From positions 558,001 to 622,000 of the forward strand of contig NZ_SLVY01000001.1 of assembly GCF_004345605.1 (NCBI RefSeq): DNA of 64,000 bases. Direction: 5' to 3'. The notes beneath the pieces were generated by a model. The model did no database searches, was not told where the DNA came from, and worked only from the letters and a program-made list of their open reading frames with translations. Positions within the stretch are counted from its first letter, which is position 1. The number at the start of each line of letters is the position of its first letter. Positions 1 to 64,000 of this stretch are shown here, piece by piece. A program made the translations under genes and the position numbers. The stretch comes from Rhodococcus sp. SMB37. GTDB lineage: Bacteria > Actinomycetota > Actinomycetes > Mycobacteriales > Mycobacteriaceae.

Positions 1-472
1 TCGCGCCCGGCACCGCGGGTGCGTCGCCGGACTTCTCGTACTCGGCGAGGATGTCGATGCGACGCTGGTGCCGCTCCTCGTTCGACCACTCGGTCGCGAG
101 GAAGGCGTCGACGATCGCGAGGGTCTCCTCGAGGGAGTGCATCCGGCCGCCGATACCGATCAGCTGGGCATTGTTGTGCTCGCGGGCGAGCTTCGCCGTC
201 TCGACGCTCCAGGCCAGCGCGCAGCGCGCACCGGGGACCTTGTTCGCGGCGATCTGCTCGCCGTTGCCGCTGCCGCCGAGGACGAGGCCGAGGCTGCCCG
301 GATCTGCAACGGTGCGACGGGCTGCTTCGATGCAGAACGCCGGGTAGTCGTCGAGTGCGTCGTATTCGAAGGCACCGCAGTCGACGGCTTCGTGACCGTT
401 CGCCGTCAGGTGTTCGATGATCTGATTCTTCCGTTCGAAACCGGCGTGGTCGGCTCCCAGGTAAACGCGCAT
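1..472 (-). CDS. rpiB: Ribose-5-phosphate isomerase B, C-terminus cut by the window edge
   Basis: Interconverts ribose 5-phosphate and ribulose 5-phosphate in the non-oxidative pentose phosphate pathway (cytosol). Reading the minus strand from the ATG at 472 gives MRVYLGADHAGFERKNQI, the typical RpiB opening with the GADHAG motif. It continues with VLGGSGNGEQIAANK (phosphate/anion-hole region) and HNNAQLIGIGGR. There is no stop before base 1, so about 157 residues of the family's usual ~150-160 are seen. This is the Rv2465c orthologue and begins a block syntenic with M. tuberculosis. In that species the next gene is Rv2466c; here about 4 kb of extra DNA intervenes. Confidence 0.95.
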   Translation of the reverse strand, partial: MRVYLGADHAGFERKNQIIEHLTANGHEAVDCGAFEYDALDDYPAFCIEAARRTVADPGSLGLVLGGSGNGEQIAANKVPGARCALAWSVETAKLAREHNNAQLIGIGGRMHSLEETLAIVDAFLATEWSNEERHQRRIDILAEYEKSGDAPAVPGA

Positions 473-529
473 GGGCAGAGTCTAGCCAGGAGCCCCCCGC
501 GGACTTGAACCGCTGGCACTCCTCAGGAG

Positions 530-548
530 TGAGGTTTCCCTCACCTAA
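530..548 (+). promoter_or_regulatory. Putative IdeR/DtxR iron box
   Basis: The minus-strand reading TTAGGTGAGGGAAACCTCA matches the 19-bp IdeR/DtxR consensus (TTAGGTTAGGCTAACCTAA) at 15 positions. It ends 22 bp before the ATG of the siderophore-binding lipoprotein gene, where a bound repressor would block transcription under iron sufficiency. The match is seen in the sequence; regulation is inferred. Confidence 0.6.
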
Positions 549-570
549 TCGGACCGGCTAAGTTGAGCGA

Positions 571-1512
571 ATGTTCACATCACAAGGACGATCGGCACGC
601 ATCCTCCTGGGCGCGGCAGCTGCCGCCGCAGCCGTTCTCCTGTCTGCTTGCGGCTCGACCTCGTCCGACGAGGCGGCGCCCTCCGACGAGTCCTACACCG
701 TGGAGCACGCCATGGGTGAGACGACGATCGAAGGCACTCCCGAGCGCATCGTCGTCATCGACTCCCCGCACCTCGACGCCCTCGTCGCACTCGGCATCAC
801 GCCGGTCGGCGCCACCGAATCGGGTGCGGCGACCGGTGTCCCCGCGTACCTCGCCGACGACCTCGAGGGCACCGAGATCGTGGGCCCCACGATGGAGCCC
901 GACCTCGAGGCCATCGCAAGCCTGAACCCCGACCTGATCATCGGTGCACAGGTCCGACACGAGGCGCTCTACGAGCAGCTCTCCGCGATCGCTCCGACCG
1001 TCTTCTCCGTGAACTCGGGTACCGACTGGGAAGAACAGGCCCGCATCACCGCCGCCGCCGTGGGCGAGACGGACGAGATGGAAACCCTCCTCACCGGTGT
1101 CGAGGAACGCGCCGCGCAGATCGGCAAGGAGATCGGTGCCGAAGGTCAGACCGCTTCGATGGTGCGTTTCCGCCCGGACAACTTCCGCCTGTACGGTCCC
1201 GACACCTTCTCTGGCACGATCCTCACGCAGGTCGGGTACGACCTCGGTGCGGATCGCGCCTGGAACGAGTACTCGATGCTCGAGCTCAGCCCCGAGAACT
1301 ACACCGAGATCGACGGCGACGTCGTCTTCTTCACCAATCCCGGCGGCGATCCGGCCGCGACCACAATGGCTGCGGTGACCGGTCTGTGGGGCGCACAGCC
1401 CGGAGTCGCGGCAGGAAACGTCCACGAGTTCGAGGACGAGACCTGGATGGTCGGCATCGGTGTGGTCGGCGCGAACACCATCCTCGACGACCTCGAGGCA
1501 ACCCTGGGCTAA
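571..1512 (+). CDS. Iron-siderophore ABC transporter substrate-binding lipoprotein (FecB/FepB-like)
   Basis: A 313-residue lipoprotein that would capture a ferric siderophore outside the membrane and deliver it to an ABC permease. The N-terminus has an Arg-containing start, an Ala-rich hydrophobic stretch and a lipobox LSAC (Cys27). The mature part is a periplasmic-binding-protein fold of the TroA/FecB type: the IEGTPERIVVIDSPHLDALVALG segment is the usual first lobe, and NPDLIIG recurs. No permease or ATPase gene is adjacent, so it would depend on a transporter encoded elsewhere. An IdeR-like box lies just upstream, which fits iron-repressed uptake. It sits in the accessory DNA between rpiB and the Rv2466c orthologue. 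Confidence 0.85.
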   Translation: MFTSQGRSARILLGAAAAAAAVLLSACGSTSSDEAAPSDESYTVEHAMGETTIEGTPERIVVIDSPHLDALVALGITPVGATESGAATGVPAYLADDLEGTEIVGPTMEPDLEAIASLNPDLIIGAQVRHEALYEQLSAIAPTVFSVNSGTDWEEQARITAAAVGETDEMETLLTGVEERAAQIGKEIGAEGQTASMVRFRPDNFRLYGPDTFSGTILTQVGYDLGADRAWNEYSMLELSPENYTEIDGDVVFFTNPGGDPAATTMAAVTGLWGAQPGVAAGNVHEFEDETWMVGIGVVGANTILDDLEATLG

Positions 1513-1574
1513 CGCGGGCCCCCGCCCCCACCCCATCCCCAGCAGACCACCGAGCCCGGCGTCGTCGAACCCTC

Positions 1575-2050
1575 TCAGACGACGGCGGGCTCTCGATCTG
1601 CCTGCGCCTCGAGCTCCCGCACCAACGGCAGCACCTTGGCGCCGAAGTACTCGACTTCCTCCTGGAAGTGCAGGAAGCCCGCGAGAACAAGGTCGACTCC
1701 GCGGCGGCGGTACTCGACGATGCGCCGCGCGACCTGCTCGGGAGTGCCGATCAACTGCGTGCGAAACCGTCGTTGTACTGCACCAGATCCTCGAACGACG
1801 AGTCCGCCCACATGCCCTTGCCGTCGCCGGTGGACGAACCGGCCTGCTTGACTGCATTGCGGAATCCTTCGACCGCGGGCCTGTTCGCCTTGGCGACGAT
1901 CTCCCGGAGCGTCTCGCGAGCTTCCTTCTCCGTGTCGCGGGCGATGATGAAGCCGTTGAGCCCCACTTTCACCTCCCGCTTGTGCGCGCGGGCGACCTCG
2001 CGCAACTCGTCGATCTGCGCGGTGATGCCGTCGTAGTCCTTGCCGTTGCT
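1575..2050 (-). pseudogene. 3' fragment of an SfnG-like FMNH2-dependent monooxygenase, frameshifted
   Basis: Only the last ~155 residues of a luciferase-fold monooxygenase of the dimethylsulfone monooxygenase (SfnG) type remain. Diagnostic pieces are VGLNGFIIARDTEKEA, KGMWADSSFEDLVQYNDGF, LIGTPEQVARRIVEYRRRGVD and FHFQEEVEYFG-type ending text. The reading frame breaks near 1763: inserting one base (a C/G pair) restores GF-RTQLIGTPEQ. Upstream it is joined in frame to a StyA-like fragment near 2050, so the FMN-binding N-terminal half is missing. A product with SfnG activity is very unlikely. The family supports sulfur scavenging from sulfones; here it is a relic. Confidence 0.8.
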
Positions 2051-2990
2051 GAACAACCGGGTCGTTTCCGCCGCGCCGTGCCCGCGGGCCTCCCAATGCT
2101 TCTCGAACTGGGCGGACAGCCACTGCTCCGTGAAGTCCCCGACGTGATCACGCACAGCGGCGACCAGCGCCGCGACCTGCACGACCGTGTTCTGCGCGCC
2201 CTGCCCCGCCACGGGGTCGAAGGAAATCGCGGTGTCACCGATCGCCGCGACGACGTGACCACCGGCAGTTCGCCCGACACCTCGCCGCACCGTCGGGGTC
2301 ACAGCACCGCGCAGCCACGAGTGCGGATCCTGTTCGATGACCCGCAACTGTTCGACCTCGACGGCGTCCTTCGGGAAGTACTCGCGGTAGAGGTCGACGA
2401 CCGCCTGGCGGGCGCTGTGCGCGTCGGTGGCGGTGTCGAAACGCTCCACCCACGGCGAATCCGGCTTTGCGAATCCCCGGAAACTCCAGGACGGCCCGAC
2501 GTCCTTGTGGAGATACGGGCCGATCCATGCCTCACCGAAATCGGCATGCAGATTGAAAACACTGTGGGTGCCGCCGGCGCTTCGATAGCCCCAGGTCTCG
2601 TCACTGTGATCGGGCCCCTGCAGGGTCACCATCAGCAACTGGCGCTGGGGCTCTGTGTAGACGGTGCGCTCCGCATCGAGCGGGAACAGCGACGCCAGGC
2701 CGCCCTTGCCCGTCGCCACCAGTGTCAGGTCGCTGCCGGACGCGATCTCGTCGAGACTGTCGAGATCCACTGTGCGCACCTCGAATCGACCACCACGGTC
2801 GTGAAATCGGCCGAGACGATCATCCGCACGCAGACGTACATCCACTCCCTGCGCGAGATAACGGAAGTCGGGATCGAATTCGAGCACCTCACCATAGGAC
2901 TCCCCCACCCCGGCGTGCAGGCGCGCACTCATCCCGGTCGACAGCGGACCGTCGGCGTACAGATCCTCGATGATGTCTGCATCCGACTCC
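2051..2990 (-). pseudogene. StyA-like (styrene/indole monooxygenase family) FAD monooxygenase fragment
   Basis: The segment around residues DLTLVATGKGGLASLF, YTEPQRQLLMVTLQG, the TVRRGVG stretch and IGDTAISFDPVAGQGAQN is recognisably the substrate-binding and C-terminal half of the two-component FAD monooxygenases related to StyA. The N-terminal Rossmann GxGxxG FAD motif is absent. Reading back from about 2990 the sequence turns into another gene, and at about 2050 it runs without a stop into the SfnG-like fragment. The open frame 1751-2932 is therefore a chimera produced by deletions, not a normal gene. The exact junctions are approximate because they were placed by family memory, not alignment. 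Confidence 0.7.
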
Positions 2991-3285
2991 AGTGCACCCG
3001 CAGTGCCTGTGGCAGGTTCGATTCCGCCGCGGCCAGATCCATCAACAGTCCGAACAACTGCCGGACGCTCGCGCCGAAGCCCCCGTGCTCGACCGACACG
3101 CGCACCGCCCCGAAACGGGCTTCACGCAGCCACCCGACCTCTTCGAACGGCAGGCGCCGGGCCTGCTCCCGCGCACTCGCACCCTGAGCGACCCGGTCGA
3201 AGACCGGGGCGAAGCGCTCCCGGAGCTCCCGATCGGTCGCGGCCCTGCCATCGGTCACGGCATTCTCGATGGTCGCACTACTCAC
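2991..3285 (-). pseudogene. N-terminal fragment of an acyl-CoA-dehydrogenase-like (SfnB/DszC type) flavin monooxygenase
   Basis: A proper start remains: a GTG at 3285 preceded by GAGGAG with 8-nt spacing, giving VSSATIENAVTDGRAATDR. About 95 residues of the helical N-terminal domain follow (LPFEEVGWLREARFGAVRVS, then AAAESNLPQALRVHW). Homology stops at about HW, where the StyA-like fragment begins in a different frame. The family normally has ~390-400 residues, so about three quarters is lost. Its relatives (SfnB, DszC) are FMNH2-dependent oxygenases or sulfur-acquisition oxidoreductases. This gene headed the minus-strand sulfur-type cluster that has collapsed. Confidence 0.75.
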
Positions 3286-3465
3286 GGCGCACACTCCTCG
3301 TCGGACGGTCTCATCCACCCTGCAGTGCGGAGCCGACGATGGCGCCACTTCTGCTCTACCAGAATGTGATTCGACTCGACAGCGCAAAAGCCGCGCCGTG
3401 CCCGACGGCACGACGCGGCGTCGGCTCCGTCAGACGACTCCGTGGCGCGGGGGGGTGGGTACCGC

Positions 3466-4604
3466 TCAACGTCCATCGGCCGAGTGCTGCAACTTCCATC
3501 GGGTTGCATCGTGCAGGGTATGTGTGCGGGCATCACGCCAGTACCGCGCCAGATTGGCCGAACCCGACGCGCTGCGGGTGCCACCGAGCTCGAACAACGC
3601 GTTCGCAGCCTCGAGTGCCGCGCGGGCCGCGCGGGCCGCGCGGGCCGCGCGGGCCGCGCGGGCCGCGACGACCTTGGCCGTCGCGACCTCGATGGATGCC
3701 TCAGCGGTCGTATCCTCGGTCGGAGTCGCCCGTGCCGCATCGACCGCACGCGCGGCAGCGGCGAGGAGCACCTGCGCAGACCGCACCGTCACGGTGGCCT
3801 CACCGGCGAGCTGAATCAGCAGGGGTCTTCGACGGCACGTCGGACGTCGGCCTCGAAGTGCGGTCGTGCGCGTCTCGCCTGGACTGTGGCTTCCACCAAT
3901 GCGCCGGTGGCGATTCCCACGTCGATCGCAGCGTGGACGAGCTGGGCCTGGGCACCGTAGGTGGTCGGCCCCGAGAAGAGCGGCGAATACGGCACCACCG
4001 ACGACGCGGGCACCGCGATGTCGTCGAGGACCACGGTGCCGCTCGCAGTGGTGCGCTGCCCCATTCCGTCCCAGTCGTCGACGATCGTGAGACCGTCGGT
4101 CCCGCGAGGAACGAACGCGATCACCTTGGGGGTGCCCGCATCCGGCGTATCCGAATCGTCGGACAGGCTGGCGCGCACCACGATCACGTCCGCGAACAAG
4201 GCGCCGGTGCTGTAGAACTTGCGGCCCGACAGGATGTAGTCGTCGCCCCGGCGACGCAGCACCGTGGTGTCGACGTTGATCGGGTGCGGTCCACGCTCGC
4301 TCTGCGCGTTGGCCAGCAACGTGCCGCCGAGGACCTTGCCGTAGAAGAAGCGACACTGTTCGGCACTACCCTGCGTGCGCAGCGCCTCGAGAAAGGTGAA
4401 ATGCGACTGCGGGATCTGTGCGATGCTCGGATCCGCCGCAGCGAGCAGACCGGATTCGGCGAGGGCACGCACCTCGTCGCGCGGCAGGTCTCGGTTCGCG
4501 TCGCGCTGCCCGGCCTCGGCGGCGAAACTGTCGGCCAGCTGCGCAGCGACGCGGAGAGCCTCCTCGCAGCTCCCGAGCCGGGCTGCCGTCGTCGACGCCG
4601 TCAC
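3466..4604 (-). pseudogene. Acyl-CoA-dehydrogenase-like monooxygenase (DszC/SfnB type), frameshifted and internally deleted
   Basis: The frame from 4604 encodes an acyl-CoA-dehydrogenase fold with family text such as ADPSIAQIPQSHF, LANAQSERG, YILSGRKFYSTGA and DGMGQRTTASGTVVLDDI. It stops at 3816 after FEADVRRAVEDPC. Adding one C in the run of four at 3822-3825 restores ...DPLLIQLAGEATVTV and leads to the C-terminal signature WRDARTHTLHD of DszC relatives. Also, AESGLLA joins directly to ADPSIAQ, whereas family members have roughly 24 more residues there, so an in-frame deletion is likely. An expanded Ala-Ala-Arg repeat lies in the last helix. All this points to decay, unless the frameshift is a sequencing error. 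Confidence 0.75.
3617..3667. repeat. 9-bp tandem repeat (about 5.5 units) inside the DszC-like pseudogene
   Basis: Five perfect copies of gccgcgcgg plus a partial sixth. Read on the minus strand in the DszC-like frame it encodes repeated Ala-Ala-Arg. Unit length is a multiple of three, so expansion or contraction keeps the frame. Relatives carry no such run, to my knowledge, so this looks like slippage. Confidence 0.85.
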
Positions 4605-4771
4605 CGTGTGCCCGCCGCAGGCTACCGAACGCTGCCGGCGGTGAGCCGGCTGTCGTCGTAGGTGAGCGGGGACCGGTGGAGCTCACAGGACATGATCCGG
4701 AATCGTAGAGCGCAACCACTCGGCTATCGACCATTGCGCTCGCCGTGATCTCAACTCCCGCCCGAAAGGCA

Positions 4772-4806
4772 CCGGTGGTGGAGCGGACGGTCCACTCCAC
4801 CACCGG
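4772..4806 (-). terminator. Hairpin downstream of the Rv2466c orthologue
   Basis: Perfect 12-bp GC-rich arms (4772-4783 and 4795-4806) with a further GGA/TCC pairing inside the loop. It begins 30 bp past the stop codon of the minus-strand gene ending at 4836. There is no clear U-tract, as is common in actinobacteria. The rest of the 4605-4835 gap shows nothing else. Confidence 0.55.
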
Positions 4807-4835
4807 AGGCCTCCGCCTGCCGGGTTCTGTCGGCG

Positions 4836-5465
4836 CTAGTCGAAGCTGGGGTCTTCGTTGCGGCTGCGCTTGAGCTCGAAGAAGTGCGGGTAGGACGCGA
4901 GTGCGACGACGCCGTCCCACACCTTGCCGGCTTCTTCGCCGCGCGGGATCTTCGACAGCACCGGCCCGAAGAACGCGACACCGTTGACGTGGATAGTGGG
5001 GGTTCCCACGTCCGGGCCTACGGCGTCCATCCCCGCCGCGTGGCTTGCGCGCAGCGCCTCGTCGTATTCTTCGCTTTCGGCAGCCTGCGCGAGGACAGGG
5101 TCGAGGTCGAGTTCGGCGAGAGCACCGGCGATGACGTCGGTGAAGTCCTTGTTGCCCTCGTTGTGGATGCGAGTGCCCATCGCGGTGTAGAGGCTCTCGA
5201 GGATCTCGTCACCGTACTTCTGCGACGCCGCGATCGCGACACGCACCGGTCCCCACGCCTTCTTCATCATCTCGGAGTACTCGTCGGGCAGGTCGCGGCC
5301 CTCGTTGAGGACGGCGAGGCTCATGACGTGGAAGCGTGCCTCGATGTCGCGTACCCGGGTGACCTCGAGGATCCACCGCGAGGTGATCCAACACCACGGG
5401 CACAACGGGTCGAACCAGAAATCGGCTGTGTCCTTACCGGCGGTACCGGTGGTCTGGTCACTCAA
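4836..5465 (-). CDS. Mycothiol-dependent nitroreductase, Rv2466c orthologue (DsbA-like thioredoxin fold)
   Basis: About 209 residues, almost co-linear with M. tuberculosis Rv2466c, a mycothiol-dependent reductase known for activating nitro prodrugs. The active-site motif CPWC is at residues 22-25 in [17 protein letters not shown], followed by [16 protein letters not shown], then [18 protein letters not shown] and the closing [17 protein letters not shown] chose a TTG start at 5465 because GAGGAG lies 7 nt upstream, there is no in-frame ATG near, and the length then matches the family. The gene is divergent from the flavoprotein gene at 5627 with a 161-bp shared promoter region. Confidence 0.93.
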
Positions 5466-5626
5466 AATGATCTCCTCACACGAATCGGTTTCCAGAGAGT
5501 GCAACACCACCCCGCGGGGCATTCTTCCCGATCTTCGCCGCGGCAGTGCGCGGTCCCCGTACCGTCGGACACGAGGACCGGGACGCAAAGCGTGTGAGCG
5601 CGCACAAATGAACGAGAGGTCATGCG

Positions 5627-6868
5627 ATGGCGGGTGAGAAGACGTTCGTGATCGTCGGCGCCGGACTCGCCGGCGCCAAGGTGGCGGAAGAACTGCGGGC
5701 ACGAGATTTCCCAGGGCACGTGGTATTGATCGGCACCGAGGAACATCTGCCGTACGAACGACCGCCGCTGTCGAAGGAGTATTTCGCCGGCGACAAGAGA
5801 CTTCTCGACTTCACCGTGCAGCGCGGCGACTGGTACCGAGACCATCGTGTCGATCTTCGCCTCGGCACGACGGTCACCGCGATCGACCCGGCCGCGCACA
5901 CGGTCTCCTTACCGGACGGTTCGACCGTGCACTACGACAAGTTGGCGCTCGCGACGGGATCACGGTCTCGGCGTCTGCCGCTTTCCGGGGCCGACAGTTC
6001 GGGCGTCCACGTCCTGCGCACGGTCTCGGAGGCCGACGACCTGCTCGCCGCGATCCGGCGCGACGACGGCACCGCCGCGCGCCTCGCGATCATCGGCGCG
6101 GGATGGATCGGACTCGAGATAGCGGCGGGTGCGCGGGGGCACGGCGCCGACGTGACGGTGATCGAATCCGCGGCCACTCCCCTGTCCGGATCGCTGGGCC
6201 CGCAGATCGGCGCGGTGTTCTCCGACCTGCACCGGGCGCACGGAGTCGACATGAGGCTCGACGCGTCGGTCCGGGAGATCGCCGTCGACGGCGGCCGCGC
6301 CGCAGGTGTCGTCCTTGCCGACGGGAGCACCCTGCCGGCAGATGCGGTGCTTGTCGCGGTGGGTGCGGCACCCAACATCGAGCTCGCCGAGGACGCGGGC
6401 CTCGCTGTCGACGGCGGGGTCCTCGTCGACTCGTCGCTGGCCACGAGTGATCCGGACATCGTCGCGGTCGGCGACATTGCGGCGGCCGAGCACCCCACAC
6501 TCGGCGGCCGGGTGCGGGTAGAGCACTGGGCCAACGCACTGAACCAACCTGCGGTGGCCGCGGCGACGATGCTCGGCATCGATGCCTCCTACGACCGCTT
6601 GCCGTACTTCTTCACCGACCAGTACGACCTCGGGATGGAGTACGTCGGGCTGGCACCACCCGATTCACGGGTAGTCACCCGCGGAGATGTCGACATGCGC
6701 GAGTTCCTCGCGTTCTGGCTCGACGACGACAACAAGGTGCTGGCCGGGATGAACGTGAACATCTGGGACGCCGGCGACGACATCCGTGCACTCGTCTCGT
6801 CGGGTTCACCCGTCGATCCGGCCCGCCTCGCGGACACGAGCGTGCCGTTGTCGGACGTCGCCACCTGA
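5627..6868 (+). CDS. FAD-dependent oxidoreductase, ferredoxin/putidaredoxin reductase family
   Basis: A 413-residue flavoprotein with two dinucleotide-binding motifs: GAGLAG at residues 11-16 for FAD and [11 protein letters not shown] in the middle for NAD(P)H. It also has the [10 protein letters not shown]-type FAD contact region and a C-terminal reductase domain ([11 protein letters not shown]). Such proteins move electrons from NAD(P)H to a ferredoxin or rubredoxin serving an oxygenase or P450; no partner gene is adjacent, so the electron acceptor is unknown. The gene is divergent from the Rv2466c orthologue and followed by pepN after 63 bp. Confidence 0.88.
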
Positions 6869-6931
6869 GCGCGCCCCGACCATGATGGGATGGGTTCCGA
6901 CCGACATCCCGTCGTGAGAAGGAGTTCTCCT

Positions 6932-9514
6932 GTGGCACCACCGAACCTGACCCGCGAGCAGGCCGCCGAGCGGGCAGCGGTCCTGCACGTCGACAATTAC
7001 ACCGTCGTCCTCGACCTGACCGACGGGTCCGGAGCACCGGGGGCCACTACGTTCCGGTCCGTCACCACGGTGACGTTCGATGCGACCGAGGGTGCGTCGA
7101 CCTTCATCGATCTCGTCGCACAGACCGTGCATTCGGCCACGCTCAACGGCTCACCCGTGGACGTGTCCGGATACACCGAGGACACCGGGATAGCACTGAC
7201 CGGCCTCGCCGCGCACAACGAGCTCGTCGTCGACGCCGACTGCCTCTACACGAACACCGGCGAGGGGCTTCACCGGTTCGTCGATCCGACCGACGACGCG
7301 GTGTACCTGTACTCACAGTTCGAGACAGCCGACGCCAAGCGGATGTTCGCGTGCTTCGACCAGCCCGATCTCAAGGCCACCTTCGATCTGTCGGTCACCG
7401 CACCTGCCGAATGGAAGGTGATCTCGAACTCCGAGACCGTGCAGACCACCGCGGCATCGCCCGGTCAGCACGTCTTCCGTACCACCCCGCGGATGAGCAC
7501 CTACCTCGTCGCGCTCATCGCGGGTCCGTATGCCGAGTGGACCGACACCTACACCGACGAGCATGGCACGATCCCGCTCGGCCTCTACTGCCGCGCGTCC
7601 CTCGCCGAGTTCATGGACGCCGAGCGTCTGTTCACGGAGACCAAGCAGGGCTTCGGTTTCTACCACGAGAATTTCGGCGTCCCGTACGCGTTCGGGAAGT
7701 ACGACCAGCTGTTCGTGCCGGAGTTCAACGCGGGAGCGATGGAAAATGCCGGCGCGGTGACGTTCCTCGAGGACTACGTCTTCCGGTCCAAGGTCACCCG
7801 CTATTCCTACGAGCGGCGAGCCGAGACGATCCTGCACGAGATGGCGCACATGTGGTTCGGCGACCTCGTCACCATGCGCTGGTGGGACGATCTGTGGCTC
7901 AACGAGTCCTTCGCGACGTTCGCGTCCGTGCTCTCCCAGGTTTCGGCCACCGAATACACCAACGCATGGACGACGTTCGCGAACGTCGAGAAGTCGTGGG
8001 CGTACCGGCAGGATCAGCTGCCGTCCACACATCCGATCGCTGCGGACATCCCCGATCTTGCCGCCGTCGAGGTCAACTTCGACGGCATCACCTACGCGAA
8101 GGGCGCGTCGGTGCTCAAGCAGCTCGTCGCCTACGTCGGGCAGGAGCCGTTCCTCGAAGGTCTGCGCGCATACTTCCGCGACCACGCCTTCGACAACGCG
8201 ACCTTCGACGACCTGCTGGCCGCGCTCGAGAAGTCGTCGGGCCGCGACCTGTCGGGCTGGGGCGCCCAGTGGCTCAAGACGACGGGGCTGAACATCCTGC
8301 GCCCCGACTTCGAGGTCGGCGCCGACGGCAAGTTCACCCGCTTCTCAGTGCTGCAGGAGGGCGCGCAACCCGGCGCCGGTGAGTTCCGCGTGCATCGCCT
8401 CGCGATCGGTGTCTACGACGACGACGGCTCAGGCAAGCTCGTGCGCACCCACCGCGTCGAGATCGATGTCGACGCTGCCGCGAGCACCGACGTCCCCGAA
8501 CTCGTCGGTGTGGATCGGGGCAAGTTCGTGCTCGTCAACGACGACGATCTGACCTACTGCTCCGTCCGGCTCGACGACGAGTCGCTCAGCACTGTGATAG
8601 AACGCGTCGGCGACATCGCCGACTCGCTGCCGCGCACATTGGTGTGGTCGGCTGCATGGGAGATGACCCGGCAGGCCGAGCTCGCGGCCCGCGATTTCGT
8701 GGCGCTGGTGAAGCGAGGTATCGCTGCGGAGACCGAGGTGGGTGTCGTGCAGCGTTTGCTGATGCAGGCGCATACGGCGGTCGGCAGCTATGCCGACCCC
8801 GCGTGGGCCGAGGCATCGGGCTGGAGCGACTACGCGAACCGCCTGCTCGAACTGGCGCGCGCAGCCGAGCCGGCCTCCGACCATCAGCTCACGTTCGTCA
8901 ACGCCCTGTCCACCGCCCGGCTCTCACCGTGGCACACGGAGGTGTTCGAGGAGCTGCTCGGCGGCGATCCGGCAAAGGTCGGACTGCCCGGTCTGGTCGT
9001 GGATACCGATCTCCGGTGGCGCCTCGTGCAGGCGCTCGCAGCCGCCGGTGAGATCGACGCCGAGGGCGTCGAGTCGCCGTTCATCGACGCGGAAGCCGAG
9101 CGCGACCCGACCGCGGCGGGTGCCCGGCAGGCAGCGGCGGCACGCGCGGCCCGTCCGCAGGAAGCGGTCAAGGCCCAGGTCTGGCAGACGGTGGTCGGTG
9201 ACGACACCGTGCCGAACATCACTGCTCGTTCGATCATCGGTGGTTTCGCGCCGGTCGGTCAATCGGAACTGCTCGAGCCCTACGTGGCGCGATACTTCGC
9301 TGAGGTGCCCGAGGTGTGGGAACGCCGGTCGAGTGAGGTCGCGCAGACCGTGGTCGTGGGCCTGTACCCGTCATGGTCGATCAGTGAGGCCTCGGTCACA
9401 GCAGCCGACGAGTTCCTCGCCGGTGATCGACCGCCGGCGCTGCGCCGATTGATCATCGAGGGGCGCGCGGGGATCGTGCGGTCGCTGCGAGCTCAGGCGT
9501 TCGACGCGTCCTGA
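6932..9514 (+). CDS. pepN: Aminopeptidase N, M1 family zinc metallopeptidase
   Basis: Removes N-terminal amino acids from peptides in the cytosol. About 860 residues, the usual length for actinobacterial PepN. The exopeptidase motif GAMEN is at residues 268-272, the zinc motif HEMAH at 302-306 and the third ligand Glu at 325 (in NESFA), spaced as in M1 enzymes. I chose the GTG at 6932 (MAPPNLTREQ) because GAGAAGGAG lies just upstream. An ATG 42 bp earlier is possible but lacks a ribosome-binding site. This is the Rv2467 orthologue, and the gene ends at a very long hairpin. Confidence 0.96.
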   Translation: MAPPNLTREQAAERAAVLHVDNYTVVLDLTDGSGAPGATTFRSVTTVTFDATEGASTFIDLVAQTVHSATLNGSPVDVSGYTEDTGIALTGLAAHNELVVDADCLYTNTGEGLHRFVDPTDDAVYLYSQFETADAKRMFACFDQPDLKATFDLSVTAPAEWKVISNSETVQTTAASPGQHVFRTTPRMSTYLVALIAGPYAEWTDTYTDEHGTIPLGLYCRASLAEFMDAERLFTETKQGFGFYHENFGVPYAFGKYDQLFVPEFNAGAMENAGAVTFLEDYVFRSKVTRYSYERRAETILHEMAHMWFGDLVTMRWWDDLWLNESFATFASVLSQVSATEYTNAWTTFANVEKSWAYRQDQLPSTHPIAADIPDLAAVEVNFDGITYAKGASVLKQLVAYVGQEPFLEGLRAYFRDHAFDNATFDDLLAALEKSSGRDLSGWGAQWLKTTGLNILRPDFEVGADGKFTRFSVLQEGAQPGAGEFRVHRLAIGVYDDDGSGKLVRTHRVEIDVDAAASTDVPELVGVDRGKFVLVNDDDLTYCSVRLDDESLSTVIERVGDIADSLPRTLVWSAAWEMTRQAELAARDFVALVKRGIAAETEVGVVQRLLMQAHTAVGSYADPAWAEASGWSDYANRLLELARAAEPASDHQLTFVNALSTARLSPWHTEVFEELLGGDPAKVGLPGLVVDTDLRWRLVQALAAAGEIDAEGVESPFIDAEAERDPTAAGARQAAAARAARPQEAVKAQVWQTVVGDDTVPNITARSIIGGFAPVGQSELLEPYVARYFAEVPEVWERRSSEVAQTVVVGLYPSWSISEASVTAADEFLAGDRPPALRRLIIEGRAGIVRSLRAQAFDAS

Positions 9515-9534
9515 CCGGCACCCCGGCAACGTAC

Positions 9535-9589
9535 TCGGCCCGATGTCACCTTCGGTCACTTCGAGTGACCGAAGGTGACATCGGGCCGA
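9535..9589. terminator. Perfect 26-bp inverted repeat between convergent genes
   Basis: Arms 9535-9560 and 9564-9589 are exactly complementary over 26 bp with a 3-nt loop (tcg). It lies 21 bp past the pepN stop and 45 bp before the stop of the convergent DUF5130 gene, so it can terminate transcription from both sides. No T-run follows. Confidence 0.75.
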
Positions 9590-9633
9590 TGCGTGGCAGC
9601 AGTGCTGCCGATGTCCTACGGTGCTGCAGGGTC

Positions 9634-10104
9634 CTACGGGGCGATGATCGCGTTGGCGATCACGCGAATGGCACTGATGATGCCGTCGATGAGCTGTCCC
9701 TGGCCGAACGGTCCGACCGCTGCGGTCACACCGAGTTGAGCGATCCGGTCGGTGACCTGGGTGGCGTCGCGTCCGCTGCGGATCTCGACGGCCTTCTGGT
9801 TCGGGTACACCGCGATGAGCACCGAGTTCTCGGCCTCGGGCGTCGACGGGAAAACCGTGTCCGTGGCGGCGGCCGGGTCGGCTGCGTCGGCGATGTACAC
9901 GTTGAAGCGCACGCCGGTGGCGCGGATTGCTGACGTGAGCGTGTCGTCGAGGGCGATCATCTCATCGTCCTCGAACGGCGGGCCGGCGAACTCGATGCCG
10001 TCGGCACGAGCCTCGGAGATCCGGCCGCTCGAGGTCAGTACCGCAGCGTGCGGCAGGGGCGCGTCGCTGCGCGCGGGGGCATGAATCACGTCACCACTTG
10101 CCAC
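9634..10104 (-). CDS. DUF5130 domain protein (Rv2468c orthologue)
   Basis: A 156-residue conserved protein of unknown function with a TPM-like fold, by family assignment. Visible features are GRISEARADGIEFAGPPFEDDE, FNVYIADAAD, and a C-terminal stretch VGPFGQGQLIDGIISAIRV that is amphipathic rather than clearly membrane-spanning. No signal peptide is seen. Its start overlaps the end of the ctaJ gene by 14 bp, so the two are probably translated from one mRNA. The position next to pepN matches M. tuberculosis. Confidence 0.8.
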   Translation of the reverse strand: MASGDVIHAPARSDAPLPHAAVLTSSGRISEARADGIEFAGPPFEDDEMIALDDTLTSAIRATGVRFNVYIADAADPAAATDTVFPSTPEAENSVLIAVYPNQKAVEIRSGRDATQVTDRIAQLGVTAAVGPFGQGQLIDGIISAIRVIANAIIAP

Positions 10105-10357
10105 TTGCGGTACCTCCGATCAGCTCTGCCGGTGCACCGGCCGCGTGCCCATGCTGTGCATGACGACCGTGCTCGGTCACCTCGTCGGCGGCGGTCCACA
10201 GCAGTGCACTGTGGTTCCACTTGTCGCCGAGCTTGTACGGGTGGTCGGACGCAGCCGGGCCGGGCTTGCGGGGCGCGGTCCAGGAGATAGCCCCGAAGAC
10301 CAGAACGATCAGCAGCGGGATGCCGACGAATATCAGCGTTGTCTCGAGAATGCTCAC
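10091..10357 (-). CDS. ctaJ: aa3-type cytochrome oxidase accessory subunit CtaJ
   Basis: An 88-residue protein with one N-terminal membrane helix (TTLIFVGIPLLIVLVFGAIS), followed by TAPRKPGPAA and a short hydrophilic region containing DKWNHSALLWTA. Size, single helix and genomic position beside pepN/DUF5130 match CtaJ, a small subunit of the mycobacterial bc1-aa3 respiratory supercomplex. The His-rich tail (HGRHAQHGHAAG) is notable. It overlaps the DUF5130 gene. The name rests on memory of the family, so moderate confidence. Confidence 0.65.
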   Translation of the reverse strand: MSILETTLIFVGIPLLIVLVFGAISWTAPRKPGPAASDHPYKLGDKWNHSALLWTAADEVTEHGRHAQHGHAAGAPAELIGGTASGKW

Positions 10358-10444
10358 AGGGAGAAGGTATCCCAGGTGGCTGCGAAAGACCTCACATGCC
10401 CCGGATTTGGTCCCGTCCGGGGAGCGATTCCCCGACCTCGCCCG

Positions 10445-11071
10445 TCAGGCAGCGCCCTCGCCCAGGTACGGAAGCCAGGTCGGATGCAGGTCCTGCAGTG
10501 TGGCCAGCAGACGCCAGTGTCTGCCCTTCGGTGGAACCAGGGACGCGCGCAACGTCCACCCGAGTTCGCTGAGCAGTTTGTCGGCCTTCTTGTGGTTGCA
10601 GGGTGCACAGCAGGCCACGCAGTTCTCCCACGCGTGCGCTCCACCGCGACTGCGGGGAATGACGTGATCGATGGTCTCGGCCTTGGAACCGCAGTACGCG
10701 CAGCGATTGCCGTCGCGATGCATGAGCGCGGCCCGGGTCATGGGCACCCGCGCGTGGTAGGGAACCCGCACGTACGTGCGTAGCCGGATGACGGACGGCA
10801 ACTGCACCGACCATTCGGCCGATCGAACCATCGGTGCGAGCGGGTCGTCGTGCACCGTGTCTGCCTTGCCGCCGGCCATCAGAACGACGGCACGTCGCGC
10901 GGGCAGTGCGGTGAGCGGCTCGTAGGTGGCATTGAGCAGCAGCACCCGACGTTTCACCCAGTCGGGAAGACCGACGTCATCGCGTACTACGTGCAGGGTG
11001 GTGGCCCCCGGCGCCCTGATCGGGGCATCCGCGGGCGGAAGTTGTCGATGTGCTGTGCTGCCGTGCTTCAT
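10445..11071 (-). CDS. HNH endonuclease family protein (Rv2469c orthologue)
   Basis: A 208-residue protein with an HNH nuclease core: a zinc-type CAYCGS, the DHVIPRSRGG catalytic strand, then NCVACCAPCNHKKAD. The N-terminal part (WVKRRVLLLNATYEPL) is typical of the stand-alone actinobacterial HNH family. The ATG at 11071 is supported by GGAGG five bases upstream; the open frame extends 173 codons further but without family similarity. Substrate and role are unknown. It is divergent from glbO across 189 bp in which I see no other feature. Confidence 0.85.
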   Translation of the reverse strand: MKHGSTAHRQLPPADAPIRAPGATTLHVVRDDVGLPDWVKRRVLLLNATYEPLTALPARRAVVLMAGGKADTVHDDPLAPMVRSAEWSVQLPSVIRLRTYVRVPYHARVPMTRAALMHRDGNRCAYCGSKAETIDHVIPRSRGGAHAWENCVACCAPCNHKKADKLLSELGWTLRASLVPPKGRHWRLLATLQDLHPTWLPYLGEGAA

Positions 11072-11260
11072 ACGACCTCCGGAAGACTGGAAACAGTGCA
11101 CCACGGATATCTCGAAATCGCACCCGAAATCCGCGGACGAATCAAGGTCTGCCCGGTGAACATCCTGTGTCGTGGGTACCGGCGGGTACGCGACCCCGTA
11201 CGGGCGCGCTTGCGTCGGTGCGGGCACAATGGCCGTTGAGAGGGAGGTACGCAGAACACG

Positions 11261-11653
11261 ATGACCGACCAGCAGACCTTCTACGACGAGATCGGCGGCG
11301 CCGAGACCTTCCACAAGATCGTCGCGCGCTTCTACGAAGAGGTGGCGAAGGACGAGATCGTCCGCCCCCTCTACCCCGAGGAAGACCTCGGCCCGGCGGA
11401 GCGCCGCATGCGGATGTTCCTCGAGCAGTATTGGGGTGGTCCACGCACCTACTCGGACGAGCGCGGTCACCCGCGACTGCGGATGCGCCATCATCCGTTC
11501 AAGATCGGCCCGCTCGAGCGCGATGCCTGGTTGCGATGCATGCACACCGCGATCGCGTCGATCGACGATCGAACCCTCGATGCCGCGCACCGTCGTCAGC
11601 TCGTCGACTACATCGATATGGCGGCGGATTCACTGATGAACTCGCCGATCTGA
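11261..11653 (+). CDS. glbO: Group II truncated hemoglobin
   Basis: A 130-residue globin. The N-terminus has [20 protein letters not shown], then [22 protein letters not shown] with the family's Tyr/Trp pair, and [11 protein letters not shown] carrying the proximal-side His. This is the Rv2470 orthologue; such proteins bind oxygen and associate with the membrane and respiratory chain. GGGAGG lies about 13 nt upstream of the ATG. A small GC hairpin occupies the 28-bp gap to the convergent next gene. Confidence 0.95.
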
Positions 11654-11681
11654 CCGGCCGGGTCGCCGGCCTGAGCGGTCG

Positions 11682-12377
11682 TCAGATGACACTCAGGCCG
11701 AGGCCTCCGCTCTTGCGCAGGTAGACCGAGCCGAAGCGGGCATCGAGCCGGAGCCAGGTGTTCGAGGCACGTACCCGTACCACTTCGTCTGCGGCGATTC
11801 CATCGGCGACCATCGTGTCGCGGCCCGTGGTGGGCACGAACCCCATCGCCCCGAGCGCGAACACCATCCGCATGGGCACCCCGACCGTGGTCTCGCCTCC
11901 ACTGACCTCGAGGACCTCCTGCGCCAGCAGCGACGCCGGTGGTCCCTGTGCTCCCGCGTCGCGGGTCAGCGCGACACCCTGCTGGGCGAGTTCGACGAGA
12001 ACCCTGGCCGGAACATCGTCGACATGTACGAATCCTTCGTCCGGCGGTAGCGCTCCCCGCCATGCCGAATCCATCGCCCACCCCGGGTCGATCGCATTCG
12101 CAGTGCCTACCGACGCGGTCAGTGCTGCCCGCAGCGAATCAGCAGCGACGCAGAGGTCGGCGGGGTGGACGGTTCCTCGGACGATCCGGGCAGCGAGGAC
12201 CTCGAAGCCCGTCTGGATCCAGGCACCGAGCACGCCGTCCCCCCGACGTCGCAGCCGCACGACCGCGGCCTCGTCGAGACGCACCGCGCGGGTGAGGAAT
12301 GCGGCGAGGTCGGTGCGGTCGTTCTCGCCGGCGACAGCGACTGCCCGCTCGCCGAATCCCGTCGTAGTGTCAGTCAC
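11682..12377 (-). CDS. Conserved actinobacterial protein (Rv2474c orthologue)
   Basis: About 231 residues of unknown function. The start is the GTG at 12377 (VTDTTTGFGERAVAVAGEN), which overlaps the thioesterase stop by 8 bp, so the two are translationally coupled. The middle reads LRRRGDGVLGAWIQTGFEVLAARIVRG. The end reads VRASNTWLRLDARFGSVYLRK. No signal peptide, membrane helix or catalytic motif is recognisable. Conservation of position beside the thioesterase and the NAD-glutamate dehydrogenase is the main clue. Confidence 0.7.
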   Translation of the reverse strand: MTDTTTGFGERAVAVAGENDRTDLAAFLTRAVRLDEAAVVRLRRRGDGVLGAWIQTGFEVLAARIVRGTVHPADLCVAADSLRAALTASVGTANAIDPGWAMDSAWRGALPPDEGFVHVDDVPARVLVELAQQGVALTRDAGAQGPPASLLAQEVLEVSGGETTVGVPMRMVFALGAMGFVPTTGRDTMVADGIAADEVVRVRASNTWLRLDARFGSVYLRKSGGLGLSVI

Positions 12378-12804
12378 GTTTCCACCGAAGCAGGTAGGCC
12401 CGCTCCTCGCCGGTGAGCCGACGGAGTCGCTGCGTGTCGATGTCGAACGCGGCGATCTGGGTGGACGCGATGATCGAGGGCGTCGAGTCGGCGGGAGCAC
12501 CGCCGGGCCGCACCTCGTAGCCGATCGTGAAGTCCACCGCGCGCACCTTCTCGGTCCACATCATGACGTCGAGGGGGCCGTCTTCGTGCCGCAATTGGCC
12601 ACGATAGCGGACATGGAGGTCGGCGATCACGGCCCCTTCACGCAGACTCTGGGTGGGTCGCCCGTCGGCGAACAGCCACGGTATGCGGGCTTCTTCGAGC
12701 AGGGTCACCATCCGCGCGTGGTTGATGTGCTGGAAGACGTCCATGTCGGACCACCGCACGGTGACTTCCGTGTGGAATCCGAACTGCTCGCCCGCATCGC
12801 TCAC
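12370..12804 (-). CDS. Acyl-CoA thioesterase, 4HBT hotdog fold (Rv2475c orthologue)
   Basis: A 144-residue hotdog-fold protein with the hallmark VRWSDMDVFQHINHARMV, where Asp and the following His/Asn segment form the 4HBT active site. It is predicted to hydrolyse acyl-CoA thioesters; the natural substrate cannot be told. It starts 3 bp from the end of the large glutamate dehydrogenase gene and overlaps the next gene, so gdh, this gene and the Rv2474c orthologue form one transcription unit. Confidence 0.85.
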   Translation of the reverse strand: MSDAGEQFGFHTEVTVRWSDMDVFQHINHARMVTLLEEARIPWLFADGRPTQSLREGAVIADLHVRYRGQLRHEDGPLDVMMWTEKVRAVDFTIGYEVRPGGAPADSTPSIIASTQIAAFDIDTQRLRRLTGEERAYLLRWKRD

Positions 12805-12807
12805 GCG

Positions 12808-15800
12808 TTACCTCCGATCGGGTGCGCCGGTGCGCACCATGCTCCTGATCTGTCGTGCGGCCACCGACAGGGTGGCCAGGTCCAGACTCCCAGACGCGAA
12901 GATCTCGTCGAGTGCCGACCTCGCGCGCACGAGCCGAGAGCCGTTCGACATCTCCCAGTCCTCGATCATCTCCGGGCACGTTTCCCCCGGCTCTGCCCCG
13001 GCGAGGACGTCGAGGACGAGCGAGCGCAACGATCCGTACAGTTCGTCGCGCAGGGCAAGGCGCGCAAGGGAATGCCACCGGTCACCACGTTCGAGTCCGG
13101 TGACCGCGGACAGCAACCTGTCGATACCCAGGTGCGCGTCCATCGCGTAGTACAACTCCGCGACCTCTGCCTCCTCCCGCTCCACGATGTCCGCGATGTC
13201 GATGACATCGAGTAGCGGGAATTGGTCGAGCAGCCGGTACACCATCGCGACCATGTCCGGCGGCGCCTCGTGCGACAGGATGTGCCGGGTCCGTTCCTCC
13301 AGGTCCTCTACGTGGTGACCGCGCATCCACTCCCCCACCTGCGGCGCAAGATTCGCGAACAACTTCCGGTATCGGCTGATCTCGGCCCCCACTGCCAGCG
13401 GCTGTGGCCGATTCGACAGGAGCCACCGCGACGCGCGGTCGAGTACACGACGGGATTCGAGCAGCAGATCGTCCGCGATGTCGGTGGAAAGGTCAGCCGA
13501 TCGGATCCGGTCCCAGATCCCGCGTAGGCCGAAGATCTCGGTGACCGCCGCGAACGCGCGGACCGCGTCGGTACGGGAGGCGCCCGTCTCCTCGCAGAGG
13601 CGGAAGACGAAGGAGACGCCGCCGTTGTCGACTGTGTCGTTGGCCAGGATCGTCGCGACGATCTGCCGGCGGAGCGGATGCGCCTTGATACCTGCGCGGA
13701 ACCTCGTACGGAGCGCCCGCGGAAAGTAACCGGGCAACCGGGTCGCGAAAGTGTCACTGTCCGGCAGGTCGGTGTCGAGCAGGTCGTCGACGAGGGACAG
13801 CTTGACGTGGGCGAGCAGTTGCGCCAGTTCCGGAGAGCTCAGTCCCTCTCCGTCTGCGCGGAGTTGTTCGATCCGGGTGTCGTCGGGGAGTGCGTCGAGG
13901 ATGCGGTCGATCCGCCGCTCCTTCTCGAGTTCGGCGATGAGCCGCTGGTGGACACCGAGCAACGCGGGCGCGGAGTCCCGTTCCAGGCCGAGGACGCTGT
14001 TCTGGTCGATGTTGTCCGCGAGTACGAGTTCGGCGACGTCGTCGGTCATGGAGGCGAGCAGTGGGTTGCGGTCCTCGGCCTGGAGGTCGCCGGAGGTGAC
14101 CATCGAGTCGAGCAGGATCTTGATGTTGACCTCGTGGTCGGAGCAGTCGACACCGGCCGAGTTGTCGATCGCATCAGTGTTGATCTTTCCGCCGTTGCGG
14201 GCGTATTCGATCCGGCCCAGTTGGGTGACACCGAGATTGCCGCCCTCTCCGACGACCCGGACACGCAGATCGGCGCCGTCGACGCGGACCGTGTCGTTGG
14301 CCTTGTCGCCGACGTCCGCGTGCGATTCGGATCGCGCCTTGATGTAGGTGCCGATGCCCCCGTTCCACAACAGATCGACGGGCGAGCGCAAGACCGCGCG
14401 AATCAGTTCGGGCGGTGTGAGTTCGGTGACGTGACCGGGCAATCCGAGTGCCGCGCGGGCCTGTTCGCTGATCGGGATCGACTTGCGGGTGCGTTCCCAG
14501 ACACCACCTCCCGTCCCGATCAGTGCCGGATTGTAGTCCGCCCAGGACGAGCGGGGCTTCTCGAACAGCCGGCTCCGTTCCGCAAACGACGGCGCCGCCT
14601 GCGGGTTCGGGTCGAGGAAGATGTGGCGGTGGTCGAACGCGGCGACCAACCGGATGTGTTCGCTGAGGAGCATTCCGTTGCCGAACACGTCGCCGCTCAT
14701 GTCACCGACGCCCACCGCGGTGAAGTCCTGACTCTGGGTGTCGACACCGAGTTCACGGAAGTGCCGTTTGACGCTCTCCCATGCCCCGCGGGCGGTGATC
14801 CCCATTTCCTTGTGGTCGTATCCGGCCGACCCGCCGGACGCGAATGCGTCGCCGAGCCAGTACTTGTACTCGGCGGCGACCGAGTTGGCGAGATCGGAGA
14901 AGGTGGCGGTGCCCTTGTCCGCGGCGACGACGAGGTAGGTGTCGTCCTCGTCGTGCCGTACCACTCGCTGCGGCGGAGTCGCTGTACCGCTCGTTCGGTC
15001 GAGGTTGTCGGTGAGACCGAGCAGGGCAGCGATGAATCGTCGGTAGCAGGACTCGCCGGATGCCCGTACGGCCTGCCGATCCGCGGCGGCGTCGCCGGTG
15101 GGTGCCGGTGGGTGTTTGACGACGAACCCGCCTTTCGCGCCGACCGGGACGATCACCGCGTTCTTCACGGCCTGCGCTTTCACCAGGCCGAGGATCTCGG
15201 TGCGGAAGTCCTCGTGGCGGTCGGACCAGCGGAGTCCGCCGCGCGCGACCGCACCGAATCGCATGTGGACGCCCTCGACTTCCGGTGAGTACACGAACAC
15301 CTCGAACTTCGGCCGTGGCTCCGGCAGTTCCGAGACGCCGCTGGGATCGAACTTGAACGCCAGGGTCTGGACCCGCGCCTCGTCGTCCGTTTCGGGTACG
15401 AAGAAGTTGGTCCGCAAAGTGGATCGGATCAACGACAGCATCGCCCGTAGGATGCGATCGGCAACGAGTGCGGTGACGGCGTCGATCTTCTCGAGCAGTT
15501 CGTCGGTGATGGTCTGCTCGCGGACGTCGGATACGTGATCGGGATCGAATCGGGCAGCGAACAGCTCCACGAGCAGCGCGGTCGTGCCGGGCGTGCCCAG
15601 CAGAACACCTTCGATATTGTACTGACTGTACGGAAAACCGGTCTGCCGAAGGAATTTCGCGTATGCGCGGAGCATTGTGGCCTGCCGCCAGGTGAGCCCG
15701 GCGCGGAGCACGAGTTCGTTGAAGCGATCCGTCTCCGCGTGACCACGCCAGACAGCGGCGAACATGTCTGTGATCCGGTCGGCGAGAGTGGGGTCTGCGT

Positions 15801-17598
15801 CGAACGCTCCGGGGTCGAGGTCGTTCGGGAGGTGCAGGCCGAAGTCGTAGATCCAGCAATCGACGCCGTCGGATCTCGGCAACAGGTAGGGCCGTTCGTC
15901 GACGACCTCCACGCCGAGGCTCTGCAACACCGGTAGGACGCGGCCGAGCGTCACCGGTTCCGACCCGATGTAGAGAGTGAAGCGCCAACTACGGTGATCT
16001 TCGGTGTCGGACCGGTACACCCGCATGTCGAAGTCGCCCGGGCCGAGGGCTTCGAGGCGCATCAGGTCGGAGAGCGCACGCTCGGAACTGAAGTCCTCCT
16101 TGTACGCTTCGGGTGCGGCGTCGACATACCGCTGGACCAGCGCCGGATCGATACTCGGATGGGCCCCGGCCACCTCCGCGAGCCGGTCTTCCCAGCTGCG
16201 GCTGACCTCCGCGAGGAGCGCCTGGATTCGTTGCCTGTTGCTGTCGGAGGTGTCGACCCGAGGATGCGCGTGTTCGGGGAAACGGACGGTCACGTGTAGC
16301 AGCGCAAGGTCGCCCTCGGACACCCGCGCAGTGTAATCGAGCGTGGCACCGCCGAATTCGTGGAGCAGTATGTTCTGCATCCGGACCCGGACCTTCGTCG
16401 TGTACCGGTCGCGGGGAAGGTACACCAGGCACGACACGTATCGCCCGTATGTGTCGACCCGGACGAAGAGCCGCACCTGCCGACGGATCTCGACCACGGA
16501 CGTCACCGTCGTGTAAAGAGTCTCCTGGTCCATCGACAGCAGTTCCGCGCGTGGCAGGGTCTGCATGATCTCGAGCATCGACTGACCGCCGTACGACGAC
16601 AGCTCGACACCGGCACGGGCGATCACTGTCCGGGCACGCCGACGCAGCAGCGGGATGTCGAGGATGTTCTCGTGCATCGCAGTCACGGTGAGTACACCGA
16701 GGAAGCGATGCTCACCGACTGTGTGTCCCTCGGTGTCGAGGATGCCCACGCCGACGAAGTACGGGTACACCGAGCGGTGCACGGTCGCGGGCCGCGCGCC
16801 CTGGGTGAGCACGAGAAGTGGTCTGCGTTCCGGATACACCTCGGCGGGCAGATCGATCGGATCTGCAGTCTCGGACACCGTGCGCAGCACTCCGAGGCCG
16901 CTGCGCGGGACCGGGCGGGACAGGCAGGCTCCGTCGGCGTCGGGCACACCGAATTCGTAACGGCGGTACCCGAGACCCGCATAGTTGCCGCGGGCCAGCC
17001 ACCTCAGCAGCTCGGCGGTCTCGGCGAGATCGGTCGTCACGTGGCCGAAGGTCGGATCGACAGCGAGCGTGTCGAGCTCGTCGGCGAGCCGGTTCTGCAG
17101 AGTGCGCATGGCATCGGTGTCGACCACGACCTGCCGCACATCGTCGAGCACACCGTCGATTTCACCGTCGATCCCGGCCAGGACATCCGGCGGGGTGGTC
17201 GGGTGCAACTGGATGTGTATCCACGATTCCGCAGGCTCGTCGATCTGCAGTGCGCCGTCCGGTGCCATGTCGAGGAGCACACCGTCCGGGTCGCGGTGGA
17301 CCGCGAAGACGGGGTGGACCAATGCGGTGATCATCGCACCGAGACGAGAGAGCAGTGCGGTGACCGACTCCACCAGCAGTGGCATGTCGTCGGTGACGAT
17401 CTGGACGGCGGCACCCACCGCGTCGTCCGGCCGGTACACACGCGTCGCGGTCGTGCCGGCGGGACGGTCGAGTCCGAGCGCCAGATGCGACGCCGCGGCG
17501 GCCTCGGGATCGCGGATTCCGTCCTGAGACTGCAGATACGCGCCCTCCAGGACTCGCACCGTAGACGAAAGATCGCGCGAAGCCGCGGATTCCGTCAT
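12808..17598 (-). CDS. gdh: NAD-dependent glutamate dehydrogenase, large (~180 kDa) type
   Basis: Catabolic glutamate dehydrogenase giving 2-oxoglutarate and ammonium, about 1596 residues, close to the 1624 of Rv2476c. The long N-terminal half carries ACT-like regulatory regions. The catalytic part is recognised by FGAVARGGLRWSDRHEDFR, VPVGAKGGFVVKHPP (the Lys-containing catalytic loop), VGDMSGDVFGNGMLLSE and GGGVWERTRKSIP. Three in-frame starts cluster at 17598-17607; I use the ATG giving MTESAASRDLS, though the two upstream are equally near GAGGAG. Known mycobacterial homologues are controlled by the GarA protein; no GarA gene is in view. Confidence 0.95.
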   Translation of the reverse strand: MTESAASRDLSSTVRVLEGAYLQSQDGIRDPEAAAASHLALGLDRPAGTTATRVYRPDDAVGAAVQIVTDDMPLLVESVTALLSRLGAMITALVHPVFAVHRDPDGVLLDMAPDGALQIDEPAESWIHIQLHPTTPPDVLAGIDGEIDGVLDDVRQVVVDTDAMRTLQNRLADELDTLAVDPTFGHVTTDLAETAELLRWLARGNYAGLGYRRYEFGVPDADGACLSRPVPRSGLGVLRTVSETADPIDLPAEVYPERRPLLVLTQGARPATVHRSVYPYFVGVGILDTEGHTVGEHRFLGVLTVTAMHENILDIPLLRRRARTVIARAGVELSSYGGQSMLEIMQTLPRAELLSMDQETLYTTVTSVVEIRRQVRLFVRVDTYGRYVSCLVYLPRDRYTTKVRVRMQNILLHEFGGATLDYTARVSEGDLALLHVTVRFPEHAHPRVDTSDSNRQRIQALLAEVSRSWEDRLAEVAGAHPSIDPALVQRYVDAAPEAYKEDFSSERALSDLMRLEALGPGDFDMRVYRSDTEDHRSWRFTLYIGSEPVTLGRVLPVLQSLGVEVVDERPYLLPRSDGVDCWIYDFGLHLPNDLDPGAFDADPTLADRITDMFAAVWRGHAETDRFNELVLRAGLTWRQATMLRAYAKFLRQTGFPYSQYNIEGVLLGTPGTTALLVELFAARFDPDHVSDVREQTITDELLEKIDAVTALVADRILRAMLSLIRSTLRTNFFVPETDDEARVQTLAFKFDPSGVSELPEPRPKFEVFVYSPEVEGVHMRFGAVARGGLRWSDRHEDFRTEILGLVKAQAVKNAVIVPVGAKGGFVVKHPPAPTGDAAADRQAVRASGESCYRRFIAALLGLTDNLDRTSGTATPPQRVVRHDEDDTYLVVAADKGTATFSDLANSVAAEYKYWLGDAFASGGSAGYDHKEMGITARGAWESVKRHFRELGVDTQSQDFTAVGVGDMSGDVFGNGMLLSEHIRLVAAFDHRHIFLDPNPQAAPSFAERSRLFEKPRSSWADYNPALIGTGGGVWERTRKSIPISEQARAALGLPGHVTELTPPELIRAVLRSPVDLLWNGGIGTYIKARSESHADVGDKANDTVRVDGADLRVRVVGEGGNLGVTQLGRIEYARNGGKINTDAIDNSAGVDCSDHEVNIKILLDSMVTSGDLQAEDRNPLLASMTDDVAELVLADNIDQNSVLGLERDSAPALLGVHQRLIAELEKERRIDRILDALPDDTRIEQLRADGEGLSSPELAQLLAHVKLSLVDDLLDTDLPDSDTFATRLPGYFPRALRTRFRAGIKAHPLRRQIVATILANDTVDNGGVSFVFRLCEETGASRTDAVRAFAAVTEIFGLRGIWDRIRSADLSTDIADDLLLESRRVLDRASRWLLSNRPQPLAVGAEISRYRKLFANLAPQVGEWMRGHHVEDLEERTRHILSHEAPPDMVAMVYRLLDQFPLLDVIDIADIVEREEAEVAELYYAMDAHLGIDRLLSAVTGLERGDRWHSLARLALRDELYGSLRSLVLDVLAGAEPGETCPEMIEDWEMSNGSRLVRARSALDEIFASGSLDLATLSVAARQIRSMVRTGAPDRR

Positions 17599-17723
17599 CA
17601 ACATCACTCTCCTCGCTCGCCGCCGAAACCACAGACACCGCGGACGGGCCCGTTGTCGAGCCTATCCGCGGCGTCCGATGCCAGGAGGCGAAAGCGTGAG
17701 CGTTCACCGATCCGATCCTGTTG

Positions 17724-18147
17724 TCAGGTCGTCGCAGCAACCCGATGCCGGGCGAGTACCGAGCGTTCACCGTCGGTGATGGGTCTCGGACGCTCGGTCG
17801 TCATATCGAACCCGACCAGGACCGCGTCGCCGCGGGCGCACACCCCGCCGTTGCGATCGAGCACCGTGTGCCTGAGCGTGTAGGAGGTGTTCCCCACATG
17901 CATCGCGGTGATCTCGACCGTGACCGGCCCCGACTCGTATTTGATGGGAAGAAGGAACTCGACGTCCATCTTCCGCACGACGATCGCGAGGTGCCGCATC
18001 TCGTCGGACTGCAGGAACTTGATGCGTCCCTCCTGCATGTATTCGACGACCTTGGCGTTGTTGACGTGTCCGAGCTGATCCGAATCGCCCCAACGAACCT
18101 CGACCTGAGCCCGATAGGGCTCGACCGAGATCGCGGCCATTTCCTGA

Positions 18148-18155
<8 letters not shown>
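17724..18155 (-). CDS. Acyl-CoA thioesterase, 4HBT family
   Basis: 143 residues with VEVRWGDSDQLGHVNNAKVVEYMQ, the 4HBT motif with catalytic Asp and the HVNN turn, then VVRKMDVEFLLPIKYE. The GTG start lies inside the stop region of ettA (8-bp overlap), so it is coupled to that gene. A shorter form from an ATG at 18140 is possible. The 125 bp to the glutamate dehydrogenase start hold no feature I can name. Confidence 0.85.
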
Positions 18156-19821
<1,666 letters not shown>

Positions 19822-19880
19822 GGCGACCAGCGTATCCGTCCCGCGGGCAGATCCCACATCCTGCGCTTCCGGCAGGTAGA

Positions 19881-20636
19881 TCAAGGTGCGGCGAACAGGT
19901 CCGCGACGAACGGTGTGGTGTCGGGCAGCGACGCGGCCATCGTCTCCGAATGCCCGGTCGGATAGGTCCGGAGCAGCGGGGCTGCTCCCCCGGCGGTCAG
20001 ATCGGCCGCAAGCATGAACGACAGCGGCGCAGGCACCATCGTGTCGCGCAGCCCCTGGGCGAGGAAGATCGGCCGGTCGTCTCCCGTGACGGGAACTCCG
20101 AGGTAGTCGGTGAACACCGCACGGAACCGGTCGGCGGCGAGCGGTCTCGTGAGCAGGTCGCCGATGCCCACTCCGGCGTAGCGCTCCATCAGCTCCTCGT
20201 AACAGAGGTCCTCGGCAGCAGCGAGCACCTCGCGGCCTGCGTCAGTGAGGTAGCTGTCGAGATCCAGCTCCGGATCCGCGTCGCGCAGGCCGGCGAAGAT
20301 GTAGGCGCTGAAGGTGGTGAGGCCGTCGAGACCCAGATCCGGGTAGTCGGCTGCCACCACTGCGTAGCCCTGGCCCAGCCAGTGGTCGAGGTAGGCGGTG
20401 TCGCGGGCGCTGCGCGGGGTGCGCGAGGGCGCGCAGGAGTCCGACAGCCCGGTGGTGCCGTGCGCCCACGCGAGTACCGGCCACCCGTCCGCGGGTGCCT
20501 CGCCCGGCGGCAGGAACAGCACGCCGGTGGCGACGGTGTCCTGTCCGGAACGCCATTGCGTCCGGTAGGTGACCTTCCGGGTGGTCGCGGCACCGGGCAC
20601 AGACAGGTCACCGGCCAGCGGTTCGACCGACAGCAT
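19881..20636 (-). pseudogene. Secreted lipase/alpha-beta hydrolase lacking its nucleophile region
   Basis: The protein looks like the Nocardia/Rhodococcus secretory lipase family, for example WPVLAWAHGTTGLSDSCAPS, YAVVAADYPDLG, then AYIFAGLRDADPELDLDSYL, GLRDTMVP and GHSETMAASLPDT. Between DYPDLG and the AYIFAGL segment roughly 90 residues of the family are missing, in frame, including the GxSxG nucleophile elbow. Candidate acid (GLRDT) and His (GHSET) are kept. Upstream, in-frame codons encode a signal-peptide-like AVAAALVALPTADAAP, but an in-frame TAA precedes it and no start codon lies between. Both defects argue for an inactive relic. Confidence 0.7.
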
Positions 20637-20785
20637 CGAGCCGGGGACGGGAGCAGCATCCGCCGTCGGTAGGGCGACGAGGGCTGCTGCTACCGCGCAG
20701 ACGCAGGCGAGGATTCCCCGTTACCTTCTTCGTAGTCCCGCACCGCGTGCGTTGCCGGTACGGGTGCCGCTCGGGTCGGCATGGA

Positions 20786-22918
20786 TCAGGACGATTCGTG
20801 GCCCGCACCCGATTCGCCCGTCCGAGGCTCATCGGGTTCGGTGGTGTTCGCGGATACGGTCTTGCTCGCCGATCCGGCCGTGTTGTCCGTTCCGACACGG
20901 TCGCGGCGCGCGAGTTCGGCGAACATCGCGTTGTGTGCGGCCAGCTCCGCATCGTCGTCGCGATCCGCGGCCCGGTCGACGCGGCGGGCCACACGTTCGT
21001 CGCTGCGCGACCACTGCACCACCAGCGCGATCATCACGAGCACGAGCGGGATCTCACCCGCCGACCACGCGATACTGCCACCGACCTTCTGGTCCGAGAA
21101 CAGGTCGGCGTTCCACGGCAGCGCCAACCCGCGGTAGTACGACTCGGCCATGACCGAACCCATGCTCATGAGGGTCACACCGAAGAACGCGTGGAACGGC
21201 AGCGACCCGAACACCATCGCCAGCTTGGTCACGGGCTGCACCTCGCGCGGCGACGGGTCGACACCGATGACCACCCAGTAGAACAGGTAGCCGCTCAACA
21301 GGAAGTGCAGGTTCATCAGTACATGCGCGGTGTGGCTGTCGGCGAATGTGGTGAAGATTCCGCCCAGGTACAGCGCATAGAACCCGCCGACGAACATCAG
21401 CGACGCGACGAGCGGGTGCGTGAGGAAGCGTGACGGGGGGCTGTGCAGGAAATCGAGGATCCATTCGCGCGGCCCGGGAGGGGCGCCGCGCCCGGCGGGT
21501 TTGAACGCGCGCAACGCGAGGGTCATCGCACCGCCGAGGGCGAGCAGCACCGGGGTGAGCATCGACATCGCCATGTGGGCACCCATGTGCACGCTGAACA
21601 TGGCCGGCGAATACATCCCGACACCAGAGCTGGTCGTCACGAGTAGGACGAAACATCCCGAGAACCACGCGATGGACCGACCGACCGGCCAGGTGTCGCC
21701 GCGCTTGCGCAGCGTCCGCAGCCCGATCGCGTACCCGGCCGCGAGCACCAACGCTGCCGTGCCGAAGATCAGGTCGAACCGCCACTCGCCGAAGAACAGG
21801 TTCATGAACGTGGGCGGCGCGCTGAGGTTGTAGCCGAGTTCCACCTCGAGCACCGAGGGTGCCGCCGCGGGCGGGGGCGGCGGTGTACGTCCGAGTCCCA
21901 CGGCCAAGCCCACGGTCGCAGCGAGGATGAGGGACTCGACCGCTGCGAACCGCACGAAGGCCGCGCGGTTCGTCGGATCGGCTTCCAGGTCGGGCAGTGC
22001 GCGCCGTCGCTGTGCCCAGCCGAAGATGCCGAGCACGACCAGGGCCACCGTCTTCGCGACCACCAGCCGGCCGTACGTGGTGGTGAGCAGGTCGTCGAAC
22101 GACACCCGCACCGCGGAGTTGATCACACCGCTGATCGCCATCACCACGAACGCGATGGACGCGACGAAGGAGAATCTCCGGGCGGCCAGATCGGAGTACT
22201 CGCCTCTGCGCCACGCGTGGGCGAGCACCGCGAACAGGCCGCCGGCCCAGATCGACGCCGCCACCAGATGCAGCACCAGGCTGTTGGTGGCCATGTCGTG
22301 GGAGCCTCCACTGGACGAGTGTCCCGTCAGGGCGATCGGCATCAACGTCACGAGCGAGAGCAACAGAAGATACGGCGTCCACGACCAGCGCAGGGCCAGC
22401 CGGATCAGGATCGCGGTGATCAGTGCGAGCACTGTGGTCCAGGCCCACGCGAGGGACGTCTCGACCTGGCCGAGGGCCGAGAACAAATTCTCCGGCCTCA
22501 TCGCCTCGGCGAGCGGCTGGCCAGAGGTGTCCGACAATGTCAACGGCACCATCAGCGCCGCCGTGACCGCCCACACCATCGCGGAGACACCCGCGGTCCG
22601 CACCGCACGGTAACCGCCGACGTCGAGAACGCCGTTCGCCTGCGGAGGCACGAGGAATGCTGCGAAGAACAATGATCCGATGGTCAGAACCGTCGCGATC
22701 TCCGACACCGCGCGCACCATGGGCAGTCCGTAGGTGGTAAGCGGACCGGGATCGGGAATGCCGAGCAGGACCAGTGCCTGCGCTGCCGACAGACCCACCA
22801 CGATCGCCGCGACCATTGCCGCGACGACGCCGAAGAGGACGAACAGCGCTGAAGGGTTGCCGCGCGCAGGAGTGGGAGCGGGCTGCGGTGCCTCCCGCTC
22901 GAGATCGGGTGTTGCCAT
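20786..22918 (-). CDS. CopD-CtaG fusion membrane protein (cytochrome c oxidase assembly / copper resistance)
   Basis: About 710 residues, polytopic. The N-terminal ~340 residues resemble the CopD copper-resistance membrane domain (helices beginning SALFVLFGVVAAMVAAIVVG). The C-terminal ~300 resemble CtaG/caa3 assembly proteins, with MFSVHMGAHMAMSMLTPVLL and MNLHFLLSGYLFYWVVIG carrying the conserved membrane His. A charged cytosolic tail closes it. Likely role: copper handling for oxidase assembly. The ATG at 22918 is chosen since family similarity begins there. It is 31 bp downstream of the response regulator gene in the same direction. Confidence 0.88.
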   Translation of the reverse strand: MATPDLEREAPQPAPTPARGNPSALFVLFGVVAAMVAAIVVGLSAAQALVLLGIPDPGPLTTYGLPMVRAVSEIATVLTIGSLFFAAFLVPPQANGVLDVGGYRAVRTAGVSAMVWAVTAALMVPLTLSDTSGQPLAEAMRPENLFSALGQVETSLAWAWTTVLALITAILIRLALRWSWTPYLLLLSLVTLMPIALTGHSSSGGSHDMATNSLVLHLVAASIWAGGLFAVLAHAWRRGEYSDLAARRFSFVASIAFVVMAISGVINSAVRVSFDDLLTTTYGRLVVAKTVALVVLGIFGWAQRRRALPDLEADPTNRAAFVRFAAVESLILAATVGLAVGLGRTPPPPPAAAPSVLEVELGYNLSAPPTFMNLFFGEWRFDLIFGTAALVLAAGYAIGLRTLRKRGDTWPVGRSIAWFSGCFVLLVTTSSGVGMYSPAMFSVHMGAHMAMSMLTPVLLALGGAMTLALRAFKPAGRGAPPGPREWILDFLHSPPSRFLTHPLVASLMFVGGFYALYLGGIFTTFADSHTAHVLMNLHFLLSGYLFYWVVIGVDPSPREVQPVTKLAMVFGSLPFHAFFGVTLMSMGSVMAESYYRGLALPWNADLFSDQKVGGSIAWSAGEIPLVLVMIALVVQWSRSDERVARRVDRAADRDDDAELAAHNAMFAELARRDRVGTDNTAGSASKTVSANTTEPDEPRTGESGAGHESS

Positions 22919-22949
22919 GCCTACCAGGGTAGGACCTCGCGAAAGTCGA

Positions 22950-23633
22950 CTACGACGCCCCGTCGGAGTGCCCGGGCGTAACGACACCGTGGTCAAAGGC
23001 ATACACGATGGCAGCAGCACGGTCCCGGAGATCGAGCTTGGTGAAAATGTGTCCGACGTGACTCTTCACCGTCACTCCTGCGATGCTCAGTTCACGGCCG
23101 ATCTCGGCATTGTTGTGACCGCGACCGATCAGGCCGAGCACATCGAGTTCGCGGGCAGTCAACACGTCGACACCCCGACCACCGTTCTCGGGCGACATCG
23201 CGGAGGTGCGGTACGTCGACAGCACACGACCGGTCACCGTGGGATCGAGGAAGCCGTCCCCCGCGGCGACTCTCCGGACCGCACGGATGAGGTCCTCTGC
23301 CGAAGAGTCCTTGAGGATGAAGCCCGCGGCACCGGCCCGCAGCGCACCGGACAGCAACTCGTCGTCGTCGAACGTCGTGAGCACGAGCACGGGAGGTGGA
23401 TCGTCGGCGCTGCGGAGTTCTCGGGTCGCCTGGATTCCGTCGACCCGCTTCATCCGGATGTCCATCACGATGACGTCGGGACGGTGTGCTGCCACCGCGT
23501 CGCGCACCTCCGAACCGTCTGCACATTCCGAGACGATGACGAAGCCGTCCTTACGTCGGAGGATCCGGCGCAGCCCGGACCGCACCAGCTCCTGATCATC
23601 GACCAGGAGTACTCCGATTTCATCGTCGATCAT
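22950..23633 (-). CDS. Two-component response regulator, NarL/LuxR family
   Basis: About 227 residues. The receiver domain starts GVLLVDDQELVRSGLRRILR; the phospho-acceptor Asp is in VIVMDIRMKRVDG and the conserved Lys in GFILKDSSAEDL. The C-terminal HTH is LTARELDVLGLIGRGHNNAE followed by a VKSHVGHIFTKL recognition helix. It overlaps the sensor kinase gene by 4 bp (ATGA), so the pair are cognate. Target genes are unknown; the CopD-CtaG gene follows at once and may be co-transcribed. Confidence 0.93.
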   Translation of the reverse strand: MIDDEIGVLLVDDQELVRSGLRRILRRKDGFVIVSECADGSEVRDAVAAHRPDVIVMDIRMKRVDGIQATRELRSADDPPPVLVLTTFDDDELLSGALRAGAAGFILKDSSAEDLIRAVRRVAAGDGFLDPTVTGRVLSTYRTSAMSPENGGRGVDVLTARELDVLGLIGRGHNNAEIGRELSIAGVTVKSHVGHIFTKLDLRDRAAAIVYAFDHGVVTPGHSDGAS

Positions 23634-24829
23634 GAAAGCCCCGGGATCCGGCGAACGATCGAGCACGAGTCGACGGCAAGTGGGACCTGCGCACGCACCG
23701 ACCACCCTCCGGAATCGGGGCCTGCCTGCAGTACACCACCGAGCAGCGCCGCGCGCTCCCGCATCCCGCGAAGACCCGAGCCCTCATGACCACTCGGCGT
23801 CACAGCGGGTGCGCGAAGATCGTTGTGGACCTGGAGGGTCAGCTTCCCAGTGCCGATATCGAGCTGCACATCCGTCTTCGCGGCCGGGGCATGTTTGACG
23901 ATGTTCGCCAGCGACTCCTGACAGATCCGATAAACGCCCAGGCCTGTTGCTCCCGGTGCCGCGTCGACGTCTCCCGACATCGCGAACTCCACCGGGACAC
24001 CCGCGCGCCGGAAGTCCTCGATCAGCTCCGGGATGTCCGCGATCGTCGGTTCAGGACGGGTGTCCGCCGGTCGAGCATCGAGCAGACCCACGGTCCGCCG
24101 GATGTCCGCCATCGCCTCTCGCCCCAATCGCTCGGCGTCGGTCAAGGCGTCTACGGCTTCGTCGACATCGCGGTCCTGCTCCAACGCGCGTCGCGCGGCG
24201 GTCAGATGCAGCAGCGTGATACTCAGCGAGTGCGCCACGACGTCGTGAACCTCCCGGGCTATCCTCTGACGTTCGGAGGTTGCGGCATGCTCCGCCTGGA
24301 TCGACTTCACGGCGCGCTCCTGATGCAGAAGCCGCAACTGGGTCAGCAGCAGGCGCCCGATGATCCACCCGAGCACGACGGCGGCAAGGTAATACAGCAC
24401 GCCGACGAGGTGGCCGGCGAACGCGAAAGCCGTGAGCGCCGCTGCTGCCGCGGCCAACGCGCCGACACTGACCGAGAAGGGCGTCATGGCCGCGATCTCG
24501 CCGACCATCAACACGAGAACGAGTGGGGCGAAGTCGAAGGCGGTGTCCGGTGGCCGCACGAGCAGCAACGAGGTCGCCGTCAGCACGACGAGTCCCATGA
24601 GCAGCCGCACGAGCATCGAGTCCGGTTCGACCATGTCGCCCGCGATCGGTGCGGATGAAGCAAGCAGCCCGAACAGGAGCGCCCAACCCGGTGGCACGAA
24701 CCCGTCACGCTGCGCCACGGCGATACAGGCGACGACGACCATCCCGATGTGGCCGAACAGCATCACGCCGACCGGGTAGTCGTAGTCGCTCGCCGCCATA
24801 CGACGGCGGAAGTACGCCATCAATTCCAC
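23630..24829 (-). CDS. Sensor histidine kinase, HisKA_3 type
   Basis: About 399 residues. Several N-terminal membrane helices (VGVMLFGHIGMVVVACIAVA and following) form the sensor with little extracellular loop. A coiled linker leads to the phospho-acceptor EVHDVVAHSLSITLLHL, and the ATPase domain has CQESLANIVKHAP and GLRGMRERAALLGG. The start is uncertain: GTG at 24829 or ATG at 24820, both without a strong ribosome-binding site. It forms an operon with the response regulator; the signal is unknown. A 171-bp divergent promoter region separates it from the next gene. Confidence 0.9.
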   Translation of the reverse strand: MELMAYFRRRMAASDYDYPVGVMLFGHIGMVVVACIAVAQRDGFVPPGWALLFGLLASSAPIAGDMVEPDSMLVRLLMGLVVLTATSLLLVRPPDTAFDFAPLVLVLMVGEIAAMTPFSVSVGALAAAAAALTAFAFAGHLVGVLYYLAAVVLGWIIGRLLLTQLRLLHQERAVKSIQAEHAATSERQRIAREVHDVVAHSLSITLLHLTAARRALEQDRDVDEAVDALTDAERLGREAMADIRRTVGLLDARPADTRPEPTIADIPELIEDFRRAGVPVEFAMSGDVDAAPGATGLGVYRICQESLANIVKHAPAAKTDVQLDIGTGKLTLQVHNDLRAPAVTPSGHEGSGLRGMRERAALLGGVLQAGPDSGGWSVRAQVPLAVDSCSIVRRIPGLS

Positions 24830-25000
24830 AGGATCAGCGTAGGCGGAGACGCCCGCTGCGGCGTCGTTCCCGGAGCGGATCCCGTCTCCACCCACGGGAG
24901 GAGAGAAAGACGCGACGGTGGCACGACGAAACACGGGCCGGATCTTCGTAGCGTTTCCCTCGAGAACATCGAACGCACCGGATTCAGGGAGTTGACCGAG

Positions 25001-25474
25001 ATGTACTGGGAAACATTCAGAGCACGGCGGGCTGTCCTGGACGACGTGCTCACCCGAGCACAGGTAGATATCGACTCCGCGCTCCGGTTCGATGAGATCC
25101 CCCGCGCGATGGAGCTTTTCGGCTCGGGAGACAACGTCCTTCTCACCTTGCAGCGGCAGTGGACCACACACCTCGCCGTCCGCCTCGATCAGGCACTCGA
25201 AGACGGCACATCGCTGGACACGGCGTGCGTCCGGCTGGCGGACGATATGCCGGCGGTTCGAGCAGTCCTCGACGCAGGCACCCACACGTCACCGATGTTA
25301 CGAACTGTTCAGCGCGGTGAGATCGCAATGATCGAGGCTCACAAGGCCCTCGAGCGCGCCACGCAGCCAACGCACCGTTCACGCCGCTGGCGCCGACGGA
25401 CCGCAGCGGTGCGGGCACCGATCCCATCGATGAGCACTGCGAGCTTGTGGGCAGGCCACTACGCACGGGGATAG
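25001..25474 (+). CDS. Hypothetical protein
   Basis: 157 residues from the ATG at 25001 (MYWETFRARRAVLDDVLTRA), with GGGAG about 9 nt upstream. It is mostly helical by composition, without signal peptide or membrane segment, and ends in a basic patch (HRSRRWRRRTAAVR). I do not recognise the family. It is divergent from the sensor kinase and ends 2 bp from the convergent end of coxE. Codon use is like the neighbours, so it is probably real. Confidence 0.55.
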   Translation: MYWETFRARRAVLDDVLTRAQVDIDSALRFDEIPRAMELFGSGDNVLLTLQRQWTTHLAVRLDQALEDGTSLDTACVRLADDMPAVRAVLDAGTHTSPMLRTVQRGEIAMIEAHKALERATQPTHRSRRWRRRTAAVRAPIPSMSTASLWAGHYARG

Positions 25475-25476
25475 GG

Positions 25477-26664
25477 TCAGCAGAGCACGACATCGAGCGC
25501 GTCGCGCAGAGCGGCAAGTGTGTCGGCGGGAAGTAGCACGTCGCAGTGAGGCAACGCTGCCGCCATCGACCCGGTCGCCGGCGCGAAATCTCGCAGTCCG
25601 GCGCGCGGATTGAGCCACACCACCCGATGCGCGCGACGACGGATCTGCGTCATGACCCGCGCCAAGTCGTCGGGGTCGTCACTGTCCCACCCATCCGATG
25701 CGATCACGACGATCGCGCCGCGCAGCGAATGGCCGCGGTGAGAATGAAGGACGGAGGACAGCGATCCTGCGATGCGGGTCCCGCCGAAACGTGTCTCGAC
25801 GTGCTCGTTGACGGCGTCGATCGTCTGCTCGACGGACCGGTTTCTCAACGTCGGTGTCAGGCGGGTCGCCGTGGTCGAGAACGCGAAAACCTCAGCGTCG
25901 CCCGTGCGCACGACGGCGCGCATCAGATGCAGATAGATATCCGAGTAGGCGCGCATCGAGCGGCTGACATCACAGAACAGCACGAGTCGCCGGCGACGCC
26001 GCGCAGGTCGAGTGTGGACGAGCCGCACCGGTTCGTACCCTGTGTGTCGCGACGCCGCGATGCTCGCGCGCAGATCGAGGTGTCCGTTGTGATGCGGTTC
26101 GCGGCGGCGGCCGACCCGGGTGGGCCAGGTCACCGCAGCATGCTCGATCCACGAGGCGATCTCGGCCAGGCGAATGGGATCGAGGTCTGAGAACCGCTGA
26201 TCGGCGACACCCGCGAGTGCGCTGGGAATGCGGTCGCCGGGTCTGGAACTGTCCTCCGACGACCTGTCTCCGAGGGTGCCGGTGACCGTGCGGGTCACCC
26301 ACGGCACATCGCCGCCCGCATCGGAACGCCGCCGACCGATGGTCGAGGACTTCGTCGACTGCCGATCGTGCCCGCCGTCGTGGAGTCCGGCACGGCGAGC
26401 ATGCGGATCCATCGGCACCATGCCGTGGTCGAATACCGCCGAGAACACGGCATCGAACTTCTCGAGGTTCTCGCGTCGGTCCACGAGGGTGAGCCGGGCC
26501 GCCCAATACAGCTGCGAACGAGTGCGGGGAGGTTGCAGACGCAGCGCGCGGGTCAGCGTCGCGGCACCGTCGAGGGTCACGGCAACGCCGGATCGACGAA
26601 GCCGATCGGCGATGCCCACCGCGAACGCCGCCAGATCGATGCCCGGAAGCAGGAAGGCGGTCAC
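25477..26664 (-). CDS. coxE: VWA-domain protein, CO dehydrogenase maturation factor CoxE
   Basis: About 395 residues. The C-terminal von Willebrand A domain has a MIDAS-type start LVLFCDVSRSMRAYSDIYL, and the second half reads GGTRIAGSLSSVL and VIASDGWDSDDPDDLA. CoxE works with the AAA ATPase CoxD to build the [CuSMoO2] centre of CO dehydrogenase. The GTG start overlaps the coxD stop (GTGA), so it is the last gene of the cox operon. A long Arg-rich linker precedes the VWA domain. Confidence 0.88.
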   Translation of the reverse strand: MTAFLLPGIDLAAFAVGIADRLRRSGVAVTLDGAATLTRALRLQPPRTRSQLYWAARLTLVDRRENLEKFDAVFSAVFDHGMVPMDPHARRAGLHDGGHDRQSTKSSTIGRRRSDAGGDVPWVTRTVTGTLGDRSSEDSSRPGDRIPSALAGVADQRFSDLDPIRLAEIASWIEHAAVTWPTRVGRRREPHHNGHLDLRASIAASRHTGYEPVRLVHTRPARRRRRLVLFCDVSRSMRAYSDIYLHLMRAVVRTGDAEVFAFSTTATRLTPTLRNRSVEQTIDAVNEHVETRFGGTRIAGSLSSVLHSHRGHSLRGAIVVIASDGWDSDDPDDLARVMTQIRRRAHRVVWLNPRAGLRDFAPATGSMAAALPHCDVLLPADTLAALRDALDVVLC

Positions 26665-27560
26665 GATGTGCCGGCCACCACGAAATCGGTGAAGGCCTCC
26701 CCCACGTCGTCGCGATCGTCGGGTGTCTTGGCGAGCGCAGCCAACGACACGGCGGCACCGGGATCCGCGAGGTCCGAGACACCGAGCGCCGAGAGCGCGG
26801 ACACCCAGTCGATGGTTTCCGCGATGCCGGGTGCCTTGTCGAGGTCGAGTCCACGTACGGTCGCAACGAAATCGGTGGCCCGCTCGATCAGCGCCGCACT
26901 CGCCTCCGGCACTGTGCGCCGCAGAATCGCGACGGCACGCTCGCGGCCCGGATAGTCGATCCAGTGGTACAGGCAACGCCGACGCAACGCATCGTGCAGA
27001 TCGCGGCTGCGATTGGAGGTCAGCACCACGACGGGACGCTGTGCGGCAGTGAGTGTTCCGAGTTCCGGGACGGTGACGGTGAACTCGCCGAGGAACTCGA
27101 GCAAGAGAGCTTCGAATTCGTCGTCGGCACGGTCGATTTCGTCGACCAACAGGACGGCCGGCGCATCACCTCGATGTCGGACGCACTGGAGAATCGGGCG
27201 TTCGAGCAGGTATTCCTCGGTGTAGAGGTCGTCTTCGGCGGGGGTGCTCCCCTGGGCTTCCGCGAGCCGGATCGCAAGCAGCTGACGTTGATAGTTCCAG
27301 TCGTACAACGCTTCCGAGATCGACAACCCCTCATAGCACTGCAACCGGATCAGCGGTCCGCCGAGGACGTCTGCGAGCACCTTTGCCGCGGCGGTCTTAC
27401 CGACACCGGGTTCCCCTTCGAGGAGCAGGGGCCGACCCAGTTCGGCCGCCAGGTAGATCGCGCTGGCGGTGCCTTCGTCGAGGATGTGGTCGCGGGCGTC
27501 GAACCGCGCGACCACATCCTCGACGTCGGAGAAAGACCACGATCGGGTCGAGTCGGTCAC
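26661..27560 (-). CDS. coxD: MoxR-family AAA ATPase, CO dehydrogenase maturation factor CoxD
   Basis: About 299 residues with Walker A LLLEGEPGVGKTAAAK, Walker B AVLLVDEIDRADDEFE and sensor 1 PVVVLTSNRSRDLHDALRRRC, the MoxR/CoxD pattern. It is thought to remodel apo-CoxL during sulfur and copper insertion. The GTG start at 27560 overlaps the stop of the XdhC-like gene and the gene itself overlaps coxE, showing a tightly coupled maturation module. Start chosen because similarity begins near DVEDVVARFDARDHIL. Confidence 0.92.
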   Translation of the reverse strand: MTDSTRSWSFSDVEDVVARFDARDHILDEGTASAIYLAAELGRPLLLEGEPGVGKTAAAKVLADVLGGPLIRLQCYEGLSISEALYDWNYQRQLLAIRLAEAQGSTPAEDDLYTEEYLLERPILQCVRHRGDAPAVLLVDEIDRADDEFEALLLEFLGEFTVTVPELGTLTAAQRPVVVLTSNRSRDLHDALRRRCLYHWIDYPGRERAVAILRRTVPEASAALIERATDFVATVRGLDLDKAPGIAETIDWVSALSALGVSDLADPGAAVSLAALAKTPDDRDDVGEAFTDFVVAGTS

Positions 27561-28438
27561 GCCGCGTGTTCCTTCTGGTAGGCGCGTCGACAACCGGGGC
27601 AGCAGAACCACACATCGCTGCCGGCGACGACGAGGTGCGGCGTCGACTCCGTCACTGTCACCGTCATCCCGCATACCGGGTCGACCGCCGTCCGCGGAAG
27701 CGGACGTGCCTGCTTCGGTAGTCGGGCGAGTTCGCCGCTGCGTACGGCCCGCACGACGTCGGCGACGATCGACAACCCGATCTCCGCCGCAGTCCGCGCC
27801 CCGACATCGAGCCCCGCCGGAGTGTGGACCCGCGTGCGTTCCTCAGCGCTCAACTCGATCCCCTCGAGGACCGCGCTGCCGCGCCGAGGGCTCGCAACGA
27901 GACCGACGTATCCGACACCCGCATCGAGCGCTGCCCGGATCACCGCAGCTTCGTCTCCGCCGTGCGTCGCGATGATCACCGCCGACGCACCTTGCGGAAT
28001 CTCGGATCCACTGACCTGTTCGACCAGATAGTCGACTCTCCGGGCGAAGTCTGCGACGGCATGGGCCACCGGTGAGGAACCCGACACCGCGACGACTGTG
28101 GGTGGCAACCGTGGTTCGAGGAAGATCTCCATCGCCCCTCCCGACATGCAGGGGTTGACGGCGATCGTTGCGCCCGGAGTCTCGGGGAAGTCACCGTATT
28201 CCGCGGGCAGCACCCGCAACAACAGACTCTCACCCCGATCGAGCACCTGTTGGGCTGCTGCGCGCACCGAGGTCTCGGTGCACTGCCCACCCACGAAGCC
28301 TTCGATCGTGCCGTCGACGAGAACGAGCGCGCTGTCGCCGGAGTGAGCCGAGGTCGGAGGTTGGGCCCGGACCACCGTCGCCCGCACGAACGGCCGCCGT
28401 TCTTCGTGTAGCTGTGTCTCACGGACGCTCAGATCCAT
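27557..28438 (-). CDS. XdhC/CoxF-like maturation protein with C-terminal YHS domain
   Basis: 293 residues. The N-terminal part has the XdhC pattern (FVRATVVRAQPPTSAHSGDSA, then VDGTIEGFVGGQCTE), and a Rossmann-like second half has VAVSGSSPVAHAVADFARRV and GYVGLVASPRRG. These proteins bind molybdenum cofactor for insertion into the hydroxylase. The C-terminal ~45 residues are a YHS metal-binding domain (AVDPVCGMTVTVTE, WFCCPGC). It follows coxL by 33 bp. The extra YHS domain is unusual and might relate to copper delivery, which is inference. Confidence 0.87.
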   Translation of the reverse strand: MDLSVRETQLHEERRPFVRATVVRAQPPTSAHSGDSALVLVDGTIEGFVGGQCTETSVRAAAQQVLDRGESLLLRVLPAEYGDFPETPGATIAVNPCMSGGAMEIFLEPRLPPTVVAVSGSSPVAHAVADFARRVDYLVEQVSGSEIPQGASAVIIATHGGDEAAVIRAALDAGVGYVGLVASPRRGSAVLEGIELSAEERTRVHTPAGLDVGARTAAEIGLSIVADVVRAVRSGELARLPKQARPLPRTAVDPVCGMTVTVTESTPHLVVAGSDVWFCCPGCRRAYQKEHAA

Positions 28439-28471
28439 GCCCGCACCTCCTCTCGCTCCGGGAGCGGTCCA

Positions 28472-30883
28472 TCAGATCGGGGGTGTCGCCCGACCCTGCA
28501 TCGCTTCCCACACTCGCGACGGGGTCAGCGGCATATCGGCGTGCCGCACTCCGAGCGGCTTCAACGCATCCAGCACCGCATTGACGATCGCCGGCGGCGA
28601 ACCGACCGTGGCGGATTCGCCGATTCCCTTGGCACCGATCGGATGGTGCGGCGACGGCGTGACCGTGTGTCCGGTCTCCAGTGTCGGCACCTCGAGCGCG
28701 GTGGGGATCAGGTAATCCATGAACGAGCCGCCGAGGCACGTGCCGTTCTCGTCGAACGCGATCATTTCCATGAGGGCCATCCCGATGCCGTCGACGATGC
28801 CGCCGTGAATCTGCCCTTCGATGATCATCGGGTTGATCCGCGTGCCGCAGTCGTCGACGGCGAGGAACCGGCGCACCGTCACCTCGGCGGTGCCGGGGTC
28901 GACATCGACGACACAGAAGTACGCGCCGTACGGGTAGGTGAGATTCTCGGGGTTGTAACAGATCTGGGCCTCGAGACCACCTTCGATTCCCTCGGGGAGA
29001 TCACCGGCGCCGTGCGCGCGCATCGCGATGTCCTGGATCGTCACGGCCGCAGACGGGTCGCCCTTGACGTGGAAGGAACCCTTCTCCCATTCGAGATCGG
29101 CGACGGAGACTTCGAGCATGCCCGACGCGATGATCTTCGCCTTGTCGCGCACCTTGCGTGCGACGAGGGCCGCGGCTGCCCCCGACACCGGCGTCGACCG
29201 GCTGCCGTAGGTGCCGAGACCGAATGGAGTGGCATCGGTGTCGCCGTGCACGACATCGATATCCTCGGGTGGGATGCCGATCTCCTCGGCGACGATCTGC
29301 GCGAACGTCGTCTCGTGTCCCTGCCCCTGGCTCTGTACAGAAAGACGCACCACTGCTTTGCCGGTCGGATGCACCCGCAACTCGCAACCGTCGGCCATGC
29401 CGAGACCGAGGATGTCCATGTCCTTGCGGGGGCCCGCACCGACTGCTTCCGTGAAGAACGCCATGCCGATGCCCATCAGCTCGCCGCGGGCACGCCGCTC
29501 GACCTGTTCGCGGCGCAGATCGTCGTAGCCGATCATGTCCATCGCCTTGCGCATGGTGGTCTCGTAGTCGCCCGAGTCGTACTTCCAGCCGGTCTTGCTG
29601 GTGTACGGGAACTGTTCGGGTCGCAGCAGGTTCTTCAGCCGCAGTTCCGCCGGATCCATCTCGAGATCGAATGCGAGACAGTCGACGAGCCGCTCGACGA
29701 AATACACGGCCTCGGTGATCCGGAACGAGCACGCGTACGCGACTCCGCCGGGCGCCTTGTTCGTGTAGACGGCCGTCATGTGGCAGTAGGCCGCGTCGAT
29801 GTCGTAGCTGCCGGTGAATACGCCGAAGAACCCGGCCGGGTACTTCACGGGCGCGGCGGTCGCATTGAAGGCGCCGTGATCGGCAAGCACCTGCGACCGG
29901 ATCGCGAGGATCTTCCCTTCCCTGGTGGCCGCGATCTCCCCGACCATGATGTAGTCGCGCGCGAAACCTGTGCTCATCAGGTTCTCGCTGCGATCCTCCA
30001 TCCACTTGACGGGCTTGCCGAGGACGAGCGACGCGACGATCGCACCCACGTAACCGGGGTAGATCGGAACTTTGTTGCCGAATCCACCGCCGATGTCGGG
30101 TGAGATCACCTGGATCTTATGTTCGGGCAGACCTGCCACCAGCGCATACAACGTGCGATGTGCGTGCGGTGCCTGGGACGTCGACCAGAGCGTCAGCTTT
30201 CCGGTGACCCGGTTGTAATCGGCGACCGCGCCGCACGTTTCCATCGGTGCGGGGTGCACGCGCGGGTAGACGATCTCCTGTCGGGCGATGACGTCGGCTT
30301 TCGCGAAGGCCACATCGGTCGCTGCGGCGTCGCCGGCTTCCCAGTCGAAACAGTGGTTGTCGGTCTTGCCCTCGAGATCGGTGCGGATGACGGGTACGTC
30401 GGGCGAGAGCGCCGTACGGACATCCACGACGGGGTCGAGGATGTCGTAATCGACGTCGATGAGCTCGAGCGCGTCGCGGGCCGCATAGTGATCCTCGGCC
30501 ACGACGAACGCAACCTCCTGACCGTGGAACCTCACCTTGTCGGTGGCGAGCACAGCCTGCACGTCGTTCGACAGGGTCGGCATCCACGCCAGACCCTTCT
30601 CCGCCAGGTCGGCGCCGGTGATGACGGCCTTGACCTTCGGATGTGCCAACGCCTCCGAGGTGTCGATGCCGACGATCCGGGCGTGCGCAACCGGGGAACG
30701 CAGAATCGCCATGTGCAGCATGCCGGGAAGCGTCACATCGTCGACGTATTGGCCCTGCCCGCGGATGAACCGGGGATCCTCCTTGCGGAGCATTCGGCCG
30801 TGACCGCACGGCTTACGGTCGTTGTCCGCAGTTGCCGGGTCTTCTGTTTCCTGGACTTCGAGGTCCGGTTCGACAGCGGTCAT
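28472..30883 (-). CDS. coxL: Aerobic carbon monoxide dehydrogenase large subunit, form I
   Basis: About 803 residues, the molybdopterin-binding catalytic subunit oxidising CO to CO2. The active-site loop reads GGVAYACSFRITEAVYFVER: AYxCSFR, with the Cys that binds copper, marks form I; form II enzymes have AYRGAGR. Other cofactor segments are QVISPDIGGGFGNKVPIYPG, SQGQGHETTFAQIVAEE, TPFGLGTYGSRSTPVSG and HPIGAKGIGESATVGSPPA. The third motif residue is Ala, where Arg is commonly seen. The ATG at 30883 overlaps the coxS stop (ATGA). The operon order coxM-coxS-coxL matches known CO oxidisers. Confidence 0.95.
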   Translation of the reverse strand: MTAVEPDLEVQETEDPATADNDRKPCGHGRMLRKEDPRFIRGQGQYVDDVTLPGMLHMAILRSPVAHARIVGIDTSEALAHPKVKAVITGADLAEKGLAWMPTLSNDVQAVLATDKVRFHGQEVAFVVAEDHYAARDALELIDVDYDILDPVVDVRTALSPDVPVIRTDLEGKTDNHCFDWEAGDAAATDVAFAKADVIARQEIVYPRVHPAPMETCGAVADYNRVTGKLTLWSTSQAPHAHRTLYALVAGLPEHKIQVISPDIGGGFGNKVPIYPGYVGAIVASLVLGKPVKWMEDRSENLMSTGFARDYIMVGEIAATREGKILAIRSQVLADHGAFNATAAPVKYPAGFFGVFTGSYDIDAAYCHMTAVYTNKAPGGVAYACSFRITEAVYFVERLVDCLAFDLEMDPAELRLKNLLRPEQFPYTSKTGWKYDSGDYETTMRKAMDMIGYDDLRREQVERRARGELMGIGMAFFTEAVGAGPRKDMDILGLGMADGCELRVHPTGKAVVRLSVQSQGQGHETTFAQIVAEEIGIPPEDIDVVHGDTDATPFGLGTYGSRSTPVSGAAAALVARKVRDKAKIIASGMLEVSVADLEWEKGSFHVKGDPSAAVTIQDIAMRAHGAGDLPEGIEGGLEAQICYNPENLTYPYGAYFCVVDVDPGTAEVTVRRFLAVDDCGTRINPMIIEGQIHGGIVDGIGMALMEMIAFDENGTCLGGSFMDYLIPTALEVPTLETGHTVTPSPHHPIGAKGIGESATVGSPPAIVNAVLDALKPLGVRHADMPLTPSRVWEAMQGRATPPI

Positions 30884-31368
30884 GACGTGACCTCCGCATC
30901 CTGCTCGGAATGTGCGTTCTCGGCCGCCCAGCGCACCGAGCGCACGATGGTGGTGTAGCCGGTACACCGGCAGATCTGACCGGAGATCGCCTCACGGATC
31001 GTGGCGTCGTCCGGGTCAGGATCGCGGTCGAGTAGCGCGCGGGCGGTGATCATCATGCCGGGCGTGCAGAATCCGCACTGGAGTCCGTGGCAGCGCATGA
31101 AGCCGTCCTGCACCGGATCGAGGACGCCGTCCTTCTCGAGACCTTCGACTGTCCCGACCTCGTGGCCGGCGGCCATCGCGGCGAGTGTCGTGCAGGACTT
31201 GACGGGTTCGCCGTCGATCGAGACGACGCACGTACCGCAGTTGCTGGTGTCGCAACCCCAGTGGGTTCCGGTCAGGCCCAGATGATCGCGGAGGAAATGG
31301 ACGAGCAGCGTACGCGGTTCGACGTCGGCCTCGACGTCTTCGCCGTTGACGGTCATCGAGATTCTCAT
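30880..31368 (-). CDS. coxS: Carbon monoxide dehydrogenase small [2Fe-2S] subunit
   Basis: About 162 residues carrying two [2Fe-2S] clusters. The N-terminal plant-type site is HWGCDTSNCGTCVVSIDG with a later Cys in VKSCTT. The C-terminal site is CHGLQCGFCTPGMM plus GQICRCTGYTTIV. It passes electrons from the Mo centre to FAD. The start is the ATG at 31368 (MRISMTVNGEDVEADVEPRT), 5 bp from the coxM stop. It overlaps coxL by 4 bp. Confidence 0.96.
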   Translation of the reverse strand: MRISMTVNGEDVEADVEPRTLLVHFLRDHLGLTGTHWGCDTSNCGTCVVSIDGEPVKSCTTLAAMAAGHEVGTVEGLEKDGVLDPVQDGFMRCHGLQCGFCTPGMMITARALLDRDPDPDDATIREAISGQICRCTGYTTIVRSVRWAAENAHSEQDAEVTS

Positions 31369-31373
31369 CGACG

Positions 31374-32255
31374 TCAATTCCCTTCGAGCGAGTCGAGTCG
31401 TTCGACCGCGCGGCGCAGTGTCCGCACAGTCAGTTCCGAGGCGAGGTGACGCTTGTATTCGGCGGTGCCACGCTGGTCGGATTCCGGCGAACAGCCGGCC
31501 GAGGCGAGCGCTCCGGCCTCGCGTAACAGCTCCTCCGACGGCGCTTTTCCGCGTAGCAGATCCGCGATCGCCGCGAGTGCCTCGTCGTCGGCGCGGACTG
31601 CGGTGAGACCGACACGAGCGTCGGTGATGACCCCACCCGACATCCACACCGCGGCGCCGGCCGCAGCAACAGCCCAGTCGCCCGCGCGACGCTCCACCTT
31701 CGCGTAGGCACTCGAACCGGTGCCCTTACGTGGCAGGCGGACCTCGACGAGGAGTTCGTTCGGGGCAACCGCTGTCTCGTACGGTCCGAGGTGGAACTCC
31801 GCGAACGGCAACTCGCGCACTCCCGACGGACCGCGGAGGACACACGTGGCATCGAGCACCGAGCACACCGTCGAGAGGTCTTCGGCCGGGTCGGCCTGAC
31901 ACAGCGAGCCGCCGATGGTGCCGCGGTTGCGCACTACCGGATCGGCGATGACCTTCTCTGCGTCCCGGAAGATGGGGAACACGGCGGCGAGGTCGTCGGC
32001 TTCGAGCAACGCGCGGTGACGGGTGAGAGCTCCGATACGGACCGCCTCGGGGTCGGTCTCGATGTAGTCGAGCTCGCTGCCGAGGTCGTTGATGTCGACC
32101 ACATGCTCGGGATTCGCGAGCCGTAGCTTCATCATCGGAAGAAGACTGTGCCCGCCCGCGATGACCCGGGACTCTTCACCCAACCGGTCCAGCAGGCTTA
32201 TCGCGTGCTCCACGCCGGTAGCACGCTCGTACTCGAATGGGCCCGGAACCTGCAT
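31374..32255 (-). CDS. coxM: Carbon monoxide dehydrogenase medium (FAD) subunit
   Basis: 293 residues. FAD-binding motifs RVIAGGHSLLPMMKLRLANP and NRGTIGGSLCQADPAEDL match the pyrophosphate- and flavin-binding loops of CoxM. The C-terminal CO-dehydrogenase flavoprotein domain follows (AYAKVERRAGDWAVAAAGAA). The ATG has GGGAG seven bases upstream and is the first gene of the operon. The 290 bp to the divergent dedA gene hold the promoter; no regulator gene or clear operator is visible. Confidence 0.95.
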   Translation of the reverse strand: MQVPGPFEYERATGVEHAISLLDRLGEESRVIAGGHSLLPMMKLRLANPEHVVDINDLGSELDYIETDPEAVRIGALTRHRALLEADDLAAVFPIFRDAEKVIADPVVRNRGTIGGSLCQADPAEDLSTVCSVLDATCVLRGPSGVRELPFAEFHLGPYETAVAPNELLVEVRLPRKGTGSSAYAKVERRAGDWAVAAAGAAVWMSGGVITDARVGLTAVRADDEALAAIADLLRGKAPSEELLREAGALASAGCSPESDQRGTAEYKRHLASELTVRTLRRAVERLDSLEGN

Positions 32256-32545
32256 GTCTCACTCCCGACCTAGGGTGAATCCCACCACATCGAACATGCC
32301 GCATGTATGCCATCCCCGTGATGCCCAGGGTAGCGCCGACGTGGGATTTCGGAGTCGAAATCGGACTATTGCGACCGACCCTCGGTTCGATCCCCGACGA
32401 GAAGCGCAAGCGGGCCCAGCGCAGTCGCGATCGAGGCGGCCGTCGCCGAGACAAGATCAGGGAGTCACCCTGATGTGCACACACACGAGGGCGAATACCG
32501 TAGAAGCAGCAACCTATGTGACCCCGACAGGAGCAACGCCGCCCC

Positions 32546-33244
32546 ATGGACGTGATCAACGAATTCATCATCGGCCAGGCAGCGGCCCTGTGGGTGTATC
32601 CACTCCTGTTCTTCGTCTGCGTCGTCGACGGTTTCTTCCCTCCGGTGCCGAGCGAGACAATCTTGGTCACCCTCGCATCTCTCTCGGGCTCGACCGGCAA
32701 GCCGTACCTGTGGGTGGTCATACCGCTCGCAGCGCTGGGCGCGATCGTCGGCGACAACATCGCCTATACGATCGGGCGGAAGGTCGGCACCGAGCGATTC
32801 GCATGGATGCGCAAGCCCAAGGCCCGAGCAGCGTTCGGCTGGGCACGCAAGGGTCTGGACAAGCGCGGCGCGGCGATCATCATCACCGCCCGGTACATCC
32901 CGATCGGCCGGATCGCCGTGAACATGACGGCCGGAGCGACGCGGTACCCGAGGAAGAAGTTCGTGCCGCTGACGATCATCGGAGGAATCACCTGGGCTGT
33001 GTATTCGTCGATGATGGGACGGCTCGTGGGCGGCTTCTTCCACGAGCAACCGCTACTCGGCGCCGTCGTCTCGATCTGCGTGGCGGTGGTACTGGGTATC
33101 GGGATCGACCATGTGATGCAGAGGCTGCAGACCGGCAAGGTGGACGTGATCGACGAAACCGACGCCGAACCGTCACCGGGAAGCGACGTCGCGATGGGCA
33201 CCGCCGATGATTCCGAGGAATCCGGGCCATCTCACACAGGATGA
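32546..33244 (+). CDS. DedA family membrane protein
   Basis: 232 residues with the DedA/SNARE-associated pattern: DGFFPPVPSETILVTLASLS near the N-terminus, GAIVGDNIAYTIGRKVG, and ITARYIPIGRIAVNMTAGATR with the conserved Arg. DedA proteins act in membrane homeostasis, probably undecaprenyl-phosphate or phospholipid flipping. About five hydrophobic segments and an acidic cytosolic tail are visible. AGGAG lies 13 nt upstream of the ATG. It is followed directly by tRNA-Arg. Confidence 0.88.
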   Translation: MDVINEFIIGQAAALWVYPLLFFVCVVDGFFPPVPSETILVTLASLSGSTGKPYLWVVIPLAALGAIVGDNIAYTIGRKVGTERFAWMRKPKARAAFGWARKGLDKRGAAIIITARYIPIGRIAVNMTAGATRYPRKKFVPLTIIGGITWAVYSSMMGRLVGGFFHEQPLLGAVVSICVAVVLGIGIDHVMQRLQTGKVDVIDETDAEPSPGSDVAMGTADDSEESGPSHTG

Positions 33245-33268
33245 GCCAGACCCTCCCCGCAGTCACCC

Positions 33269-33299
33269 GGCGCGGCCCCGTTAAGATTTTGGCCGCGCC
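33269..33299 (+). terminator. Hairpin between dedA and tRNA-Arg
   Basis: Nine-bp perfect GC arms (33269-33277 and 33291-33299) around a 13-nt loop that includes gattttg-like T residues. The right arm overlaps the first bases of the tRNA gene. It may end dedA transcription or be fortuitous. Confidence 0.3.
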
Positions 33300-33370
33300 C
33301 CCGTAGCTCAGCTGGATAGAGCAAGAGCCTTCTAATCTCTAGGTCGCAGGTTCGAGTCCTGCCGGGGGCA
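33297..33370 (+). tRNA. tRNA-Arg (anticodon TCT)
   Basis: A complete cloverleaf of 74 nt. The acceptor stem is gcccccg/cgggggc with discriminator A. The D-arm is gctcagctggatagagc, the anticodon loop is cttctaa (TCT), and the T-arm is gcaggttcgagtcctgc. CCA is not encoded. The 3' end abuts remnants of a siderophore exporter gene, as expected where a tRNA gene serves as a recombination site, though no attachment repeat was found. Confidence 0.96.
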
Positions 33371-33898
33371 CTGTGTTCGGGTCCTGGTGTTCGGGTCCTG
33401 CCGGGGCGGTTGCCCCGCCGACCATGCGTCCCACAATCGCGCATATCCGCCCCGCGCCGCGAGCAGGTCGATGTGGGTGCCGGTCTCGATGATCCGGCCA
33501 TGGTCCATGACGATGATCCGGTCACAGTTGGCGGCCTGTGAGAGCCGGTGCGCTATCACCAGCCCTGTCCGGCCGGACAGAGCTGCCTCGGCGGCACGGT
33601 CGAGGAGGTCGGCGTGCGCGGAGCCCGCCTCGGCGGTGGCCTCGTCGAAGATCACCAGCACAGGGTCGGCCAGCACGACCCTAGCCAACGCGATCTGTTG
33701 CGCCTGGGAGGCGGTCAGTTCGTGACCGGCCGCACCGAGCCCGGTGTCCAGACCTTCCGGCAGATCGCTGAGCAGCGCGGCTGCGCTGGTGATTTCGAGC
33801 GCTTCGTGCACTTCGTCGTCGGTGGCCGCCGGTGCGGCGAGAGTGAGGTTGTCGCGCAGGATCCCCGCAAAGACGTGAGCGTCCTGGGCGATCATCAC
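33332..33898 (-). pseudogene. C-terminal ATPase fragment of an ABC exporter (siderophore-type), reading into the tRNA
   Basis: The frame encodes the end of an ABC ATPase: a Q-loop segment MIAQDAHVFAGILRDNL, a degenerate signature LTASQAQQIALARVVL, Walker B VLVIFDEATAE and the H-loop VIAHRLS. Walker A and the membrane domain are missing. Reading upstream, similarity fades near 33945, where the SIP-gene remnant begins in another frame. It has no stop of its own: the frame continues through the reverse complement of tRNA-Arg (DSNLRPRD), a common artefact. Partner genes of this type (IrtA/IrtB-like exporters/importers) sit beside siderophore-interacting proteins. Confidence 0.75.
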
Positions 33899-33961
33899 GG
33901 TATCGACCGGCCGAGTGACGGTGCCCGTTGTTGAGCCGTCGCAGATCCTGGTTCAGCATCT

Positions 33962-34384
33962 TCACGGGCCGAAGAAGTGGATGCCGTCGCCCGGTTCCGC
34001 GCGCTCCGCCCAGGTCGTGGCCACGCCGGTGCCGTGCTTGACGAAATCCACATCCAGCTCACCCCTCGCAGGATCCCAACGCCGCACGGTATATGCCCTG
34101 CTCAGCACTCGTCCCTCGTCGGCCGGACGCACGCTGCCCTCGATCTGCACCGGAAGGAGAGGCTCGGACTGTCCCGGATGAGGAAAGACCAAGCGGATCT
34201 CGTCGTCGAAACCGTCGGTCCGGAAGGCAGGTTGGTCGAGACCGTTGTCCGATGTGAACGCATCGAGCTGCGGTCCGGCGAGCGTCACGCGGCGCATTCC
34301 AGGGGTCAGATCGGACGTGCGGACCACGTTCACCTCGCGCAGGCTGATGGGGTGCATCGTGGTACCGCGCGACGTCTTGGGCAT
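33962..34384 (-). pseudogene. Siderophore-interacting protein (FAD ferric-siderophore reductase), N-terminal half only
   Basis: 140 residues of a SIP/ViuB-type reductase that would release iron from imported siderophores. It has VVRTSDLTPGMRRVTLAGPQL, a FAD-binding RAYTVRRWDP (RxYT) and VDFVKHGTGVATTWAERAEPG. It stops after GDGIHFFGP, where relatives continue for about 140 residues of NAD(P)H-binding domain. The stop is directly followed by the exporter ATPase fragment, so one deletion removed the end of this gene and the start of the next. An IdeR-like box lies 71 bp upstream of the start. Confidence 0.8.
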
Positions 34385-34454
34385 GGTGCGAGGGTCCTTC
34401 CGTGTAGTGCTCGACAGCGTTCAGGGCGCGCTGTGGGCGCGCACGACGGAAAGA

Positions 34455-34473
34455 TTAGGTGAGCCTACCCTCG
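34455..34473 (+). promoter_or_regulatory. Putative IdeR/DtxR iron box between siderophore genes and AraC regulator
   Basis: Starts TTAGGTGAGCCTACCCT and matches the IdeR/DtxR consensus at about 13 of 19 positions. It lies in the divergent region between the SIP remnant (minus) and the tandem AraC regulator (plus), so it could repress either. The match is weaker than the box at 530. Confidence 0.5.
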
Positions 34474-34524
34474 AAAAGGGTGCGTAGACTCCCCAGTTGT
34501 TATCAGTGAATCCACCACCCCGGA

Positions 34525-36075
34525 ATGACGATGATCACCAGAAACCCACCTTCCATACCCGCGTGCTACACACGCGAGCCTCGGGATGCGCGCGAACACG
34601 TGATGATGTGGGTGCATACCGGTCAGGCACATGTGCGGCTCGCGAACGGCCAGGAGCACCGGGTCGACGCCGGAACAGGCATCTGGCTTCCCCCGGGCTC
34701 CGACCACCGCATGTGGACGGAACCCGGTTCCCTGGCCTTCCCCACCTGGATCTCGCCCCATGCGGTCCCCGGCGCACCGGTGCACGTCGCGCGGTTCACC
34801 GTGGAGGACGCCTGGCGCGAATGGTTGATTGCACACTTCGCCCACGCGTACACGACCTACGAACAGGTCTCGCCGAACGATCTCGTCGAAGTGCTCACCC
34901 GGTCCGGTCCGAACGTCCCGCAGCACACGGTCATGGGCAACGCCCGGCGTTACCCGCCGATACCGCGGACTACGGCAGCACGAAGAGTGGCGCTGGAACT
35001 GGTGCGGAACCCGGCGCTCGACTACACCGTCGAGCAGTGGGCAGCCCTGGCAGCGTGCAGCCCCAACACATTACGTCGCGATTTCTCGAGCCGGACCGGC
35101 ATGACATTCGCGCGGTGGCGGACTTTGTGCCGACTCGCAGCCGCACGCGAGTTCCTCGCGGCCGGGTACGAGGTCGGCCAGGTCGCCGCGCGCACCGGGT
35201 ACGCGACCCGCAACGGCTTCACCCGCGCCTTCCGCGAACACCACGGAATGACACCCCGCGACTACGCGGGGAAGGTAACCGCCGCGACAGACGCGCGCTC
35301 CTCTCGCCGTGTCGTGGCAGATCGTCAGGCCGGAGCACTCGTGAACCTGCTCGACGATGCACCGGCCCCGCCGCGCACTGTCCCCGCAGCCCGGAACACA
35401 CCGAGAGTCGCCCCATACAACGTATTGACCTGGATATACCGGGGCACGGGGTGGGCGCGAGTCGGCGACACCACCTACCCGAGAATGAGAGGCGACACCA
35501 TCTGGTTGCCTGCCGGCGTCGAAAGAGAGACCGGCCTGCCCGAGAACTCACTCTCCTTGCCCATCGGCGTGCTGGGTGCGGACGACGTGCGGCTTCCCGG
35601 TCCACTCAGGGCGCATTTCCCGCAAGCGTGGGACACATATCTGCTCTACTGCTCGGTGAGCACCAACACCGCGCTGCGGCCCGCCGGTTACGACCCCCGG
35701 CATATCCTCGACGTGTTCGGCGATCGGCTGGCAGTGGAGCGCGCCCGAACCGTGCCGATGCCCAAGACAAGGCAGGCCAGGGACGCGGCGACCGACTTCC
35801 TCCGCCGGATCGGCACGAGCGTGGAGAGCACGACCTTCGACGTGACCGGCGATATCCACGAGGCCTTCCGACTCGAGACCGGAATGCCGTTCGCGAGCTG
35901 GCGGCACGCCGCCCGCATGCGTATCGCCCGCGACCTTCTCGCGGGCGGCGCGAAACCCAGTGCTGTGGCGGGCCGGGTCGGTTACACGCAAGTGTCGAAC
36001 TTCAGCCGTGCATTCACAACCTTCCACGGCGTTTCCCCACGGGAGTATCGAGAGCGGGAGGTCGACGCAATGTAA
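34525..36075 (+). CDS. Transcriptional regulator with two complete AraC units in tandem
   Basis: 516 residues, about twice a normal AraC protein. Unit 1: a cupin-like sensor (MMWVHTGQAHVRLANGQEHR) then two HTHs (WAALAACSPNTLRRDFSSRT; VAARTGYATRNGFTRAFREHHG). Unit 2 repeats the plan: TWIYRGTGWARVGDTTYPRM, then AGRVGYTQVSNFSRAFTTFHG ending GVSPREYRE. In unit 2 the first HTH is less clear. Position beside the iron box and siderophore remnants suggests control of siderophore genes, as with RipA-like regulators; that is inference. The ATG at 34525 (MTMITRNP) could also be 34531. Confidence 0.85.
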   Translation: MTMITRNPPSIPACYTREPRDAREHVMMWVHTGQAHVRLANGQEHRVDAGTGIWLPPGSDHRMWTEPGSLAFPTWISPHAVPGAPVHVARFTVEDAWREWLIAHFAHAYTTYEQVSPNDLVEVLTRSGPNVPQHTVMGNARRYPPIPRTTAARRVALELVRNPALDYTVEQWAALAACSPNTLRRDFSSRTGMTFARWRTLCRLAAAREFLAAGYEVGQVAARTGYATRNGFTRAFREHHGMTPRDYAGKVTAATDARSSRRVVADRQAGALVNLLDDAPAPPRTVPAARNTPRVAPYNVLTWIYRGTGWARVGDTTYPRMRGDTIWLPAGVERETGLPENSLSLPIGVLGADDVRLPGPLRAHFPQAWDTYLLYCSVSTNTALRPAGYDPRHILDVFGDRLAVERARTVPMPKTRQARDAATDFLRRIGTSVESTTFDVTGDIHEAFRLETGMPFASWRHAARMRIARDLLAGGAKPSAVAGRVGYTQVSNFSRAFTTFHGVSPREYREREVDAM

Positions 36076-36124
36076 TGCGTAGGTTCGGCGGACCGGCGAG
36101 ATCGACGACGAGCAGGAGGATTCC

Positions 36125-36553
36125 ATGATCGACCGCAAGAAGAACGACGCGGCTCCGAGGCTACTCTCGGGCGGCAACCCGCAGATCCCCAAGGGCGAGG
36201 GAAACCGCCCCGTTGCGGCCTACATCGAGGCCATGCCCGAGTGGAAACGCGATCTCGGCGAACGCTTGGACGCCCTCATCGTCTCCGCGGTTCCCGAGGT
36301 CCACAAGGCCGTCAAGTGGAACCAACCGTTCTACGGCATCGAGGGCGATGGCTGGTTCCTGTCGTTCCGCTGCTTCACCAAATACGTGCAGGTGCAATTC
36401 TTCCGGGGGACGTCACTCGATCCCGTCCCGCCGAAAGCCTCAAAGCACGACGAGGTTCGCTACCTCGACATCTACGAGGACGACGAACCGGATGAGGACC
36501 GGCTCCGCTCCTGGGTCGAGCAGGCTGCACGGCTACCGGGCGAGAAGATGTGA
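36125..36553 (+). CDS. DUF1801 domain protein
   Basis: 142 residues with the DUF1801 pattern RPVAAYIEAMPEWKRDLGER, then VHKAVKWNQPFYGIEGDG and YVQVQFFRGTSLDP. Function is unknown; members are small cytosolic proteins. AGGAGG lies 7 nt before the ATG. The gap to the next gene (163 bp) contains an imperfect hairpin around 36602-36624 that might end this transcript. Confidence 0.8.
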   Translation: MIDRKKNDAAPRLLSGGNPQIPKGEGNRPVAAYIEAMPEWKRDLGERLDALIVSAVPEVHKAVKWNQPFYGIEGDGWFLSFRCFTKYVQVQFFRGTSLDPVPPKASKHDEVRYLDIYEDDEPDEDRLRSWVEQAARLPGEKM

Positions 36554-36716
36554 CCGAACACGCGAATCTGCTGCCGCTGTCACACTGTGCGGCGCGACGG
36601 GCTTTTGTCTCCGGAGGACAAAGGCCGCATCGAAGCTGAGCCCGCTGGGCCATTCTCCGCCACCCCGAACCCGCATAGTGTCGTGAATCACAGAACGATG
36701 AAAAGGTGATTCAGGC

Positions 36717-38186
36717 ATGACGAATATCGATTATCTGGTGTGGAACCACCTGACAGAGCGCGGTGACGCTCCATGCGTCCGTGACGACCACACCGATCTG
36801 AGCTACCGCGAGTTCGCTGATCGTGTGGACGCGTTCGCTGCGCAGCTACGCGACCGGGGGCTCGATGCCGGTGACGTACTCGCCGTGATGCTGCCCAACC
36901 GCGCCGAGCTCCTGGTAGCACTGATGGCGGCATGGCGCATCGGCGCGATCGCCACACCGATCAATCCCTTGTTCACCGAAGCCGAGGCCAGATACCAGAT
37001 CGAGGATTCGGGCGCCGTCCTCGTCCTGAACGAAGGCGCCGTAGCACCGAGTGCGGATCGCGCAACCATCCCGGTCGACGACATCGCCACCGAACCGCCT
37101 CCAGACCGCTTCGAGCACCGGCCGGCCGCAAACGATACAGCCCTGCTGATCTACACGTCGGGTTCGACAGGACGCCCCAAAGGTGTCGAGCTCACACACG
37201 GCAACCTGGCTTTCATGGCGTCCTCGTTCCGCCTCCATCTCCAACTGACGGCGCAGGACCATTGCCTACTGATCCTTCCGCTCTTCCATGTCAACGCCAT
37301 CGCGGTCAGTTTCCTCGCTCCGATCGCGGCGGGAGCGCAACTCACCATCACCGGAAAGTTCTCACCCCACCGCTTCTTCGAGGACGTCGCGCGCCTGCGG
37401 CCCACATACTTCTCGGCGGTCCCCACCATCTATGCACTCCTCGTATCCCAGCCGAGCGATCCGGCCGCCGATACTTCGTCGCTGCGATTCGGAATATGCG
37501 GTGCCGCACCGATTTCGAATGAGCTACTCGACCGGGTCGAGCAGCGGTTCGATCTCGCCGTCGTGGAGGGATACGGTCTGACCGAAGGAACGTGCGCGTC
37601 CGCCTGTAATCCGATCGACGGCCCGCGCAAACCCGGCACGGTCGGTCCGGCGCTGCCCGGCCAGGAGATCGCGATCGCCGGGCCCGGCGGCGCATTGTTG
37701 CCCACCGGCACGATCGGCGAGGTGATCATCAAGGGCCCCAACGTGATGCGCGGATACCTGAATCGGCCGGACGACACGCGGGACACCGTCGTCGACGGCT
37801 GGCTGCACACCGGCGACGTGGGCCGCCTCGACGAGGACGGCTACCTCACACTCGTAGACCGCATCAAGGACATGATCATCCGCGGTGGGGAAAACCTGTA
37901 TCCCAAGGAGATCGAAAACGCACTGGCTGCCCATCCGGCCGTCCTCGAATGCGCCGTGATCGGCGCGCCCCACGATACGTACGGTGAGGTTCCCGTCGCG
38001 TATGTCGTGACCTACCCGGATCAGGAAGTCACCGAAACCGAACTACTCGACCACATTGCGGGCCTGCTGACACGCGTGAAGATTCCCGCCGAATTGCACC
38101 TCGTCGAGTCACTGCCGCGCAATCCGGTCGGCAAGATCGACAAACCGGAACTCCGCCGCACACACCGCAGCGTCCCGGCTCTCTGA
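36717..38186 (+). CDS. AMP-dependent acyl-CoA synthetase/ligase
   Basis: 489 residues of the ANL superfamily. The P-loop is LLIYTSGSTGRPKGVELTHG; GYGLTEGTCASACN is the A5 motif; LHTGDVGRLDEDGYLTLVDR is A7/A8; IRGGENLYPKEIE follows. The catalytic Lys is in NPVGKIDKPELRR. It would activate a carboxylic acid (fatty or aromatic) as the CoA thioester. AAAGGTG lies before the ATG. It is 81 bp upstream of the DUF3556 gene in the same direction; the next three genes are tightly packed with it and the cluster may share a pathway. Confidence 0.9.
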   Translation: MTNIDYLVWNHLTERGDAPCVRDDHTDLSYREFADRVDAFAAQLRDRGLDAGDVLAVMLPNRAELLVALMAAWRIGAIATPINPLFTEAEARYQIEDSGAVLVLNEGAVAPSADRATIPVDDIATEPPPDRFEHRPAANDTALLIYTSGSTGRPKGVELTHGNLAFMASSFRLHLQLTAQDHCLLILPLFHVNAIAVSFLAPIAAGAQLTITGKFSPHRFFEDVARLRPTYFSAVPTIYALLVSQPSDPAADTSSLRFGICGAAPISNELLDRVEQRFDLAVVEGYGLTEGTCASACNPIDGPRKPGTVGPALPGQEIAIAGPGGALLPTGTIGEVIIKGPNVMRGYLNRPDDTRDTVVDGWLHTGDVGRLDEDGYLTLVDRIKDMIIRGGENLYPKEIENALAAHPAVLECAVIGAPHDTYGEVPVAYVVTYPDQEVTETELLDHIAGLLTRVKIPAELHLVESLPRNPVGKIDKPELRRTHRSVPAL

Positions 38187-38267
38187 CCGCACTCCCCCGA
38201 CTCGGTCGTCGATTCGACGCACCCGAGGCGATCCCCCCTGCCCAGACAACGAACCCAGGAGTACGCC

Positions 38268-40130
38268 ATGGGATTCAAGACCGGGACTCCTCCCGCCGTC
38301 GACCCCGATACATTCCTCGACCGTCCCCTACTCGACCGCCTCCGTGTGACGGCAACCCATTGGGTCGACTACGGATTCGGCACTCCGAAGATGGTGCACA
38401 CCATCTACATCGTCAAACTGCTCGTCCTGTACGTCGGCGCCGGCACCGCGATCGCCACACTTACGTCGGGACTGGAGTGGTTCGACGTCGCGTCGTGGTG
38501 GAACGAACCGATCGTCTACCAGAAACTCGTGCTGTGGACAGCGCTGCTGGAAACGCTCGGCGTTGCAGGGTCGTGGGGGCCGCTCGCCGGACACTTCAAG
38601 CCCATGACCGGAGGGTTCCGGTACTGGCTCCGGCCGGAGACCATCCGGCTCCCACCCTGGCCCGGCAAGGTTCCCGGTACAGCAGGCGACACCCGCACAG
38701 TATTCGACGTGGTCGTCTACGCGACTCTCCTGGTCAGCATGCTCGTCGCCATCACGCTTCCCGGCGTGAGTAGCGCATCGCTCGACGCGGTGTCCGCAGA
38801 GAACAGCGGCCTGATCCGACCGTGGCTCGTTGTCCCGGTGATCGCCCTGCTGGTGCTCATCGGCCTCCGAGACAAGGTGATCTTCCTGGCGGCCCGCGGC
38901 GAGCAGTATCTGCCCGCGATGGTGTTCTTCGCGGTCCTGCCGTTCGTCGACATGATCGTCGCCGCGAAACTGCTCATCGTCGTCGTGTGGGTCGGCGCGG
39001 GTGTGTCGAAGTTCGGCCATCACTTCGCGCGGGTGATCCCGCCGATGATCAGCAACACACCGTGGCTGGCATCCAAGACCATCAAGCGCCTGCACTACAG
39101 GAACTATCCGAACGACCTGCGTCCCTCGCCGGTCGCGGGCGGAGTCGGGCACATCCTCGGCACTCTCGTCGAAATCGTGACGCCGCTGATCCTGCTGTTC
39201 TCGACGGACCGCACCGTGACGCTGTTCGCGGTCCTGCTCATGGTCGCGTTCCACTTGTTCATCGCCTCGACCTTCCCACTCGCGGTGCCACTCGAATGGA
39301 ATCTACTGTTCGCGTATCTGACGGTCTTCCTCTTCTGGGGTCACCCGAACGAGTCCGGCTTCGGCCTGGGCGACATGTCGTCGCCGTGGCTGACCGTGGG
39401 TATCGCGGCCGCGCTGTGTTTCTTCCCGATCCTGGGAAACGTGCGCCCCGACCTCGTCAGTTTCCTGCCGTCGATGCGGCAGTACTCGGGAAACTGGGCA
39501 ACGGGTCTGTGGGCATTCGCTCCCGGCGCCGAGGAAAAACTCGAGAAGCACATCGTCCGTCCCGCCGCGAACACCCGCACCCAGCTGCTGTCGATGTATT
39601 CCCCTCAGGGGGCCGACATCGTGATGCATCAGCTGCTGGGGTTCCGTTCGCTGCACAGTCAAGGTCGCGGCCTGCTGTCGTTGATGCTGCGTAAACTCGG
39701 AGACGATATCGACCGTTACACGCTGCGCGAAGCCGAATTCTCCTGCAACTCGGTCGTTGCGTTCAACTTCGGCGACGGGCACTTCCACAGCAAGGGTCTG
39801 ATCGATGCGATCCAACGGCGCTGCAACTTCGCTCCCGGCGAGTTTCTCGTGACATGGGTCGAATCGCAACCCATCCACAAGAGCACCCAGGAATACCAGG
39901 TGATCGATGCAGCGCTCGGCGTCGTCGAGCGAGGCACCTTCGAGGTCGCCGATGCCATCGCGGAACAGCCGTGGCTGCCGAACGGCCCTATCCCCGTGAA
40001 CGTGTCCTGGACGATCGACGTGGACGTCGAGCGCGCACTCACCGACCCGGGGACACTGACCGAACCGAAGATGCGTCATCGTCCTGAAACGCCCAGCCCC
40101 GCAGCGCCCAGCAAGGAGACTCGTCGATGA
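38268..40130 (+). CDS. DUF3556 transmembrane protein
   Basis: 620 residues, function unknown. The first ~420 residues contain about eight hydrophobic segments (for example VFDVVVYATLLVSMLVAITL, KLLIVVVWVGAGVSKFGHHF, VTLFAVLLMVAFHLFIASTF), arranged rather like HTTM/DoxX-type membrane proteins. The last ~200 residues are soluble and have RYTLREAEFSCNSVVAFNFG and GDGHFHSKGLIDAIQRRCNF. AGGAG stands before the ATG. The stop overlaps the next gene's start (ATGA), which indicates coupled synthesis with the CrtI-like oxidoreductase. I recognise the family name from actinobacteria but no reaction is known. Confidence 0.82.
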   Translation: MGFKTGTPPAVDPDTFLDRPLLDRLRVTATHWVDYGFGTPKMVHTIYIVKLLVLYVGAGTAIATLTSGLEWFDVASWWNEPIVYQKLVLWTALLETLGVAGSWGPLAGHFKPMTGGFRYWLRPETIRLPPWPGKVPGTAGDTRTVFDVVVYATLLVSMLVAITLPGVSSASLDAVSAENSGLIRPWLVVPVIALLVLIGLRDKVIFLAARGEQYLPAMVFFAVLPFVDMIVAAKLLIVVVWVGAGVSKFGHHFARVIPPMISNTPWLASKTIKRLHYRNYPNDLRPSPVAGGVGHILGTLVEIVTPLILLFSTDRTVTLFAVLLMVAFHLFIASTFPLAVPLEWNLLFAYLTVFLFWGHPNESGFGLGDMSSPWLTVGIAAALCFFPILGNVRPDLVSFLPSMRQYSGNWATGLWAFAPGAEEKLEKHIVRPAANTRTQLLSMYSPQGADIVMHQLLGFRSLHSQGRGLLSLMLRKLGDDIDRYTLREAEFSCNSVVAFNFGDGHFHSKGLIDAIQRRCNFAPGEFLVTWVESQPIHKSTQEYQVIDAALGVVERGTFEVADAIAEQPWLPNGPIPVNVSWTIDVDVERALTDPGTLTEPKMRHRPETPSPAAPSKETRR

Positions 40131-41560
40131 GCACCGCGGTCGTGGTCGGTAGCGGTCCCAACGGGCTTGCTGCCGCCGTCCACCTCGCACAGAACGGTGT
40201 GGACGTTCAGGTCCTCGAGGCCGCCCACGACATCGGTGGAGGCACTCGGTCGGGTGAGCTGACCGTGCCCGGTCTGATCCACGACCACTGCTCTGCCTTC
40301 CACCCGATGGGGGCCGGTTCGCCGTACCTGCAGACCCTCGCCCTCGAGCGCTACGGTCTGCGGTGGCGGTGGCCCGAAGTCGATTGCGCTCACCCCCTCG
40401 ACGGAACCGACGCGGCATTGTTGCACCGCTCGTTGGAAGAAACCGTTGCAGGCCTCGGTGACGACGGGCCTCGGTGGCACCGCATGTTCTCCGATCTCGC
40501 CGCGGGATTCGATGATCTGGCCGCCGATCTCATGCGGCCGGTGCTCAACGTCCCCCGGCATCCGCTGCGGCTCGCGGCGTTCGGCCCGCGCGCACTGGCC
40601 CCCGCTACCGTCGCCGCCCGCTGGTTCCGGACGCGGCAGGGTCGCGCGCTGTTCGGTGGCGTCGCCGCGCACGCCTACCATCGGCTCGACCGGCCGGCGA
40701 CCTCCGCGGTCGGCCTGATGATCACCGCAGCCGGGCACCGCTACGGATGGCCGGTGGCCGAGGGCGGTTCCGCCGCGATCGGCCGGGCGCTCGCGGCCAT
40801 GCTCGCCGAACACGGAGGCAAGATACACACCGGAGTGCATGTACGCAGCTCCGCAGACATTCCCACCGCCGACGTGGTCCTGCTCGATATCGCGCCTGGA
40901 GCAGCGCTGACGATCCTCGGGTCGGCGCTTCCGAAGCGGGTCGCGAGGGCGTACGGAAAGTTCCGTCATGCTCCCGGCGCGTTCAAGGTGGACTTCGCGA
41001 TCGACGGACCCATTCCGTGGTCCGACCCGGCATGCGCCGGGGCGGGCACCGTCCACCTGGGCGGGGATTTCGACGAGATCGCCCTGGCAGAGCGTGAAGT
41101 GACCATGGGTCGGATGCCGGACCGGCCGTTCGTCCTGCTCGGCCAGCAGTATGTCGCCGACTCGACTCGTTCGCGGGGGTCGCTCAACCCCGTGTACGCG
41201 TACGCCCACGTGCCTGCGGGATTCAGCGGCGATGCGACCGGCGCGATCGTCGAGCAGATCGAACGATTCGCACCCGGATTCCGCGATCGCATCGTCGCGC
41301 AGTCCGCACACTCCCCGGCCGACCTTTCCGGCGACAACCCCAATCAGGTGGGCGGTGACATCATCGGCGGCGCCAACGCCGACCTGCAGGTGGTGTTCCG
41401 CCCGCGAATAGCCCGCGACCCGTACAGCACCGGCATCGACGGGGTGTATCTGTGCTCGGCGTCGACGCCTCCCGGCGCGGGTGCCCACGGGATGTGCGGA
41501 TACAACGCAGCAGGATCCGCGCTACGCCACCTACGACAGGCAGGAGGGACACGTCGTTGA
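40127..41560 (+). CDS. Phytoene-desaturase-like FAD-dependent oxidoreductase (CrtI superfamily)
   Basis: 477 residues. The N-terminal FAD motif is VVVGSGPNGLAAAVHLAQNG with VQVLEAAHDIGGGTRS, the arrangement of CrtI/amine-oxidase proteins. The C-terminal FAD contact is GVYLCSASTPPGAGAHGMCG, followed by a short tail. The substrate is unknown: members act on carotenoids, polyprenyl or other lipid chains. It overlaps the DUF3556 gene (ATGA) and the following PucR gene (TTGA). A membrane-embedded lipid is a plausible shared substrate, which is inference. Confidence 0.88.
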   Translation: MSTAVVVGSGPNGLAAAVHLAQNGVDVQVLEAAHDIGGGTRSGELTVPGLIHDHCSAFHPMGAGSPYLQTLALERYGLRWRWPEVDCAHPLDGTDAALLHRSLEETVAGLGDDGPRWHRMFSDLAAGFDDLAADLMRPVLNVPRHPLRLAAFGPRALAPATVAARWFRTRQGRALFGGVAAHAYHRLDRPATSAVGLMITAAGHRYGWPVAEGGSAAIGRALAAMLAEHGGKIHTGVHVRSSADIPTADVVLLDIAPGAALTILGSALPKRVARAYGKFRHAPGAFKVDFAIDGPIPWSDPACAGAGTVHLGGDFDEIALAEREVTMGRMPDRPFVLLGQQYVADSTRSRGSLNPVYAYAHVPAGFSGDATGAIVEQIERFAPGFRDRIVAQSAHSPADLSGDNPNQVGGDIIGGANADLQVVFRPRIARDPYSTGIDGVYLCSASTPPGAGAHGMCGYNAAGSALRHLRQAGGTRR

Positions 41561-42849
41561 CTGCTGCCGACGGACCGACAGCATCGCCGCTAGGCCACCC
41601 CGCCCCGGCCGAGCTCGTGGCCATCGCTGCCGATATCGCGCACCGACTCGATGCCCGATCGGCCGATGTGGTCCGCGAGATCACGGTGCTCCTGGCCAGA
41701 GAGATCGATCGACTCGACGATGATCCCCAGCTGGTCGAACTGCTCGAGGCAAGCGTGCAGGGCAATGTCTCGACGATCATCCATGTCCTCGCCAACAACA
41801 TTCCGGTCGAGCATCTGCAACCGACGACGGCTGCCGTGGAATACGCATTGCGCCTCGCCCAACGGGAAGTACCGTCGCATTCTCTGGTACGGGCGTACCA
41901 CATGGGCCAGGACTACATGCTCAAGGCGTGCTACGACGAGATCGACGCATGTGGCCTGCCGGGCCCCGAGGCCATGGCCGCACTCAAGCACATCTCGGGA
42001 GTGCTCTACCGCTACATAGACGCCATCACGCTGTACGTATTCAGTGCATACGAGCAGGAACGACGACGGTGGATCGGCGCGCAGGGAAATGTCCAATCGT
42101 CGACCATCCACGGCATGCTCGCCGGCAATCCGGCCGAGACCAGTGCTTTCGAAACCGAGACCGGCTATCGCCTCGAACGACTCCACGTCGCGGTCATCGC
42201 CTGGTCGACCGACAGCAGTGACAACGATCTTCCCCGGCTCGATCGATATGTCCGCGACATCGCACGCCATCTCGGTACGGAATCGGCCCCCATCCTCACT
42301 GCCGTCGACCGGGCGACGATGTGGGCCTGGCTACCGTTCGGACGCCGGCGCCCCCACATCGACACCGCAGAACTGTCCACCTCGGTACCCGGGAGCCCGG
42401 GCTTCCGTGCGGTCCTCGGCCTCGCTGCCGGAGGCGCCGCCGGATTCCGTCGCTCGCACGAGCAAGCCCGTGCAGCGCACACGGTCGCGAGTCTTCCCGA
42501 CACCTCCACCGGCCCGATCATCGGTTTCGGTGACCGGGGTGTCGCGGTGATCTCGTTCCTGGCGGCACACCTCGACTCGAGTAGGGCGTGGGTCGGGGAA
42601 GTATTGGGCCCGCTCGCCGAGAACACAGCCCAGGCCGCAGACCTGCGCAAGACGTTGAGCACGTACTTCGAGACCGGGGAGAGCCACCTCCACACCGCAC
42701 AGCGTCTGAATCTGCATCGCAACACCGTGAAGTACCGGATCGGCAAGACGCTCGGCGACCCCGCCACGGGTCTGTCGAACCACAGCACACTCGACATCGC
42801 CCTCGCCCTGCGCGCGTGCGAGTTCCTCGGCCCCGCGGTACTTCGCTGA
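41557..42849 (+). CDS. PucR/CdaR-family transcriptional regulator
   Basis: About 430 residues. The N-terminal part is a sensor (RsbRD-like) region with SHSLVRAYHMGQDYMLKACY. A degenerate GGDEF-like region lies in the middle. The C-terminal PucR HTH is TLSTYFETGESHLHTAQRLN, then LHRNTVKYRIGKTLG. The TTG start at 41557 is preceded by AGGAGG nine bases up and lies in the stop of the oxidoreductase gene, so the regulator is co-translated with the genes it probably controls. The 281 bp after it hold no gene; the start of gdhA follows. Confidence 0.87.
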   Translation: MTAADGPTASPLGHPAPAELVAIAADIAHRLDARSADVVREITVLLAREIDRLDDDPQLVELLEASVQGNVSTIIHVLANNIPVEHLQPTTAAVEYALRLAQREVPSHSLVRAYHMGQDYMLKACYDEIDACGLPGPEAMAALKHISGVLYRYIDAITLYVFSAYEQERRRWIGAQGNVQSSTIHGMLAGNPAETSAFETETGYRLERLHVAVIAWSTDSSDNDLPRLDRYVRDIARHLGTESAPILTAVDRATMWAWLPFGRRRPHIDTAELSTSVPGSPGFRAVLGLAAGGAAGFRRSHEQARAAHTVASLPDTSTGPIIGFGDRGVAVISFLAAHLDSSRAWVGEVLGPLAENTAQAADLRKTLSTYFETGESHLHTAQRLNLHRNTVKYRIGKTLGDPATGLSNHSTLDIALALRACEFLGPAVLR

Positions 42850-43124
42850 CCGGTCCGCCCCTGGTCACAGCCGTGCATCGGTCCGAGGAACCAGGACACC
42901 TGGACGACGGCGTCGGTAGCATCGCATGCGCTGCTCGGGCTGCCGCACGATCGAGAACACGCGTCCTGTTCTGCCACTCCGATTGCCGCTCAGGCCATGT
43001 TTTCCACCTGCCGCGACAGCTGTGTTCCTTCTCGCACAAGGGGACCGGATTACCAGACAGTAGTGCTCGGCACCTATAGTTCACGACGTAAATACGGTGT
43101 AACAGTCTTCTCACAGTCAGGTAG

Positions 43125-44474
<1,350 letters not shown>

Positions 44475-44496
44475 CGAAGCTCGCGGAAGAGTTGTG

Positions 44497-44538
44497 AAGC
44501 TCGCAGCCCTGGTGGTCATCCACCAGGGCTGCGAGCTT
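44497..44538 (+). terminator. Terminator after gdhA
   Basis: Perfect 19-bp arms (44497-44515 and 44520-44538) with a 4-nt loop, starting 22 bp past the stop, followed by a T/C-rich stretch. It lies between convergent genes and may work in both directions. Confidence 0.88.
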
Positions 44539-44552
44539 TCCGTCTGTCCTGC

Positions 44553-44789
44553 TTACTTCTCGCCGAAGTCGTCGTCCTTCTCGTCGAAGACTTCGTCACT
44601 GCGGTGATCATTGCGCGCCTTCCGCGAGGCTTCGCGCATTTCGATCCCTTCGGTGATCAGGTCACCGATCTCGCGGGTCACGTCGCGGACCGCGCCGGCG
44701 ATGATGCTCGCGATTGCGCCGACATGCGTCGCCGTCGATTCGGTCACCTCCTGGATGACGTCCTTGTTCCGCTCGAATTTTCCAACCAT
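44553..44789 (-). CDS. Small conserved hypothetical protein
   Basis: 78 residues from the ATG at 44789 (MVGKFERNKDVIQEVTESTA), with GGGG-rich bases upstream. The middle AIASIIAGAVRDVTREIGDL is an amphipathic or membrane-associated helix and the tail is charged (DEVFDEKDDDFGEK). It lies 11 bp after the desaturase stop in the same direction, so it is likely co-transcribed with desA and its reductase. No known domain is recognised. Confidence 0.6.
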   Translation of the reverse strand: MVGKFERNKDVIQEVTESTATHVGAIASIIAGAVRDVTREIGDLITEGIEMREASRKARNDHRSDEVFDEKDDDFGEK

Positions 44790-44800
44790 GCCGGATCCCC

Positions 44801-46024
44801 TCACGCGTTGTCCCGCGCGAGAGTACCCGCCGTCTCGGAGCTTCGCTCGGGACTCGGCGAACGGTCGATGAGCACCGTCGTCTCCGGCTCCGGCGGCACC
44901 AGGGCCGGCGGAAGGGCGAACCGGAAGATCTTCTTCCAGACGGAGGAAACCTGCGCGAACAGGCCACCTGTGTTGTAGGGCAATCCGTGCTTCTCACAGA
45001 GCGCCCGGACCTGCGGGGCCAACTCCGGGTACCGGTGTGCGGGCAGATCCGGGAACAGGTGGTGTTCGATCTGGTGCGACAGGTTGCCCGACATGATGTG
45101 GAACAGCGGGGTGCCGCTGATGTTCGCGCTCCCCAGCATCTGGCGCACGTACCACTCGCCACGCGTCTCGTTCACGGTCTCGTCCTTCGAGAACGACTGC
45201 ACACCCGACGGGAAATGACCGCAGAAGATGATCGAGAACGTCCACACGTTGCGGACCAGGTTGGCGGTCGCATTACCGACCAACGTCGGAACGAACATCG
45301 GACCGCTCAACAACGGGAACGCGACGTAGTCCTTGACCACCTGACGCCGCACCTTGCGCCACCAGCCCTTTGCCAGCGGGACCAGGTCGCGCCAGTTCCG
45401 CTCACGCGAGACGATTCGCTCCACTTCCGCGTCGTGGAACATGACACCCCATTCGAAGAGCAACATCAAAACCGTTGCATACACGGGGTTTCCGAGATAA
45501 TACGGGTGCCACTTCTGCGCGGGATCCATCCGAAGGATGCCGTACCCGATGTCACGGTCCTTCCCCACGATGTTGGTGTAGGTGTGATGCATGTAGTTGT
45601 GCGAGTGCCGCCACTGATCCGACGGGCACACGGTGTCCCACTCGAAAGTGCGGGAGTTCAGCGACGGCTCACGCATCCAGTCGTACTGGCCGTGCATGAC
45701 GTTGTGGCCGATCTCCATGTTGTCGAGGATCTTCGACACACTGAGCGAAGCCACCCCGGCCACCCACGCCGGAGGGAAGAAACCGAGGAACAGCAGGCCG
45801 CGGCCGGCCACCTCGAGTCCACGCTGGGTTTTGATGATCCGGTAGATGTATTCACGGTCCTCGGCGCCGAGGGATGCAACGGTACGTTCCCGCAACTCAT
45901 CCAACTCGCGGCCGATCTCGTCGACCTGATCGCGGCTCAGGACTATCGGATCCGCCACGACCTGCGTGCGACCACCCGACAGAAACGGCAGGAACGGAAT
46001 CGACGGAATAGTCAAACCGAACAT
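44801..46024 (-). CDS. Acyl-CoA desaturase (DesA3 type, Rv3229c-like)
   Basis: About 407 residues, membrane di-iron desaturase that would put a double bond (probably delta-9) in acyl-CoA. Three His boxes are visible: EIGHNVMHGQYDW, WRHSHNYMHHTYTN and LSHQIEHHLFPD. Hydrophobic pairs are GLLFLGFFPPAWVAGVASL and NVWTFSIIFCGHF. The start is set at the ATG with GGAGG five bases upstream (MFGLTIPSIPFL), four codons inside the longest frame. Its reductase is encoded 42 bp upstream in the same orientation, as in M. tuberculosis. Confidence 0.93.
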   Translation of the reverse strand: MFGLTIPSIPFLPFLSGGRTQVVADPIVLSRDQVDEIGRELDELRERTVASLGAEDREYIYRIIKTQRGLEVAGRGLLFLGFFPPAWVAGVASLSVSKILDNMEIGHNVMHGQYDWMREPSLNSRTFEWDTVCPSDQWRHSHNYMHHTYTNIVGKDRDIGYGILRMDPAQKWHPYYLGNPVYATVLMLLFEWGVMFHDAEVERIVSRERNWRDLVPLAKGWWRKVRRQVVKDYVAFPLLSGPMFVPTLVGNATANLVRNVWTFSIIFCGHFPSGVQSFSKDETVNETRGEWYVRQMLGSANISGTPLFHIMSGNLSHQIEHHLFPDLPAHRYPELAPQVRALCEKHGLPYNTGGLFAQVSSVWKKIFRFALPPALVPPEPETTVLIDRSPSPERSSETAGTLARDNA

Positions 46025-46065
46025 GCTGTCCTCCATTTTCTCTGGTTGGAAAGTTCGCTTCGTTG

Positions 46066-47172
46066 TCAGAGTTCGACGGCTACGTTGCCGACCGGTGCAC
46101 TGACACAGATCTGAATGCGCGCACCGGGTTCGGAATCGAGGTCACCCGTGCGCACGTCACGTGTGCATCCGGAGTTCCGGATCGCCGTACAGGTATGGCA
46201 GATTCCCATGCGACAGCCGTGTTCCGGCGCGAGTCCGGCATTCTCGGCCTGTTCGAGGACTGTGGCCCCCGTGTTGGCTGCAACGATTCCCGATGCGGTG
46301 AACGACACCGAGCCGGACGCGTCGTCGGGGTCGACGACGTACGTGGGCGGCGTGAATATTTCGGTGTGCAGCAGATCCGAGGATCCGGCTTCGGCGTAGA
46401 GGTCACGGACGCTCTCGACCAGGCCGGACGGCCCGCACACGTAGGCCGGAGTGCTGGCGAACCACGGCGCGACTGCGTCGAGGTGTGCGCGTTCGAACCG
46501 TCCGTGAAGGTGTCCACCCTCGCCGCGCGTGTGAGCGAGCACGACCTCGACGTTGGGCAGCGATGCCAATGCGTCGAGCTCCGCGCGGCGGGGTACGTGC
46601 GCCGAGGTACGCGCGTAGTGCACGAACGTCACTGCACTCGTGCCACTTTCGGAAGCGAGCGACCCCACCATCGACAGCACCGGGGTGATACCGGAACCGC
46701 CGCTGATCATCAGCAGACGCGATGGCCGCGATTCGGGGAGTACGAAGCTCCCTGCGCCGTCACCGACCTCGACGACGTCGCCCAGCCGTGCGTGTTCCGC
46801 AAGATGACCCGATACCAGTCCACCCGGCCGTACACCGACGGTGAGCACCACATCGCGCGATCCCGGCACGATCGCCGGCGAGAACGTGCGCACGTGCCGT
46901 ACCCCGTCGATCACCACGGCGAGCTGGATGTGCTGGCCCGGCTCGAACCGGCAGGGCCGTGCGGGACGCAGGGTCAGCGTCGTCGATCCGTGCACACTTG
47001 TATCGATACTGGTGATCCGGGCGCGGTTGGCGACCGTCGTGAGCAGCGGGTCGGCGAGTTCGAGGTAACGGTCCGGGTGGTGCGGTGTCGAGAGTGCACC
47101 AAGTGCTCCGAAGAGCAGTTTTCTGACTCCGACCCGAAGTGGGACACGGCTCGGCGCGGCGCTCACAGTCAT
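46066..47172 (-). CDS. Ferredoxin-type oxidoreductase partner of the desaturase (Rv3230c-like)
   Basis: About 368 residues. The FAD domain has HVRTFSPAIVPGS (RxFS). The NAD(P) domain has LLMISGGSGITPVLSMVGSL. The C-terminal [2Fe-2S] domain has HGCRMGICHTCTAI with a later Cys (IQICVSAPVG). It passes electrons from NAD(P)H to the desaturase encoded next. The ATG at 47172 is preceded by GGAAGG. A palindrome 34 bp upstream lies between it and the TetR gene. Confidence 0.92.
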   Translation of the reverse strand: MTVSAAPSRVPLRVGVRKLLFGALGALSTPHHPDRYLELADPLLTTVANRARITSIDTSVHGSTTLTLRPARPCRFEPGQHIQLAVVIDGVRHVRTFSPAIVPGSRDVVLTVGVRPGGLVSGHLAEHARLGDVVEVGDGAGSFVLPESRPSRLLMISGGSGITPVLSMVGSLASESGTSAVTFVHYARTSAHVPRRAELDALASLPNVEVVLAHTRGEGGHLHGRFERAHLDAVAPWFASTPAYVCGPSGLVESVRDLYAEAGSSDLLHTEIFTPPTYVVDPDDASGSVSFTASGIVAANTGATVLEQAENAGLAPEHGCRMGICHTCTAIRNSGCTRDVRTGDLDSEPGARIQICVSAPVGNVAVEL

Positions 47173-47205
47173 GATTTCCAACCTTCCGATGCGGAGGCGT
47201 CCATT

Positions 47206-47225
47206 CAGTGCACATTCGTACACTG
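47206..47225. promoter_or_regulatory. Candidate TetR operator upstream of the reductase/desaturase operon
   Basis: Palindrome cagtgcac-attc-gtacactg: 8-bp arms with one mismatch around a 4-nt centre. It lies in the 165-bp divergent region between the reductase and the TetR-type gene. That arrangement is typical of a repressor controlling the adjacent lipid-desaturase operon and its own gene. Confidence 0.55.
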
Positions 47226-47337
47226 AGTCCAGTGTGACAGGTTCGGACCGAACGCTGTCAACCCTGATGTGACGCCAGTAACACTCGCGGCGGGGGCGGC
47301 ACGATCTCGGAGCGCCCGGTCTGCCTACACTCGGGGC

Positions 47338-47976
47338 GTGCCCGTAGCCCCCGCCCCCGAACCGACCAGCCGGGCCGAACGCAAAGAACGCACCCGCCAG
47401 GCAATCCTCGACGCCGCACTCGAGCTGTCCTCGGATCGCAGCTTCGCGAGCGTGAGCCTGCGTGAGGTCACCCGCGCAGTCGGCCTCGTGCCGACCGCGT
47501 TCTACCGGCATTTCGCATCGATGGAAGAACTCGGCGTCGCACTCGCCGACGACACGATGCGGTTGCTCCGCTCGGTCCTGCGCGACGCACGTCGCAATCC
47601 AGGACCGTCCAATGCACAGGCATCGCTGGCCGCACTGCTCGCGCAGGTGCGCGACCACGAGCCCGCATTCCGATTCCTCGCACGCGAACGTCACGGCGGT
47701 CACCCGGAAGTGGCGCGGGCCTTCACCGTCGAACTCCGCCTGCTCACCCGCGAACTCGCGGTCGACCTCGCCCGCATCCCCCAGCTCGCCGCATGGGAGA
47801 CCGACGATCTCGAGATGGCCGCCAACCTGCTCGTCACCTCCATGTTCGAGGTGGTGCTGGACCTACTCGCCGTCGAACCCGGTCGCGCCGCCGAAGCCGA
47901 GGTCCTCAACCGCGGTGAGAAGCAGATGCGCCTGATCATGCTCGGAATGGCCGCGTGGAATCCGCTCCACGACTGA
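47338..47976 (+). CDS. TetR-family transcriptional regulator
   Basis: About 212 residues. The N-terminal HTH is RTRQAILDAALELSSDRSFA, then VSLREVTRAVGLVPTAFYRH. The C-terminal domain is helical with LLAQVRDHEPAFRFLARERH. The GTG at 47338 is chosen because family similarity starts immediately after (VPVAPAPEPTSRAERKERTR). It is divergent from the reductase-desaturase operon and probably its repressor. The following hydrolase starts 22 bp after its stop. Confidence 0.9.
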   Translation: MPVAPAPEPTSRAERKERTRQAILDAALELSSDRSFASVSLREVTRAVGLVPTAFYRHFASMEELGVALADDTMRLLRSVLRDARRNPGPSNAQASLAALLAQVRDHEPAFRFLARERHGGHPEVARAFTVELRLLTRELAVDLARIPQLAAWETDDLEMAANLLVTSMFEVVLDLLAVEPGRAAEAEVLNRGEKQMRLIMLGMAAWNPLHD

Positions 47977-47998
47977 CTTCGGGACGTACCGTTGAAGG

Positions 47999-48868
47999 GT
48001 GCCCGAAACAGCAGCGTTCGATTCAGCAGGATTCGAGTCCACTGCCGTCAGGCTCGGCGATCTGACCTTCGACGTCCGGTTCGCGGGCCCGGCCGACGGG
48101 CCGCCGATCGTACTGCTCCACGGTTTTCCCCAGACGTCGCGTTGCTGGAACGCGGTGGCCGAGGAGCTTGCCGGCAACGGCATGCGGGTGCTGCTACCCG
48201 ATCAGCGCGGCTACTCCCCCGGCGCCCGACCGACCGAGGTCGCGGAGTACAGGATCGATCACCTGCGCGCGGATGTTCTCGGAATTCTCGATGCGTTCGG
48301 TGTGGACGACGCACACATCGTCGGACACGACTGGGGTTCGTCGGTCGCATGGCACGTGGCTGCACATCACCCCGCGCGGGTGCGATCACTGACCGCGCTG
48401 TCGATCCCGCACCTGGCTGCGTTCGGCCTGGCGTTACGCGAGGACGACGACCAGAAAGCCCGCTCGACGTACTTCTCCCTGTTCCGTGAAGCCGGCAAGG
48501 CCGAGCACGTCCTGCTCGCCGACGACGCGCACCGACTGCGCGCCCTCTACGGCGAAGGAGTAGCCATCGACGCAATCGACGAATACGTGCGCGTGCTCCG
48601 CCTACCGGGCGCGCTCACCGCCACCCTCAACTGGTACCGGGCGATGACCCCAGGCACCGGCGATCTCCCGCCGGTGAAGGTCCCCACCACCTACGTCTGG
48701 AGCACCGGCGATGCTGCGGTCGGCCGGTTCGCCGCGGAACTCTGCGGCGACCACGTCGACGCCGACTACACCTTCGAGGTCCTCGACGGAGTGTCGCACT
48801 GGATCCCGGACGAGGCTCCCGGCGCCGTCACGGCCGCCATCAGCGCCCAGGTGGGACAACGTCGATGA
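47999..48868 (+). CDS. Alpha/beta hydrolase, epoxide-hydrolase-like
   Basis: 289 residues. The oxyanion segment VLLHGFPQTSRCW, the nucleophile elbow VGHDWGSSVAW with Asp as nucleophile (GHDWG), and a C-terminal GVSHWIPDEAPGAV containing the His match the epoxide hydrolase/haloalkane-dehalogenase type. The substrate is unknown. Its GTG start is close behind the TetR gene, and the small secreted protein starts 25 bp after its stop. Confidence 0.87.
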   Translation: MPETAAFDSAGFESTAVRLGDLTFDVRFAGPADGPPIVLLHGFPQTSRCWNAVAEELAGNGMRVLLPDQRGYSPGARPTEVAEYRIDHLRADVLGILDAFGVDDAHIVGHDWGSSVAWHVAAHHPARVRSLTALSIPHLAAFGLALREDDDQKARSTYFSLFREAGKAEHVLLADDAHRLRALYGEGVAIDAIDEYVRVLRLPGALTATLNWYRAMTPGTGDLPPVKVPTTYVWSTGDAAVGRFAAELCGDHVDADYTFEVLDGVSHWIPDEAPGAVTAAISAQVGQRR

Positions 48869-48892
48869 GGAACTGCCGGTGAGGAGATCCCC

Positions 48893-49333
48893 ATGAAACG
48901 AGGCGCGCTGTTGCTGGTTGTGTTGATCGCGGCTGCGGTGGCAGCGTTCTTCATTGCGTGGGACGGGCCGAAGAACCCACCTCAACGCACCCTCGACGAC
49001 AGCGCGTTCGTCCTGGACGGTCGCTCCACGACCTGCACCGCCCTGTTCCGCAAGCCCTGTGATTACGAAACCCAGCTCGAATACAATCGTCGGGGCACGG
49101 ATCTCGACACATTCGTGGACTCGACCGACCTCGGGCCGTGGGGCAACTCCCTGCCCTTCGCGGACGCGGCCGAGCTCGCCCTGCAAGCATGCGTGTACTC
49201 GCGCACGGCGGGAATGACGGTCCTCGAATTCATCGAGCTGGGGCAACGCGCCCACCCGGACGCCGGGTCGGTCGAGCTCACCCCGTTCTGGAACAAGGCA
49301 CGTCAGGAACTGTGCGCCACGCCGTGGCAGTGA
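48893..49333 (+). CDS. Small exported hypothetical protein (DUF732-like)
   Basis: 146 residues with an N-terminal membrane anchor or signal sequence (RGALLLVVLIAAAVAAFFIA). The rest has four Cys residues in pairs (TTCTALFRKPCDYE and QACVYSRT plus a final ELCATPW), which suggests disulphides outside the cell. The fold resembles DUF732-type small exported proteins, but I cannot confirm it. GAGGAG precedes the ATG. Confidence 0.65.
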   Translation: MKRGALLLVVLIAAAVAAFFIAWDGPKNPPQRTLDDSAFVLDGRSTTCTALFRKPCDYETQLEYNRRGTDLDTFVDSTDLGPWGNSLPFADAAELALQACVYSRTAGMTVLEFIELGQRAHPDAGSVELTPFWNKARQELCATPWQ

Positions 49334-49408
49334 CTATGTGCCACACCCGCCAACGCACTTACCCGGGCGGTAATCGAGGAGCGCCGCCGACTCTGGTTTC
49401 ATGACGTC

Positions 49409-50230
49409 ATGCCCGAAACCGAGAACGCCGTCCACGTCTTCGACTCCGCTGTAGAGCTCACCGCCATCGATGCGGGTCGCTACACCGGAAGCACCCACCC
49501 CGCGTACGCGAACATGGTCGGGCCGTTCGGAGGTGTCACGGCCGCCACGATGCTGCAGGCCGTCCGGCTTCATCCCGAGGTTCTCGGGACTCCGCTGTCG
49601 CTGACGGTCAACTTCGCAGCAGCGATCGCCTACGGCGAGTTCGAGGTTGTCGCCCGGCCGGTGCGCACCAATCGTTCGAGCCAGCACTGGCTGATCGAGC
49701 TGGCCCAGGACGGGGCCGTCACCACCACCGCCACCGCCGTGTTCGGCAACCGCAAGGACACCTGGGAGGCGACCGAACTTCCGATGCCCAGCGCGCCACC
49801 TGCGAACGAAGTCGCCGCCAGCCCGTTTCCCGATTTCGTGGCGTGGGGCAAGAACTACGAAATGCGATTCGTGGAGGGCCGGATCCCCGGTGCAGACGCC
49901 TCCCCGCACCCCGATTCCACCTCGACTCTCTGGGTCCGGGACGAACCTGCACGCCCGCTCGACTTCACTTCGCTCACTGCCCTGTGCGATGTCTTCTACC
50001 CCCGTGCGTTCCTGCGGCGCGGCCACGCGCTCCCCGCGGGTACGGTGACCCTGACGATCTACTTCCACGCAAACGCTGCCGAGATCGAAGCCCAGTCGGA
50101 TCAACCGATCCTCGCCACAGCCCGCAGCAATCGATTCGGGAAGAACTACTTCGACCAGACCGCGCACCTGTGGGGCGCGGGCGACACATTGCTCGCCACC
50201 GCCCACCAATTGGTGTACTTCAAAGCGTGA
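49409..50230 (+). CDS. Acyl-CoA thioesterase (double-hotdog, TesB-like / 4HBT_3)
   Basis: 273 residues. The N-terminal hotdog has GSTHPAYANMVGPFGGVTAA and GTPLSLTVNFAAAIAYGEFE. The C-terminal one has PLDFTSLTALCDVFYPRAFL. This architecture is typical of acyl-CoA thioesterase family proteins. Its natural acyl chain is unknown. The ATG at 49409 overlaps a competing out-of-frame ATG at 49401. The gap to the next gene is 67 bp. Confidence 0.83.
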   Translation: MPETENAVHVFDSAVELTAIDAGRYTGSTHPAYANMVGPFGGVTAATMLQAVRLHPEVLGTPLSLTVNFAAAIAYGEFEVVARPVRTNRSSQHWLIELAQDGAVTTTATAVFGNRKDTWEATELPMPSAPPANEVAASPFPDFVAWGKNYEMRFVEGRIPGADASPHPDSTSTLWVRDEPARPLDFTSLTALCDVFYPRAFLRRGHALPAGTVTLTIYFHANAAEIEAQSDQPILATARSNRFGKNYFDQTAHLWGAGDTLLATAHQLVYFKA

Positions 50231-50297
50231 CAGCCCTCCCCCTGGACAGCCCCATCTCGCACCGTCATGATGGAGCGATCGGACACCGGGGGGATAC

Positions 50298-51176
50298 GTG
50301 CGCTGCTCATCGATCAGATCTCGTTTCGCTGCAACTGCCTTCGCAGTAATTGCCGCCGCTGCTGCGGGGGTGGCACCGGCAGCAGCGCAACCGGCATACG
50401 ACTCATACGTCGCGCTCGGGGATTCGTTCGTCGCCGGTCCCGGTATCCCGCCACAGAGCACCAGCGCCGAATGCGGACGCTCCGAGGTGAACTACCCGAG
50501 TCTGGTCGCAGACGCACTCGGTGTCGACGAGTTCATCGACGCGTCTTGCGGCGGGGCCGTCTCGGAGGATCTGCAGGGGCAACAGATCTCCATCCTCACG
50601 CGGGCCACCGTGCCCCCGCAGTACGACGCACTGCGGCCCGATACCGGCCTGGTCACGGTCGGTATCGGCGGAAACGACATCGGCCTCGTGCAGTTGGCGA
50701 TTGCGTGCACCAATTTCGCGTCCGCTCCGCACGGTACGTCCTGCGCCGAGAGCAATTCCGAACGACCCGATTCGTTCGACCTCGCCATCGATGCGTTCGC
50801 GCCCGAGTACGGCACGATCATCGACGAGATCCGAGCACGATCACCCCACGCGCGCATCCTGTTCGTCGGCTACCCGACGGGGATCCGTGACGGTGGCTGT
50901 TTTCCAGAGCAACAGATATGGCCGCAGGACGCCACGTACCTGCAGTCCAAGATCGACCGGCTCAACACGGTGATGGCCCAGCAGGTCGTTGCGGCCGGGG
51001 CCGAATTCGTGGACCTTCGCACGTCGACGATCGGACACGACTCGTGCGCCACCCCCGACGAGCGGTGGATGGAAGGGATCGTTCCGACCTCGCCGGGTAT
51101 CCCACTGCACCCCAACGCAGCGGGCCACCGCAATGCGGCGGAGCAGGTGGTCAGCTCACTCTCAGTGAACGACTGA
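50298..51176 (+). CDS. Secreted SGNH/GDSL hydrolase (lipase/esterase)
   Basis: 292 residues from a GTG start. A signal peptide (RSRFAATAFAVIAAAAAGVA then APAAAQPAYD) ends near residue 31. Block I is YVALGDSFVAGPGI with the nucleophile Ser. Block III is TVGIGGNDIGLVQL (GGND). Block V is PLHPNAAGHRNAAEQ with the catalytic His. Several Cys pairs fit an extracellular enzyme. It overlaps by 15 bp the end of the convergent MFS gene. Confidence 0.9.
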   Translation: MRCSSIRSRFAATAFAVIAAAAAGVAPAAAQPAYDSYVALGDSFVAGPGIPPQSTSAECGRSEVNYPSLVADALGVDEFIDASCGGAVSEDLQGQQISILTRATVPPQYDALRPDTGLVTVGIGGNDIGLVQLAIACTNFASAPHGTSCAESNSERPDSFDLAIDAFAPEYGTIIDEIRARSPHARILFVGYPTGIRDGGCFPEQQIWPQDATYLQSKIDRLNTVMAQQVVAAGAEFVDLRTSTIGHDSCATPDERWMEGIVPTSPGIPLHPNAAGHRNAAEQVVSSLSVND

Positions 51177-52493
51177 GCGTTCCGGTGCACGCACCGCGAG
51201 CAGCGCGGCCAGGCCCGACGCGAGCACGAGGAGAAGTCCCACGATGCCCGCCCGGTCCGCGCCGAACCACCACGCGAAGAATCCGAACAGCGTCGGCGCC
51301 AGGAACGACACCGCGCGACCAGTAGTGGCGTAGAGGCCGAACATCTGCCCTTCTCGGCCGACGGGGGTGATGCGGACGAGGAAAGTACGCGCCGACGACT
51401 GCGCGGGGCCGACGAACAGGCACAGCAGAAGTCCGAATATCCAGAACATCAACGGTCCGGACACCACCAACAGCACCGCCCCCACCCCGATCATCGATAC
51501 CAATGAGGCGACGATGACCGCCTTCGGTCCGACCCGATCGTCGATGCGGCCTGCCGCCAGCGCACCGAGCGCCGACACCACGTTCGCGGCCACACCGAAC
51601 AACAACACGTCGGCGGCGCTGATCTCGTACACGGTGACAGCGAGGACAGCGCCGAAGGTGAACACCCCGGCGAGTCCGTCACGGAACAAGGCGGACGCCG
51701 CGAGAAAACCCACGGTGCGCCGGTCCTCGTTCCATAATTCCTTCAGGTCGCTCCACAGCACACGGTACGACTCGACGAAACCCACCCGACGTTCGTCGTC
51801 GGCGCGTTGATGGGGCTTCTCGGGCACTGCGAACAACACGGGCAGGGCGAACACCGCGAACCACACTGCAGCGAGCAACGCCACCAGCCGGATGTTGAGT
51901 CCGTCGTCGGTGGTGATCGACAGGAAGCCTCGGGTGTCGCCGTCGCCTGCGATGAATCCCGTATAGCACAGCAGGAGCAGCACGATCCCACCGAAATAAC
52001 CCATGGACCAGCCGAATCCGGAGACCCGACCGATGTTCTTCTCGGTGGAGACCTGACTGAGCATCGCGTTGTACGGAACATTGGCGAGTTCGAAGATCAC
52101 CGAACCGGCACCGAGGAGCACCAGTCCGAGCCACAGGAAACTGTGGTCGTCCCGAACGAAGAACATTCCGGACATCAACACCACCGTCACGAAGGTCAGA
52201 ACCCCCAGTGAACGCTTCCGTCGTCCGGTCGCGTCGTACTTCTGCCCTGACACGGGCGCGAGTACGGCGATGGCGAATCCTGCGATGCCGAGCGACCAAC
52301 CGAGCCAGGTACTCGCGGAGATCGACCCGGGAAGATCGTCCCCGACGGCATCGGTCAGATACACCGAGAACACGAAGGTGAGGATCACCGCGTTGAACGC
52401 TGCCGAGCCCCAGTCCCACAGGCCCCACGCGAAGACCTGCCGCCGTGTCGCGTCAGCACCCATGCCGGGTCTCACGTCCGTGTGTGTGTTCAT
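51162..52493 (-). CDS. MFS transporter, UMF1/Atg22-like
   Basis: 443 residues, about 12 membrane helices. The N-terminal signature FAWGLWDWGSAAFNAVILTF is characteristic of the UMF1 family, with later VTVVLMSGMFFVRDDHSFLW and YATTGRAVSFLAPTLFGFFA. The substrate is unknown. A loop between helices 6 and 7 is charged. It converges with the GDSL hydrolase gene, and the IS3 element begins 80 bp upstream of its start. Confidence 0.88.
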   Translation of the reverse strand: MNTHTDVRPGMGADATRRQVFAWGLWDWGSAAFNAVILTFVFSVYLTDAVGDDLPGSISASTWLGWSLGIAGFAIAVLAPVSGQKYDATGRRKRSLGVLTFVTVVLMSGMFFVRDDHSFLWLGLVLLGAGSVIFELANVPYNAMLSQVSTEKNIGRVSGFGWSMGYFGGIVLLLLCYTGFIAGDGDTRGFLSITTDDGLNIRLVALLAAVWFAVFALPVLFAVPEKPHQRADDERRVGFVESYRVLWSDLKELWNEDRRTVGFLAASALFRDGLAGVFTFGAVLAVTVYEISAADVLLFGVAANVVSALGALAAGRIDDRVGPKAVIVASLVSMIGVGAVLLVVSGPLMFWIFGLLLCLFVGPAQSSARTFLVRITPVGREGQMFGLYATTGRAVSFLAPTLFGFFAWWFGADRAGIVGLLLVLASGLAALLAVRAPERSVVH

Positions 52494-52600
52494 GCCCCGC
52501 AGCTTATGAGTGACCGGTCGACGATGCGACTGCGCGCCCCAGAGCTAGTCTTTCGTGTCATGGTCCCGGAACTTGTCAAGGTGATTGAGTCCAACGGGAG

Positions 52601-53653
52601 TTACGCGACTGCTTGATCAGCAGCAGGTCCGCCCGAGTCGTCCTCGACATCGCCGGTGTCGGTGTCGACCGCGGGCTTGTTGATCCACACGTCGGTGGGC
52701 AGATCCAAAATTTTCGGGGTTTCGACCGTCCCGAAGCGTTCGGGATGCTGCACACGAGCCCGGGCGAGTACCGCGGCGCGTTCGGTGGCCTTCTGTCCAG
52801 CGAGACCGAAGTGCACATCGGCGGCCGTGTGTAGACCGATCCCGGTATGACGATGTTCGTGGTTGTACCACGAGGTGAACGAGTCCATGAAGTCCCGCGC
52901 ATGGTGGATCGAGAGGAAACGCTCGGGCCACCGCGGCCCGTACTTGAGAGTCTTGAACAGTGATTCCGAGTACGGGTTGTCGTTCGATACCCGCGGCCGT
53001 GAATGTGAACGGGTGACCTCCAGATCCGCGAGCAACGTCGCGACGGTCTTACTCGTCATCGACGTACCCCGATCTGCATGGACAACATTTGGAATCCCAT
53101 GTACAGCAAACACTTCAGTCATCATCTCCGCAGCGAGCAAGCCGGACTCATGGGTTTGGACGTGTGCACCGACAATGTAACGGGAGTAGATGTCGACCAT
53201 GACGTACGCATCGAAATAGGTGCCTTTGACCGGGCCCGCGAGCTTGGTGATGTCCCACGAATACACCTGCCGCGGTGCTGTCGCGACCAGCTCCGGGCAC
53301 GTGCGGGCAGGATGACGCGCTTGCCGACGACGTTCTTTGACCTGCGCGTTCTCCCGCAGGATTCGATACATCGTCGACACCGAGCACAGGTAGGTGCCGT
53401 CATCGAGTAGCTGGGCGTAGATCTCGAGGGGTGCCTGATCGACGAACCGCTTGCTGCACAACATCTCGAGCACAGCGCGGCGTTCGGTGTCGGTGAGTTT
53501 GTTTTCCGGAGTGCGTGGAACGGGCATGGGCGGTTCCGCTGTCGCAGATCGCGTTTTGTGGCGTCCTGCGGTGGATCGCACTACTCCTGTCAATCTACTT
53601 GCGGTCCTTGTTGTTACGCCAGACTTGGTGAGTTCGTGATGGATGGTCGTCAA
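52601..53653 (-). CDS. IS3-family transposase, OrfB (DDE integrase)
   Basis: 350 residues. The integrase core carries YSWDITKLAGPVKGTYFDAY (first Asp), VVHADRGTSMTSKTVATLLA (second Asp) and SNDNPYSESLFKTLKY (Glu), the rve DDE pattern. An IS150-type HTH region precedes it. The TTG start overlaps the orfA stop (TTGA), so it could be made by re-initiation or by frameshifting with orfA. All catalytic residues are present, so the element may be active. Confidence 0.93.
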   Translation of the reverse strand: MTTIHHELTKSGVTTRTASRLTGVVRSTAGRHKTRSATAEPPMPVPRTPENKLTDTERRAVLEMLCSKRFVDQAPLEIYAQLLDDGTYLCSVSTMYRILRENAQVKERRRQARHPARTCPELVATAPRQVYSWDITKLAGPVKGTYFDAYVMVDIYSRYIVGAHVQTHESGLLAAEMMTEVFAVHGIPNVVHADRGTSMTSKTVATLLADLEVTRSHSRPRVSNDNPYSESLFKTLKYGPRWPERFLSIHHARDFMDSFTSWYNHEHRHTGIGLHTAADVHFGLAGQKATERAAVLARARVQHPERFGTVETPKILDLPTDVWINKPAVDTDTGDVEDDSGGPAADQAVA

Positions 53654-54084
53654 CGCTTCTTGCGCGGCTCGTCCGCGTCCGTGCTCTCGGAGATCTGCTC
53701 CAAGAGCGACTGTGCTTTTCCCATGATCAGTAGGGCCGTTTCGGTGGTCGCGAGTTTCTTGTTGGCTCGGTCGAGCTCACGCTTGAGTCGGGCGATCTCG
53801 GTTTGCTCGGCGGTAAGTTTGCCAATCTTGTCGCCGGGTTTGGTGCCCTCGAGGACGCCGGCGTCGCGTTGTTTGCGCCATTCGCTGATCAGCGATGAGT
53901 ACAGGCCTTCGCGTCGCAGGTATGCGCCGCCACCGTTGTTCGTGCACACCTGCTCGTACGCGGCGAGGTGGGCGAGCTTGTCGGCAGCGTTGAAGGTGCG
54001 TCGTCGCTGCGGGCCGTCGGCGCGAGGGTGCGAGGGGTCCATCCGGCCATTGTCCTCGATCGGCATGGTGGGAGAAATCGTCAT
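53650..54084 (-). CDS. IS3-family transposase, OrfA (HTH protein)
   Basis: 144 residues. It has an N-terminal HTH (AADKLAHLAAYEQVCTNNGG then REGLYSSLISEWRKQRDAG) and a C-terminal leucine-zipper-like coiled coil (LTAEQTEIARLKRELDRANK). The N-terminal ~15 residues are uncertain. It precedes and overlaps orfB in the standard IS3 layout. Confidence 0.88.
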   Translation of the reverse strand: MTISPTMPIEDNGRMDPSHPRADGPQRRRTFNAADKLAHLAAYEQVCTNNGGGAYLRREGLYSSLISEWRKQRDAGVLEGTKPGDKIGKLTAEQTEIARLKRELDRANKKLATTETALLIMGKAQSLLEQISESTDADEPRKKR

Positions 54085-54167
54085 TGTGGGGTTGATCCGT
54101 CTCTTGCCCTGCTGGCGGGGTTGCTGTGAACCGTTGGACTCAACTCACCCTGACACGCAGGGTCCCG

Positions 54168-55181
54168 ATGATCCGCGCTGCCAGCCTTCGCGGATTCACG
54201 TCGTTGGTCGAAGAACTCGGCGGCGACCCGAAGCGACTGTTGAAGCGGTTCGAGTTGTCCCCGTACCTCATCGCCTCCGACGACGAACTCATCCCGATCG
54301 ACGCGCACGACTCGATGCTCGACACCGCAGCCTCCGAACTCCACTGCCCTGACCTCGGTCTGAGGCTGGCAGCGGTGCAGGACCTGAGCATCCTCGGCCC
54401 GTTGGCACTGGCGATCCAGGAGTCGTCGACCGTGGCAGCAGCGCTGCAGTGCGCATCACGGTTCTTGTTCGTACACAGTCCGGCTCTCCGAGTGGATGTC
54501 GAGCCCGACCCGCACGACCGTCGCGGTGTCGTCGCACTGACCTACTGCAAGGACCTGCGGGAGTCGGCGTACTCGCGACAGGGAATCGAGCTGGGTCTCG
54601 GGCTTTTCTTCCGGATCGCGGAGTTGCTCCTCGGCGGACGGATCGGCCTCCGATCGGTCGAGATTCCGCACCCGCCGCTGTCTCCTGTCCGCAGATACAC
54701 CGATTTCTTCGGCAGCGACGTGAAGTTCGGCCGACCTGTCGCCGCCATCTGCGTCGACCGGAGGGTCCTCGACGAATGCTTCACCGACTCCGACGAGGCA
54801 GTCCGGCAGTTCGCAATTCAATACCTGACCGACAACTTCACCGACCCCGGTAACGAAGTGCGTGTGCACGTTCGCAGGATCCTTGCCACGACGCTCGCAA
54901 CGCAGCCGACGCTGCTCCATGTCGCGCGTCTGCTCTCGATGCATCCCCGAACACTGCAGCGACGGCTCGCCGATGAAGGCACCAGCTTCGACAGGGTCCT
55001 CGACGACATCCGCCGCGATACCGCGCACCGGCTCATCACGACCGACGACGTGCGGTTCGCCCAGGTAGCGGAGTTCGTCGGCTTTGCCGAGCAGGCCTCA
55101 CTCAGTCACGCCGTCAGACGTTGGTACGGGATGAGCCCCCGGGAACTCCGCCGCACCACCAACTCGAGAATGTCGCATTGA
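54168..55181 (+). CDS. AraC-family regulator, arabinose-binding-like sensor type
   Basis: About 337 residues from the ATG at 54168 (MIRAASLRGFTSLVEELGGD). The N-terminal arabinose-operon-regulator-like domain (PF12625) includes LGLRLAAVQDLSILGPLALA. The C-terminal HTH pair is VARLLSMHPRTLQRRLADEG and VAEFVGFAEQASLSHAVRRW. A longer frame from 54126 begins inside the IS end, so the shorter one is likelier. The IS removed the native promoter region. It is directly upstream of the MBL and SDR genes, likely targets. Confidence 0.88.
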   Translation: MIRAASLRGFTSLVEELGGDPKRLLKRFELSPYLIASDDELIPIDAHDSMLDTAASELHCPDLGLRLAAVQDLSILGPLALAIQESSTVAAALQCASRFLFVHSPALRVDVEPDPHDRRGVVALTYCKDLRESAYSRQGIELGLGLFFRIAELLLGGRIGLRSVEIPHPPLSPVRRYTDFFGSDVKFGRPVAAICVDRRVLDECFTDSDEAVRQFAIQYLTDNFTDPGNEVRVHVRRILATTLATQPTLLHVARLLSMHPRTLQRRLADEGTSFDRVLDDIRRDTAHRLITTDDVRFAQVAEFVGFAEQASLSHAVRRWYGMSPRELRRTTNSRMSH

Positions 55182-55247
55182 AACAAGTTTTCCTCCTGCA
55201 CGTCTTGCACCCTGGATCGGAACCACACGGCTCAGGGGAGAACACTG

Positions 55248-56384
55248 ATGGCGAAGCAGGCAGACAGTACCGACGACGCGCTCGCGGCGATCGGCGCACG
55301 CTCGATTCCCGAATTCGACGGGGTCCACGCGATCTGGCCACGCGGCGAACGCCTGGCAGCTGTACGGCATGCAGCGGAGACATACAAGGAACGCTTCATC
55401 TCGCAAGGACGGATCCGTGCGATCAAATCGGTGGACATCGCTGCCGCACCGTATCCGGTCAAGTACGCATTCCATGACGCGGTATCGGTTCCCGCATCGC
55501 CCCTGATCTCGATGATCAACAGGATGATCGTCGTCCAGTACGACGACTGGAACGGCACCCCGCGCACTCTGGTATTCGAGCCGACCGTGCCGGACGGGTC
55601 GGCCGAAGCTCCGTTCTACCGGAACCTGCGCACACTCATCGACAGGATTCCCGGTGGTCATCTCGTGGAAAAGCTCGTTCTGAACTACTACAACGAGCCT
55701 GGTGACGCGCTTGCGAAGCTCGGCCTGACGCCGAACGACATCGACTTCTGCACCTTCGACCACCTGCACGTGCAGGACCCCCGCATGATTTTGGGCTCGA
55801 CCGATGTCATCGAAGGCGAGACCGAACCACGCCGACCACTGTTCGGCGACGCGAGGATGCTGGTACACAGTCGCGAGCTCGCCACACTGCAGTCGCTGCA
55901 CCCCATGCAGTGGGCGTGGTACGTCGACGGCGGACTCAGCGGGGTGGACCCGGCGAAATTCGTGACATTCGACGGCGACATCGAGCTCGGCCCCGGCATC
56001 GCGCTGCTGTGGACACCCGGCCACACCGACGGTAACCACTCGCTCGTCGTCAACACTCCGGACGGCGTGTGGGTCTCGTCGGAAAACGGTATCTCCCTGG
56101 ACAACTGGCAACCAGAACTCTCGCGGATTCCAGGTGTGCGCAAGTACCACGAACAATACGGCCGCGAGATCTGCCCCAATGCCAATACCCTGGAAGATTC
56201 TCTCGATCAGTACGATTCGATGATCAAGGAGAAGACCTTGGCCGACCCCTGCACGGCAGACCCACGCTGGCTCCAGATCCTGCCGTCGAGCGAACTCGCT
56301 CCGCGGAAACGGCAGTGGCCTGTCGTACCGACCTACGTCCACGGCGGTATCGAATACGGCGATCTCGAGGCCGGTCGGCGATGA
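55248..56384 (+). CDS. MBL-fold metallo-hydrolase
   Basis: 378 residues. The zinc motif is FDHLHVQD (HxHxxD), with TPGHTDGNHSL downstream, as in the metallo-beta-lactamase superfamily. It has no signal peptide. Related proteins hydrolyse lactones, thioesters or sulfate esters; the substrate is unknown. GGGGAG is 8 nt before the ATG, and the SDR gene overlaps its stop by 4 bp. Confidence 0.83.
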   Translation: MAKQADSTDDALAAIGARSIPEFDGVHAIWPRGERLAAVRHAAETYKERFISQGRIRAIKSVDIAAAPYPVKYAFHDAVSVPASPLISMINRMIVVQYDDWNGTPRTLVFEPTVPDGSAEAPFYRNLRTLIDRIPGGHLVEKLVLNYYNEPGDALAKLGLTPNDIDFCTFDHLHVQDPRMILGSTDVIEGETEPRRPLFGDARMLVHSRELATLQSLHPMQWAWYVDGGLSGVDPAKFVTFDGDIELGPGIALLWTPGHTDGNHSLVVNTPDGVWVSSENGISLDNWQPELSRIPGVRKYHEQYGREICPNANTLEDSLDQYDSMIKEKTLADPCTADPRWLQILPSSELAPRKRQWPVVPTYVHGGIEYGDLEAGRR

Positions 56385-57214
56385 GCCGCATTCATGCGGG
56401 CGCGGTTGTCACGGGCGCCGGTCGCGGTCTCGGCAAGACGATCGCCGCTCTCCTCGTCGAGTGCGGCTACCAAGTTCTGGTCACCGACGTCGACCCCGCA
56501 ACTGCCCAGGACACAGCCGACGAACTCGGCGGCGGCACCACAGCCCTTGCCGTCGACGTCCGCGACCACACCCAGGTGGAAGCCGCGCGCGACGCGATCG
56601 TCGAACGCGCAGGACGCCTCGATGTGTGGGTGAACAACGCCGGAGTCCTGCTCACCGGCCCGGCCTGGGAACAGGACGAGGTGGCCCGCCGATCGATCAT
56701 CGAGGTCAATGCACTCGGCGCGATCAACGGGACCGTTGCGGCCATCGAGGCAATGCGAGGCAACGGCGGCGGTCACGTCGTCAACATCGTGTCGCTCGCC
56801 GGCCTGACCGCGGTGCCCGGTGAGGCGGTGTACGCGGCGTCCAAACACGCAGCACTCGGCTTCAGCCTGAGCACGATGGCCGACCTCCGGCTTGCAGGTA
56901 TCACCGACATCGACATCTCGTGCATCTGCCCGGACGGCATCTGGACACCGATGCTGCACGACAAGCTCGACGATCCGGCCTCCGCGCTGTCGTTCTCCGG
57001 GAAGCTGCTCGCACCCGACGAGGTCGTCGCTGCGGTGCGCACGGTGCTCGACTCGCCGCGGCTGGTCACGACGATCCCACGGTGGCGTGGATTGATCGTC
57101 CGGTTGGGTGACATGTTTCCTCGGTTCGGCCTGAAAGCCGTACCGCTCATGGTGGCGCAGGGACGCCGCGCCCAGAGAAAGCTGAGATCCACCGGCGGAC
57201 CTCGCCGCGGGTGA
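56381..57214 (+). CDS. Short-chain dehydrogenase/reductase
   Basis: 277 residues. The coenzyme motif is AGAVVTGAGRGLGKTIAALL. NNAG follows in LDVWVNNAGVLLTGP. The catalytic Ser and YxxxK are in NIVSLAGLTAVPGEAVYAAS and the following K. The ATG overlaps the MBL stop (ATGA), so both are one unit. Substrate unknown. It converges with the TetR gene, with an 18-bp gap. Confidence 0.9.
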   Translation: MSRIHAGAVVTGAGRGLGKTIAALLVECGYQVLVTDVDPATAQDTADELGGGTTALAVDVRDHTQVEAARDAIVERAGRLDVWVNNAGVLLTGPAWEQDEVARRSIIEVNALGAINGTVAAIEAMRGNGGGHVVNIVSLAGLTAVPGEAVYAASKHAALGFSLSTMADLRLAGITDIDISCICPDGIWTPMLHDKLDDPASALSFSGKLLAPDEVVAAVRTVLDSPRLVTTIPRWRGLIVRLGDMFPRFGLKAVPLMVAQGRRAQRKLRSTGGPRRG

Positions 57215-57232
57215 GCTCGAGCAGAGCGTGCT

Positions 57233-57844
57233 TTACCCCAATGCGAGGTGAACGGACGCCGCAAGGAGCGCAGAAACGGATTGGCGCATGACCGCGATCG
57301 CATCGTCCACAGTGAGCTCGTACTCGTCGCGCAGTACCGACCAGGACGCCCACGTGGACGCGATCCCGAGCGCCTGCACGATCTGCGCACGTCGATGTCG
57401 AGTCAACATCGCCAGCTCGCGCGCGAACAGGACCTCGATCTCGTCGGTCACACGATTGATGTGCAGCAATCGATTCGCGCGGAGCTGGGGCGAGACAGCT
57501 TCACGAAGCCCTGCAGCACGCGCCTGCGGCGCAACGTATTCGAGTAGGCGCGCCCTCTGGGAGCAGAACGCGTCGATCCGGTCCGGCAGGTTCAGCTCCG
57601 GAGACACCGGCACGAACTGCGAATCCTGACGGCGCAGGACTTCTTCTCCTGTCGCGGCGAACAGCGTTTCGAGATCGCTGAAGTTCGCCCACAACGCGCG
57701 CAACGACACCCCCGCCGCCTCCGCGATCTGCCCGCCGGTGGGTTTCAGTTCACCACTCTCGATGAGTCGAATATGAGCCTCGATCACCAACCGGCGGGTG
57801 CGTTCGGCCCGTGCGGTCCGGCCGTCGGAGCCGTTCGTCCCCAC
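57233..57844 (-). CDS. TetR-family transcriptional regulator
   Basis: About 203 residues. The HTH is LVIEAHIRLIESGELKPTGG, then QIAEAAGVSLRALWANFSDL. I chose the GTG at 57844 because AGGA lies just upstream and the length is then normal for TetR. A further in-frame ATG at 57976 would add 44 residues with no family similarity. It is divergent from the branched-chain-type ABC operon and probably regulates it. Confidence 0.82.
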   Translation of the reverse strand: MGTNGSDGRTARAERTRRLVIEAHIRLIESGELKPTGGQIAEAAGVSLRALWANFSDLETLFAATGEEVLRRQDSQFVPVSPELNLPDRIDAFCSQRARLLEYVAPQARAAGLREAVSPQLRANRLLHINRVTDEIEVLFARELAMLTRHRRAQIVQALGIASTWASWSVLRDEYELTVDDAIAVMRQSVSALLAASVHLALG

Positions 57845-58011
57845 ACTTCCTCGTTTCGTTCGTAACACTTCTCGATCCACACAGTCTGCCAGCGCGATGG
57901 GCGCACGACCGCGTACCACGCGGACGGGTGCGCTGTCCGCTTCGAGAACTTCGCCGTCCACGCTGAGAACTTTCATCGGGCAGTAGGAATCTACACCCTC
58001 AGTGTTGTAAC

Positions 58012-58024
58012 CTTTCGCCGAAAG
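58012..58024. promoter_or_regulatory. Candidate operator in the TetR/ABC divergent region
   Basis: Palindrome CTTTCG-C-CGAAAG (6-bp perfect arms, one central base), 72 bp before the first ABC gene. It fits a small repressor site, but one copy and short arms make it weak. Confidence 0.35.
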
Positions 58025-58096
58025 TGATGTCGATCTCAACTTCAACTTCGATTCAGCGCACCAGCGCCGAATCACGAACCAGAAGGTGCATCTTCA

Positions 58097-58909
58097 GTGC
58101 AGCTACAGACCCCTTCTCGCACCGACGCTGCTGTTACCTCACGTCTCGAACTCACCGGTATCGGAGTCCGGTTCGGTGGCATCGTCGCGCTCGACGACGT
58201 GTCCCTGCAGGTCCCCGCCGGATCCGTCGTCGGGATCATGGGGCCGAACGGCGCGGGGAAGACCACACTCTTCAACGTCATCTGCGGATTCATCCGCCCG
58301 GGAGACGGCTCCATGTCGTTCGACGGACAGCCGTTCGCCCCTGTCCCACAAAAGCTCTCCACCCGAGGTGTCTCCCGGACCCTGCAGGGTCTCGGCCTGT
58401 TCGCCGGGCTCACCGCCCTCGAGAACGTCACCGCAGGCGCCTCCGGACGACACCGCTCTCCGTTCGCCGCCGGCCTGCTGGGCCTACCGTTCGCAGCCCG
58501 CAGCAACCGACAGGCCGTCGCCGACGCCTCGGCGCTGCTCGACGAATTCGGTATCGGCAGCTACGCACACGCGCTCCCACCGGCACTGCCTTACCCGGTC
58601 GCGAAGAAAGTCGCGCTGGCGCGCGCGCTCATCTCCGACCCCACCCTGGTACTTCTGGACGAACCCGCCGGCGGGCTCGATCAAGCCGATATCGACGACC
58701 TCCGCGAGCTCATCAGAGCACTGCCGCAGCGCGCGGGCAGCGTCGTCTCCGTCATGCTCGTCGAACACAACGTCGACTTGATCATGTCGGTGTGCGACCA
58801 CATAGTGGTCCTCGACTTCGGCCGGGTGATCTCGCAAGGCACACCCGACGAGATCAAAGCCGATCCCGTGGTTGCCCAGGCCTACCTCGGCGACCGGGAG
58901 GCATCATGA
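58097..58909 (+). CDS. Branched-chain-amino-acid-type ABC transporter ATPase (LivG-like)
   Basis: 270 residues. Walker A is GIMGPNGAGKTTLFNV, Walker B is TLVLLDEPAGGLDQ and the H-loop is MLVEHNVDLIMS. The signature region LPYPVAKKVALARAL departs from LSGGQ, as in many LivG proteins. The GTG start is used; the N-terminus (MQLQTPSRTD) has no family match but no better start is seen. It overlaps the LivF-like gene by 4 bp. Confidence 0.88.
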   Translation: MQLQTPSRTDAAVTSRLELTGIGVRFGGIVALDDVSLQVPAGSVVGIMGPNGAGKTTLFNVICGFIRPGDGSMSFDGQPFAPVPQKLSTRGVSRTLQGLGLFAGLTALENVTAGASGRHRSPFAAGLLGLPFAARSNRQAVADASALLDEFGIGSYAHALPPALPYPVAKKVALARALISDPTLVLLDEPAGGLDQADIDDLRELIRALPQRAGSVVSVMLVEHNVDLIMSVCDHIVVLDFGRVISQGTPDEIKADPVVAQAYLGDREAS

Positions 58910-59625
58910 GCACTCCACTGCTGCAGGTCGAAAACCTCACGGCAGGTTATGGTCCCGTGCCTGTTCTCCAAGACGTCGGCTTCGAGGTACCCGCAGGCAC
59001 GATCGCTGCTGTGGTGGGCCCCAACGGCGCAGGCAAGACGACGTTGCTGCGCGCACTCTCCGGGTCACTCCCTGCTGTCCAAGGCACGATCAGCGTCTCC
59101 GGCACCTCCCTGCGCGGGATCCCCACCGAGAAGCTCGTGCACCACGGTGTAGCCCATGTCCCCGAAGGACGCGGCGTGATCGGCGAACTCACCGTCGATG
59201 AGAATCTCCGGCTCGGCGGACTGTGGCGAAAAGACCGCGCCGACGCCGCACGCGCAGTCGCCGAGATGTACGAGATGTTCGAGCCACTCGCCCGGCGCCG
59301 CGACAGCTCGGGGCACCAACTCTCCGGTGGGGAACGACAGATGCTCGCGATCGGCCGCGCGCTCGTCGCACGACCGACGTTGCTCCTGCTCGACGAACCC
59401 TCGCTCGGACTCGCCCCGCGCGTCGTCGACCTGATCATGACCACCCTGCGCGACCTGCGCGACCGCACCGGACTCACGGTCGTGCTCGTAGAGCAGAACG
59501 CACACAGCGCGCTCCCCATCTCCGATCAGGCGATCGTGCTGTCGCTGGGGCGCGTCGCAGTCGCCACATCCGCCGCCGAACTCGCGCATGACCCCGAGTT
59601 CCGCACCGCATACCTGGGTTTCTGA
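58906..59625 (+). CDS. Branched-chain-amino-acid-type ABC transporter ATPase (LivF-like)
   Basis: About 239 residues. Walker A is AVVGPNGAGKTTLLRAL, the signature is HQLSGGERQMLAIGRA and Walker B is TLLLLDEPSLGLAP. The LivF hallmark AHVPEGRGVIGELTVDENL is present. The true start is the ATG at 58906 with GGGAGG upstream; the frame remains open for 294 codons before it. It precedes the LivH-like gene by 9 bp. Confidence 0.92.
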   Translation: MSTPLLQVENLTAGYGPVPVLQDVGFEVPAGTIAAVVGPNGAGKTTLLRALSGSLPAVQGTISVSGTSLRGIPTEKLVHHGVAHVPEGRGVIGELTVDENLRLGGLWRKDRADAARAVAEMYEMFEPLARRRDSSGHQLSGGERQMLAIGRALVARPTLLLLDEPSLGLAPRVVDLIMTTLRDLRDRTGLTVVLVEQNAHSALPISDQAIVLSLGRVAVATSAAELAHDPEFRTAYLGF

Positions 59626-59634
59626 GGAGGCACC

Positions 59635-60513
59635 ATGGACAGATTCCTGTTTCTCACCGTCGATGGACTCGCCCGCGGAGCCGTCTTCGCGGCATTCGCC
59701 CTCGCTCTCGTCCTCATCTGGCGCGGGACCCGGGTGATCAACTTCGCGCAGGGTGCAATGGCAGCAGCCACGACCTACATCGCATACTCGGTCACCTCTG
59801 CGACGGGGTCGTACTGGTACGGACTCATCGCCGCCATCGCAGGCGGATTCGCACTCGGAGCGCTCGTCGAACGGGTGCTCATGCGCCGCCTCGACCCCAA
59901 CCGCCCCTTGGCCGCCGTCATAGTTGCGCTCGGCGTGGTGATGGTGCTGCACGCAGTGCTCGGCATGATCTACGGCAACGACTTCCGTCCGATGCAACTG
60001 CCGTTCAGCCGCGAGCCGTTCCGGTTCGGCGACGTGGCGCTGCTCTCCCCCTACGACCTGTTCGTGTTCGTCACGGTCGGCATCGTGGTCCTCGCGCTGG
60101 CGTACCTGTTCACACGGACCGACACCGGCCTGAAGATGCGTGCCTCCGCGTTCTCCCCGGATGTGTCGCGGCTGCTGGGCGTGAAGGTCTCGGCGATGCT
60201 CACCCTCGGCTGGGCCCTGGCCGGCGCCGTCGGAGCCCTGGCGGCTCTGCTCGTCGTCCCCACCGAACTCGGACTCAACCCCCACGCCGTCGACCTCGTG
60301 TTCATCTTCGCGTTCACGGCAGCGGTGATCGGCGGACTCGACAGCCCGGTCGGCGCAGTCATCGGCGGCCTGGTCACAGGCCTGCTGCTCGGCTACGTCA
60401 GCGGCTACCTCAGCGGGAGCATCGCGCCGATCGCCGTACTCCTGGTGTTGCTCGGAGTCCTCCTGATCCGACCCCAGGGCATCTTCTCCGGCACAGCGAC
60501 AAGGCAGGTCTGA
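59635..60513 (+). CDS. Branched-chain-amino-acid-type ABC transporter permease (LivH-like)
   Basis: 292 residues, about eight membrane helices. LivH-type segments are RGTRVINFAQGAMAAATTYI near the N-terminus and LGVKVSAMLTLGWALAGAVG. The EAA-like loop is short. It pairs with the LivM-like protein. GAGGAGG precedes the ATG. Confidence 0.92.
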   Translation: MDRFLFLTVDGLARGAVFAAFALALVLIWRGTRVINFAQGAMAAATTYIAYSVTSATGSYWYGLIAAIAGGFALGALVERVLMRRLDPNRPLAAVIVALGVVMVLHAVLGMIYGNDFRPMQLPFSREPFRFGDVALLSPYDLFVFVTVGIVVLALAYLFTRTDTGLKMRASAFSPDVSRLLGVKVSAMLTLGWALAGAVGALAALLVVPTELGLNPHAVDLVFIFAFTAAVIGGLDSPVGAVIGGLVTGLLLGYVSGYLSGSIAPIAVLLVLLGVLLIRPQGIFSGTATRQV

Positions 60514-60514
60514 C

Positions 60515-61627
60515 ATGAAGTCGACACAACTCGCCGCATCCGTGACCCGTACCGCGTGGATCGTCGGCACCACCGCAATGGTGATCGTCGCGATCTTCGT
60601 CCTGCCGCCGTTCCGCAACTACCAGCTGGCCACGATCGCCGCGTACGTGTGTGCCACAGCGGGATTGACGGTGCTCATCGGGCGCAACGGCCAGCTCTCC
60701 CTCGGCCATGGAGCGCTGATGGCATGCGGTGCTTACACATTCGCCCTCACCGCCAACAGCATGGGCGACGCGGGAGCCACCGGGATCGCGGTACTGCTCG
60801 TCCCTTTGGCCGCCGCGGTCGTCATCACTTCGATCGTGGGAGTGATCGTCGGTGCGGCCGCCGCACGGTTACACGGCCCGTATCTCGCAGGTCTCACCCT
60901 CGCCCTCGTCGTCGCGATCCCGTCGATCACCACCACGTTCTCGGGGCTACTCGGCGGAGATCAGGGACTGTGGGCGTACGTCGAAGGCCCACCGAGTGGG
61001 ATCGCCGCATTGTTCACCGTCGAGCAGTGGCACGCCACCATCGCGGTTCTCGCTGCCGCAGTGACCGTCCTCGCGCTCTCCAACCTGACCTCCGGCGAAT
61101 TCGGGCGTCGGATGCAGGCCGTGCGGGACGACGAGATCGCCGCCCGACTCGCCGGAATCGACGTCACCCGCACCAAGATCGCCACCTTCGTGGCGAGCTC
61201 TGGAGCCGCGGGACTCGGCGGCGGCGTTCTGGCGATGGTGACGCAGAGCGCGTCGCCCGGTGCATTCGGTGTGACGTTCTCGCTGTTCCTGCTCATGGGT
61301 GTGGTCGTCGGCGGCCTCGGTTCCCATCTCGGCGCGGTGTGGGGTGCGGTGCTGCTGGTCGTGTTGCCCGCACTCGTCGCGGCAGTCACCGATTCTCTGC
61401 ACATGTCGCCGGCGCTGGCCGAGCGCCTCGACGGCAATCTCGCGATCGCGCTGTTCGGCCTTGCCGTGATCGCCGTCGTTCTCGTAGCTCCCGCAGGCCT
61501 TCAGGGCCTGTTCTCACGCGCTGTGCACGCCGTGTCACCGCGCGGGCGCTCCCCGCGCCACCGATCGGGTTCGGTTCCCGCGCCCGTTCCCGTCTCCACC
61601 ACATCGAAAGCAGAGGCACACCGATGA
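60515..61627 (+). CDS. Branched-chain-amino-acid-type ABC transporter permease (LivM-like)
   Basis: 370 residues, about nine helices. LivM motifs are NGQLSLGHGALMACGAYTFA, RRMQAVRDDEIAARLAGIDV and GPYLAGLTLALVVAIPSI. The charged tail SPRGRSPRHRSG is cytosolic. It begins one base after the livH stop and overlaps the binding-protein gene by 4 bp. Confidence 0.92.
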   Translation: MKSTQLAASVTRTAWIVGTTAMVIVAIFVLPPFRNYQLATIAAYVCATAGLTVLIGRNGQLSLGHGALMACGAYTFALTANSMGDAGATGIAVLLVPLAAAVVITSIVGVIVGAAAARLHGPYLAGLTLALVVAIPSITTTFSGLLGGDQGLWAYVEGPPSGIAALFTVEQWHATIAVLAAAVTVLALSNLTSGEFGRRMQAVRDDEIAARLAGIDVTRTKIATFVASSGAAGLGGGVLAMVTQSASPGAFGVTFSLFLLMGVVVGGLGSHLGAVWGAVLLVVLPALVAAVTDSLHMSPALAERLDGNLAIALFGLAVIAVVLVAPAGLQGLFSRAVHAVSPRGRSPRHRSGSVPAPVPVSTTSKAEAHR

Positions 61628-62886
61628 TCAGATCCCGGCGACACTTGATCCCGATCGTCGCACTCGCGGCGACCGCGGCTCTCACCGCAGCCGGATGCGG
61701 CAGCGGCAGCAGCGCAACGGGCGGCTCCGCAGGCGAGGGTGACACCACCGGTATCACCGACACGTCCGTACTCATCGGCACCCATATGCCGATGACCGGG
61801 CCCGCTGCGGCCGGCTACTCGAAGATCCCGGCCGCGACCCAGGCGTACTTCGACCACGTCAACGAGCAGGGAGGTGTGCACGGACGCACCATCGAATACA
61901 AGGTGCTCGACGACGGCTACAACCCGGCGAACACCCAGCAGGTGGTGCGCGAACTGGTGCTGCAGGACCAGGTCTTCGCGATCCTGGGCGGACTGGGCAC
62001 ACCCACACATTCGGGTGTTCTCGATTTCCTCAACACCAACGGCGTGCCCGACCTTTTCGTCGCGTCCGGGTCGCGAACCTGGAACCAGCCCGACAAGTAC
62101 CCGCTGACCTTCGGATACAACGCCGACTACACGGTCGAAGCGAAAGTCATGACCGACTACGTCGACAAGAACCTTCCCGGCAAGAAGATCTGCACGTTCG
62201 GCCAGGACGACGACTTCGGAGCCGACTACCTCGATGGTGTCGAGCAGATCGTCGGCGCCGAGAACGTCGTCGAACGCCAGACCTACTCCACGAGCAACAC
62301 CAACGTCGCACCACAGATCGGAGCCCTTCAGGCCGCGGGATGCGAGGTGGTCATGCTCGCCACGATCCCCGGATTCACCGCGCTGGCGATCGGCACCGCG
62401 GGCCGTCTGGGGTTCGCTCCGCAGTGGACCACCGCGTCGGTCGGTGGCGACCTCGTGACATTGTCCAAGACGCTCGGTGAGGCCGCTCCCCTCGCAGAAG
62501 GCCTGCTGAGCACCAACTATCTGCCGTCGCACTTCAGTGAAGACGACGAATGGACCACCCAGTTCCGGGAGATCAACGACAAGTACAACGGCGGGGCCGA
62601 GTTCGACGGCAACATCGTCTACGGAATGTCGATGGCGCATCTGTTCGTACAGGCCCTCGAGGCCGCCGGTGAGAACCCGACCCGAGAATCGATCGTCGCC
62701 GCGATCACCGACAACGGGTTCGACGGACCCAACCTCGTTCCGTTCCGCTTCTCGGCCGATGACCACTCGGGCGCCGGCGGCGCGCGTGTGAATCAGGTCC
62801 GAGGCGGTATCCAGGAGTACTTCGGGCCGTCCTACACCACCACTGACACACCCGGCGACGCTGTCGTCGAGTACGCAGCGGGATAG
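61624..62886 (+). CDS. Branched-chain-amino-acid-type ABC transporter substrate-binding lipoprotein (LivK-like)
   Basis: About 420 residues. A signal sequence with lipobox TAAGC (Cys25 by count) is followed by Gly/Ser-rich linker. The type I periplasmic-binding fold starts TSVLIGTHMPMTGPAAAGYS, with YFDHVNEQGGVHGRTIEYKV and NPANTQQVVRELVLQDQVFA. Such proteins bind amino acids, amides or aromatic acids; the ligand cannot be read here. It is the last gene, followed by a strong hairpin. Confidence 0.9.
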   Translation: MIRSRRHLIPIVALAATAALTAAGCGSGSSATGGSAGEGDTTGITDTSVLIGTHMPMTGPAAAGYSKIPAATQAYFDHVNEQGGVHGRTIEYKVLDDGYNPANTQQVVRELVLQDQVFAILGGLGTPTHSGVLDFLNTNGVPDLFVASGSRTWNQPDKYPLTFGYNADYTVEAKVMTDYVDKNLPGKKICTFGQDDDFGADYLDGVEQIVGAENVVERQTYSTSNTNVAPQIGALQAAGCEVVMLATIPGFTALAIGTAGRLGFAPQWTTASVGGDLVTLSKTLGEAAPLAEGLLSTNYLPSHFSEDDEWTTQFREINDKYNGGAEFDGNIVYGMSMAHLFVQALEAAGENPTRESIVAAITDNGFDGPNLVPFRFSADDHSGAGGARVNQVRGGIQEYFGPSYTTTDTPGDAVVEYAAG

Positions 62887-62916
62887 GTCTCGCCCGGAAT
62901 CAGGTCTCCGGGTGCA

Positions 62917-62949
62917 GGGGTCGGTCGTCGTGGGGGGACGACCGACCCC
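62917..62949 (+). terminator. Terminator after the ABC transporter operon
   Basis: Perfect 13-bp GC-rich arms (62917-62929, 62937-62949) with a 7-nt loop, 31 bp after the stop of the binding-protein gene. No U-run follows. Confidence 0.75.
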
Positions 62950-63088
62950 ATCTCTCGTTCGACCGGAATCTCGATCGAACGATTTCTGCTCTCCCGTACG
63001 AGAAAGACCGATCGAACACCGTTCGCCGACATGTCTATTCCGATAGTCTGCTGCGTAACAGCGAACTCTCGCGACGATCGGAATCGAT

Positions 63089-63601
63089 ATGGCAAAGCTT
63101 GTGAACACGTTGTCAGAGGACGAATTCGTTCTCATTCAGGAAACGAAGAAATCGCAGATTGCCGAACTCGGCGAAGACGACCTGATCGACCTGCACACCC
63201 GAACCCGCCGGGCGCGCAACAAGTACGTCAAGCTCTACCGCAGAAGCGGGGCCGAGAAGGTCGGGAAGAAGAAATCCCGCGCGTCCGGCCGGGCAGCGAA
63301 CCAGCGCAATGCCGGTAAAGCGGAGTTGTTCGAGGACGCACTTGCGCGGGTCATCCGGCGACTTGCCACGGTGGCCCGCCAGTCCGCCCAGGAGCTCAAG
63401 GAAGAGCGGTTGGCGCTCGCCCGGAGCGATTCCCCGGTGTCGTCGGACGGCGCAGGAGGCAAGGGCAAAGGCAAGGTGAAATCGGAGGGGAAGTCGCGCG
63501 TCGATTCCACCCGCGATTCGTCCGGCCGCAAGAAGTACGAGGCATCGACGATCGCCGCGGGTGCGCGACGTCAGGCGAAGAAGGACAAGAAGAACGCCTG
63601 A
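63089..63601 (+). CDS. Lys/Arg-rich hypothetical protein
   Basis: 170 residues, strongly basic. The start region MAKLVNTLSEDEFVLIQETK is acidic and helical; LIDLHTRTRRARNKYVKLYR and VGKKKSRASGRAANQRN follow. The middle helix (ELFEDALARVIRRLATVARQ) could pair as a coiled coil, and the C-terminus is disordered and Lys-rich (KGKGKVKSEGKSRV). Looks like a nucleic-acid-associated protein, but no domain is recognised. The 139 bp before it show only a GA-rich stretch. Confidence 0.6.
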   Translation: MAKLVNTLSEDEFVLIQETKKSQIAELGEDDLIDLHTRTRRARNKYVKLYRRSGAEKVGKKKSRASGRAANQRNAGKAELFEDALARVIRRLATVARQSAQELKEERLALARSDSPVSSDGAGGKGKGKVKSEGKSRVDSTRDSSGRKKYEASTIAAGARRQAKKDKKNA

Positions 63602-63987
63602 CCGGCGGCAGGGTCGGCCGCTCCGACGACGAGTCGCCCACGTCCCGCTAGGCTCACAACAGTCGACGAGAAATCTGATACTCCCTCACACTCACTGACA
63701 CCTCCTTCCATCTCATCCGCCACGCGAGGAGACCGTGGAATACCTCGACATCCTGCGTAGTGCAGATTCTCACGCACCGCAGCGGCGTCCCGGGTCACTG
63801 CTTGCTGTACCGGCTCCGATCTTCGCGTCCTCGACGAAGGGGATCTTCGACCGGACCCGACAACCCCGAAACGACCCGCAGTGCACACCCCAGAACGATG
63901 CTGCGGCGCGGGCCGAACAGAGCATGTCGGTGGCCCGCGTTATCGTCACCGCCGAGACCTGACACCGGCACTGCCGGAAAGGAACAC
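63602..63987. other. Intergenic region without a supported gene
   Basis: A 386-bp stretch. A frame 63735-63962 (75 codons, GTG start) exists but shows no family similarity, no ribosome-binding site and high Pro/Arg content, so it is not called. I see no repeat, tRNA or hairpin. It probably holds the promoter of the gene starting at 63988. Confidence 0.5.
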
Positions 63988-64000
63988 GTGCGGCACCCAT
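63988..64000 (+). CDS. Possible start of a gene cut by the window end
   Basis: GGAAAGGA, a good ribosome-binding site, stands 4 nt before GTG at 63988, then CGG CAC CCA. Only four codons are visible, so the product is unknown. Confidence 0.35.

Follow-up and report, generated by a model that had tools for sequence, protein, structure and literature searches.

The minus strand of the window, the 64,000-nucleotide stretch of DNA analysed here, very probably carries between positions 4604 and 1575 the remnant of an organosulfur-scavenging operon that was inactivated recently and is still intact in relatives. Read in this direction, the genes follow in the order SfnB, a second SfnB/DszC-like gene (DszC2), a StyA-like gene and SfnG, and all four have been hit by lesions, at least seven in number: two large deletions and one of 75 bp, three frame breaks that each stem from a single lost base, and a 9-bp repeat that has expanded. 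The original prediction had proposed a once-functional operon collapsing in place, or else errors in assembly; collapse in place is supported as the best-fitting reading, with intact versions found in another genome of the genus (G008), in R. aetherivorans and in Nocardia. This is ordinary gene loss, though well preserved, and it provides a dated snapshot of operon loss in which all four genes are broken and the codons are still marked by selection.

Anatomy of the remnant

The features are listed below, with deletion ends set by comparison with G008, from which the true parent sequence may differ.

3466..4604, minus strand: remnant of sfnB (SfnB1), split over two frames; it carries an in-frame deletion of 75 bp and frame breaks near 3825 and, where the gene ends, near 3483
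4441..4445: scar of the 75-bp sfnB deletion; flanks overlap by 5 bases (blastn), with a 75-base gap relative to G008 (alignment)
3617..3667: 9-bp tandem repeat in sfnB, 5.7 copies (Tandem Repeats Finder); the region is 36 bp longer than that of G008
2988..3285, minus strand: 5' remnant of DszC2; residues 30-114 of 425 align, at 80% identity
2987..2990: junction of DszC2 and the StyA-like gene, out of frame; blastn pieces overlap by 4 bases, and about 1.17 kb is absent relative to G008, an amount that depends on the ancestor, as R. aetherivorans carries one more gene at this place
2054..2990, minus strand: middle of a StyA-like flavin monooxygenase gene, residues about 58-368 of 450, at 77% identity; both ends gone
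2051..2053: junction of the StyA-like gene and sfnG, in frame; blastn pieces overlap by 3 bases, and about 0.99 kb is absent relative to G008
1575..2053, minus strand: 3' portion of sfnG (residues 213-371 of 371), whose frame breaks near 1763

Aligned to the intact G008 proteins, the six remnant pieces are 70-89% identical and score 264-1285; 200 shuffles of each piece score 46-76 at most. The two SfnB1 pieces match residues 36-320 and 321-422 of G008 SfnB1 at 70% and 76% identity, respectively, and the two sfnG pieces match G008 SfnG at 89% and 82%. Family scans agree, with Acyl-CoA_dh_M and Acyl-CoA_dh_2 found in the two SfnB1 pieces and Smoa_sbd (39.1 bits) in the StyA-like remnant. The acyl-CoA-dehydrogenase-like, StyA-like and SfnG-like segments foreseen on this strand are thereby confirmed, and the alignments bear out their nature as remnants.

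The models for SfnG, SfnB and StyA all match the segments, each below the curated cut-off. The two sfnG pieces reach 145.4 and 79.9 bits with TIGR04021, where a whole SfnG protein exceeds 382.95; with TIGR04022, for which a whole SfnB exceeds 430.9 bits, the first and second SfnB1 pieces reach 262.8 and 91.9 bits and the DszC2 remnant 30.7 bits, the cut-off being far higher. The StyA-like remnant obtains 93.7 bits with NF045732, where a whole StyA exceeds 550, and it begins at about residue 58 of the G008 protein, without the N-terminal part, which we take to be the site of flavin binding.

Comparison with four relatives shows the breaks near 3825 and 1763, and comparison with five shows the one near 3483. 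Breaks had been placed at 2050, 2990, 3822 and 1763; the last is kept, and the other three are refined to 2051-2053, 2987-2990 and near 3825. The alignments also recover the frameshift and the internal deletion expected in the upstream gene (the break near 3825 and the 75-bp deletion) and add lesions absent from the original prediction, namely the break near 3483, the repeat array at 3617-3667 and the gain of a single base near 3455, which falls in a run of C within the poorly conserved sfnB tail and may be an eighth lesion.

With respect to mechanism, at least seven insertions and deletions would have broken all four genes in the lineage of the window. The two large deletions, whose ends have 3-4 bases in common, may have arisen by slippage or end joining at short stretches of identity, and one of them would by chance have preserved the reading frame, leaving a 393-codon chimera.

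A chimeric open frame

1751..2932, minus strand: 393-codon open frame joining the StyA-like middle to the C-terminal part of SfnG

The proposed in-frame passage from the StyA-like part into SfnG is real and lies at 2051-2053, whereas the suggestion that an acyl-CoA-dehydrogenase-like start also runs in frame into the StyA-like part does not hold, as that frame is closed by a stop at 2929 and the StyA-like part is read in a different one. The chimera passes the Pfam gathering scores of two monooxygenase families, Smoa_sbd and Bac_luciferase, one of them narrowly (28 versus 27.9 bits), and software is therefore liable to annotate it as a monooxygenase, a misleading call that had been anticipated.

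That this frame might be a new, working fused monooxygenase is extremely improbable. Its 393 open codons, its two Pfam passes and its low dN/dS speak for such an enzyme; against it, the StyA-like protein has lost its residues 1-57 and SfnG its residues 1-212, the frame is broken before the end of SfnG, and the low dN/dS is attributable to selection before the collapse. A working product is not expected. A fusion conserved in several genomes would also be at odds with a remnant. A 100-residue query spanning the junction was run against 401 genomes of the family, of which 216 matched at E <= 1e-10; among the matches listed, the join was found in no second genome, and the whole query was matched only in the window genome (G000). 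The list is ranked by score, and a true fusion should therefore stand near its top, where the window's own match (210.9 bits) is followed by one of 93.9 bits. Two candidates aligning over 90 of the 100 query residues (G207 and G230) were rejected as fusions, as the aligned part is the natural C-terminus of a StyA-like protein, only weakly aligned beyond the junction.

The intact operon and its predicted function

Five genes, each a long open frame, fill the corresponding slot in G008: SfnB, FmdA, a second SfnB/DszC-like gene, a StyA-like gene and SfnG. R. aetherivorans (L021, 540-8362) has six genes: an SsuD-like gene, which scores under the SsuD family cut-off, SfnB, an SfnB/DszC-like gene, an NtaA/DmoA-family monooxygenase, a StyA-like gene and SfnG. 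Intact versions occur in Nocardia as well, in a different gene order. Among the relatives' loci, taken as the best 80 of 212 related stretches, StyA-like and SfnG genes stand together in 29 (28 Nocardia and one Rhodococcus), and in 28 of these both are full length, that is, at least 400 (StyA-like) and 340 (SfnG) residues are aligned with no stop; in the remaining one (L050) the StyA-like gene aligns partly. Two further loci (L022 and L031) have a StyA-like gene and no SfnG within the stretch.

The loss of FmdA (formamidase) was considered as an additional deletion and rejected: R. aetherivorans also lacks FmdA at that place, so the gene looks like an insertion in G008, and the FmdA relative of the window genome belongs to a separate locus.

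By family resemblance, SfnG would open dimethyl sulfone, and the ancestral operon may have oxidised a sulfide or sulfoxide to the sulfone and freed its sulfur, the putative substrate being assigned on the same grounds. In the accessible part of PMC13352529, dimethyl sulfide and sulfoxide are oxidised in Acinetobacter baylyi by three flavin monooxygenases of the acyl-CoA-dehydrogenase fold (group D), and growth on dimethyl sulfide is described for Rhodococcus opacus. The name sfnB does not occur in the accessible text of PMC13352529; a tie between SfnB and its group D enzymes is suggested by the shared fold.

Timing of the collapse

The six pieces contain no stop in 946 codons. Depending on the mutation setting, of which nine were used, a stop would appear at 95% probability after 79-112 neutral substitutions; the number accumulated since the frames came free is therefore probably below about 0.028-0.040 per site. 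The branch dN/dS, for which 927 codon columns were pooled, is 0.150 (0.116-0.194, 95% bootstrap) for the window and 0.240 (0.168-0.334) for intact G008; pairwise values are 0.08-0.29 for the window pieces and 0-0.40 for intact relatives among themselves. At dS 0.52 the branch leading to the window is long, all these being rough counting estimates at saturating distances. Truncating and frame-breaking lesions relative to intact orthologues are thus accompanied by neither of the marks of relaxed selection, raised dN/dS or stop codons, a combination expected of a decayed operon only if the loss was recent. The long branch with its low dN/dS points to selection over most of its length and breakage near its end, and the absence of stops, together with a dN/dS no higher than in an intact relative, likewise argues for a recent collapse.

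For slow neutral decay, seven insertions or deletions are many when neither a stop nor surplus amino-acid changes have appeared beside them, and the pattern would also fit a local fault of assembly. It is tempting to suppose that the lesions were acquired jointly instead of successively, through a single bout or a small number of bouts of breakage and error-prone repair limited to this slot; we regard this as quite unlikely, but if true, it would explain how at least seven indels came without a stop or an excess of amino-acid changes, and also the repeated partial losses at the slot in related species.

The slot across the genus

The rpiB and Rv2466c-like genes that mark the slot lie on one contig, less than 8 kb apart, in all 18 genus genomes. 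Five operon genes are present there in one genome (G008), sfnB with sfnG in two (G009 and G013), sfnB alone in one (G006) and the collapsed set in one (G000). One more (G003) retains, by blastn, a 96-bp sfnG scrap (L148, 2625-2726), the residue of a deletion whose end points differ. The remaining 12 slots hold no clear trace, although G005, one of these, gives a weak match to 16 SfnB residues (E 0.016), and G001 and G014, also among the 12, carry the cluster or part of it elsewhere in the genome. In G004, another of the 12, a frame-broken 3' piece of sfnG, in two frames, lies at the end of a contig other than that of the slot (L107, C215) and is apparently another decaying copy.

Acquisition of the operon by transfer after the split from G010 and G011, followed by decay, would be compatible with the collapse and is possible, though we consider it doubtful. 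These two nearest relatives (dS 0.27-0.64 over rpiB, the Rv2466c-like gene and the next reductase gene) have fecB and no trace of the operon in their slots, so that their common ancestor may or may not have had it; fecB without the operon is also found at the slot in G002, G004 and G016, and the cluster parts located elsewhere in G001 and G014 imply that the cluster has moved. On the other side, all or some of the operon genes occupy the slot in G008, G009, G013 and G006, G+C is 68% in the operon and 67% in its flanks, and the distance to G008 (dS 0.50-1.05 for operon pieces, 0.48-0.68 for three flanking genes) gives no sign of a recent transfer from there.

Between rpiB and the operon, at 571-1512, lies a gene for a substrate-binding lipoprotein of a Fe(3+)-dicitrate-type ABC transporter, which scores under the model cut-off; a gene of this kind is found at the slot in 6 of the 18 genomes. 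The G010 counterpart is 91% identical in DNA, and its protein aligns over only 259 residues at 74%, which suggests that it carries a frame break. A tRNA-like stretch at 480-570, single-copy in the genome, was set aside: it has no Rfam match up to E 0.5 (window 1-7000), and ARAGORN finds no gene there or at its counterparts in seven related loci.

Other copies in the genome

The window genome (6.2 Mb, 52 contigs, rated 100% complete), in which the window covers positions 558001-622000 of contig C1, contains no SfnG above the TIGR04021 cut-off and no SfnB above that of TIGR04022, which are present in 5 and 6 of the 18 genus genomes, respectively. A StyA-like match at E <= 0.001 occurs in 3 of the 18, and the window genome has none besides the remnant. 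The activity of the operon products would have been lost; the genome has many lower-scoring relatives, remnants included (43 matches for SfnG and 61 for SfnB), so that its loss from the whole cell is less certain. On present evidence, the strain should not be credited with the use of dimethylsulfone.

Assembly error as an alternative

The joins and frame breaks could also be local errors of assembly or sequencing in a strain whose operon works. With low dN/dS and no stops, every piece still appears functional, each of the three frame breaks is the loss of one base, the gain near 3455 falls in a run of C, and the assembly is split over 52 contigs. Against these points, an assembly rated 100% complete contains nowhere else what SfnG, SfnB and the StyA-like gene have lost here, the same genes have been partly lost at the same slot in other genomes, and assemblers are not known to join sequences routinely over 3-4 shared bases.

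Lesions are, moreover, few in the neighbourhood. Over 400 kb around the slot, 248 of 291 mechanically called G011 ORFs (94,274 codons) were compared, the other 43 having no match at 70% identity or more and the collapsed genes not being among the 248, as G011 has no copy of the operon. The 38 rows obtained comprise 25 stops, of which 21 lie within the first 120 codons, five frame changes, four of them within codons 1-131, where mechanically called ORFs extend past the start, and one near a 3' end, four truncated matches and four gaps of at least 8 residues. The reverse survey, of 241 out of 279 G000 ORFs against G011, returned 39 rows, which makes the two genomes comparable in this respect. 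Seven lesions in some 3 kb are therefore more than generally poor sequence would account for; a fault limited to this spot is possible, and the assembly-error alternative of the original prediction, weakened by the 248-gene survey, stands as an unlikely one.

A few of the surveyed rows look like genuine lesions. One of them, beyond the window (G000:C1, about 467392-468204), is a 319-codon gene interrupted by a stop at codon 250, with 97% identity to G011 on either side, likely a pseudogene.

Comparison with known systems

The remnant corresponds to the C-terminal part of SfnG, the FMNH2-dependent dimethylsulfone monooxygenase, and is 82-89% identical to G008 SfnG, itself a clear member of the family (TIGR04021 627.5 bits versus 382.95; match to structure 8t0u at E 2e-147). 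Unlike SfnG, it lacks residues 1-212 and its frame is broken near 1763. The upstream remnant belongs to SfnB, whose G008 copy reaches 487 bits with TIGR04022 against a cut-off of 430.9, but differs from it in the 75-bp deletion and two frame breaks; the second is the start of an SfnB/DszC relative, whose G008 copy scores 262.7 bits, under the cut-off, and it is reduced to the 5' part. The StyA-like remnant is a distant homologue of StyA (NF045732) with a Smoa_sbd domain, and the intact G008 copy matches solved styrene and indole monooxygenases. It lacks both ends, however, and the intact R. aetherivorans copy reaches only 113.8 of the 550 bits required, which argues that the family is not StyA proper.

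Finally, the rapid deletion of young bacterial pseudogenes is a known process, according to the accessible part of Kuo and Ochman 2010 (PMC2916853), and the collapse described here resembles it in that recently broken genes are being removed by deletion. As far as that part of the source extends, the difference is one of setting: it deals with Salmonella, whereas here one whole operon bears several lesions.
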